Shown here piece after piece: positions 1 to 64,000 of a stretch of DNA of 64,000 nucleotides; the first letter of the stretch is position 1; every line of letters starts with the position of its first letter. A program made the position numbers and the translations under genes. The notes under the pieces were generated by a model. It was not told where the DNA came from. It searched no databases and saw only the letters and a program-made list of their open reading frames with translations. The stretch is from Tubulanus polymorphus (taxonomy: Eukaryota > Nemertea > Palaeonemertea > Tubulaniformes > Tubulanidae). Location: the NCBI RefSeq assembly GCF_964204645.1, contig NC_134030.1:21271110-21335109 (forward strand), in the 5' to 3' direction.

Positions 1-439
1 AATCGCAATTTCTTTAATGACACATCGCAGAACAGTGTTGCTAATCAACACAAGTTATTGATCGAATGCCAGCGATGTTCTACTTATTTTTGAACAATGT
101 GTTAGACAAATTTCGGTACGTACGCTTCGGCGAGCGCCGCGTACAATCCTACCTGTAGCTACGCCCCCGTGGAGTCGATAGTCAGAGCGACATTCATGTT
201 GAACAAACTGATAATAAAACTAAAATTCATGAAGATATTAGTGCAGTATGATTTTCATATTATTGTGACCTTGAGTAGTGAGTCAATGAAGTTCGAGTCG
301 AGTAAAAGTTAAACGTAAACCCGCCACGAATATCAAATGGTGTAATCTGTAGATATGGTTGGAGGTGATTTTGGAGGACACGTCACGGTTATTGGGCGTC
401 ACATTTCTATTCGTAGTGCAATTGTAGTATATAGAGAAT
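1..439. other. No recognised feature
   Basis: AT-rich sequence upstream of the inverted duplication. I see no open frame with protein character, no tandem repeat and no RNA gene here. The short minus-strand open frame across 283-513 overlaps the duplicated exon-like block and has no domain-like composition. Confidence 0.5.
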
Positions 440-467
440 AGAGCTAGAGGCCCAATAAATTCACCGC

Positions 468-601
468 TCCACTGACCACGTATAGGAAATATGCTAAACG
501 CTGAGCGCGTCACCCGATATCTGGTCAGACGGTGGTTGTTCGGTGATAGGAGCGGTTCGCGTCGCTGTTAATTCAGTGGGATAAACATAGGACGTGTTCG
601 T
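468..601 (+). pseudogene. Exon-like block A (left copy)
   Basis: A stretch of about 130 bases is highly conserved in reverse complement at about 10909-11050 and ends in both copies at a perfect GTAAGT donor. It has no long open frame: an ATG near 491 gives about 27 codons before a stop, and the right copy breaks sooner. Conservation up to the donor is what a 5' non-coding exon would show. The assignment is inferred from the comparison of the two copies only. Confidence 0.4.
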
Positions 602-940
602 GTAAGTTGAAATTATATTTGAGACCAGTTTAATTTATAAATCTACTGATCATGAATAATACTGGTCGATGATTATCTTAATGTATCATAGAAAACTGGA
701 AACCGGACATCGATTCGTCCAATCGGAATTAAGCCGAATTTCTTGCATCATACAAACGCAGGATATTCTATATCGCGGAATATACAGTGAACTGTGCGGA
801 ACTTCTGTTTCTGGCATTTATCTGTTTAGTCGCGTACCAGGGACGCACTCGTCCATCTCCGATTCTGTGTTTGCTGACGATCTTCCATTTCTTCGTCGTT
901 TTTCCACACGTTCCATTGGTTTATATTTTACAGTAACAGC

Positions 941-1037
941 GTGTAATCTATAATGATGTCTGAATAGAGTCGCTACTTGGACTGGTGTCGCTACTTGGAC
1001 TGGTGTCGCACCGGCGCAGCATATACCAGAATGAATT
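941..1037 (+). pseudogene. Exon-like block B (left copy)
   Basis: This block is homologous to two minus-strand blocks at 9542-9640 and 9764-9850. All three contain the word GCGCCGGCG or a close variant and end in a GT donor (GTGAGTATA here; GTAAGTATA and GTAAGTAAG in the others). A frame reading VATWTGVATWTGVAPAQ can be found, containing an internal 18-bp duplication, but stops flank it. It could be a decayed coding exon or part of a non-coding transcript. Confidence 0.4.
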
Positions 1038-1363
1038 GTGAGTATAAAATATGTACGAATTGTTGATTTGAATTCAGAATTATTTTTTTTGAGATTTATG
1101 TCTGATTGTTAAATGCACTTGTTCTATGGGTAATCATGTTAGAAATGCCAACACGAATCGATTGCATGATTTGCTAAAGCGATATGTTTGTTTGAGTTTG
1201 TTATTTGAAATACATTAGTCTAGAAATGCCGATTCTTGATAATACTGGGGGATTAATAAACCGGGTTGACTCAGACACCCCGTGTAGGGGAACTCACTAA
1301 TGTACATATAACGACTCGAATATTGATTCTTCCAGTTATCAAATTGTTGTTTATTCTTTTTAG

Positions 1364-1487
1364 ATCAGCCATTTCTCATTTTCTCGTCATCACGACCTGA
1401 CTACTGCCAATATTACGAGGCCGACTATACCTTCAAGACCTCTCGAAATAATCCATAATGCTCCACACAGAAATAAGTTTGTGCGTG
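1364..1487 (+). pseudogene. Exon-like block C (left copy)
   Basis: The block is bounded by a pyrimidine-rich TTTTTAG acceptor and a GTGAGTAG donor, and is open in one frame (ISHFSFSRHHDLTTANITRP at its start). Its first bases match the start of the minus-strand block 8869-9045, which has the same acceptor context. The next block (1598-1810) puts a stop after about eight codons, so coding function is doubtful. Confidence 0.4.
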
Positions 1488-1597
1488 GTGAGTAGATTTG
1501 TTGCTGTTTGATACTGAACCGATTAATACAATGCGCGTGACATATCGAGTTTTATTGAAAGTTCTAATGGTCATGGTCGATGATTCTCTTTTTCCAG

Positions 1598-1810
1598 ACC
1601 TTCTATCAGTTCGTGACTACTAAGCCAGCGAATGGATTCCAGACTATTCCAGAACCAAAAAGTCAAAACGACCTTCAGACCTTCCTCGGGACCTGATTGC
1701 TAGCATTACCGTGTTGACTCAAAACCAACCTGGCCCCGGTTAAAATTACCTGGGATTACCTGGATGTCACCTCTCAAATGGAAAATATGTAAAGCTTCGC
1801 TCGTGAATTG
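1598..1810 (+). pseudogene. Exon-like block D (left copy)
   Basis: Runs from a TTTTTCCAG acceptor to a GTGAGTAGAC donor. The last part (from about 1690, around CCTGATTGCTAGCATT, to the donor) matches the 3' half of minus-strand block 8869-9045. In the right copy, blocks C and D appear fused into one. No convincing open frame. Confidence 0.4.
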
Positions 1811-3406
1811 GTGAGTAGACATTTTAACTGTTTGTTGTATAGGAAACTTAGGTTAGGTTTAAGCTTGTTCAATCATATGGACCCTCGTTACGGCAAACTC
1901 AGATCCTGTTAGCTCGAAATAATTTGTAACCAGATGGCTTGTGTTTGAGTTTAGGTGACAACATTAGTTTGACAAAGCGAAAAATTAGAATTTAGTTTCA
2001 CGAAAAGGATTAACTAAAATCTACGGTGATTTGCCATTGGTTACTTCATGTTTTCAATGAGGACAACATTTCAAACTAAAACCGTTTTAGGCTTATATTT
2101 TTTCGTGAAACCGACCTGTATCCCGCTTGTAACCGGTTCAATCGTCCGAGACATTTATATATTGTGTGTCATAGTTCAATAACACACGCTCAATCGTACA
2201 TTCAATTCTTAGTATATTTTGATTCAGTTCATATGTGAAAACACTTTAGGTAATATTCGTTAATAGTTTGAAAATTGTTTCGAAAAAAAATTTAAGATTC
2301 TAATTCGCGACTTGAAGCTTTCATCCATAATCTGGCGAAACACTTACGTTTTATTCAAACGTGTCTCACCAGCCACGTCTGATCGTGAATGATAATCATC
2401 TGCAGGTTGATCAATCGTTCATTCAATTCTTAACATATTTGGTTTTAGGCCATATTTGAAAACATCGATGATGACAAAAGTCATTCGTAAATATTAAATT
2501 CTTAAAAAACGACCAATTGCACGCAGTTAATAGTATTTTAAAACCTAGTTTATGTTTCGGGTTAGCTCATCACAAGTAGGAAATGTATTTGGATTTAAGT
2601 TGTATATATTTGAAAAACTTATTCAGTCATAGTCGTAGACATTTTGAAAAGATAATCTCAAATGTGAATCTTGGCACTTGACGCCTTGATTCATAATCTG
2701 GCGAAACTATCGGGACTTGAGTTTGATCCATCAACAGTGACCAACCTGCCGCACCGTGTGCAAAGTTTCTCCTGGTGAAAATCGATAGTGAACTTGAAAT
2801 GAATTTGAAACGTTTTGTTCACATCTCAAACTGGCAATATCAGAGAGCTGTATCGGGATTCGAACCCAACAGCTTCACGGCCATCAACCCGATTGGTAGC
2901 CTAGAGCCCGACCGTATGAATTGGAACCGGATAATACGGGTGGATGTCATTTGGTGGTTTCCCTGGCCTGATGATTTTCAGGAGAGGCTACGCCGATGTG
3001 TCCAAATACTTGTAAATTTGCTCAAACAAGACAATGTAGTATTATAGGAAGGGACCTAGATTGTCATGTTAAGGGCACCTAATAGGAGTTGATCTAAGGT
3101 TTGTGAAGGGTTAATTTCTTGATAATTGCAATTTTCTACCAACTCATTTTGAAGATTAGTTTTTATTGTCTCCTTATATCGTCGTGAATTCTGAATGAAA
3201 CCACAATCAACCTTATCTTATATTTCACATACATCTTTGTATCGTCACAGCCACTTTTTTCAGTTGAGATAAATTTAAAAACGGTATAATTCGTAACGAA
3301 TGAACTCAGTTTGTGTAATTCACAATAGATGGGACAGAATCGATGAAAAGTATTTTATATTCCAACATCTCGTAACTATACACATACCTCAAATATATCA
3401 CCATCA

Positions 3407-3516
3407 GGACCCAGTTCCACAGTTGTGAGTTAGAATTAATTCGGAGTTAAAGTTAGTTCATTTTCAATGTTTTAACCCAGGGTCAAATCTTAGCTCAGAA
3501 CTGTGGAACTGGACCC
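3407..3516. mobile_element. MITE family A copy
   Basis: Palindromic element of about 110 bp with termini GGACCCAGTTCCACAG and its reverse complement. The same element occurs at 30693-30803 and 60127-60236, a degenerate copy at about 42316-42422 and a terminal fragment near 34960-34982. The interior is AT-rich with no open frame. Confidence 0.8.
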
Positions 3517-5379
3517 TGATTGGTCGAGGACGATTAACCAGGTTGTAAGCAATCGGTTTCTTCGAAGAACACATTTATTCTGGTCACTGACTATTTCACA
3601 AGATGGCGTATTATTATGATATAAACAGTCGTCGAGATGAACATATATTCGATGTAGAGGATTTGATGCATACTAGAACAGGGTGGTTCTAAAAAACGCA
3701 ACAGATGTCGCCTTTACTAATTTACACTTGTCTTGGTAGTTTTTTTCTGGAGGTTCATTAAAGAAGCGTGGTGGGTACAGGATGGCGCACCAGCCCACAG
3801 ACTGATAAAGTTTACAGACTTTCACTGAGTTTGTTAACGCTCATTGCGACCATCCACCTCGCTCACAAATCCTCAAGCTCGTGCCACTCATTTCCCTATA
3901 TTAACTGAAATATAACTCCAATGATCTTGTTCGCGTAACTTGGCCCTCGCTAGCTTGTAAACAGACTTGTAGTTGTAAAAGGAGACATTTTCACAAAATG
4001 GTGGTATTTGAATCAACTTTGTACGATATTGAATAAAATTCACGTGGAAATTAGTGTTTTTTGTCAGTTTGTCGTTTTAGTCAAATCTGCGACAAGTGTA
4101 AATTAGAGTCTCTTGATTTAAACATTGCCCAGCCACGAACCATTAAACCAGTGCAATACATTGGAGTGAAGCTGGCATTGCCCTGGTGAAATACCAGGTT
4201 TAATCGGTTTATCATCTCTAGTTATAAACCCATCCCACGAGTATCATCTGTTGCGTTTTCTAAGTACCGCCCCGTAAAGTTGGGATTCTGTAAGGACTTC
4301 TCCGCTGGTGCTGTGTAAGGACTTCTCCGCTGGTACTGGGTTCCAGTGTCCATACATAAGACGTTGTCGTGTTCATAAAGGTAAGTGGAGTGTTTAGCAG
4401 CCATCTGATGAAATAGTCAAACCAATAAAGCTTGTCGTAAACGAGGGTCCATTGTAGCGCAGGCATCAATCACTTATTCAGACATCGCATGCATTAATTA
4501 TTATTGTTAACTGGCGTGTCTAAATCATATCCGTCATAGCCACCTCTCGTAGCTCCGCCGACCACTGATCCTCAATACCAGTAGGTTCGAGTCCCGCTAC
4601 CATGCTTACCGTTTATCATGAAAATTCAGATTTGGTCCAGTTAATAATACTCTTAAGCCACGTCCTTTCGGAATTTCCAATACAACCATCCATTGGTGCA
4701 CATGAACGATGAATAAAAGAAATACTAAGAATGGTTCATAGAAAAGTTTTTATCATGATTGTTTGGTAATTGGGCCTACCGGTGTTTGGTAATTGGGCCT
4801 ACCGGTTCATAATAAGTCTTTAGAATATGAGTTACAGATAATGATAAAATAGTATGTAATAACGTAAGCGATGCCAAATTCATTCCGTAATGCCATGATT
4901 ATTCTCAGTCGTGACGTTACTTTTACTCCAAATCAATTGAATAATAATAATTTAATTTCCACCAATTCTTTTAATTGACGCTTTTTCAACAACATAAGTG
5001 CAGTTTATAACATCTTCAAGACTATTGTAATCATGTATTTCATGTATTTCACAAACGTGTATCCTAAAACAGAGGTTATTTAGACCTTGCATATCTTCAG
5101 GCATTCAACCTCGCTTCAGCGACACCCTACAAAATAAATAGTCTATATGAAAGATTTATTTGGGAATATCTTATTAGGGATTATTTATGAGGTGGCTATG
5201 ACCGACGGGCTTTCACTATCCAAATTCTGAACTCGATTTGCGGATTTGTACAATGTATTATTACTTATCCCACTTGTTTGGATGATATCGTGATGTCTTC
5301 AGTTAGGGATACGTTCTTAGTTGTTGTAGGAATGCGTTGAAGCTCTAAATAACTTTAATTCCGTAACCATTTTATTTTA

Positions 5380-5720
5380 GATGCCGCTTATAGAGGGCGT
5401 TCTGATCGTTTCGTGCAGAATAGGCGTGGTAAGCGAAACGGAGCCAGCCTGCTGGGTATGCGGGACGGGAACCCAGCCTACAGAGGGCGGCACTGGATAT
5501 TTCGTGTTCAGTCATGCGTGACGAATGCGAAAGGTGACGATAGGGACCCAAGGGTTGCTCCTCTTCCACATACGGCCCTCGTCACGCATGAGTGCACACG
5601 AAATACCCAGTGTCTGTCCTCTATAGCCGGGCCTCGTCACGCATGACTGAACACGAAATACCTAGTCAGCATGAACACGAAACAGCCAGCCTCCCTCTAT
5701 AGGGGGGTCCTGGCTCAGCG
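5380..5720. repeat. GC-rich imperfect hairpin at the centre of the inverted duplication
   Basis: Segment 5490-5523 is nearly the reverse complement of two downstream segments, 5579-5612 and 5634-5663, both containing CACGCATGA and ACACGAAATACC. The outer flanks (CTTATAGAGGG, CCCTCTATAGGG) also pair. It is GC-richer than its surroundings and lies close to the symmetry axis of the 10-kb inverted repeat. Confidence 0.6.
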
Positions 5721-6508
5721 TCTTTCAGCTGTGGCTAGTTCTTTCATTTCATACTTTTTTTATTTAGTAGGGCGCCCGAGTGAGGATATCGTCGATTAAT
5801 GGCGAGAAGGCGTCAAGTGAGAGAAGCGCTGACACTTTATAACGGGTGGCTTTACAGCGGGCCTTGATTAGACCTAGTTTGTTTTTTACAATAAAATTCA
5901 AAATCACAAAGAAATTCTTCTTTCAAAATCGGAGTGATTTGGATTACGATGCAGAGTTATTATGCTGTTTGAATAATTGTACAAAAGTCCTCTATAACAT
6001 CACCAAGGCAATTTTCATTGATTACGATTATTGATAATAAATTCAAATATAATCAACGTTTTCAATCTCTTATAAATGGATAACGCGAGCTGGATGGACC
6101 AATCAGTTTTAAACCTTGTCATCATAGTCGCAAACCACGAAAGGCGGTTTAAGCGGGGTTCGAACCTAATGTATTATAGTAACGACTATGGACATCATGT
6201 TTAATTTTGTTTAAATACAGGTATCAATCTGCAGCCCGGACCCGGCACCCCCTAAGACATTTGTCCCTTCATCACTATTCTCTCAATTTCTGATCGCCCA
6301 GACTTCAAAAAATGAACACCAGACATTTGATAAGCTGTCACGTGGCATGGTGGATGAGGCATTTGGGTTGTGAGTTCGAATCATAATGAAACCATGATTC
6401 AGGCAGGACACATATCAGTGCCAGACGACTACTGATTTAAACAATGCGTACTTGGCTAACCGATCATCAACGTGATTAAGTTGGCCAGTAAGCGGTAGAA
6501 CATTATCA

Positions 6509-6725
6509 GCGATCACACGTGCAAATTTGGCCCGCGCCAAGACAAATGATTGCGTTTGAATTGCAACTAGCACCGGAAATGATCCACTTCTCTTTGTTTG
6601 AGTATTGTTTAGTATCGAGGGAATGGTTTGCGTGTGAACGCGCTCTCTAATTAGGCACTGGCCAAATTTGGCCGAGCCTGATCCGTGCCAATTTGGCCCG
6701 GGCCAAATCGTTTCCGTGTGATCGC
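6509..6725. mobile_element. MITE family B copy
   Basis: Element of 217 bp with terminal inverted repeats beginning GCGATCACACG and the sub-terminal palindrome GGCCCGGGCCAAAT. A second copy, split by another element, lies at 41491-41887. No coding capacity. Confidence 0.75.
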
Positions 6726-8116
6726 GGCTAATGTCATTGCAAAGACTTTATACTTGTAAGTGGCGTGGTTCGAACATACAGACTGATACCTGCATTAAAC
6801 ATAATACAACGGAGCCTCGTTACGACCACAAAACTAACACTGTTTTGACTATTTCACACGGCTAAATGATAACTTCACCTACAACATTTCACCTACCTAC
6901 AAGAAACGGCATTTTTCGAAGTCAGCAACAGCAGAGAAGTCCTTACACACAGCAGCGGCGAATGAGGCGCGAAGCGTCCTCAAATCATCCCACATTTACA
7001 GGGTGGATCTTAACAACTCAACAGATTTTATATCTACGATTAGTTTAAGACCAGAATGGACTGATTAAACTTGGTATTCAGTCTTGGCTAGATCAATGTA
7101 TTGTACTGGTTTACTGGTGTCGTATTGTACCGGTTTACTGGTTTGTTTCTGAGCAAGAATTGTTTGAATAAAGAGACTCTAATTTACACTTGTCGCAGAT
7201 TTGACTAAAACGACAAACTGACGCAGAACAAAACTGTTTCTAACGTGAATTTTATTCAAAATCTTACAAACTTTACTCGTAATTTCGAAGGGATTTCAGC
7301 AATGACAATCGATATTCAGTTTAACCTGCAAGCCATAAACAACATCAAGTAAAAGAATTACAATCCGCTCTTTATTTCTTGCAGTTGCCGACTCGTCGCT
7401 TGAGATCAGACCAGGGGTCCAACACAAAATAGCTTTATTCGATTTCTTAATCATTTCAGCTAATAGAGAAACTACAGTCAACCTCGCTTAGGTATTCTTA
7501 GTTTGGATAATCATCTTATGTCTAATCAAAATTAGTCTTACTGTTAATTCAATGAATTTGAAAAACAAATAGATATGGCTTAAGTGAGCTATCTGGAGAT
7601 AAGCGAAACTGGGTTCATTGTAGTGGCATTGGGGTCAGGTCTGGTGAACCGCAACGTGCGAAGAAAACCTGTCTGTAAAAGGTCTCGCCCGTGGGCCGGA
7701 GCGCCGTCCTGTACCCTCCGGGCTCATCTACCGAGTCTCCAGAAAATAAATACTACGACAAGTGTAAATCAGTGAAAGCGACATCTGTTGTTACTTTTTA
7801 GAACCACCCTGTTTCAGTATGCGTCAAATCCTCTACATCGAATATATGTTCATCTCGACGACTGTTTATATCATAATAAGACGCCATCTTGTGAAATAGT
7901 CAAACTCAAAAGCTTTAAGTGACCAGGAAATGTGTTCGTTGAAGAAAGCGATTGCTTAAAACCCGGTTAATCGTCCTCGACCGATCAGATGGCGATATAT
8001 TTAAGGTATATTTTACGAAATTGTGAAATTTTAATTTTCATCAAATTGTCACATCTATCGCGAATAATACAAATTGCATCATCATGAATTCATCTTCTGA
8101 GAGCTGAGAGACCCCC

Positions 8117-8340
8117 CTACTACTGTCTTCGTAGGAGTGGTTAGAGCGTTCGGCTCTGGGAAGCCAGGTCGTGGGTTCGAACCCCGTACATTGCCGTAGT
8201 GTCCTCGGGCAAGACACTTATCCTCATTGCCTCTCTCCACACAGACAGGTGACCCCTGAGGGCTTGTTAGCAGCTCTGAGTAGCCTGGCCGGATTTAGCG
8301 CTATATAAGACACATATCATTATCATTACATTATAAACCG
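8117..8340 (+). mobile_element. tRNA-derived SINE (family 1)
   Basis: An RNA polymerase III A box (GTGGTTAGAGCG) is followed by a B box (GGGTTCGAACCCC) about 45 bases on. A conserved central segment follows (CTCGGGCAAGACACTTATCC), then a tail ending in ATTATCATTAC. The central segment resembles the V/Ceph/Deu-type core domains of animal SINEs. A second copy is at 32467-32720. There is no acceptor stem, so this is not a functional tRNA. Confidence 0.8.
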
Positions 8341-8868
8341 TCACAAGCCCCTGTGACTAAACTCCTCTTTTCAAAATGTTTTCGAACGACTTTGTACTCA
8401 GGTACTTAAATCTAAATATGCTCAGAATTGAATGTACGATTGAGAATTGTGACCGAACCATGTAAAAATGTCTCGGACGATTGAACCGGTTACAAGCGGG
8501 CTACACACGTCGGTTTTATAAGTAACATTTCATGACCCAGTTTTATGAGATAAAGCAAAAGTTCGCTTAATCCGATAATTCGTTTTATATTAGAACTCCT
8601 CTTAACCCAAAATCAGCTGACGCCGAATTATCATTTTTAACCAGAACACAACAATTTTAGAACCGTTGCAGATTAATGGAATATTAATTTCGAAAAACAT
8701 GAATTTTCACCAGAACTCAAACACAATTCACAGGTTATAAAAGCTATTTAAGTTAAGAGGAGTCTACTGTATCTGAGTTTGCCGTAACGAGGGTCCTTAT
8801 GTCAAAACAAGCTTGAACCTGACCTAACCTAATTTGCTATAAAACAAATACTTGAAATGTCTACTCAC

Positions 8869-9045
8869 CAATTCATGAGTGAAGCTTTATGTGTTATTTC
8901 GATCTGTATTTTTTCCTTGTAGATGTGACAACCAGGCTGTACAGCATTCAGATTCCAGGTGTTGTCTATCGGTCCAGGTTTGTCGAGAAAGCACGGCAAT
9001 GCTAACAATCAGGCCCAGACGACGGGGAAGTGAAGAATGGCTGAT
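8869..9045 (-). pseudogene. Exon-like block C/D (right copy)
   Basis: On the minus strand this runs from a TTTTTTCAG acceptor to a GTGAGTAG donor, matching both ends of left-copy blocks C and D. It is open in one frame (starting ISHSSLPRRLGLIVSIAVLS) and stops before the donor. If joined at phase 0 to the upstream block at 9764-9850 it would extend a short peptide beginning MSEYCDASFATWILVIAPAQ. The left copy does not keep this frame, so coding status is unproven. Confidence 0.4.
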
Positions 9046-9541
9046 CTGAAAAAACGAATAACAATAATTTTGATGAATAGCAACTTTCAAATCCGAACGG
9101 AATAATCGATATTCGAGTATAGGTTAGAGGCGTATTAGTGAGGTCCCCCTAAACAGGGTGTTAATTCGGCTGATGATAACCTACCCCCCCCCCCTTGTAC
9201 AAGATGCGGAATAAGCTTCCTTTCTAGACTAACTAATGCATTTCGAAAATTAAAAAACGAAACAACTCGTTTTTTTTACATATCATACAAATCATTCGTA
9301 TTAGAATTCTAAACAAAGTTTCCCATGAAACAAAATGCATTTTACAAATCAAGGCATAAAACTGTGAAGTAATTCCGAATTTGGATCGACGATTTATATT
9401 TGTCATTATGAAACTTCGATTCCCTCACAAGTCAACTTAGTTACTTTAAAATGCATTTCATCATTCAGCATTTCACGAATAGGTTTTCAAAACTGTCGAC
9501 AATTAGTTCTAAATTCAAATGAAAATTTCCTGTATACTTAC

Positions 9542-9850
9542 AATCCATTGTGGTCTCAGGCGCCGGCGCGACCCCGGTCCATGAAGCAACCACTAAATTA
9601 AATCTCGTTATCATTTAGTCATCTATCATAGATTACACACTCGTTATAACGGCTTTCTGGAAAATATAAATAGAAAAAATGGAAATTGTCCAAACCTCCC
9701 ATAAACTCGGTATAAAATACTGTCAATTAATTCTGAATTCAAACTAACACAATACTTACTTACAGCTGGTAGAATCCATTCCGGTGTTAGCTGCGCCGGC
9801 GCAATAACCAGTATCCAAGTAGCAAAACTAGCATCGCAATATTCAGACAT
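9542..9850 (-). pseudogene. Tandemly duplicated exon-like block B (right copy)
   Basis: Two minus-strand copies of block B lie at 9764-9850 and 9542-9640, each ending in a GTAAGT donor. The upstream copy is open from an ATG (MSEYCDASFATWILV...) through its donor. The downstream copy has a stop shortly before a second ATG. The exon duplication must postdate the inverted duplication, or the left copy lost one. Confidence 0.4.
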
Positions 9851-10154
9851 CCATCATAGAACGGCTTTCTGTGAAATAAAAACCGAACAGAACGTACAGA
9901 AAAACAACGAAGAAATGGACAATATCCGAACCTTTAACAAACACGGTTTCTGAATGGATGAGACCGCCCCTGGTATGCGGCTATAAATGATTTTGAGAAA
10001 GGAAAGTTAGCCCAGTCTCACATGAGAATGATAAATCGTTTAAATTGTCGAAATGAATCAGTCTGAAAAATAGCGAGTTTCCAATTTATTCAGATTTCCA
10101 TAATACATGCTAATAATAGTCGAATGAAACACTCTGATCTAACGTATATTGTAG

Positions 10155-10295
10155 ATTAATCGAAGAAGTCCGACAGTCGTCATCAGGTGGAATGACGACC
10201 TGATGATGGCTGTTAGTCAACAGCCGAAACGTCGCGGTTTCAAAATAATACATCATTTCATATAAAATTCGATTTGCGGGACTTCTTCGATTAAT
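10155..10295 (+). mobile_element. MITE with hammerhead-like core (copy 1)
   Basis: Terminal inverted repeats ATTAATCGAAGAAGTCC at 10155 and their complement ending at 10295. Inside, CTGATGA at 10200-10206 is followed by a perfect 7-bp hairpin (GGCTGTT / AACAGCC, 10208-10224) and GAAAC at 10226-10230. This is the conserved order of a hammerhead ribozyme (CUGAUGA, stem II, GAAA). Upstream, 10176-10199 forms a stem-I-like hairpin. The stem III pairing and cleavage position (GTC at about 10177-10179) fit only with a bulge, so activity is uncertain. Confidence 0.6.
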
Positions 10296-10334
10296 TATGC
10301 TGATAACAATCGACCAATATTATCGATGATCTGG

Positions 10335-10880
10335 GGCCGGTTGCTGACTTAAGACCAGCTTAGTTCGACAGCCAATCTAACAACTTAAGACCAATCTTAA
10401 GGTTTAAGACCGCTTTTGTACTCAAGTCACGACTGAGCTACTGGCCCAAGGGGCTGGTTCCTCAGTTGAGACTTAAGTCCAAACAGGGGCGGATCCAGGT
10501 TGCCTTCCATGCCTTCCGGAAGGCAGTCAACATTTTTAAATGCCCTTCAACTATCAAAGTATATAATTCTTTTTTTAAACTCTGAGAAAAAAAATGATTG
10601 CCTCTGGCATGCTTTCAAAAACAAAGTGGTGGTTTACCGATGGAATTCGGGCGTCGCCGCTGCGTGGCTCGCTGATACAAGTGCAGACAATTTCTCTCAT
10701 GATTACAATAATATGCCCTATTAAATCTAAGAAGGCAATCAAGTTTGCCCTCTGGGTCCGGCCCTGCCAAAAATGGTCTAAAATTTTAAAACTGGTCTTA
10801 AGTTGTTAGATTGGTTATAGAATTAAGCTGGTCTTAGATTCGTCTTAAGTCTAAGCCATGACTATGAAACTGAGCCAAAC
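10335..10880. mobile_element. Palindromic element (ACTGGTCTTAAG termini) with a hAT-like insertion
   Basis: Outer arms at 10335-10450 and 10775-10880 share inverted sequence such as GACCAGCTTAGTT / TTAAGCTGGTCTTAG and TCTAACAACTTAAGACC / GGTCTTAAGTTGTTAGA. Between them, 10484-10768 begins CAGGGGCGGATCCAGG and ends with an approximate complement, GGGTCCGGCCCTG. That terminus type is common in hAT-derived MITEs. Related ACTGGTCTTAAG sequence recurs near 48130-48240. Confidence 0.6.
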
Positions 10881-11060
10881 TGTGGTCGCAAATATAATTT
10901 CAACTTACACGAATACGGCCTATGTTTTATCCTACTGAATTAACAGCGACGCGAACCGCTCCTATCACCCAAAAACCACCGTCTGACCGGATATCAGCTG
11001 ACACTCTCAGCGTTTAGTACATTACGTATACGTGGTCAGTGGAGCGGTCGTGGTCAGTGG

Positions 11061-12054
11061 AGCGGTCGTGGACATTGTTCATTAGTAAGTTAGTAAGCTT
11101 TCATGAATATGGCTGCAGGTCTCTAACAGTAGAGGCTACAATGAATAGAATTGTACGCGCATTCAATCACAGGGACTTGTACTAGCATTCAATTTTTAAG
11201 CAATGCATTACATTACATTAGTAACAAAATGAAATCTTGCAATTTGGCGTAAAACAAACAATAATACAATTTTCAAAGTTCCTTTAGTTTGACGAGAGAA
11301 ATCCGACAATAACGAAGCCAAGATTGAAAAATTCTATATCAGAATGATTATATTTGAGGAGCGACGTTTCGGCTAACAACTGTTAGCCATCATCAGGCGA
11401 ACTTATTCGTTGTGGGATTTCTCTCGTTATCATCATACACGGATACTGTGTATCTTCTCGTCAAATCCTTTGGTTTATAATGATACAAGAAGTTCCTTTA
11501 TCCAAGACCATAATTCGTGATAATCAAATTACCAAAAATCGTGCCAGGAAACACCGGGAATGTTACAGTGCAGGGCGCCGACATATAACCGACAATGATA
11601 CAATAAGACAGTGACAATAAAACTATTAAAAATCTTCCAGAAAGTACTATCACAGTGCCGAAATAGATAACATCGGAAATTATTTCCAAGAATGGCCGGA
11701 TGTTATTGCTGTTGAATCGGGGGCGTAATCGACCGATCGGCGAATTGGGCTGACACAACGACGAGATCGCGACGATGCAAAAAATAATTCGCAATATTTG
11801 GTTTCAGAAGTTGTTTTCGACTGTGAATGGCGAAGTGTTAGCTCTCTCATTCAAACGTGGCTTATCCACATGTACACGTGTTTGATTCTAAATCGATAAT
11901 TTCGACGTGACAGGATCAGATCTGATTTTTTTTTTAACGCGGAACCAGTTTATATGCAAATGAGCTCCTACACAATTCAACTCGCATGATGTATATGTAT
12001 TGTTTCATACAGCTTGATAATACATTATTAGATATAAAACCGCACCACACTCAG
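11061..12054. other. Repeat-bearing stretch without a recognised gene
   Basis: Apart from the MITE at 11291-11428 I see no supported feature. A minus-strand open frame at 11498-11794 (98 codons) has hydrophobic segments but begins at a TTG, has no visible splice partners and matches nothing I recognise. Confidence 0.5.
11291..11428 (-). mobile_element. MITE with hammerhead-like core (copy 2)
   Basis: Terminal inverted repeats ACGAGAGAAATCC (11292) and GGATTTCTCTCGT (ending about 11427). On the minus strand it carries CTGATGA (11390-11396 complement), then a 7-bp hairpin GGCTAAC / GTTAGCC, then GAAAC (11366-11370 complement). Core and stem II are arranged as in 10155-10295, although the termini differ. 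The stem-I region (CGAATAAGTTCG) can form only a short hairpin, and no canonical cleavage triplet sits at the expected place. Confidence 0.6.
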
Positions 12055-12830
12055 TACTTACTCAGTATTTGACTCCAACTCGGGGTAGAATTTTACCAGT
12101 CTCAGCTTTACCGCAGTAAGAGACAGAATCTACTGTATTTCACAAACTCTTACTCAGTATTTGACACCAACTCGGGGTAGAATTTTACCGGTCTCAACTT
12201 TACCGCAGTAAGAGACAGAGTCTACTGTATTTCACAAACTCTTACTCAGTATTTGACACCAACTCGAGGTAGAATTTTACCAGTCTCAACTTTACCGCAG
12301 TAAGAGACAGAATCTACTGCATTTTACACCAACTCGGGGTAGAATTTTACCGGTCTCAACTTTACCGCAGTAAGAGATAGAGTCTACTGTATTTCACAAA
12401 CTCTTACTCAGCATTTGACACCAACTCGGGGTAGAATTTTACCAGTCTCAGCTTTACTGCAGTAAGAGACAGAATCTACTGCATTTTACACCAACGCGGG
12501 GTAGAATTTTACCGGTCTCAACTTTACCGCAGTAAGAGACAGAGTCTACTGTATTTCACAAACTCTTACTCAGCATTTTACACCAACTCGGGGTAGAATT
12601 TTACCAGTCTCAGCTTTACTGCAGTAAGAGACAGAATCTACTGCATTTTACACCAACTCGGGGTAGAATTTTACCAGTCTCAGCTTTACTGCAGTAAGAG
12701 ACAGAATCTACTGCATTTTACACCAACTCGGGGTAGAATTTTACCGGTCTCAACTTTACTGCAGTAAGGAACAGAGTCTATTTCCCAAACTCTTACTCAG
12801 TATTTGACACCAACTCGGGGTAGAATTGTA
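12055..12830 (+). repeat. Minisatellite with long and short units
   Basis: About ten to eleven tandem units share CAACTCGGGGTAGAATTTTACC. A long unit (about 92 bp) includes ACTGTATTTCACAAACTCTTAC; a short one (about 70 bp) lacks it. Long and short units alternate irregularly, pointing to unequal exchange. Each unit can fold on GTCTC/GAGAC and some hold the palindrome TTACTGCAGTAA. No protein frame runs through the array. Confidence 0.85.
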
Positions 12831-13269
12831 AATATGAACTACTGTCATATCACAACCAGGATCATTTCCACAGAGGTTTGGGTAATAATCGTTGATAGTC
12901 ACGCAGGCATCGTCATTCGACATTAATCATGAAACCAACTAAAAAAATCCGAATTTAGAATATCTTAGCCGCAAATTTGAAAAAAATCTGACTGACATTT
13001 AGTTGGTGTAAGCAATGTAACATATAATCGAAAATAACAAGTTTTGACAGATTAGAGGTACTTTACTCCGATCCGTGGAACCGAGAACCTCAGGGGGGGG
13101 GGGGGAGGAGGTGCCGTTTGAGGACACATTATATTAACAAACGCTTCTAAAATCCTCACTAATACTCAACTCTTGAAAAATATTCCGGAATCAATAATTT
13201 AACATGTGTTATTTTGTTCGATCGCGGATGCCAATCAAAAACAGGTGGATTTCAGCTGGAAAGAATAAA
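12831..13269. other. Unannotated spacer with a poly-G run
   Basis: AT-rich spacer between the minisatellite and the secreted-protein gene. A run of about 12 G begins near 13093. No open frame or RNA motif is visible. Confidence 0.5.
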
Positions 13270-13444
13270 AGATTGGTAAAATTCACTGCAGTTATAGCTG
13301 TGATCTCTGATCTACAACTGACGTCGAGAAATTTGTGGCTGGAAAATTAGTCAAAGCGTGAGTAGAATTTACTGTTACAGTTTTTAGATCTGGAAATAGA
13401 CATTCTACAACGTGGGTAAATGTGTTCTTTTCTTACAGTTAAAA

Positions 13445-15210
13445 ATGTTCGCCGGAAAATTGATTTTGATCTTGCGTAAGTTTTAAGATATATCGCATTC
13501 TATTGCTCCGTCTCCCACTCCCTCTCCGTCCGTCTCCGTCTCCGTCTCCGTCTCCGTCTCCGTCTCCCTCTCCGTCTCCCTCTCCATCTCCTCTCCCTCC
13601 CTCTCCCTCTCCGTCTCCCTCTCCCTCTCCGTCTCCCTCTCCATCTCCTCTCCCTCCCACTCCGTCTCCCTCTCCCATTTGGTCTTTATTTCCAGTGTCT
13701 TTAACGGATGTCGGTAACTGTGTAAAGCGTGCAATTGATGGATATGAGTCTCATCATGGAGGCGAGGAAAGTGGTTTAGGCGATGACGATGAAAGCTTAG
13801 TCAAATGTCCCGCAGGGAAAGCGATGAATTGTCTATGTCAATACGATTATAAGTACTGTGACGGGGCGCTGATTGGGGACGACGGAAAGACATGTGTTGC
13901 TTATCATACTAACGACGCAGACCATCCGACAAGGGTAAAGATTAGTTTAATTGCCAATTACTTTGAATATCAATCATTTTAATTACCGATCACATTATTG
14001 GCCTTTCAATTACCTCGTAGATCGAAGAAGCGTAGAAAGAATCACCCGGAATATTCATACAATTGCGCATTTTACATTTTACATATATGTGTTTATAGCC
14101 TATATGTATTCATCTCTGTTACATTAATTATGTTAAAAGTTCCTGACCTTCTAAATTGTTCCATTATACTGTTATAATATCTTGCTTTTTTCTATAATCC
14201 ATCTCTCCTGCTCGTCCTGTGCACTTTATTGAACCGATAATGTATTTGTATAACATTAAGGATCAATAAAGTAAATTTGAATTTGAATTCAAATTTACGT
14301 TTTTTACCTATATCCATAATAACCAGGATATATTTTTGTTTCATCTGGTATGTGCAGTCGGTTCCGCATAGCCAATAAAACTTCAGTTTGAGTTTTCCAA
14401 ATTTCGTAAAAACCGTATTTTCCAGGCCTCGTTAGCTTGCGACGGAATCGAGGAAGACAACGAACATATAATCGTCACAACAAATTTAGTTAGTAATCCT
14501 AAAGTCTATTGTCCACCAGGTTTAATACAGATTCACTGCATGATCAACTATCCGTAAGTCATTTTTAATCTTACAATATATTGAAGAATGTCGGTCTTCC
14601 GTAGTTCGTGATATTAGCACCAGGGGCGCATAGTTGAATACGCGTATTATTGTTTTTATATGTAACAGTATTAGATCGTAGTGATGCCACTAGGGGGCAA
14701 CATGCCATTGCCGATGCAGAAACTATAGTGTTTTATTCGAATGTATTCCAAATTAGTTGCTATGTTATTTCAAGTTAATTGTGTTATTGAATTTGTAAAT
14801 ATTCTACAGTGTAATAAAATCTGTAAATTTTGTGTTGTTTACAATACCTGTAATGGGTTAGAGTGTAAAAATAAATGAATAAATAAGAAAGCCGAATAAA
14901 GCGCTGTTTGATCCATAATTAGCTGCCTTGCAGCTTTATATTTAACTGACAAGTATAGCGCTGTTCTATTGGATAAATATGGTGCTTTTTGAATATATAA
15001 ACTGTTCACATTTCTTTCACATTTTTCCTAAAACGATTTTCATTCAGATTCAAACATAGTGACGAGAATAAAGCTGCGATTGGACCAGTCGAATTGGGTA
15101 AAACTGGATGCGGAGTTTCACAACCGTGCACTAAAAGTTTGGGCTGCAAAGTGCAGGCTGTCTGCGTGAAATATGACCCGTATTACACCAAACCTGAAGA
15201 TCTTGATTAA
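13445..15210 (+). CDS. Small secreted cysteine-rich protein, two-module
   Basis: Predicted coding exons are 13445-13475, 13696-13934, 14426-14553 and 15048-15210, all with GT-AG borders and consistent phase, giving 186 residues. A probable 5' UTR exon ends at 13357 (GTGAGT donor) and a short one starts at 13439. The N-terminus MFAGKLILILLSLTDVG is a signal peptide. The mature chain has about 13 cysteines in two similar halves, each opening CPxG (VKCPAGKAMNCLC; VYCPPGLIQIHCM) and closing with cysteines after an Ala/Gly stretch. This spacing recalls the cysteine-rich modules of the PCSK9 C-terminal domain, but that is a weak, by-eye resemblance; function is unknown. A candidate AATAAA lies at 15817. 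It is convergent with the receptor gene ending at 16395. Confidence 0.7.
13504..13680 (+). repeat. Pyrimidine hexanucleotide microsatellite (CTCCGT/CTCCCT) in intron 1
   Basis: A nearly pure CTCCGT and CTCCCT tract fills most of the 220-bp first intron of the secreted-protein gene and may act as an extended polypyrimidine tract before the acceptor at 13694-13695. It stays open in several frames (Pro-Ser on +, Gly-Asp/Glu on -), so open frames here are artefacts of the repeat. Confidence 0.9.
14110..14300 (+). mobile_element. Possible LINE 3' end
   Basis: The sequence ends GATCAATAAAGTAAATTTG followed by a TTTGAATTTGAATT tail. Short simple-repeat tails after an AATAAA-like word are typical of 3' ends of animal non-LTR retrotransposons. 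It lies in intron 2 of the secreted-protein gene and has no coding sequence. Confidence 0.35.
14620..14890 (+). mobile_element. Dispersed retroelement with ATAAATAA tail (copy 1)
   Basis: The 3' part (TTCTACAGTG through AATACCTGTAATGGGTT to AAATAAATGAATAAATAAG) recurs at about 45600-45755 with the same tail type. A shared body with a variable ATAA-rich tail suggests a short non-LTR element. It lies in intron 3 of the secreted-protein gene. Confidence 0.55.
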
Positions 15211-15816
15211 ACGGTCAGTGTGGAAAATTGTTTTATATATTACTTTCATTCGCTGAACTTAAAAATGTTGTCATCGATATTTCTCGGATTTTGTTCTCGG
15301 GGATCTTCGTTCGGATTTTGAGGCGTGTAATTAGTTAGAGAAGAAATTAAGAACTTTCTCCTCGTCAATCCTAAGACCACTGTGATGGATTTTGGGTCTG
15401 CGATGAAGCCAGTAATTTAAGTCACGGATGTTGTTAGAAACTTATAGTTAATTAACTAAACCATTGAAAAAACCAAGAAACTGAAATATACAAAGACAAG
15501 TACATCATATTATAATATTCACACAATATTCATTAACTTCTAAATATTCATATCATTCCTAAACCTAAGACCTAAGGTTTAATAAGGTAAACTCGTATTC
15601 CCGTTATCAAATTTGTTTTCAGATTTAGCATGTTTGAAAAATCTCAGCGTGGCCTAAATGAGCCAACATAGATAGTACTTGTTAGGATGATATGGTTGGA
15701 TTTTGGATTTAGGCTAAAAGTGTTTTGTAGATGGCTTGTGAGCCTTCAAAAAGTGCAGTTTATGAGCTACTGTTTCAGTGTGTAGTTAGGTGCTACTTTT
15801 TGGTGTCATTGGATCG

Positions 15817-15822
15817 AATAAA
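15817..15822 (+). terminator. Candidate polyadenylation signal of the secreted cysteine-rich gene
   Basis: AATAAA about 600 bases after the stop at 15208-15210, about 200 bases from the candidate signal of the convergent receptor gene. Motif and position only. Confidence 0.3.
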
Positions 15823-16022
15823 TGTGTTTTATGTGTGGAAATTGGAACAATTTGTATTGATAATCGGTTGGTCTGGTATCTAAATCGTCTATCAATCAAA
15901 ATTCGCGATAACAATTGAGTAGAATATAAGCCCCCTACAAGCAACTTTCCTGCTACTTACAAAAATTGACAATTTTTCACTTGCATCAGGATAATACAAC
16001 ATATTTTTATGTACGACATTAC

Positions 16023-16028
16023 TTTATT
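16023..16028 (-). terminator. Candidate polyadenylation signal of receptor 1
   Basis: AATAAA on the minus strand about 370 bases beyond the stop codon of receptor 1. No transcript data support it; position and motif only. Confidence 0.3.
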
Positions 16029-16394
16029 AATTTCTATTCGAATCTAATGTACAAATCATCAACAGTACTCACTGAGTTATTCCTTCACGACGAAAATCGG
16101 TGTTACAACATAATATTTAAATTAGATGCTAATTTGATAGTGATTTGCAGCGCTCCTAGTGATTATTGAAAGCACTACGTAGTTCGCGTATCGTCTACCT
16201 CATTGAAATAGATCGGATAATTCAATTACTTTGCACTAAACGTCTCTTTTGAAGCGATGCGCAAGTGTTTGGGACAGAAATCCAGCACATATCCGTGCTT
16301 GTGCTAGTGGTGTTAGTAAAAACTTGTTTATGTTCCAACATTTTGACATTTATAACGCGTACTTATAGGTTATAGGCCCATATCAAATAAGATC

Positions 16395-19300
16395 TCAACG
16401 AGTTCTCCAAACCCGTTTATTTCTAGCCCGAATTGATTTAACATCAATAGTGAGGATGGTGTAAAGAAGTGGATTCAGTGACGAGTTGATCGGTAGGAAA
16501 AGTACCGCCAACCAAGCCGCCACTTGGTTCGGTATTTCTACTCGCAATACAGCGCAAAACTGAACGATAATTATCGGTAACCAGCAAAATAAATTACACA
16601 GATTTATCACTAAACTCCTACGTGCCAGAACCAATTCGGTAGGATCAGCTCTACCCGAGCCGGACCTGCTTCCAGATACGAGTCTATACATCTGTGCATA
16701 CGTCATCATTATTGTAGCAAGTACGACCGAGTTAAACACGGCAAATATAGCGAATGAGTATTGCCAGGCGTGGACATTGATGGATAGTAAATTCATAGGT
16801 AAACAAACGCCAGTTGTGCCGTAAAAGTTATTTCCGAAATAAGAAGATGACGATAGCGGTAGCATTGAAATATTGCCCAAAATGATCCAGCATATACAGC
16901 AAATACCGGACACATATTTCGATGATATAATTGGGCTTCCAGAAAATGGGTTGACGATATTCGAGTATCTCTGACGGGTTAGAATGAAGAGAAAAATCAA
17001 AGATCCCTCGCACGAAAAAGTCACTATAATCCCGGCGAGTCGACACAATGAACTATCCGTCCAACTTTCTGAATTTAGGAAATAAACTCCTTTATAGACG
17101 TAATCGGCTCCTGCGATCAGAAACAGATAAATCGACATCAGAAAATCGCAGGAGGCAATATTAATGATGAGGATATCAGAGGATGTGTTACGTGATTCAG
17201 AGGATGAAATTCGAAATGCTCGAACGCGAAGTAAAATGACAATTATGTTCGCGACAAAGCTGAATGAAGCGATCACCCAAATGATTGCTCTAAGAACAGT
17301 GTTACCCATCAGGTCGGAACAAGATGAAAATTGGTCGGCTTCCGGGAGACACTGGTCAACATTCGGAATCATGCAACAAAATTTGTACGCGTCAGAAGCC
17401 AAAGAACTCAATAATGTAAGACTGTCAAGAATGGTTCTAACTACGGTTATGACTTTAGAATTTTTGGTAAGATCCAGATTTCTAAGTTTTGTTAACCCGG
17501 CGAATGCGTTTGGTGAAATATAACTGATTCTGTTATTACTGATATCTAACGAATCTAAAGCTGATAAACCACTGAACACATTTCCACTGAGTAACGACAA
17601 GGAAAGTCCGTGAAGATCGAGATCGCTTAGTGAATTTAAACCTTGAAAACTGCCTTCTTCTAAATAACTCACTGGATTCCCAAAAATCAAGAGCACCTTC
17701 AAACTATACAAACCGGCGAATGTATTCGCAGACAATGATATTAAGCGGTTATATGTAAGATCTAATGTATGTAGATTATGTAGGTTTGAGAACGAGTTTG
17801 GAACAATATAAGACAAATTGTTACGTGAAATATTAAGAAGGTGTAGATAGAGGTAAGAAGAAAACGTGGACTCATTGAATACAACTCGATTTTCTGATAA
17901 AATCAGAACTCGAGTTGATGCCGAGAAAAGATCAGTAATTTCTACTAAACCAGCATCATCGCAATCAATAAAATGACCCTGACATTCACAATATTTTGGA
18001 CACGTGACGTCACAGTAGGACTCGTCATCAGTGGTATGTTTACAATTAATAACACCATCACAAACTTCTGATTGAGGTATACATCGGTTTTCTTGGCCAC
18101 ATTTGAACATGCCGGAACATGCCAAAGTCTCGCAGTTTCGCTCGTCTTCTGAATTAGGACAATCTGATCGACCATCGCACACCTGTCCCATCGGTATACA
18201 GTAAGATGCTGGACATTTAACAGTACCAGCTGGACATATGAAATCAGTACAACCTTGTATATGTTCGAGCCTTCTACATACCGGGTAACCAATCGGCATC
18301 CTTTCTAAAATACATCTATGACGTCTAGAATAACAATGAGGAGAATCGAAAGAACATCTTTGTTCATCAGATTTCTTACATAAGTTTGTGAAGTTAGTCG
18401 TACAGTAGTTCTCATCATTACAGTGAGTCTTCGGTTCAACAGTTATATTGGTTACTATCTCATCTTCTTCGAGGCTACCACCACAATCTACAACACCATC
18501 CCGATACATCAGAGAACTGATACATTCACCATTTACACACAAAAACCCTTTACATTCATCTGAAGAGCAGCCGATCTCATCAGATTTATCTTTACAATCA
18601 ACCAGTCCATCACATCGTTTATATTTACCCACACATTGTCCATTGCTACACTTAAACTGTTCAGAGGAACAAGAAGTATGATAGCACGAGTTCTCATCTG
18701 ATCCGTCAGCGCAATCTCGTACAAAATCGCACAAATTACTAACTGATATAACTTCTCCATCGGTACAGTGGAACTGACTGTGTAAGTTTGAACCCGAACA
18801 ATTGAGTTCATCTTCACCGTGTTGACAGTCGTTTCTGTTATCACATACGCGATGGTCGCTGATACATCTTTGATCGTTACATTTAAACTGCCACGGTTTA
18901 CAACCGCTTATAGAAGCCAACTCTTCATCAGTTACATTGTAGGAACATAGCACGGAATGCGCTACATCTGTGACATTATCGAGGGCAGTCATTGACCATT
19001 TCACTGTTTTTATATATGTTATTTCATCTTTAGTTACAATTGGTTTTAAAGCCAGAATTCTGTTATTTGTTGCCTTTGCTAGTATAACACCATATTGATG
19101 TTCATAATTGAATGTTTGAATCAAATGTTCAATTTTTACATTATTGGATATTACACCCATTTCGCCACCGATTGCAAGACACATTTTCTCTGCTTCACGA
19201 ATTGACAATCTGTGAGTATCACAGGCTGTAAGTATTTGATAGCAATTTCCAACTATACCAATCCATCCTTTACGACACTTGGAGTTAAACCTGAACATCT

Positions 19301-22300
19301 GAAAATGATAAGTATCGTTTTCGTTTGAAATATCAAATTGATGATCGATTATTGAGTTATTCGTGTCTTTTTCACAAATGAAAGTCGTTCGAGTCTCCTC
19401 GATTTGACACGGGAATCGAACCCAGTTCGCTGATCCTCGTGGATTATTCAGTATCATCGCCGTACACGGCATATTGACGTCATTTATCGGTTGTTTTCGT
19501 AGAGGAAATATCAATCCTTGAATAACTTCTGGTATCGTTTCGTTTACCATAGCAGGTTTAAACCACTCTGCGTAGCTCAATGGTTTGCCATCAGTCCACG
19601 TGTAATAACCATCATTCTGTTCAGAAATAAAATCCAGATTCATCCATCAACTTCAAAAATGGTTTTAGCATTTTTTTCATTACGATCAACTTCAAGACAT
19701 GAGCGTTTAAACTCAGTTAATGAAAAAAAAAAATTTGTAAAGTACATCATCAAACTTTTCAAATTTGACCATTCAATTAAATTAAAATTCTTCAATTCCA
19801 ATCGATTCTTATTTTTAGCATTATATATGATATACAATTTAGTTTCATCCATCAACTTCAAAAATGGTTTTAGCATTTTTTTCATTACGATCAACTTCAA
19901 GACATGAGCGTTTAACCTCAGTTAATGAAAAAAAAAATTTGTAAAGTACATCATCAAACTTTTCAAATTTGACCATTCAATTAAATTAAAATTCTTCAAT
20001 TCCAATCGATTCTTATTTTTCGCATTATATATGATATACAATTTAGTTTCATTCATCCACAGCAAAAATGGTTTTCTATCTTAATCATTGAAACCGTGAT
20101 TAACATATAGAGCGTCTGGAATCAGTTCATCAAATTTTGATCATTTTGACTTTCATAAAAATATCTTTCAATGAATATCAGAGAATTTTTAGACATTTAG
20201 TGGAGAATGAATGAATGTCGTTGCGTATTCAAAAATTATAGTCAATAGATATTTAAGTGTTAAACGCGTTACCTGCCGTATCAATCCAATCATCACAATT
20301 AGCGCCACCTGTGAATATGCCTCCCGAAGCAGTTTCGTAGCGAAGAGTTTCTTTACTGCCATCATTTCATCTTGTGAGTTGATACTGAGAAGATGTCCTC
20401 CGTATTTCTGTTGACAGTACATTTCAGCTTTCTCCCAATTCAGACGTTCATGTTTGATGTATCTGACACACGAAACACCAGAATCTAGAAAATCTGATCC
20501 GCAGCCATTATTCAGATGTGTTTGTGAAGGCGATTGTTGTAAAGTGTATTGAATTTGAAATATTGGGATTTTGTTTTTCGCTTCAAAGTAAACGTCGTGC
20601 CCGAGTAGACTGTACAATACAAGTCCAGGTACAGCGTTATTTCCACATATTTTAGTCTCGTGCTGCTGGTTAACTTTACGGCTACCAAGGTTTAAGACCT
20701 GTACCAGTAATAGCAGTTCTTTTGTATCCGAAAGTTTAGAAGCACTACACGAGGCCTGTCCGATGAATTTGAACAGGAATCTGATGTAGTAGTTCTGGTT
20801 CTCTGCGTAGTAAAACGAGTAAAATATTGATTTACTTACACCGAGAAAATATCCCGGAAAGTTCGGTGATCTGACGACTCCGCATTCCTCTCGCATGGGC
20901 GGGATCAATGCAAAGCTATTTACACGAAGAATCGGGGAATCTTTATAGGCCTGCAATCCCAAACATACACGGCGTATAACAATCATCAATGGAGTCCTCC
21001 AGAACATATAACTCATTTTTAGTAATGTAAGATGATTTGATACGAGACTGTTATTAAGAGATCGAGTAGTAAGAGTTATGGTAGGACAAATAATTAAATC
21101 ACGAGAGCATGTGTCAATTTGATATTCATGTTCTGATAATATATAAATGTTTTCTAAAGGAAGGCGCCGATTTTCGGGTGTAATCACCAGGCAGTGTGAC
21201 GTCATATTGATCTGATTTTCTCCTTCCCGTAAAACATACCCGTCACAGTCAGTAGGAGAGAAATGTAGATTTAACGTAGGATCAACTGTTAACTTGTTAT
21301 CCCAGTTATAAGCGTACCCTACTACAGTAACCGGTCCTCCTGATGTAATCAGACTGACGACGTTACGACCGTACCACCGACCATCAGGACAATACGGACC
21401 ATAGCGTCTAGCTGTAAAATTACCACCATCATATATATAAAATCCAGCTCTCTCGCACGTCTCTGATAAAACTGTCAGTTCTAATCCATCCTCATAGATA
21501 TCAACTTTATGTTTAAGTTCTATTGTATTTATACGATACATTAATGTTGTCTTCTTTGTCGTCGGGAACAGAGAGCGAGGAGGTAAACTGTAACCGGAGC
21601 CATATATCTACAAAATAAAAATGATTCAACGTATCAGATGATCAGTTTAACTAGTAGCCAGGGACCGGCTACTCACAAGTTGGTTGATAGTGGATAGTTA
21701 GCATTGACATAGTGGCATTGTTGAAAGTTCATTGTTACTATCAATGGTATTTATCCGTCGGTTGTCTTTAACCGACTTTCGAGCAACTGATCATTATTAT
21801 GTCTACAAAATATAACAAATCAACTATAGGTTGAATGGTTGAAAATTTATAACAAATATATATTTCTACGTTTCATGTTACTTGCCAGAGCTGAAAGATC
21901 AAAGTCAACTAAGATTTTTTGAAGATTTTCAAATTTGTTCACACGCGAATTCAGTCCAAGAAACATTTACTAGAACTACATTGATGACGTCATGCGTAAT
22001 TTGAATAATCGATTTTCTGAAGTCAGCTCAGATTTTTGTTTTGAGCTGAAAGTTTTCAAAGTCAGAATGGATATATTTTCAGTAATATTTGAGTTTCTGG
22101 ACACATCCTAACGACAAACTGTTAAATTTGCTCTGTTCCACAGAATATTCTATAGTTATTTGTATATGGATGGACAAAGTAACAATATCGATACAGAATT
22201 AACAAATTAGCTATAGCGTTTTTTATATCGTATTTCGTCATACGGTTTATGATTTTATCGCATTACAATAGCGTCACAGGTTTGATTAAGATAAATTTCT

Positions 22301-23648
22301 TTATCAGGTAATGAATCCAAATTTGATTACTTAAAAAACGTATTCGCTATTACTATATACCCCTCGAAAGAGAAAATCATTCATTTAAAATTCAGATATT
22401 CATTTGTTTCTAAAAAAACGGAGATTTTCTAGATGAAGCCGAGTAGTTACTTTTACTCACCCAGGGTTTGCGGACTTGTACGTCTCCTATAGAAATAGAT
22501 TTCACTTCAAATTCATTTTTTACATTCGATTGTAAAACACCTGGTCTTATTAAAACGCACAGTATGACGAGAAAGCCGTCAGATTTAACACTCAGTGATT
22601 CCAGGTAGTTGTAACCGAGTAAAATATCAGTTCCCACGCGTAACCCTTCTAGTTTATATACACCGATGACGTCACCGGATGTGCTGAGATCACGTGTCCA
22701 GTTGAAGACGATGTACTGTAACACCTGCACCGTGATAGACCAGCAGTGTAAGCGTTTTGATCGAGTTATTACGTGTAAACTGTTGTCATCAGGAATGAGC
22801 ACTCCAGACTCGTTATTAGAGATTTGAATTAACGGATTAGAGACGTTCCAATCAGATATTCTATACACCTGAACTGATAGTTGTGAGTTGATGCGTTGGT
22901 TTTGTAGCAAACTGATAATGGCTTTGTTTGTTTTAGTATAAAACGATGAAGGTGGATGCCCGGTTTGTTCTGGTATAACAGCTATAGGTTCACTGGTGTT
23001 CCATCCGTCGTAAATTTGAACAGTTGTCGCTGAATCAGCCCCAGGAGATAATCTGAAATCGATCTGTATAAACGTCAAATTCATAGCAAAACCATCCGGG
23101 ATCCCGATCCATTCCAAATACAATTTACATCGTTTAAAAAAAATTACGAATTTGTATCCTGTTGAAGTTTGTAATTTGTTTATTTTGAAATCGTATTTTC
23201 CGCAGATTTGAATCAATTTCAATTTGTTCCGTTCATAGCGATATGTGATATAAACCCGACTACCCCGCGTACCATCGACGTTACTTCTAAACATCAACGA
23301 GATCGAATCGTTACGGCGGATTTCATGTTTTCCTTCACCGCAGAATCTGTTATCGGACTCACCGACGAGAAGGTAGTTATCACTACAGAATATCGACGGC
23401 TCGATGTCGTAGTATAGTTTGATGTTGAAAGTTCCCGGTAAAGAGCTGTTGACGAACCAACGACATTCAACACCGCGCGTAAACGACGGGTAATTCGGTG
23501 AAACGATGTAACCGGACGTAGAATCGACGGGGTACCAAGTGTTGTTACAAGACGAACTGACCGTCACAGCGTCAGACAGATCAGCGTGTGCGATGTTAAC
23601 TCGCCAGACGATCAGCGACGCTATAAACAGCGCTCTCAGTCGATCCAT
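16395..23648 (-). CDS. CUB / C-type lectin / LDLa / LRR seven-transmembrane receptor 1
   Basis: Three coding exons on the minus strand: 22461-23648, 20273-21607 and 16395-19616, all phase 0, giving 1914 residues. Signal peptide MDRLRALFIASLIVWRVNIAHA. The start is the methionine shared with the paralogue at 57898. Order: CUB domain from Cys34 (GYIVSPNYPS), two CUB-like segments, a CUB-like at about 426-498, a CUB at about 638-753 (CGVVRSPNFPGYF), a C-type lectin domain at about 765-923 split by intron 2, a second degenerate lectin-like domain at 955-1065, six LDLa-type repeats at 1080-1376 (motifs such as CDGRSDCPNSEDERNC) with a Cys-rich insert, LRRNT plus LRRs at 1380-1572, and a 7TM domain at 1614-1897 (CWLP in TM6, NPLLYT in TM7). 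LDLa-LRR-7TM is the plan of relaxin receptors and molluscan GRL101; the lectin and CUB additions are seen here directly. The Asp/Glu of D/ERY is replaced (TRQRY). The cytoplasmic tail is about 17 residues. Confidence 0.88.
19645..20080. repeat. Tandem duplication of about 203 bp in intron 2 of receptor 1
   Basis: 19645-19846 and 19847-20050 are nearly identical (both with ATGGTTTTAGCATTTTTTTC and TTGTAAAGTACATCATCAAA), followed by a short third start (AAAAATGGTTTTCTATC). The duplication enlarges this intron to 656 bp, against 84 bp in the paralogue. Confidence 0.85.
21669..21789. mobile_element. MITE family G copy 1
   Basis: Imperfect palindrome with ends CTCACAAGTTGGTTGA and TCGAGCAACTGATC, and an inner AAAGTTCATTGTTACTATC. 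It matches 60243-60362, which has better-kept ends. It sits in intron 1 of receptor 1. Confidence 0.6.
21838..22145. repeat. Direct repeat of about 300 bp (intron side of receptor 1 exon 1)
   Basis: Shares long identical stretches with 23862-24160 in the same orientation, for example TTTACTAGAACTACATTGAT followed by GACGTCAT. The two copies bracket exon 1 of receptor 1 and its start codon. Confidence 0.8.
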
Positions 23649-23861
23649 ACCGAACAGCATCAACACGACAGAATGAATCGAATCTTTCAAATTGACGTTC
23701 AGATTACTTTACGTCGAATAGCCGGCGGAAACAGATTACAGTTCGTCCAATCAGAAAATTCGCTGAGAATTCTTTGAAATAGATATTTTTCGTTGCTGCT
23801 GCATTTATTTTGAAACCGATTCTAATTATGCGTGCTTAGTGTTCTTGCTGACAGATCGGTT

Positions 23862-24160
23862 CATAACAAATATACTATTTCTACATTTCACGTTACTAGC
23901 TAGAAGCGAAAGATCAAAGGCGTCAATTTGTTCAACTAAGATTTTTTGAAGATTTTCAAGTTTGTTCACACGCGAATTCATTCCAAGAAACATTTACTAG
24001 AACTACATTGATGACGTCATCCGTAATTTGAATAATCGATTTTCTGAAGTCAGCTCAGACTTTTGAGCTGAAGTTTTTCAAAGTCAAAATGGATATGTTT
24101 TCAGTAATATTTGAACTTCCAAACGACAAACTGTTAAATTTGGTCAGTTCCACAGAGCCC
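23862..24160. repeat. Direct repeat of about 300 bp (5' side of receptor 1)
   Basis: Second copy of 21838-22145, roughly 210 bp upstream of the start codon. Contains TGATGACGTCAT, a perfect CRE-like palindrome also present in the other copy. Whether it is a promoter part or a dispersed element cannot be told from one pair. Confidence 0.8.
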
Positions 24161-24360
24161 CGCGCTAATAAAGGACCTTGCGTTTTTAAAGTTGGGTCTG
24201 ATTCAAATAATGTGCGACAAAAGAAATAAGTTACAATGTTGGATAAAAAGAATCCTGGTCATTATCAGGGATTGTAATAGGGTTGGAATTCGACGCGAAA
24301 AATTTAGGCCGTTCAAATGTTTGTTCGAGTACAAGATTCTTTTTGCCGTGGAAAAAAATA

Positions 24361-24995
24361 CTCGATAATCTGTTCGTTATAACCGATAGTTCTATATACA
24401 GCGGAACCTCGTTACAACGAACTTCAGGAGACCAGAAAATCTGTTCGTTATAACCGATAGTTCTATATACAGCGGAACCTCGTTACAACGAACTTCAGGA
24501 GACCAGAAAAATCGTTATAACCGATAGTTCTATATACAGCGGAACCTCGTTACAACGAACTTCAGGAGACCAGAAAATCTGTTCGTTATAACCGATAGTT
24601 TTATAAACAGCTGAACCTCGTTACAACGAACTTCAGGAGACCAGAAAATCGTTATAACCGATAGTTCTATATACAGCGGAACCTCGTTACAACGAACTTC
24701 ACGGGACCAGAAAATCTGTTCGTTATAACCGATAGTTCTATATACAGCGGAACCTCGTTACAACGAACTTCAGGAGACCAGAAAATCTGTTCGTTATAAC
24801 CGATAGTTCTATATACAGCGGAACCTCGTTACAACGAACTTCAGGAGACCAGAAAATCTGTTCGTTATAACCGATAGTTCTATATACAGCGGAACCTCGT
24901 TACAACGAACTTCAGGGCACCAGAAAATCTGTTCGTTATAACCGATAGTTCTTTATACAGCGGAACTTCGTTACAACGATCTTCACGGGACCAGA
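24361..24995. repeat. Minisatellite of about 71-bp units upstream of receptor 1
   Basis: About nine units carry CGTTATAACCGATAGTTCTA and CGGAACCTCGTTACAACGAA. Each unit is partly palindromic (GTTCGTTATAAC against GTTACAACGAAC) and two units lack the CTGTTCGT segment. Single related words (ACCTCGTTACG) occur near 1885 and 6810, so the unit probably derives from a MITE terminus. Confidence 0.85.
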
Positions 24996-25680
24996 AATCG
25001 TAAATCATCTTCAAGTGATGCTGCCACAAATCCAAAAGGCAGTTCTCATGGACCAGGACCGGTCGTAAATTTAACCCAAGGGTCCATTTGCCAATTGAGT
25101 TAACACAACGTTAAAACCATGCAATAAAACCAGCCTGGGGTTTTAGTCTCTCCAGTTCGGACCAACATTTTAGAGCCCAGTTTAAAGTCGGCTCCAAGTT
25201 TCTGTGTAACATGTCAGTTACTATTATGGGCGTTGGCTTTTGACTGTCAAAGTGAAAAATATCCAGAAACCTTCAAAACTAAGATATCAGATATATGCAG
25301 GTAGATATGTATTTTGAAACGAGGAATGATGATTCAGAGGAATATACGCATCGGAACGAGGAACTATCGAGCGGCGAAGTTGAACATATAATTTACAAGC
25401 CGAGCAAATGACAAAAAGTTGAAAAGTTCATAGATCTTCAATACACGCATTTCATATGTAAACTACTGGTTTTGAAACTTATGAGTACAAACCGTAACCT
25501 AGGTGACAGCGCGCAAGTTTCATTGTGGGATTCGTCCTTTATCAAAGGTGCAAAATATTATCGACATTTTCCGTTCGAAATACAATTTCGCTTCCGGATT
25601 CGCCATTGAAAATATTGATGTAAAAATCGGAAGCTTTTCAGGATTGTAGAAATTTGAATTTAAAGCGCACTTTAAACTAA
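24996..25680. other. Spacer between two tandem arrays
   Basis: No gene, RNA or palindrome recognised. Short open frames only, none with domain-like composition. Confidence 0.5.
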
Positions 25681-26375
25681 AAATTAGATATTTTATCAGC
25701 ACACTTTCAAAAACTGATCGTCCACACTTCACATGTGTTCAGTGCTTCACCCGAGAAAGTTTTAATTGAAAATGAACTACAAACACCAGACATTAGACAT
25801 TTTATCAGCACACTTTCAAAAACTGATCGTCCACACTTCACATGTGTTCAGTACTTCACTTGAGACATTTCTAATTGAAAAAGATCTACAAACATCAGAC
25901 ATTAGACATTTTATCAGCACACTTTCAAAAACTGATCGTCCACACTTCACATGTGTTCAGTGCTTCACCTGAGACATTTCTAATTGAAAATGAGCTACAA
26001 ACACCAGATATTAGACATTTTATCAGCACACTTTCAAAAACTGATCGTCCACACTTCACATGTGTTCAGTGCTTCACCTGAGACATTTCTAATTGAAAAT
26101 GAGCTACAAACACCAGATATTAGACATTTTATCAGCACACTTTCAAAAACTGATCGTCCACACTTCACATGTGTTCAGTGCTTCACCTGAGACATTTCTA
26201 ATTGAAAATGAACTACAAACACCAGATATGAGACATTTTATCAGCACACTTTCAAAAACTGATCGTCCACACTTCACATGTGTTCAGTGCTTCACTTGAG
26301 ACATTTCTAATTGAAAATGAACTACAAACACCAAATATTAGACATTTATCAGCACACTTTTTAAAACTGATCGTC
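25680..26375 (+). repeat. 109-bp satellite, block 1
   Basis: About six units of 109 bp containing TCAGCACACTTTCAAAAACT and CACTTCACATGTGTTCAGTG. Because 109 is not a multiple of three, each unit gives the same 68-codon open frame shifted by one; these are not genes. The same unit recurs at 27123-28060 and, inverted, at 51430-51600 and 58873-59240. Confidence 0.9.
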
Positions 26376-26519
26376 CACACCACCAAAAAATAAGTTGTTA
26401 CCGGCATTTTATATATCTATTTTTCTTTTTCAAATATGCTGCAGCACCTTTATTGTTTGATAAAAATACATTGTTTGCCGAGATATATGCACGCTTGTGA
26501 AAACACGTGTTAAAAATAT

Positions 26520-26845
26520 TCGATTTCGCTGCAAACTAAACCCACACAACTGTGGAACTGGGTCCAGAGTCAAATTAAACCCGCACAACTGTGAAACTGA
26601 GTTGGGAGTCAAATTAAACCCACACAACTGTGGAACTGGATCGAGAGTCACATTAAAACCACAAAACTGTGGAACTGGATCCAGAGTCAAATTAAACCCA
26701 CCACAACCTTTGAACTGGGTTCAGGGTCAAATTCAACTCACACAACTGTGGAATTGGATTCAGAGTCAAATTCAACTCACACAACTGTGGAATTGGATTC
26801 AGAGTCAAATTCAACTCACACTACTGTGGAACTGGATGCAGAACC
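26520..26845 (+). repeat. Short tandem array built from MITE-A-like ends
   Basis: About seven units of roughly 43 bp, each containing CACAACTGTGGAACTGG followed by TCCAGAGTCAAATT. The core is the terminal repeat of MITE family A. The array separates 109-bp satellite blocks 1 and 2. It stays open in one frame but has no protein character. Confidence 0.8.
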
Positions 26846-27122
26846 AGAAATCAACCAAGAGTATGAGGTTTATATTTCTTTACTCAAATAAAGTTAAACC
26901 GACTGATGAACGATCCGAATGATGATTAGGCGAAGTGGTTTGTGGTTTGATATTTCTCGTCATAAAAACGTCGAATTCTTGTTGCCTGGAAATTTGCGAA
27001 ATACGTTTAAAAATGCCTTTTTAGACACATAAACAATGTATGATAAATAATCGTGATAAATGATGGTTTTGTTTGACCTGAAAATGGTAGATGATTGAGA
27101 CATCAGTAACATAAAACGTAAC

Positions 27123-28060
27123 TACTACAAACATCAGACATTAGACATTTTATCAGCACACTTTCAAAAACTGATCGTCCACACTTAAAATGTGTCCAGT
27201 GCTTCACCTGAGACATTTTTAATTGAAAATGAACTACAAACACCAGATATTAGACATTTTATCAGCACACTTTCAAAAACTGATCGTCCACACTTCACAT
27301 GTGTTCAGTGCTTCACCTGAGACATTTTTAATTGAAAATGAACTACAAACACCAGATATTAGACATTTTATCAGCACACTTTCAAAAACTGATCGTCCAC
27401 ACTTCACATGTATTCAGTGCTTCACCTGAGACATTTTCAATTGAAAATGAACTACAAACACCAGACATTAGACATCTTATCTGCACACTTTCAAAAACTG
27501 ATCGTCCACACTTCACATGTGTTCAGTGCTTCACTTGAGACATTTTTAATTGAAAATGAACTACAAACACCAGATATTAGACATTTTATCAGAACACTTT
27601 CAAAAACTGATCGTCCACACTTCACATGTGTTCAGTACTTCACTTGAGACATTTTTAATTGAAAATGAACTACAAACACGAGACATTAGACATTTTATCA
27701 GCACCCTTTCAAAAACTGATCGTCCACACTTCACATGTGTTCAGTGCTTCACCTGAGACATGTTTAATTGAAAATGAACTACAAACACCAGATATTAGAC
27801 ATTTTATCAGCACACTTTCAAAAACTGATCGTCCACACTTCACATGTGTTCAGTGCTTCACCTGAGACATTTTTAATCGAGAATGAACTACAAACACCAG
27901 ATATTAGACATTTTATCAGCACACTTTCAAAAACTGATCGTCCACACTTCACATGTGTTCAGTGCTTCACCTGAGACATTTTTAATTGAAAATGAACTAC
28001 AAACACCAGACATTAGACGTTTTATCAGCACACTTTCAAAAACTGATCGCCGAAATGCAT
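27123..28060 (+). repeat. 109-bp satellite, block 2
   Basis: About eight and a half units of the same 109-bp repeat as block 1, same orientation, with scattered substitutions. It ends abruptly in the middle of a unit at about 28050. Confidence 0.9.
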
Positions 28061-28857
28061 GACATTATTGAAAATGAATTATATTTCCTATCAATGAGGC
28101 AAAATCTAATGAGTATTGAGTAACGAAATTTCAAAAATCACTATTTTTTCTAACGTTTAACGATGGAGTGTAAATATATATTTGTTTATTTTCGTCAATT
28201 CTATATTTCATTTTCGCGCGTTTGAGATGTTTATAGCAAAAATCCGGGATTGGTTTTCTAACTTCCGCTCGGGTTTATTGCATTGGAGAACGAAAATACC
28301 TAAAAGACGTTATCGGCTTAATTCGAATACATCATCATCTTCGGCGGTTTATGTTCTTTCCGAGAAAAACTGCCGAACTCTACTTATAAAAAACCCCCTA
28401 TCTGGTCTGTACCAGACACTGGGTTTGTTTATCATCATACGGCGCCATATATGGGCCGTCGTAACGCACTCGCGCGCCGGTCCAAAGTCCAACCTCGCCT
28501 CTCTCGGTCTACAACGATGACGATGAAAGTAATTCGGTCGTACATCATTCAAGTCGGCACACAAGTCACAACACAACTATTTCGAAGCGTAGGAAAAATG
28601 ACAAACAAAACTATTTATCATTTACCGAAAGTGGGTTTCATTATCACTTTTTTTCGTTGATGTTCCCTGTCCATAATTAGCGCGTCATTAAGTGTTATAT
28701 AGCGGGTGATTATATTCGATCATCTAGTGAGTGCCAGGTTTAGATCGTGTCTGGAGGTCGAGGCGTGCGGACGATTTGTTTGGCTCGTGCGGCGGTTCGG
28801 GACGTATTCAAGATTTGTTACTCAAAAGGACCGATATTTCTTAAATTAGCGAACAAT
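28061..28857. other. Presumed promoter and 5' UTR region of VWA gene 1
   Basis: No coding exon recognised. A TATATAG word occurs near 28697, about 160 bases before the start codon; this is the only core-promoter-like word I noticed and is weak evidence. Open frames at 28182-28576 in both strands have no recognisable domain. Confidence 0.35.
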
Positions 28858-40456
<11,599 letters not shown>

Positions 40457-41490
40457 AAAAAAACTATCGTTTTGAAGAATTTAAGATTTGTTTCATTCTA
40501 AGTGTTATATTTCGGAGTATATTTGATGAGGGACCGCTACTGTGGCAAGTGACGATCGCTAGTAGTGCCACTCAGTTAGCGCGCTTCAATTTCTTCTCAA
40601 CGTTTTATTTAGAATCGAATCAACTTTTCTGATTTTCGGTATCAATTTTCAGTGAAACCTATTCCGTAAAACTGAGTGAGAAAGACAATCCATTCGAGAC
40701 TTATTTCATGATATTTCAAATTTCAACGAATACGAATAGGGAATATTTATAACTCCAACCATCTCCGTGATATATGGAGTATTAACAAAAACAGAAATTA
40801 AAGCATTTTGAAACGCAACTAGACGTTATTTACAACAACTTGTGTGTATAACTGCGCCCTCTAGTGCGTGTTAGCGGAACCTCATTTATTTCGTTTTGAA
40901 TTGTGAAATATATGTGTGTGTGTAATTGTAATTGTAATGTGAAATTACCGGGGTCGGTATCAGATTGTTAGTTAAACAGTCTTGGATATTGGCTACATTT
41001 CTACACGATTGCGAAACCACCCCCGTCGCTAAAATGTTAATGGGAGCAAATAATTTTTGCCGAATAAGATGTTTATATGAAATATAAGATTTAAAACTCG
41101 TGTATACGAAAACATATAATAGTATTGAACCATACTCACTTAACTTTTGTACTTTCCCAATCTTTTAAATGATATTATTTAATAAAAAATGTCTGTAAAT
41201 GTCGAGATATTTGTCTTAAGTGTATTGTATCGCCCTAGTGGTACGTGAATAAAACAACCCCCTCTGATTAGTAAGAAACGATCCTATTGGATGACGCATC
41301 CAACTGCACACACACTTGATCATCATGGATTTTACAGACGCCATTCTACGCATTAGAAAGATGAGATCAAGACAGTCGAAACTAATGATCGAAACACCCA
41401 ACACGCTATCTGACCAGAAAGTTTCAACTGTTGCCGAGGTACAGATTTTGCGAACATATCTAGTGGTTCGAACCCCGTTGGGCCGGAACG

Positions 41491-41887
41491 CCTGTTTACA
41501 CGGGCGCCAAATGGCCCGGGCCAAACAGGCAAAATCGGCCCTACCAAAAACGTTTGACCAGGGTCCAGTTTCACAAAGAAGTTTAACTCAAATCTTTTGT
41601 GTAATTGCAATTCGTTACTTCATGTTTTCAATGAGGACAACAATTCAAACTTACCCGTTTTAGGCTTAAACTTTTTCGTGAAACTGGGCCCAGGCCCGAG
41701 CCAAATCATAGCACGGGCAAATGATCGCTTTTTAATTACAACTGGTACCGGAAATGACCCACTTCGCTTTTAGTTTCGAGTGAATGGTTTGCGAGTGAGC
41801 GCGCTCTCTAATTAGGCACGGGCCAAATTTGGCTCGGGCCTGATCCGTGCCGCTTTGGCCCGGGCAAAATCGTCTCCGTGTGATCGC
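41491..41887. mobile_element. MITE family B copy 2, split by a nested element
   Basis: The left part 41491-41560 and right part 41692-41887 together match 6509-6725, ending in the same CGTGTGATCGC. The interruption at 41561-41691 is a separate palindromic element. Confidence 0.7.
41561..41691. mobile_element. MITE family C, nested
   Basis: Termini GGGTCCAGTTTCAC and GTGAAACTGGGCCC. The interior TTACTTCATGTTTTCAATGA GGACAACA also occurs at about 2040-2110 with the same TTTTTCGTGAAAC end, so at least one more copy exists in the left arm of the inverted duplication. Confidence 0.75.
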
Positions 41888-42481
41888 GGCTGTACATACA
41901 ACACAAAACCTCTTACTCGGATAAGAGAGTACATCCATGGAAAACATCAAGTTCAGATTTTCGAGGACTCTAGGGAATTCATTAAACGGTACTCGGAATC
42001 AACTAACCATCCGCCCCGGATACGGGGTCCTGTAGTACCAGCAGCAATCGTCATACTATTGAAATTCCTTGTAAACAAATTTCAAGTGTATTTACACTCA
42101 CGCTGATCTGATCCGACAGAAATAGGTGACTACACGTACCTCACCCACTCTTTCGCATCTTTACAAAAATACACGCGACTTGTTGTTACTCGAGCAGGAA
42201 GCTGATGATTTTTTCACCGACGCACATTTTTTTCGCCCAGACGTCTAAAACTTTCGATAAATTCTGCTGTTCGGCATTTTGTCAGCGTATCGCGCAGCGA
42301 ACGACCAGCGCGTCGCAGGATCCACTTCCATAGTTCCTCCAAAAGTTCGTTTTAGAGTTTAGAAAAATAATCTTAACTCGAAGTCGACTTAAACTCTCAC
42401 AACTGCGGGACTGGATCCAAATTCCTGGATTAGGCAACTTTAGGATTATCACCAAACACGTGGATCAGTCGAACAATCGTG

Positions 42482-45400
42482 ATGTGGAGGTTCCTCGTAA
42501 TTCTGACCGCCTTTCTCGGGATCTTATTCACCGTACGTACACTATAGTTTAGCTTAGCTATTTCATTATGAAACTTGTTGAAATTGTTTCCTATAGAAAC
42601 TAATGATTTATTCGACGTTACGAATATATCCAAATATATCAAAGTCGCCTTCGAAAATATCTTTTATTCAAGGGTAGCATTTTATATCAACTAGTTACGA
42701 GGCAGACTCAGAGTCTTTCATCAATGATAATGATAATGAATATTGAATATGTATAAATTATCCGCAAAAAAAAATTAACAATAGAGTTACAGAACGGACT
42801 ACATTATCGTGTATTGCATGTGTTGTAATGATAATGATTAAGTTCTTATATAGCCTATTCCGAAAACATCTTCGCTTACTGCGCCTTCATTCCAGGCCAA
42901 ACGCTCTACGGAATAACAATGTTTTAACTAAGCGTTAAAATGAGACCATATCATCAACTCATCTGATATTGCGCCATGAGAAGAGAAACTACACGGTCAT
43001 CAAAATAAGTCCGGGTTCTCTGGGCGACGACAAGATCCAAGTCCGTAGAAAGTTTATCGAGAAATGTTGTAGTTTTGTCTAGCTTGATGAGTGTCCAAGT
43101 TTACGTCGTTCTTCCTTTGCTTAGGTTAACTTGCCAAGATTCCCATCAAATCTCGCTCGTAATGTCGTAGTTTGTCTAAGCCCGCCGCACACGGCATAAC
43201 AAAACACTTCGAAAACGTTTTTCACGAGGGAAGAAAAACGTGTTTTTTTCGTTGCCGTGTGCGGCCGGCTTTACCAGCCAGTACTATATAGACCCTCGCG
43301 CAGTACGAGAGACCAGGCTTGTTGCCAACCATGCCTTACCGATTGTCATGAAAGTGGAACTTTTTGATAGAACTCGCGGTACTGGAGACTGGCAACAACA
43401 AAAATAACCTGGGAATTTTTCAACCCCTAAGGTTTAGCGTCTTGTTAATCAATAATTTGCCAACCTACTTTGCGTAGTAGCACAAGCTACAACCTTTTCT
43501 GATTATAATAGAATTCGTCTACGGTCGACACAAATACGAACGAACATGTTTTGACAATCTGCCACTTAAGCATTTTTACCGAGATAAGGAACTCTAAGCG
43601 GAGAATGTGAACTATGTCCCACGCAACACGCAATGATAGATGACTGTGTAATACGCCTGTTTTTGGGTTTTTGTTTGGCGAAAATTAAGTAGTCATTTTT
43701 GTCACCCGAATCATACACAAAAATAACCTTACCGCCGATATAAATTTCAAACGCATCCTTTCAGATATTTACATGTTTGTGTGCGTTGTTGATGGAATAA
43801 CATTTTAGAGTGCATCCTTTGTACTTAAGTTCACTTTCGATTCCAAACGAATTTTCCTTTGAAAAAAACAGGTTGGGCACTTTTGATAGATCGAATTCAA
43901 GTCCCGATAGTTTTGCCTGATTGTGAATTATTTCCAAACAGATTTCGACGATGCGAATCAGGCATAACTGACCAACCGCGCATCATCTTTGAACTGCTGT
44001 AGGTTGTAATTGACGTCATAAGGGGTATACATAATTCGACGACGCCATGGTAGGATTCATGGAGGCAGACATCTTTTTTCGCGAGTGCCCAGAGATGAAA
44101 TGAATAGCATTCAACTTGATGGCGTCACAAGAGCTTTCGGAAATCCAGAAACATTCTAAGTTTTAACAGGCTTAACTTTTTGACACGTTCTATCTTCATA
44201 ATGAAAACGCAATTAAAATGACTTAATGATCGAAGATTCAGCAACACGTCCCCTTAATGATGCGACCGATTTTGACCCATTGTATCGTTGATAAGCATTT
44301 CATCCACCGCATCAACCCATTCAGAAAGACGTTTACACTGAGAAAAACATAGATATTTGTTTTTGATATTTTGCTAACGATTTTATTGTTTTACATAGGT
44401 TTTAAGTTTTGAATTATTATCATTGTTATGAAAAAATGTGTGTAATTTCAAACATTCTCGCAATCGCGATTCCGAACCGTTTGCTGTTTGGGTGCTTTAA
44501 AAGGTTGTACGCATTTTTGTAGGTATCGGCTCAACTCGATGTCGAAGCTTTGAAGCAACCACGCAGCGGTAAGTAAGGATTATCGATCAACGGATTATCC
44601 ATAGATAATCCGTTAAAATCTTTGATTATCTTTAACTTCAAAATGGACCAGATTCTTCAATATGTATTGAGTATCCTTTATCAAACTTCCAAAACCGTCT
44701 TTTTAATCAAATGCCACAAACCTGGGCGAATTGACTCTCGAAGATTTCTTGTTTTCATCACGTTTTTATCTCCGAATAATATTTCCAGAGAAAATAATTG
44801 GATGCAATGATAAATAGTTGGGATATGTGGAGAATGTTTTCATCTATTCAGCAATAAACGGCTCTTAAAATAACGTAGAGAATTGATAATCAGTTCGATC
44901 AGTTATTCTCGTAAATACATGTCTTGTGGAATGCGCCAGAATTTGTTGGTCGATGGTCATTCTCAGAATGGGTGGAGGAACCTCTTGACTTATTTATGAC
45001 CTAAGGGTTCGTCGAGTTTTTCTACCCTAAGATTGAGCCCTCTCGGGGTGAAGCTCTTATTTAGAAGTCTCCGACATGGCCTTTTGTGTTCACATTCCCT
45101 CCATCTGTCCGTAGGCGGAATCCAGTTATTTTGTGAATCTTTGACTTTTTTATTATCTAGATATCTGGTTTAAGCATGTATCTACCCTAGATAGACGCTG
45201 AGCCCAAAGACCGGTCCCATCGGATTCAAGATGGCCGACTGATGACCATTGTTTTCGTCGAAATCAATGCTATTCACAATTATCAATTAAATTTGATAAT
45301 GTATAAATTGTTTAATTGTCGAGCAGTTCAATAACCACTTTCCAAGCAGGCGTCGTGTCGCTGGACAACTCTACTGTCTGTCACACATGCTCTCCAGGCG

Positions 45401-48400
45401 ATAGTTTACTCGGCATACGCTCGCGTAGTGCTGAAAAAACCGCTCCGCGGACGCACAGAGACGTTGCCATGACGTCATCACATATTCATTAGCATAAAAA
45501 ACAATGAAGGTGGCGCCACGTTACGGGCCGCGAAAGCCAATCGCTTTAAATTACCATAGTGATTTATTTGTATGGATATCTATGCATTGAAAGTCCGAGT
45601 TAGTAACTTTGTTATTTCTGATGTTCATGCAAGTTTATTTTGTTATCGAATTTCGAAATTTTCTACAGTGTTATGAAATTTGTCAATTTTGTGTTGTCCC
45701 TCTAATACCTGTAATGGGTTTCAGTGTAAGATAAATAAATTATAAATAAATGAGCCGTTTTCAGCATTACGCGAGCGTATTCTAGGTGAACAATCGCCGA
45801 CAGATGATGAAAACAGGAACAAATTTATGCCGATTCATAATCTATTTCTGAATGCAAATTCTTTACTGGACAAATTGATAGATTGTATTCACGGATCAAT
45901 TGGTTATGATCGAAATTCAGGCCCGTCGCACGGAGAGCAGGTGTGACAGGCAGTAGTTGTTATTTTCTACGCAGACTGTAGGATGGGCAAAGTAGACGTT
46001 CTATTCATACTGGACGAGTCGACCAGTATACTACCGGAAGATTACGATCGACAGTTGACATTCGTGAATAAGATGATAAAGAGTTACCTGATCGGCCCGG
46101 ATCGCTCCAGAATTGGTATCATCAGTTTCGCCACGCGTGCGATAACTAGGTACGCACCTGACCATCCCCCCTATGACATCATAATATTGATCTAATTTAA
46201 GGCAGTTTCAGAGATCCCCCTATGACACCATGCAAATGTGCTGATTTGATATCATTGACTGCTTCTAGTACAGCTGTCCGCATCCATGATATGTGAACAT
46301 GTGTTGGCCCCTATAGATCTCCATATGACGTCATCTAAGGTGAAGTTACAGATACAGATGTTATAGTTTTGTTGATGTCATAAGGGGATCTGTGGAGACA
46401 CAGACACAGAGGAGTTTATGGACACACATAAATCTTCATTTGATGATGTCATAACGGGATATATAGAAATAAATATGAACGTTCATGATGTCATAGGGGG
46501 ATTCATGGAGATAGTTATTACTTCTACAGGTAGGAACTTCGCTGATATTAAAAGATTCGTGGATGCGGAATATCCTTTGCTAGTAATAGGAGACTTCAAC
46601 GATGACGTCAAAGGGGGATTCATAGAGTTAATCACTGTTTCTTTTCTCTCGATTCGAAAGGTTTGATATGAATGATTATAGCACTGCTGATGAGATGACG
46701 AGCGCAGTGAGTAAGTTCAAACAGTTATACGGTGACACGCACACCTGGGAAGCGATGGCTTTAGCGAGAAACAGCGCTCTTACCACCGCGAAAGGATCGA
46801 GAAAGGGAAAAGTGCCACAAATCGGTATCGTCATCACCGACGGCAATTCACAGGTTCGTCGAAAACTCTAGTTATTTTCTCAAGTTCGGGGCTCTATTTC
46901 CGACTGCACGTGCATCTGATACCCTGTCAGCACACTAGCGACACCTGGTGGATCCTCACTCGCCACTATTGGAATCCTCTATTACTGCAGTATTTTATGA
47001 CCTACTGCACACTAGCGACACCTGGTGAATCCTCACTTGCTACAAGTGGAATCATCTTTTGCCGCAGTAGTTAATGTCCTACTGCACACTAGCGACACCC
47101 GGCGGATCCTCACTTGCCACAAGTGGAATCATGTATCGCTGCAGAAGTTGGTGCCCTACTGCACGTTAACGACACCTGGTGGATCCACACTTGAGGATGA
47201 GATTCAGAATCAGAACTTCCATCGCCAATGAAATAATGTGGGTCAATCCCATCACTAAAGGAGGGCGTATTTCCTTTATGATTCGAAATTCATGAAACTC
47301 TATATGATTTCCTGGTGATGTTTTTTTTCAGATTCCTTGGAAAACGAAAACGGAGTCAGCGAAGACACGCGAGGAGACCGGAATCACGCTGTTCGCGATA
47401 GGGATCGGAGATTTCGTCAGCGAGATTGAACTAGTCGATATAACAGGATCGAAAGATCGCGTCATGACATCCAAAGATTACGCGCAATTAGTAGATCATC
47501 AACAGTCTATATTCAAAAAGGCTTGCGGTGAGTAGTTGCTTAAGACGATGTTTGTTCGTGGTGACGTACAGATTTACAGGGGGAATTAAGTAAACATAGA
47601 ACCACTCAGAATCAGCGACGCGTTGCTGAGAATGAGAGAAATATGCCGTATGAATTGGGTCGATAGAAATATGTTGCGTACAAACAAAACATATGTAAAA
47701 ATTATTCAATGTTTTATGCTAATAGATTCAGCGGCAACCAGTCTAAGATTATCTTAGTTCTGTATGCGGTGACCGATCTTAAACAATTTAATACAAGTTT
47801 AAAGTGAATGAATTAAAAAGAAAGTGAAGTAAAAAGACCCTGTGTTTAATTTAAAAGTGTTAAGTAAAGTCTACTTGATTTAAAGTGAAATTTCGGCCTT
47901 AGTCGGAATTGAAGAAAGCATAGCGTTGGGCCAAGTTGCACAGTCATGGCTGATAGTTAGGGCAGTAGGATGGCTATCAAAGCTTTATCACCTATTTGAA
48001 AAACAATTTAAGACCAGTCTATAGATTTGAAACCATATTTTGTCTATGTCGGCACTGTACACCCTAACTCTGGATCCAGTTGTTTAGTCATGACTTTGAT
48101 TCCAATTGTGACCCTAATTCCGAAGACTGGTCTTAAGTTATTTGATTGGTTATATCAACAAGATGGGTTTAGACAGGTCAACTTTGCAACTTATGCCATC
48201 CTAGCATTATAACCAATCTAACTACTTGTTAGACCAGTTTTTAAGATTTGAGACCATATTTGGGAATGTGGAACTGGATCAGTACCAACATGTCTAAGAC
48301 CAGTATTTATTAGCCTATGTATCTCTTAGTCCAGTTAATCAAGTAACTAGTTCTACGGTTGATGCTTAAGTAAGGCATTGCTTATTCGACTAGATTAAAA

Positions 48401-50483
48401 AGTTACGATACTTGATATGCGATCAGATAATAATAAAAGATTCAGTTAGTTTTCTAATCTGTTTTTGTTGTTTTCATTTTCGAAAGTATGTTCAATCTAA
48501 AATTAAGTTATTATTTTCTCGTTTCAGTTCCGGACAGCGGTAAGATTTCATCTCCAACGCATCTATCACTGAAAGTCTATCACTAAGGTTTCCCTCGGAA
48601 AAACTTCTAGTCATTTAAAGAATGCCAAAATCGAATTCTCTTTGCATAAATCAATAATTAATGAACTTACTGAATAAACAAAATGAACTGATATTTGTCG
48701 GGTCATGTGACACTATCATCAGCCTAAAGTTAAATAAATCAATAATCAATGAAGTCATTGAATAAACCAACTGAACTGATATTTGCTAAAGATTCAATCG
48801 AAGTTTATTTCATAATGATCTAATCTTAACGATGTTAGACGATATACTCGTGACGCCATCTGGTGAGATAACTGGTGTTGCGGTGTTGCCATTAACATGC
48901 ACGAATATTAAAACCTAGGTAAATGTGGTGAGGTGGACTGCGCGTTCGTGATGGACACGCCGAACGCCGACGCTACGGACATCATCGAAGCGAACGAATT
49001 CATGAGAGTCGTTACTAAAGAACTGGATGTCGGCGATAAGAAAGTGCGCATGGCGTCTGTACCGTCCAGGTGCACGACACTGGCCGCCTTCGACCTGAAT
49101 TCACACGAAACTAAAGACCAAGTGCTCGATGCTTTACTGGTAAGGTCTCATTAAAAATACGAATAGTATTCGATTCCCGTCGGTCGCATCCCGGTTAATT
49201 TGCATATGCAAATGTAGAGATGGAACTTCGGTTCGAATCCCAATTAATTCGGGGACGTATCGCGTGCTTGTTTTTTTTTCGAGCATCTACCCCAAATAGA
49301 TGGCGCCATATCTCAATCAATTCTTGGACTACTAAGATTTCAATATGTAGGATTCATTCGTTAATTGATTTTAGGTCGAATCTACCGCTAAGTCCGGACG
49401 TCTGCCGGTCCTGCTGGAGGAGACGCTCGCTAAAACATTCTCGTCCGAGTCCGGCGCGCGGTCCGCGGCCAGAAAAATCATCATCCTAGTCACCGACGGC
49501 AAACCGGTCGACCTGGACGCGTTGAAACGCGAGAGCGACCGCTTGAGGGCGCTGAACGTCGAGATATTCGTGATCGGCGTCGGCAAAAAGATCGACGTCG
49601 AAATATTGACCGGTTTGGCCACCGATAGAAGTCACGTGATGTTGGTTCCTGATTACGAGTCGTTGCGGAAGTTAAAGGATAAGCTGGTGTCAGGAGTCTG
49701 TTACAGAACCCTAATGGTGAGTCCCGCAGAAACTGGGTATCAAAGTTTCTAAATGTATTCAAATTAGGAGAATTTAACGAAGTTCAATGGTTCGATCAAA
49801 TGGAAAATGTTAGATTCATCCCCTCAAACCACTCAACACGTGGAAACTAGACAATCATTTCTGTATCGTTTCTACCTGGTGGTCTGCCCTGTCGGGACGC
49901 AAAACTGGAATCCTCGAAAGAGTCGATTGAGTTAAGATAAGATAACCTTATTTATCGTGACAATATCAATTGTATCAGGATATAGAAAAACATGCAGATT
50001 AATGTAAGAAACAGAACAAGTATTTACAGAACATTTCAACAAATCTATCACATTCAATAATAATCTAGGGTCCTTTGTATTCAGTCGTAATATTTTAGCT
50101 AGGTTGGATTTTCGTAACAATTACTTGTAAGGTATCCTCTCAGGTCGGTGTGAGAATGACAAATCATTAAGTAGTGGTATTCATCACCGATATCGTCTGA
50201 ATTACATATTGTACATAGTCTTTCTTTTTCGTATATCTGTCCTCCTCAATCGGTAAACAATGCATATTGGCACGGTATAGTGATTTGACCCACACGTATT
50301 GCTGCGCCATCTGGTGTGTACCAACGGCACCGTCGTCATCTTGGTTTTGTTTCCATTTCGCTTTCGATCGTCTATTTTCAGAGATCGGATACAGAAACTC
50401 GACAGAAGCGAATCATGGACGCTTTACAGGAACTGGTCGACGAGGCAGAGGAAATAGACCGCGAAAAATCATCGATGGAATAG
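42482..50483 (+). CDS. Secreted double-VWA-domain protein 2 (paralogue)
   Basis: Nine exons: 42482-42532, 44523-44568, 45975-46149, 46661-46853, 47332-47527, 48528-48539, 48919-49139, 49375-49716 and 50382-50483, giving 445 residues. The exon plan and all phases match VWA gene 1, including the 12-base exon 6. Signal peptide MWRFLVILTAFLGILFT, extended by exon 2. First VWA domain with intact DESTS and ITDG; second with DTPNA in place of DxSxS and an intact VTDG. C-terminal charged helix (KRIMDALQELVDEAEEIDR). Exon 4 is almost identical to exon 4 of gene 1 while exons 3, 5, 7 and 8 are clearly diverged. A candidate AATAAA lies at 50639. Predicted secreted matrix or adhesion protein; precise role unknown. 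Confidence 0.85.
43184..43265. mobile_element. Small palindromic element
   Basis: About 82 bp with inverted ends GCCGCACACGGCATAAC and GTTGCCGTGTGCGGC, and inner AACGTTTTTC / GAAAAACGTG. It is in intron 1 of VWA gene 2. No second copy noticed in the window. Confidence 0.6.
45600..45755 (+). mobile_element. Dispersed retroelement with ATAAATAA tail (copy 2)
   Basis: Shares TTTTGTGTTGT, AATACCTGTAATGGGTTT and an ATAAATAAATT tail with 14620-14890. In intron 2 of VWA gene 2. Confidence 0.55.
46925..47200 (+). repeat. 77-bp minisatellite in VWA gene 2 intron 4
   Basis: About four units with GCGACACCTGGTG and CACAAGTGGAATC, the same family as 38690-39085 but in a different intron. Confidence 0.8.
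48000..48290. mobile_element. Degenerate palindromic sequence related to 10335-10880
   Basis: AGACTGGTCTTAAGTTATTT and ATAACCAATCTAACTACTTG with TTAGACCAGTTTTTAAG form a diverged inverted pair resembling the outer arms of the element at 10335. In intron 5 of VWA gene 2. Confidence 0.45.
49935..50300 (-). mobile_element. LINE 3' remnant in VWA gene 2 intron 8
   Basis: On the minus strand the sequence encodes RLCTICNSDDIGDEYHYLMI followed by CHSHTDLRGY and a stop, a CxxC...H...C arrangement typical of the region after the reverse transcriptase in some animal LINEs. The preceding YRANMHCLPIEE lies in another frame, so it is frameshifted. The 3' end is AAGATAACCTTATTTATC on the opposite strand. 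Inactive fragment. Confidence 0.6.
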
Positions 50484-50638
50484 ATGGACATGTGAGAAAT
50501 TCTCGATAAAATTATGATTGACCCGATTTGGGATGAGGTATCGGCACCGCTGTTGCTGTGGCAAGTGAGGATGCAATGAAGATCCGCAGATATCGATTGC
50601 ACTGAATGCTTCATTTTTCCGCATTTCAATGAAATCCA

Positions 50639-50644
50639 AATAAA
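50639..50644 (+). terminator. Candidate polyadenylation signal of VWA gene 2
   Basis: AATAAA about 155 bases after the stop at 50481-50483. Motif and position only. Confidence 0.45.
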
Positions 50645-50809
50645 GTGTTCCGATTGTTAAATCAATATTCGGTGATGTCTATAACACCATAAACCATATA
50701 TCGGGAAAATCAATCCTGTATCTATTCGAGGAACTTGTCGTCGGGACGTCGTTCGTAGCCTTACGCTTTGGTGATAAAATGCAATAGTCAATGTTAAAAA
50801 AGCTTTTAC

Positions 50810-51600
50810 TTTTATTAAACTTGTTCATAACTTCGGCAGAGATGTCTTAATAAGAACGATTGCGACGACTTAATTAATTTTCAGAAAATTAATGGTTGAG
50901 GAGTATATTATTGTTTAACTGTAAAAATTGTATTGAGCTAAAACGTAGAAATATTAAACATCTTAGATTCTAAAAACGTTTACGTTTTCTGATCTCACAC
51001 TTTCAGGCAGTTTTTCTCGTACCGGTTACTTGTGGTCTATCTATATGCATTGCCCCAAGGCAGTTTATTCTCGTGATGGTTACTGATGGTCTATGTATGC
51101 AATGAGTTGCAATTTCCCCCAAGGCATTTAACCTGGAACCTGCTTAATGTTGCTGTGGATGTATCCACCAAACAGGAAAAAATTATTTTCATATCATCTT
51201 CAAGGAAAGGAAGGAATTAACTGACTTTGATTAATATTGTGAATTCCGATTGTGAATTCTGATTACCGATGCTAGGTTTTCTGACGGCGTTAGGAGGTTA
51301 TCCGCGCTCATAAAGGTTGGGCGTAAGACTTGGTGACTTTACACAACGATGTCATTAAACAGTTTAAAGAGGATATCACTAACGCCCCTCCTGTAAGTAT
51401 TAACAACAACAACCAACAACCATTCACCTGCAAGTGTGACGCGTGGACGATCAGTTTTTGAAAGTGTGTTGATAAAATGTCTAATATCTGGTGTTTGTAG
51501 TTAATTTTCAATTAAAATGTCTCAGGTGAAGCACTGAACACATGTGAAGTGTGGACAATCAGTTTTTGAAAGTGTGCTGATGTCTAATGTCTAATGTCCG
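50810..51600 (-). repeat. Dispersed unit plus 109-bp satellite, block 3
   Basis: About 50810-51170 aligns directly with about 58555-58850 (shared GTCTTAATAAGAACGA, AAACGTAGAAATATT and CCCCCAAGGCATTT). Both are followed by inverted units of the 109-bp satellite, here about 1.7 units at 51430-51600. The association at two sites suggests one mobile unit that carries the satellite at an end. Confidence 0.7.
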
Positions 51601-51807
51601 GTAACGAAGGCCTCATTGAATTAAATCACTTTGATTAATTTGACATCTTTGCACCAAGGTCATTGATTGGAAGTGACGTGTTTAAAAGAGAAACCATAAA
51701 GCCACCACCAGTGCGTGCTAGTGCCAATGTGTTTATGTTTTTCATCAGAAAAGTTTTGCACATTCTCATTAGATTTCAAAAAAGGTTTCTATCGACTGAC
51801 AAATGTT

Positions 51808-54800
51808 TCAGCGAGTTTTCAAAACCCGTTTATTTCTGGCCCGAATAGATTTAACATCAATAGTGAGGATGGTGTAAAGAAGTGGATTCAGTGACGAGTT
51901 GATCGGTAGGAAAAGTACCGCCAACCAAGCCGCCACTTGGTTCGGTATTTCTACTCGCAATACAGCGCAAAACTGAACGATAATTATCGGTAACCAGCAA
52001 AATAAATTACACAGATTTATCACTAAACTCCTACGTGCCAGAATCAATTCGGTAGGATCAGCTCTACCTGAGCCGGACCTGCTTCCAGATGCGAGTCTAT
52101 ACATCTGTGCATACGTCATCATTATTGTAGCAAGTAGGACCGAGTTAAACGCGGCAAAAATAACGAATGAGTATTGCCAGGCGTGGACATCAATCGATAT
52201 CAAATTCATAGGTAAACAAATTCCAGTAGTACCATAGAATTTGTTGCCGAAATAAGATGATTGCGACAGCGGTATTATAGAAATAGTGCTTATAGATAAC
52301 CAACATACGCAACAGATAACGGATACGCATTTCGGAGATGTAATCGGGCTTCCAGAAAATGGATTGACGATTTTTGAAAATCTATAACGCGTTAAAATGA
52401 ATAAAAACGTCAATGAGCCTTCACAGGAAATAGTCACCAAAACTCCAGCGAAACTACACAATGAACTGTCCGTCCAAGTTTCAGAATGTAGGAAATAAAC
52501 TCCTTTATAGACGTAATCCGCTCCCGCGATCAGAAACAGATAAATAGACATCAGAAAATCACAAGCTGAGATATTAATGATGAGGATGTCAGAAGATGTG
52601 TTACGCTTTTCAGGGGAGGAAAGTTGAAATGATCGAACACGGAATAAAATGACGATACTGTTCAGAAAGAAACTGAATGCGGAGATGACCCAGATGATAG
52701 CTCTGAGGGCTGTATTACCCATCAGATCAGAACAGGACGAAAATTGATCAGCTTCGGGAAGGCACTGGTCGACATTCGGAGCCATGCAGCAAAATTTGTA
52801 GGCATCAGACGCTAGGGAGACTAATGTTGTCAGATTATTAAAAATATCCTTTTCTGTAGAAATAACTTTAGAGTTATTGGTTATATCAATAAGTCTAAGT
52901 TCATCTAATCCCGAAAAAGCATATGTAGAAATATGATGAATTCTGTTACTGCTGATATTCAACGACTGTAATGTAGATAAACCTCTGAATACATTTCGAC
53001 CAAGGACAGATATGAAAAGTCCGTGAAGATCGAGATGTTTAAGAGACTTCAAATCTTGAAATGTATCGTCCTTTAAGTGACTAATTGGATTTTCAGTCAT
53101 CAATAACTCTTTCAAACTATACAAACCAATGAATGTGTTTGTGGATAAGTATGTTATATTGTTATATGTAAGATCTAATGTATGTAGATTATGCAGGTTT
53201 GAGAATGCGTTTGCTAAAATGTAAGACAACGTATTGAAGGAGATATTGAGCGAACGAAGATAAACATATGGAAGAAATGTCGTCATATCCAAGATAATTG
53301 TGTTATTTGACAGATTCAGAACTCGAGTTGAAGCCGAGAAAAGATCAGTAATATTTGTCAAACCAGCATTTCCACAGTCGACCAAATAGCCTTGACATTT
53401 ACAATATTCAGGACACGTGACGTTACAGAAAGCTTCGTCATCAGTGGTATGTTTACAATTAACAACACCATCACAAACTTCAGATTGTGGTATACATCGG
53501 TTTTCCTGGCCACATTTGAACATGCCGGGACATGACAACGTCTCGCAGTTTCGCTCGTCTTCTGAATTAGGACAATCTGATCGACCATCGCACACCTGTC
53601 CAATCGGTATACAGTACGATGCTGGACATTTTACAGTACCAGCTGGACAATCAAATTTTTCACATTTCAATATATGCTGAAGATTCCTACAAACTGGGTA
53701 ACTATTCGACATTCTTTCTAATATACATCTATGACGTCTAGAATAACAATGAGGAGAATCGAAAGAACATCTTTGTTCATCAGATTTTGTACAAAGATTT
53801 GTGAAATTAGTCGTACATTGGTTCAAATCATTACAATGAACTGTAGGATTCACTGTAATATTCGCATTTGTTACTAATTCATCTTCTTCTAGGTTTCCAC
53901 TACAATCCACGACTTCATCCTGATACAACTGAGAACTGATACAGTCCCCACTGTTACACAGGAACCCCTGACACAGTTGAGAGGTGCATCTCATTTCATC
54001 CGAGCCGTCTTTACAATCAGTGTCTCCGTCGCATCTTTTATACTTACTGACACATTGACCACTAGTACATCGGAATTGTTGGGGCAAACACGGGGGATGA
54101 AAACACGAGTTCTCATCAGAACCATCCAAACAATCCTTAATGAAATCACAGAATCCACTTATTGATATAACCCGTCCATCTGAACAGTGGAACTGTAAGT
54201 TTGAACCCGAACAGTCGAGTTCATCTTCACCGTGTTGACAGTCGTTTCTGGTATCACATACGCGATGGTCGCTGATACATCTTTGATCGTTACATTGAAA
54301 CTGCCACGATTTACAACCGCTTATAGAAGCCAACTCTTCACCAGTTACACTGTAGGAACATAGCACGGAATGCGCTACATCTGTGACATTATCAAACTGT
54401 TTCATCAACCATTTTACTGAGTGAATATAAGTGATATCATCTCTAGTGATTATTGGTTTTATAACTTGCAGTCCGCCATTGTAAGTCATTGTCAGTATCG
54501 AGCTATATTGATGTCGATATTGAAATATTCTTACTAGGTTCAAAGTTTCTATTTCTGTGTAACCGTTTATCACAGTTTCTATTTCACCATCGATGCCATG
54601 ACACATCTCTGTCGCAGTTTTCATATCTAAACCTCGATGTTTGTTCCAGTCCGTCAGTATTTGATAGCACCTTTTATTTATGCTTACCCAACCAACCGTA
54701 CAGCTCCAGCTAAAGTAAATTGCATCATAAATCATATTTTCTCGCATCGAAATTGTGTCGTTTTTCGTTGAATTGAATTTGTAAACCGTTGTATTTTCGA

Positions 54801-57800
54801 TATTCATTTTTTCCGATTCGCAAATGAAACTCGTGTGAACCTCTTCAATTCCGCAAGGGAATCGAACCCAGTTCGCTGATCCTCGTGGATTATTCAGTAT
54901 CATCGCCGTACACGGCATATTGGCGTCATTTATCGGTTGTTTACGTAGAGGAGATATCAATCCTTGAATAACTTCTGGTATCGTTTCGTTATTTGTAGGT
55001 CCATACCACTCTGTGTAGCTCAATGGTTTGCCATCAGTCCACGTGTAATAATAAGTATTTTGCTGAAATTTAGGTAAAAAATTATGATGGAATATTGACA
55101 GATTTTCGGCAAGGGAATCTTTGTTGGAAATATGTTTGGATATTACCTGCAATTTCAATCCTATCATCATTATGAGCGCTTTCTGTGAATATGCCTGTCG
55201 TAGAAGTTCCGTAGCAAATAATGACTTAACAGAAATCATTTCATCTTGTGAGTTGATACTGAGAAGATGTCCTCCGTATTTCTGTTGACAGTACATTTCA
55301 GCGTTCTCCCAATTCAGACGTTCATCTCTGATGTATTTGACGCAGGAAATTCCCGAATCTAGAAATCCTGATTTACACATATCATTGCGCCTTTTCGTTC
55401 GTAACTGCTTCTGTAAAATGTATTGTATGCGGAATTTTGGTATTTTGTTTTTCACCTCAAACTGGATTGATGTAGCCTTTAGACTGTGAAATATAACTCC
55501 TAGTTCAGTGAATGCATCACATAATCTAATTTCATACCTAGTTGACCCCGCGTCTCCGACATATTTTACTTCCTCCGCGAATAAAACGGAGTCTAAATCA
55601 TTTAAAAATTGTTTAATGCACGGCGTCGTTTCCAAGTGTTTTACAATAAATCGGTAAAACTGAATTCGAGTTCTGTTTGGTCGGGTGCCGAGATGGTATT
55701 TCAAAGTGATATCAGATTTCTTCGCTGATCCTGGATAATTCGGTGACTGCATGATTCCACACTCGTTTTCCCAGGCAGCTGGTGTGCTATGTTTTTTCAC
55801 TGATTGACAAACAAGTCTCAATTCAATGATGTAATTGTATATCACAAACAATCGCGAATCCTTCATCGTCACAGTGTGCAGTATGAGACTGTTATTCAGG
55901 CGCTGAATACTGAATGGCATGTGCCATTTACACCACGAGTTGGGGATCGTATAACTAGGATTACATGAGCTCAAATGATATTCGTGTCGTGATAATATGT
56001 AAATTACATTCAATGGAACATGTCTATTTTCAGGCGTAATGCTTAAACAGCGTGACGTCACTCTAACGTGGTGTTCTCCTTCCCGTAGAGTGTAGCCGTC
56101 GCAGTCAGACGGACGTAAGATCAAACTGCCCTTACCCTTCAAGTTGCTGTCATTATCAAGGCAATAGCCTACTATGATCACCGGACCGCCTGATGTAATC
56201 AGACTGACGACACTTCGTCGATAACCCAATAAACCGGGACAATACGGACCGTATCGTCTAGCCGTGAAATTACCACCATCAAATATATAAAATCCAGCAT
56301 TTTCACAATTCGCAGACAGAACCGCTAATTCCAGATCGATGTCATAGATTTCAACTTTCCATTTGAATCTATACGCATTTATTCGATAGATCGAAGTCTT
56401 TGGTGGAAGACTATCAAGAAGCGACGCATGTGACAATGAAATCGTATCCAGCTTGCGCAATATCTGAAATACATGAAAGTACAATGCATTATAAATCGCT
56501 TCATCATTATTCTAGTGAATATCTTTAACTTGCTGGAATGTGATTATAACATGTATTGCGCCGGGAACTGGTGAAATGGTAATGTTTGCTTTAATCATGA
56601 ACATTCTACTATTATTACAGGGGGTTTGCATCGGGTAGGTTATTGGATGATAACAAGTGCAAATCTGCAAGTTTGAATACTATATCAGCACTTACCACGC
56701 GTTTAGTGATGCTTAACTTTTTCAAAATTGATTCCGTTCTGAATTCGATTCGTACATTCGATTCTGTGATGTTCGGTCTCATCATTACGCACAGTTTGAC
56801 GAGAAAACCGTCAGATTTAACACTCAGCGATTCCAGGTAGTTGTAACCGAGTGAAATATCAGTTCCTACAACGCGTAACCCTTCTAGTTTATATACACCA
56901 ATGACGTCGACGGATTCGCTGAGATCACGTGTCCAGTTGAAGACGACGTACTGTAACACCTGCACTGTGATAGACCAGCAGTGTAAGTGTTTTGATCGAG
57001 TTATTACGTGTAAACTGTTGTCATCAGGAATGAGCACTCCAGACTCGTTATTAGAGATTCGAATCAACGGATTAGAGACGTTCCAATCTGATATTTTGTA
57101 CACCTGAACTGATAGTTGTGTGCTAACGCGTCGGCCTCGTAGCGAAGTGAAAATGGCTTTGTTAGTTTTAGTATAAAACGATGAAGGTGGATGTCCACGT
57201 TGTTCACCCATAATCGCTATCGGTTCACTGCTGGTATTCCAACCGTCATAGATTCGAAAACTCGAAACTGAATCGACATAAGTAAAACTATACTTCAGTT
57301 TTAGGTCGAAATCTGAAAACGTCAAATTCATCGCTGAACCATCCGAGAGGGCGTCCCATTCTAGGAATATCTGACATCTGGCAAGTAGTAACATCGCGAA
57401 TTTGTATCCAGTCGATGTTTTCATTTCATTCAATCGAAAACCGAACCTCCAGCAGTTGTGACTGATTCTAAATCGGCTTCGTTCAAAACGATATATGATA
57501 TAAACCCGACTACTCCGCGCACCATCGACGTTACTTCTAAACATCAACGAGATCGAATCGTTACGGCGGATTTCATGTTTTCCTTCACCGCAGAATCTGT
57601 TATCGGACTCACCGACGAGAAGGTAGTTATCACTACAGAATATCGACGGCTCGATGTCGTAGTATAGTTTGATGTTGAAAGTTCCCGGTAAAGAGCTGTT
57701 GACGATCCAACGACATTCAACACCGCGCGTCAACGACGGGTTATTCGGCGAAACGATGTAACCAGACATAATATCGACTGGGTACCAAGTGTTGTTACAA

Positions 57801-57898
57801 GACGAACTGACCGTCACAGAGTCAGACAGATCAGCGTGTGCGATGTTAACTCGCCAGACGATCAGCGACGCTATAAACAGCGCTCTCAGTCGATCCAT
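51808..57898 (-). CDS. CUB / C-type lectin / LDLa / LRR seven-transmembrane receptor 2
   Basis: Minus-strand exons 56696-57898, 55147-56463 and 51808-55062, giving 1924 residues with the same plan as receptor 1. The start is the conserved MDRLRALF signal peptide. Domain order: CUB and CUB-like repeats, C-type lectin domain interrupted by intron 2, second lectin-like domain, six LDLa-type repeats (CKSWQFQCNDQRC to the repeat ending DDEAFC), LRRNT and LRRs, then 7TM (52713 down to about 51862). TM3 ends LTRYRF instead of D/ERY; TM7 has NPLLYT; the tail is short. Intron 2 is only 84 bases, a multiple of three without a stop, so the reading frame runs through it; GTAATA and TTTCAG borders and the paralogue support splicing. 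Ligand unknown. It is 1.3 kb downstream of, and convergent with, VWA gene 2. Confidence 0.88.
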
Positions 57899-60126
57899 CA
57901 GTACATGAATGAAATTCCTTCACTATTCAAATTCTGATCGGTTGTCCACAGAGCTTCAAGTTCCATTCATAAATGAGGTAGAATTTTACATTTCTTACTC
58001 GTGAAATTCAGTATTTGCTTCACTCAGCAATTTAAAATCCAGCAATTATTTTCAACCGCTGATATTTTGTCGAAATCGCATATGATATTTTTACTCGTTC
58101 TGTCATTAGTGTTGGCTCTGACTCAAACGATCAACATCCCAGTAATTACCATCGATCTGTGCAGCAATTCTCAGTTTCATAACGCGTGGTTATTTCTGTG
58201 TCCAATCATATTTCAAAAATACCCGGAATATTTTCTCATCGTTCGGGCGGTTTCTGAATTATCGCAGATGCTCTACGCAAGTGTACAGGGTGTTTCAAAA
58301 CGGTGATGTAAATCTACTTTCGTTTGACAATTCTAGATAACTGAAAGGATTTCTCAAAATATCATTCATGATTTACTAAGTTTATAGGTTACGCAGTTCC
58401 TTTGTAGATAATTGGGTAATCTTGATTTTCGTTGCAGCAAATATGGCCGAGGTGCTAATTAGTGACACGTAACCCTGGGTTCTTCGAAGAACGCCTGAAG
58501 AACCCTTCGTTCAAAGAGTGCAGCCTTACCCTCCGACGTGAGCCTAACATTTTTCAACAACTTCAGCAAAGATGCTCGATGTCTTAATAAGAACGACAAA
58601 TTCTATTATCTTTAACAATTAATGGTTGGATTAATCTATAAACCTTGAATGAGCTTAAACGTAGAAATATTTAAAAAAATCTTAGAAATAAAATTGTTAA
58701 AGTTTTCTGATCTCTAACATTCTGTCAGTTTATTCTTGTGTTGGTTACTGATGTTCTATCTATGCAACGAGAAGCACATTTCCCCCAAGGCATTTTACCT
58801 GAGAGAGGCTGACGATGAAGAGAGGGAAGAATATATTTTCATATCAACTTCATAGAAAGAAAGGAATAAATAATGTCTCAGGTGAAGCACTGAACACATG
58901 TGAAGTGTGGACGATCAGTTTTTGAAAGTGTGCTGATAAAATGTCTAATGTCTGGTGTTTGTAGTTCATTTTCAATTAAAAATGTCTCAGGTGAAGCACT
59001 GGACACATGTGAAGTGTGGACGATCAGTTTTTGAAAGTGTGCTGATAAAATGTCTAATGTCTGGTGTTTGTAGTTCATTTTCAATTAAAAATGTCTCAGG
59101 TGAAGCACTGGACACATGTGAAGTGTGGACGATCAGTTTTTGAAAGTGTGCTGATAAAATGTCTAATATCTGGTGTTTGTAGTTCATTTTCAATTAATAA
59201 TGTCTCAGGTGAAGCACTGAACACATGTGAAGTGTGGACGATATGGTTGGATATGATGCCCCTTAATATCTGCCTCCACCAATCTTCGCCAAAAGAAAGA
59301 TTGATTCTTTTCACAAAAAAATAAATCTACGTCTTTGATTTCAAAACGGAATTTTGGAAATTCATATTGCCTTCCGGAAGGTAAGCTGGACCCGCCCCTG
59401 CATTATGTGTTACAATAGCATACAATACTTTATCTGGTGTCGAATTCGAATCCGGAATATGTAATAACATATGTTACCCATGAAATGACTTAACTCAAGC
59501 CCACGTTTTATAAGCGTTCGGAATCGCCCGTGAAAATCCCTCCTCAACATATCCGACATGAAACTGAATGCAATAAATCTCACAAATGAGATAATCATTG
59601 ATAAATGTAGGGATTTAACCTTACAAGCGGTAATCTTTGATAAATGGAAACCTGACACCTCGATCTTAAGCTCCCTATTTCATTTATGATATGTATACAT
59701 TATATGTTTACATGCTTGTACGTGCATTTCATTATCTTGGTAATCTTTGATAAATGGAAACATGACAGTCACACCTCTCTCTTGAGCCCCCTATTATATT
59801 TATGATATGTATACATAATCTGTTTACATGTGTACGTACATATCATTATCTAATTCTGTGATCTTGTAGTTAATGTAACTATTCATTTTGCAAATATTAA
59901 ATTTCATTCATACAACAGCAGTTACGTACGAGGGTACCGTTGTCGCACTACCACTGATTGTCACTCACGCGTAATACTGAGGCCGCTGCTCCGACCTGAG
60001 CGTAGCAGAAGTGCGACTTGGGTTAGGCTTTATGAGGCAATAAAACGTGGCAAGTTTTAAATATTCACACTGATTTGTGAATAGTTACAACTTACCGTGT
60101 ATTGTAAGTGTGAGTCTTATAGAACT
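57899..60126. other. Intergenic region upstream of receptor 2
   Basis: Contains the presumed promoter of receptor 2, satellite-bearing unit 58555-59240, a hAT-like end at 59382-59401 and a roughly 110-bp direct duplication (59630-59735, 59740-59850; shared GGTAATCTTTGATAAATGGA). A plus-strand open frame at 58001-58306 starts with hydrophobic residues but has no recognised domain. I call no gene here. Confidence 0.5.
58555..59240 (-). repeat. Dispersed unit plus 109-bp satellite, block 4
   Basis: 58555-58850 aligns with 50810-51170. 58873-59240 is about 3.4 inverted units of the 109-bp satellite. Confidence 0.75.
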
Positions 60127-60236
60127 GGACCCAGTTCCACAGTTCTGAGTTAGAGTTAACTCTGAGTTAAAATTAGTTCATTTTCAATGAGTTAACTCAG
60201 AGCTAAATCTTAACTTACAACTGTGGAACTGGATCC
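60127..60236. mobile_element. MITE family A copy
   Basis: Palindromic 110-bp copy with GGACCCAGTTCCACAG and CTGTGGAACTGGATCC termini, matching 3407-3516 and 30693-30803. Directly followed by another MITE. Confidence 0.85.
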
Positions 60237-60242
60237 TGTGGC

Positions 60243-60362
60243 CAGTTGCTCAAAGGTTGGTTTGAGTTAACCAGTGGATAGTTTACATAGTGACAATTAA
60301 AAGTTCATTGTTACTATGGTATCTATCCACTGGTTATCTTCAACCAACTTTTGAGCAACTGA
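60243..60362. mobile_element. MITE family G copy 2
   Basis: Palindrome with ends CAGTTGCTCAAAGGTTGG and CCAACTTTTGAGCAACTG and inner CCAGTGGATAG / CTATCCACTGG. It lies a few bases before the first recognised exon of the gene at 60388 and may lie in its promoter or first intron. Confidence 0.8.
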
Positions 60363-60387
60363 CCCCTGCTCTTATAATAGACGGATT

Positions 60388-63300
60388 ATGAACGGGAAAC
60401 TTGATACGACCCCCGAACTATCTGACTGGAACCGAGACGCGTGTCTGGAATCTCGGCCCGGTCAGTCTCGCCGTACCAGAGAACGCGACGAACAAACTCG
60501 TTTTTACGATAGTCTACAACGCGCGCTTTACGAAAACGACTTCCCAGAAACTGAAGATCGCACTAAATCGACTAGGAATAAACTACCAGATTCGGGTATA
60601 ACTATCGTCATACTGTCGTCGCCTATAGAATGCTTGCCGATATTGCTTCAAGGCGGATGGTCGTGCCCGGGAAATGTGCACCTCGTTCTGTCGACATCGT
60701 GGCTGTCCGCGAAACAAAGCGAGCGAAATCCCGACTTAAAGACCGTATATCTACATAAAGCGATTTCTATGTACGAGGGAGGTTGCAGTTACTTAAACGT
60801 GTTCGATCCACCGCGACGGGTGAGTTACCTGATGAATAACCTCGCAGATGATCAAGCTGTAGCTGAATATGAGAACGGGTTGGATTGCCCAACATCATCC
60901 GATAATAAGAAAATAGACGACAGAATTTGGACGCGAATTCTCTTGTCTCGGACCGGTTTATTTTACCCCGAGTGTTTAGCATTCTGTTACGATGTTTCGG
61001 GATACGAATTACCGCCGGATGGTGCGAACATAGATTTACAAAAGGTCGATGGACAAACCGACGTTGAGGTTCTAGTTGGTAAGGGAATAACAAAATTCCT
61101 TGAGAGAATCGACTCTCCAAATTGCCGTAAGGTACGTAACTTTGTAGTCCCTGAATGAGACCAATTCGTTGAACAATAAAGTTGAATTGACGAATCGCCT
61201 CAATTTGCTAAAGGATCAAATTTGAGTTGGTTATCGTGAAATTAAATGAATTTGAAATTAGTTAATAAAATAATAATAATCAAAATTTAATTGGTGGGAC
61301 ATTAAGCTAGAAATATTGATACCTTATTTCTCATTTCTGCTTGAGCTTAAACGTTGACCCGGCCAATCACCTACCCTGTACATTACCTTTTTTCAACAAA
61401 ATAATGGTCAAGTTAACAATAACTGACCCGGCAGTTATAGAAATGAACTGATTACATATTTCATTGCGGTTTGCAAAAGTGACCCGCCCGATTAGCAGAA
61501 ACAAGGTGTTATCTTTGTTTAGCCGTATCGTGGACGATGTCCATCGATTTTCACGGGTGCCTATAAGATATAAGATCTTCAAAAAAAAAATTGCTGGCCA
61601 TCTTAACACTCTAGAAACTGCTGAAATGATCTATCCATATTTTCAGATTTTCTATGGGGAGGGCCAATAAATTAATTTGAACCGGATTTTGGCTTGCAAA
61701 TCGAAATACTATCGGACAAGTCATCGAGTAGATATAAGACCGACTTTCTCACTTTATGCTAATAGATTTCACTGATACTTTATTGAAAAATGATTCGAAT
61801 TTAATTCAAATGTAGAAGAAATCTAACTGAATAACCTCCAGCGACCCCTGGTGGATCATCGCTAAAAACAGTAACGGCTCCGGTACCTTATTTGCGAGTG
61901 TGACCATGGTTTTAGAAGATATCAAATGAATTTCCACGTCCATTTAGATTTAGAAAATACCAATAAGATCAATTTATTTTTTGATACAGATCATCGTGAA
62001 ACCAATCAGAAACTCGTACGACAAACGAACAGTCAGCATCCATGATGAATCCGATTACGAAGGTATTTGTAATCGGGCTGTTGCTCTGCTATCACAGGTC
62101 GACTCCGGGAATGGCGTATTGATCGAAAAGTTCTACGATCCTGGTCCAACAGGTAGGCTATGATTTAAGTGATCTTCAGATTAATAGACCGCACATTATC
62201 TTCGACTGTTATGTCGAAAGTTTCAAATACTGAAAAGCCCTGTTGGATTGTACATTTAACCTCATGGCGGGACCAAGACCTATGAAGTGTTGTCTGCAGG
62301 ACTCGAACCGGCTTATCATTCGGAGCTCATTGCGAAGGCAAAAGAGTAACGCCTTATCCCACTGAGCTACTGAAACCGCTCGAGAATAGCGCTGTGAGTT
62401 AGAAGCTACAATTATATCATACGAAATTTTCATGATTTGAAATCATTTAACTTCGCAGCTGCCGGGAAGAATGACGTCACCTTTCGTATTAGCGTTATCA
62501 CGTGTAGAGGGCGCTGCGACGAACCAATCTCTACCGCTGTAACGTGCGGAGTCGGCCGCAGAAACGAGCCAATCACCGGCGAGAACACAACAACACCGCA
62601 ATCGATAGAAACGACGCTACGACGGTGGGGTTTAGAATCGGCCGAAATTGACCGTGTCAGAAAACGAGTTATGAATGATTCCCAAAACTTGCTAAGAAAG
62701 ATAATGCGTCACGAAAATAACGCCGCTGGACTCACAGATATGATAAGTAAGTAATTTTTCCATTTGATAGAAATGGCCGCGCGTGCTTTTTAATTTCACT
62801 GACCCTTTTCGTAGCGATATATAATGCTGTTTATTTGATAAACTGCGTATGTTTTAGAAAATAAAAAAAAAACATTCTCAACACCTCAAATACTGCCAAA
62901 TGGTGATTTCACCCAAAAAAAAAAATCATTAAAATGTATCTTTTCGGATATCATTGATTTTTCGGACGAGCATTTACACAAGATTATATCATTTGAGAAA
63001 GCAGCGTCATATAATAGGATAATGGGAGGAAATAAGTTGACGAATCGATGACATTCTATATACAAAGTAACGGAATAAGTAAGAAATTCGAGTTTTGTTA
63101 TGTCATTTGTTTCGTTCAATAACGAGACAAGTAGTTAACTATATAGGTTATCTATTTATTCGAAACACGAGCTTTCGCTGTTAATGAACAGAAGAATGAG
63201 TCATCTCTATTCACCTGATGAAGCTTCTATTCATTAGTAACGAAAGCTCGTGCGTCAAATAAATAGCCATAACCTATATAGTACTACTCATCCAGGAAGA

Positions 63301-64000
63301 AAGCCACTAAATATTTGGATGGAAATATGAAAGCTGTGGGTACTGGAGTGTGTCATGGGTAGTGTAGTGTGATCTGTGTGCATTTGTGGCCAGCACACAG
63401 ATCACATTGTTCATTGGGGTTTAGTCCAGGACTCGCGAGATTTTCAACAACACGGAAGTAACGTGTAATAAATGATGACTTGAATTGCATGACTACCTAA
63501 CACCCCTCATTATTCTTAACCCGGTTAACACCAGCCTACTCTACGAATCTCCACATATATTTCATTGTCACTATGCTACGTATGATGAAAGTGACGTTTT
63601 ATGGCGTAAAATCTACGCCTGCGACATGGAAAGAGTTGTTGAATAACCACACTCAATGTTGATATTGTTTTGCATATAATTTGATATGATTTATTTTCAA
63701 GTAAGATTTTTACAAAAATGAATACGAAAATCTCCTTCTTAAAACATTTTTAGTCGTGGATTACATTTTGACGAATCGGGAAGGCCTGCACGCTCCGATT
63801 TGTATCGAAGTCAAAGGTCGTCGAAGCCTGAAGAGCTATCGCGCAATTGAGTTCCTCGATGCGGACCTAGACGCAGGAGCACCGATGACACCGTTAATCG
63901 AAATGATGTGTGAAAAATCTCAGAAGTTTGCGATGTGGGGTAAAACTCTAGTAGTGTTAGGTAAAGGACGCGCCAGTAAACAGTACATGTGGAGCATCGC
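60388..64000 (+). CDS. Carnosine-synthase-like ATP-grasp family protein (tentative), 5' part
   Basis: Exons 60388-61131, 61990-62152, 62459-62746 and 63754 to the window end, all with GT-AG borders and consistent phase: about 480 residues, incomplete at the 3' side. The start ATG is a guess: a possible acceptor (TAATAG) lies just upstream at 60380 and this frame is open above it, so a 5' exon may exist. Visible features: ITIVILSSPIECLPILLQGG and CPGNVHLVLS near 75-105, a segment TFRISVITCRGRCDEP with TAVTCGVGR, then HAPICIEV, and GKTLVVLGKGRASKQYMWS at the edge, which looks like the beta-strand and Gly-rich turn that open an ATP-grasp module. The family link is from memory of CARNS1-like proteins, not from an alignment. 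Introns hold MITE F, SINE 2 and a palindromic element. Confidence 0.6.
61317..61513. mobile_element. MITE family F copy 2
   Basis: TGATACCTTATTTCTCATTT at one end and GCAGAAACAAGGTGTTATC at the other, with inner TGACCCGGC; aligns with 37652-37846 along its whole length. In intron 1 of the ATP-grasp-like gene. Confidence 0.75.
62222..62395 (-). mobile_element. tRNA-derived SINE (family 2), copy 2
   Basis: Minus strand: TAGCTCAGTGGGATAAGGCG (A box) and CCGGTTCGAGTCCTGC (B box) in a tRNA-like layout, then GTCCCGCCATGAGGTT, as in 36640-36880. The tRNA-like part is well kept but continues straight into the SINE body, so it is not a free tRNA gene. In intron 2 of the ATP-grasp-like gene. Confidence 0.65.
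63132..63286. mobile_element. MITE family H
   Basis: Ends TAGTTAACTATATAGGTTAT and ATAACCTATATAGTACTA, plus inner ACACGAGCTTTCGCTG against AACGAAAGCTCGTG. About 155 bp, in intron 3 of the ATP-grasp-like gene. It contains CCTGATGAAGC and CGAAAGC, faintly like the hammerhead-type elements but without a convincing stem II. Confidence 0.75.

Follow-up and report, generated by a model that had tools for sequence, protein, structure and literature searches.

Gene structure

The window (the whole stretch of 64,000 nucleotides that was analysed) carries on its minus strand a three-exon gene at 23648-16395 with a product of 1914 aa, referred to here as the window gene. Exon 1 (22461..23648) encodes 396 aa, comprising a signal peptide called by eye, a CUB domain (aa 41-123) and a remainder without assigned fold. 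It is followed by intron 1 (21608..22460; 853 nt, phase 0, GTGAGT...TTTTGTAG) and exon 2 (20273..21607; 445 aa), which contains an SPNFPG motif that is CUB-like by eye and then the first half of lectin domain 1. This C-type-lectin domain is interrupted by intron 2 (19617..20272; 656 nt, phase 0), in which a 204-bp tandem duplication lies at 19639-20075. Exon 3 (16395..19616) encodes 1073 aa and the TGA, giving the overall order signal peptide, CUB, long stretch, C-type lectin (completed in exon 3), weak lectin-like part, six LDLa repeats, LRRs and 7TM. Both introns are GT-AG, and the coordinates and gene model agree with the first-pass annotation (three exons, 16395..23648, about 1914 residues).

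A second family member lies on the same strand, with exon 1 at 56696..57898 (401 aa), exon 2 at 55147..56463 (439 aa) and exon 3 at 51808..55062 (1084 aa plus stop). Its intron 1 is 232 nt; its intron 2 (84 nt) is stop-free, so exons 2 and 3 share one 1567-aa open frame.

Gene models were made for 14 copies, the splice sites being chosen by hand among GT/AG candidates with the alignment as guide and no unsupervised predictor. All 14 have the same three-exon order, phase-0 joints and open frames, and are open from the start through the fetched coding end (1913-1953 aa; the L041 and L050 sequences end just before a complete stop codon). Assignment of the CUB/lectin exons and the LDLa-LRR-7TM exon to separate genes is countered by order, phase and frames in 14/14 copies; as the same intact structure recurs throughout, the window gene does not appear to be two merged genes. 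The single receptor first proposed, joining CUB, lectin-like, LDLa, LRR and 7TM parts, is supported by the Pfam matches and by the common layout of the 14 models.

Ectodomain content

The Pfam search suggested for the spliced protein recovered CUB, Lectin_C, LDLa, LRR_8 and 7tm_1. The CUB match of the window gene (1e-6) covers aa 41-123, and Pfam CUB was found in exon 1 of 11/14 paralogues. With a 14-row exon-1 profile, one region (aa 34-145) pairs with three cubilin CUBs (7.6e-10 for the whole chain, 5e-4 for the best single stretch). Several CUB-type domains had been claimed; exon 1 yields one by both Pfam and profile, the second cubilin stretch being the same receptor region set against another cubilin CUB. 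From aa 141 to the lectin, some 640 aa matched no Pfam family above its cut-off and nothing in PDB by profile, the sub-threshold matches there being scattered and confined to one to four of the 14 members. AlphaFold models of exon 1 and of exon 2, built from alignments of two rows (the two window copies), were uninformative (mean pLDDT 33.0 and 29.6).

Lectin_C was matched across the exon 2/3 junction of the window gene (1.3e-8), the exon 2 portion alone giving 7.2e-4, under its cut-off; this part was weakly detected, at E<1, in 14/14 members. For the second lectin-like part the matches are weak: a UL45-type match in the joined sequence (4e-4) is below its cut-off, scanning the part alone gave such a match in 3/14 members, and comparison with the PLA2 receptor gave 1e-3 with no stretch passing. 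The six LDLa repeats (18018..18905, limits approximate; PF00057, six stretches, 1e-32) and the LRR region (17436..17918, limits approximate; LRR_8, 2.8e-26) stand as originally listed, as do the 7TM and the first lectin.

EPN/QPD and WND are the sugar and Ca2+ motifs of C-type lectins. Both are absent at the expected positions in the 14 genes, the first position reading QPIND in 13 and QPLND in one, the second NWVRFPC in 13 and NWVRYPC in one. The earlier suggestion of a glycan-sensing receptor is weakened by these readings, and the missing motifs also count against the function proposed below.

Family size and copies

The family comprises at least 217 loci over 10 contigs, mostly in tandem arrays, some of them perhaps assembly duplicates. 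The 217 loci are the union of all 150 matches of a first genome search and new ones picked by eye from two more (42 and 25). An open frame of at least 1000 aa is present in 181 of them. Scoring of 105 exon-1 candidates gave 105 exon-1 loci, and scoring of 95 exon-2 candidates gave 95 exon-2 loci. Nothing matching COX1 turned up in the assembly. Membership in this family, with its hypervariable cassettes, was overlooked in the first-pass annotation of a single gene; an apparently single gene in a window can belong to hundreds of copies.

It is very improbable that most of the copies arose as an artefact of assembly, through unpurged haplotypes, or that the family is decaying. Such an explanation draws on a four-locus block at C6 19.82-19.86 Mb that is repeated 232.3 kb away (99.89-100% identity across 5.5-kb loci), on the identity of L033 and L034, on frames below 600 aa in 26/217 loci and on an early stop in L024. 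However, all-against-all comparison of 30 exon-3 loci found only five redundant at >=99.89% and six at 99.3%, every modelled copy is open and the 7TM is constrained.

Sequence variation along the gene

Two ectodomain blocks are old and divergent in genes whose N-terminus, LRRs and 7TM have been almost homogenised. Variable block 1 (20516..21175, minus strand; aa 541-760) has a median dS of 1.20 between cassette classes, with 6/6 cysteines invariant in 14 genes; variable block 2 (18975..19427, minus strand; aa 905-1055), which takes in the end of lectin domain 1 and the greater part of the weak second lectin-like region, has a median of 1.32. The corresponding frame medians are 0.06 and 0.19 for the exon 1 blocks, 0.24 for the start of exon 2, 0.15 for the LRRs and 0.19 for the 7TM, all taken between the two cassette classes over 16 pairs of C6 genes.

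In the variable blocks dN/dS is close to 0.4. By pairwise dN/dS, positive selection was not shown except in a single 50-aa window among close copies (aa 447-496), the only one above 1 (1.54), which lies outside both blocks. For the exon-3 windows, 30 exon-3 loci were searched for a lectin motif; the four lacking it (L014, L031, L033, L034) were left out, L024 was shortened to 13 aa by a stop, 32 sequences were kept after adding the 14 modelled genes and removing eight duplicates, and 17 of the 32 were entered. The exon-1 models of L051, L052, L054 and L055 are 15 aa short (upstream GT), which leaves the reported windows unaffected.

Intron 1 and the 3' flanks are mostly unalignable between paralogues despite low dS in the neighbouring coding sequence, and the block distance matrices of the C6 genes form two correlated groups. 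Together with the low frame dS and the divergent blocks, the unalignable intron 1 and flanks fit a constant frame that gene conversion maintains around putative variable recognition cassettes, much as has been argued for clustered protocadherins. Three observations count against this reading. GC3 is raised in the CUB (0.54), 7TM (0.42) and CTLD1 (0.40) and not in the LRR (0.35) or LDLa (0.32), whereas a rise is expected under gene conversion; the first 140 aa, although the most homogenised part, correlate with none of the other blocks in the C6 genes (0.02-0.31); and some pairs can be aligned over part of intron 2, to a maximum of 143 nt.

The bimodal divergence could instead stem from synonymous-site selection, rapid turnover of introns or differing duplication breakpoints, which we consider unlikely. 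Insertions can replace introns, and the duplication in intron 2 of the window gene is in line with this. Along one coding sequence, however, dS between the window gene and L047 goes from 0.03 through 1.26, 0.29 and 1.32 to 0.11, and the nearest relative changes: within aa 587-1238 the window gene is L045-like at 86% of informative sites, against 37% outside (0/300 permutations as extreme, sites being taken as exchangeable). Constraint alone does not produce such mosaic ancestry, which argues against this alternative.

Receptor class

The 7tm_1 bundle (16461..17210, minus strand; Pfam 1.1e-21) is RXFP1-like, with QRY for D/ERY in TM3 and with CWLP and NPLLY kept. Its dN/dS of 0.15-0.17 indicates that the core is under purifying selection. 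Against PDB chains, relaxin receptor 1 (RXFP1) was best (3.7e-43), followed by FSHR (2.1e-18), with LGR4 at 1.3e-4. By these chains the 7TM is nearer RXFP than glycoprotein-hormone receptors or LGR4-6, and six LDLa modules lie N-terminal to the LRRs, both as in type C LGRs; the many LDLa would point to type C2 (GRL101) rather than RXFP (C1). The ectodomain departs from the LDLa-plus-LRR composition described for Lymnaea GRL101, exon 1 and the lectin part lying within the same open model in 14/14 copies, and the C-type-lectin-like domain N-terminal to LDLa, LRR and 7TM is of the SudRes2 type discussed below.

The D/E-R-Y of class A was not found in the family copies read: across 43 family frames, of which 31 are distinct (L034 is identical to L033), the TM3 residue before Arg is Q, Y or H, and three C1/C7 relatives keep D (D-R-F in the C1 relative L056). 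Because the acidic residue is lost in the sampled copies, the receptors may possibly have altered basal activity. The loss also speaks against a peptide-hormone (relaxin/insulin-like) receptor family expanded through drift, with structural additional domains. So does the size of the family, at least 217 loci carrying two hypervariable blocks, where each ambulacrarian species covered in PMC8286064 has a single GRL101. We regard such an origin as improbable, even though RXFP1 is the closest 7TM among solved structures and an IGF-receptor role has been suggested for GRL101 (PMC8286064).

Proposed function

The window gene belongs to a very large tandem type C LGR (GRL101/relaxin-receptor-like) family that probably serves as a diversified surface recognition repertoire. 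Non-allelic gene conversion would keep the members alike at the secretion/CUB end and at the LRR-7TM signalling end, and the two cassettes would escape conversion and form a putative ligand-contact surface. Binding at the cassettes could be passed via the LDLa/LRR part to the common 7TM output, by analogy with relaxin receptors and their LDLa/LRR ectodomain. The receptors would most likely recognise a range of non-self or environmental molecules, on the surfaces of microbes, parasites or conspecifics.

Two members of a huge animal family of surface receptors lie in the window. The family combines a common signalling core with widely differing outer recognition pieces, as expected for genes sensing many microbes, neighbours or chemicals. 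Small odorants usually bind in the 7TM; here the diversity is located in a very large ectodomain and the 7TM is the most constrained part, which argues against a chemosensory repertoire, with copies acting as water-borne chemical or contact receptors, each in few sensory neurons. That use is quite possible, if less likely than not. It draws on a GRL101-like gene elevated in starfish sensory tentacles (PMC6267866) and on GRL101 among the GPCRs of a lobster olfactory-neuron transcriptome paper (PMC7510291), as given in the sections used.

Immune use is somewhat likelier, and we favour it with a little less than even confidence. In Biomphalaria sudanica, the schistosome-resistance region SudRes2 contains 12 GRL101-like genes, of which ten combine CTL, LDL and LRR parts (Pennance et al., 2025, PMC12297450), a link from which a function in recognising parasites or microbes is predicted. 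According to the same text, however, the validated variant sits in a Zn-RING-IAP gene and not in a GRL101 gene, which counts against the recognition repertoire proposed here.

We tentatively propose, with some reservation, a GPCR-based germline-diversified recognition system of hundreds of receptors, with a homogenised secretion end and 7TM output and two exchangeable hypervariable cassettes outside the gene-converted frame. Most known variable invertebrate immune receptors are secreted proteins, Ig/lectin receptors or NLRs. A GPCR-built repertoire of this size would couple recognition diversity directly to G-protein output, as an invertebrate analogue of the protocadherin clusters or of clusters of variable immune receptors, and would make the orphan GRL101 class testable, the cassettes predicting ligand-binding sites.

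Comparison with known systems

The SudRes2 cluster is the closest described relative of the window-gene family, combining C-type-lectin, LDLa, LRR and a GRL101-type 7TM in a paralogous cluster in a resistance-associated region (PMC12297450). It differs in size (12 genes, ten with all parts, against at least 217 loci) and in that 'cub' occurs 0 times in the main text of PMC12297450; the present family has a CUB, six LDLa, a weak second lectin-like part and two variable blocks of mosaic ancestry.

GRL101 and other type C2 LGRs (Lymnaea, other bilaterians) share several LDLa, LRRs and a relaxin-receptor-like 7TM; GRL101 is described with twelve LDLa and six LRRs, has no CUB or lectin in the parts of the papers used (PMC11863921, PMC8286064), and is single-copy in each ambulacrarian species covered (PMC8286064). 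No published CUB-bearing GRL101 receptor was found among the open-access papers listed in literature searches.

Lineage-specific expansion of LDLa receptors with a relaxin-receptor-like 7TM is also seen in the Ciona LDLRR-GPCRs, although 14 members have LDLa without LRR, a further 14 are unclassified, and the text used describes no CUB or lectin (PMC2396169). The sea urchin surreal-GPCRs are likewise a lineage-specific rhodopsin-type expansion, but are described as olfactory receptors, with no comparable ectodomain in the corresponding text (PMC5442662).

Fugu clustered protocadherins resemble the present family in being tandem paralogues with regionally homogenised 3' parts, which are attributed to gene conversion, and more divergent N-terminal ectodomains; in zebrafish and mammalian protocadherins, EC2-EC3 are rarely homogenised. 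Unlike the receptors described here, clustered protocadherins are adhesion proteins, not GPCRs, and two of the mammalian clusters have shared constant exons, as set out in the portions of that paper used (PMC1852091).

Gene model and domain composition

The receptor gene was modelled on the minus strand as three open exons (window 23648-22461, 21607-20273 and 19616-16395) with GT-AG introns and phase-0 junctions. The spliced product comprises 1914 aa, and the coordinates and protein length in the first-pass annotation were correct. In Pfam searches the joined protein matched CUB, six LDLa repeats, LRRs and 7tm_1, with a Lectin_C match spanning the exon 2/3 junction. The exon 2/3 splice is supported because the Lectin_C match, marginal with exon 2 alone (E = 7.2e-4), became clear only once exon 3 was joined (1.3e-8). 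Several CUB domains and two lectin-like domains had been proposed; profile evidence supports one CUB only, and the first lectin-like domain was confirmed while the second part is weak.

Twelve additional copies from C6 (the contig carrying the window; eight copies), C12 (two), C9 and C10 were compared, together with a second window copy (window 51808-57898, minus strand), using splice sites chosen by hand from listed GT/AG candidates. The three-exon structure was identical in all 14 modelled copies (394-406, 431-460 and 1073-1099 aa), with phase 0 at both joints, GT-AG everywhere, no internal stops and lengths of 1913-1953 aa; two of the 14 sequences end just before a complete stop codon. Nine short introns (82-232 nt) were distributed over five copies. 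Retention of the predicted structure in 14/14 copies counters the possibility, raised at first pass, that the CUB/lectin exons and the LDLa-LRR-7TM exon are separate genes, and the sequences indicate a single gene rather than a fusion of two. In the second window copy (window 51808-56511, minus strand) the 84-nt intron 2 is stop-free, which places exons 2 and 3 in one 1567-aa frame; similar frames of 1566 and 1568 aa were found at C6:21003404 and C9:2935109.

Between the receptors, open stretches matching von Willebrand factor A (VWA) were located at window 37102-37617 (plus strand; 1.5e-4, just under the cut-off) and 39087-39479 (plus strand; 1.6e-16), perhaps exons of one VWA protein. Three arrays of a 109-bp satellite unit lie upstream of the two receptor copies (window 25683-26380, 27124-28049 and 58867-59242), the last in reverse orientation relative to the others by eye, and further short satellites (69, 71 and 77 bp) occur between genes. 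A 267-aa open frame (window 60355-61158, plus strand) had no Pfam match at E 0.01.

Family size and genomic distribution

The genome in which the window spans C6:21271110-21335109 (267.8 Mb, 77 contigs) is that of an animal, to judge from gene content, and was searched with several queries. LDLa-LRR-7TM yielded at least 54 loci (54/54 scored candidates), of which 49 lie between 17.9 and 22.1 Mb of C6, with 76-92% identity to the query when the window gene itself is excluded. Exon 2 gave at least 95 loci (95/95 scored) and exon 1 at least 105 (105/105 scored), together spread over C4, C6, C8, C9, C10, C11, C12 and C32. Three TM6-TM7 peptide queries (64-72 aa), each with 150/150 scored as the best 150 of 379-381 first-look candidates, gave at least 217 distinct loci when combined: 88 on C12, 57 on C6, 42 on C9, 12 on C10, ten on C8, three on C4, two on C11 and one each on C5, C22 and C32. 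Among the 217 loci listed, open frames reached at least 1000 aa in 181 and were shorter than 600 aa in 26; the largest clusters held 22 loci (C6 19.823-20.163 Mb) and 21 loci (C12 4.754-4.947 Mb).

The figure of 217 is a lower bound for loci, yet is somewhat inflated by recent duplication or unpurged haplotypes. Among 30 exon-3 loci from the LDLa-LRR-7TM search, five proved redundant across 5.5 kb at an identity of at least 99.89%, and six at 99.3%; four of the redundant loci sit in one block recurring 232.3 kb away. The two copies of this block, at C6:19.817-19.858 Mb and at C6:20.049-20.091 Mb, match locus by locus at 99.89-100% identity across 5.5 kb and represent either a very recent duplication or an unpurged haplotype.

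Mosaic divergence

Mean amino-acid identity among eight C6 genes was 0.93 in the signal peptide and CUB, 0.85 in the remainder of exon 1, 0.71 at aa 397-620, 0.53 at aa 621-775, 0.88 in lectin 1, 0.55 at aa 926-1075, 0.86 in LDLa, 0.88 in the LRR and 0.93 in the 7TM. Two cassette classes can be told apart among these genes: the window gene, L039, L045 and L049 versus L040, L046, L047 and L048. Between-class median dS (16 pairs) was 1.20 and 1.32 in variable blocks 1 (aa 541-760) and 2 (aa 905-1055); lectin 1 and LDLa gave 0.32 and 0.43. Between-class medians lay near the within-class values in five other regions: the first 140 aa (0.06 versus 0.06 within classes), the remainder of exon 1 (0.19 versus 0.17), aa 397-540 (0.24 versus 0.20), the LRR (0.15 versus 0.14) and the 7TM (0.19 versus 0.20).

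L047 is the nearest relative of the window gene in the CUB, where L045 ties with it, in the remainder of exon 1 and in the 7TM; L039 is nearest in block 1 and L045 in block 2. A two-breakpoint scan placed a switch at aa 587-1238 (L045-like sites 86% versus 37%), or at aa 592-1236 using third positions only (88% versus 32%), with 0/300 permutations as extreme in each case; further triplets for L047 and the second window copy likewise gave 0/300. Cysteines are invariant in 14 genes at 6/6 positions of block 1 and 5/6 of block 2, and the diversity therefore rests on a retained scaffold.

Homogenization of coding stretches

Introns were compared in ten C6 genes (45 pairs). On both sides of intron 1, dS was 0.03-0.30 in pairs lacking L041 and the second window copy; when either was present, values on the side of exon 2 reached 0.9-1.35. 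Local alignments of intron 1 itself covered 13-89 nt in 44/45 pairs (shuffled mean 23, maximum 46; eight pairs above 46); the recent pair L039/L049 was the exception, with 320 nt at 89%. For intron 2 the alignments were somewhat longer, reaching 143 nt in some pairs and the full length in L039/L049. For the 3' flank, 1400 nt past the stop were compared and pairs were binned by identity of the last 300 coding bases. Fewer than 150 bases were alignable in 56/56 pairs at 94-96% coding identity, 209/250 at 96-98%, 7/117 at 98-99.5% and 0/12 above (shuffled mean 26, maximum 63).

The simplest reading of these sequences is non-allelic gene conversion limited to stretches that still match, which introns, flanks and the two cassettes would have escaped. 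Conversion templated by cDNA is a bolder alternative that may also account for the data, with which it is compatible. The CUB (0.54), the 7TM and lectin 1 had the highest GC3, and the variable blocks had low values (0.31-0.32); the LRR and LDLa depart from this trend of high GC3 in homogenized regions.

Selection and the 7TM core

The 7TM is of the relaxin-receptor type (RXFP1, 3.7e-43), and its dN/dS of 0.15-0.17 indicates a signalling core under constraint. The variable blocks gave a dN/dS of about 0.4, and close array copies 0.8-1.0 in some ectodomain windows and 1.54 in one. Ectodomain evolution appears relaxed or diversifying, positive selection not being proven.

In all 43 family frames read (31 distinct, mostly from C6), Q, Y or H replaces the acidic residue of the TM3 D/E-R-Y motif, and CWxP and NPLLY are retained in every one. 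Three distant relatives, L056 (C1) and L057 and L058 (C7), have an intact D-R-F or D-R-V and, by eye, end in a lectin half, a second lectin-like part, LDLa, LRR and 7TM. In L056, the sole relative scanned, Pfam confirmed LDLa, LRR and 7TM and gave no confirmation of the lectin parts. Because these relatives share the ending yet keep the TM3 motif, the exon-3-type layout seems to predate the expansion, during which the acidic residue was probably lost; the three loci possibly lie near the ancestral form.

Proposed function and comparison with known systems

In a family with this structure, copy number, pair of divergent blocks, mosaicism and constrained core, the two cassettes would be ligand-contact surfaces, and LDLa/LRR would relay to the common 7TM as in relaxin receptors. 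Glycan or matrix sensing had been proposed for the receptor. Lectin 1 is unlikely to bind sugar in the canonical way, since the positions of the sugar/Ca2+ motifs of C-type lectins (EPN/QPD and WND) read QPI/QPL and NWVRF/NWVRY in 14/14 genes; protein-type recognition by the lectin folds is possible.

Immune recognition is slightly favoured over chemosensation, the main rival, by analogy with SudRes2, which resembles the family and is tied to schistosome resistance. SudRes2 is described as 12 clustered GRL101-like genes in a resistance-associated region, ten with CTL, LDL and LRR parts; a limit to the analogy is that its validated variant sits in a neighbouring Zn-RING-IAP gene (PMC12297450).

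Among the open-access papers listed by the literature searches, no CUB-bearing type-C LGR, comparable copy number or two-cassette mosaic was found; these appear to be new elements atop a known kind of receptor, since the combination of a type-C LGR and a C-type lectin domain has been published (PMC12297450). Expansion is common to this family and the LDLa receptors already published for Ciona (PMC2396169). Homogenization by region is likewise of the kind described for the clustered protocadherins of fugu, and in zebrafish and mammalian protocadherins EC2-EC3 are reported to be rarely homogenized (PMC1852091).
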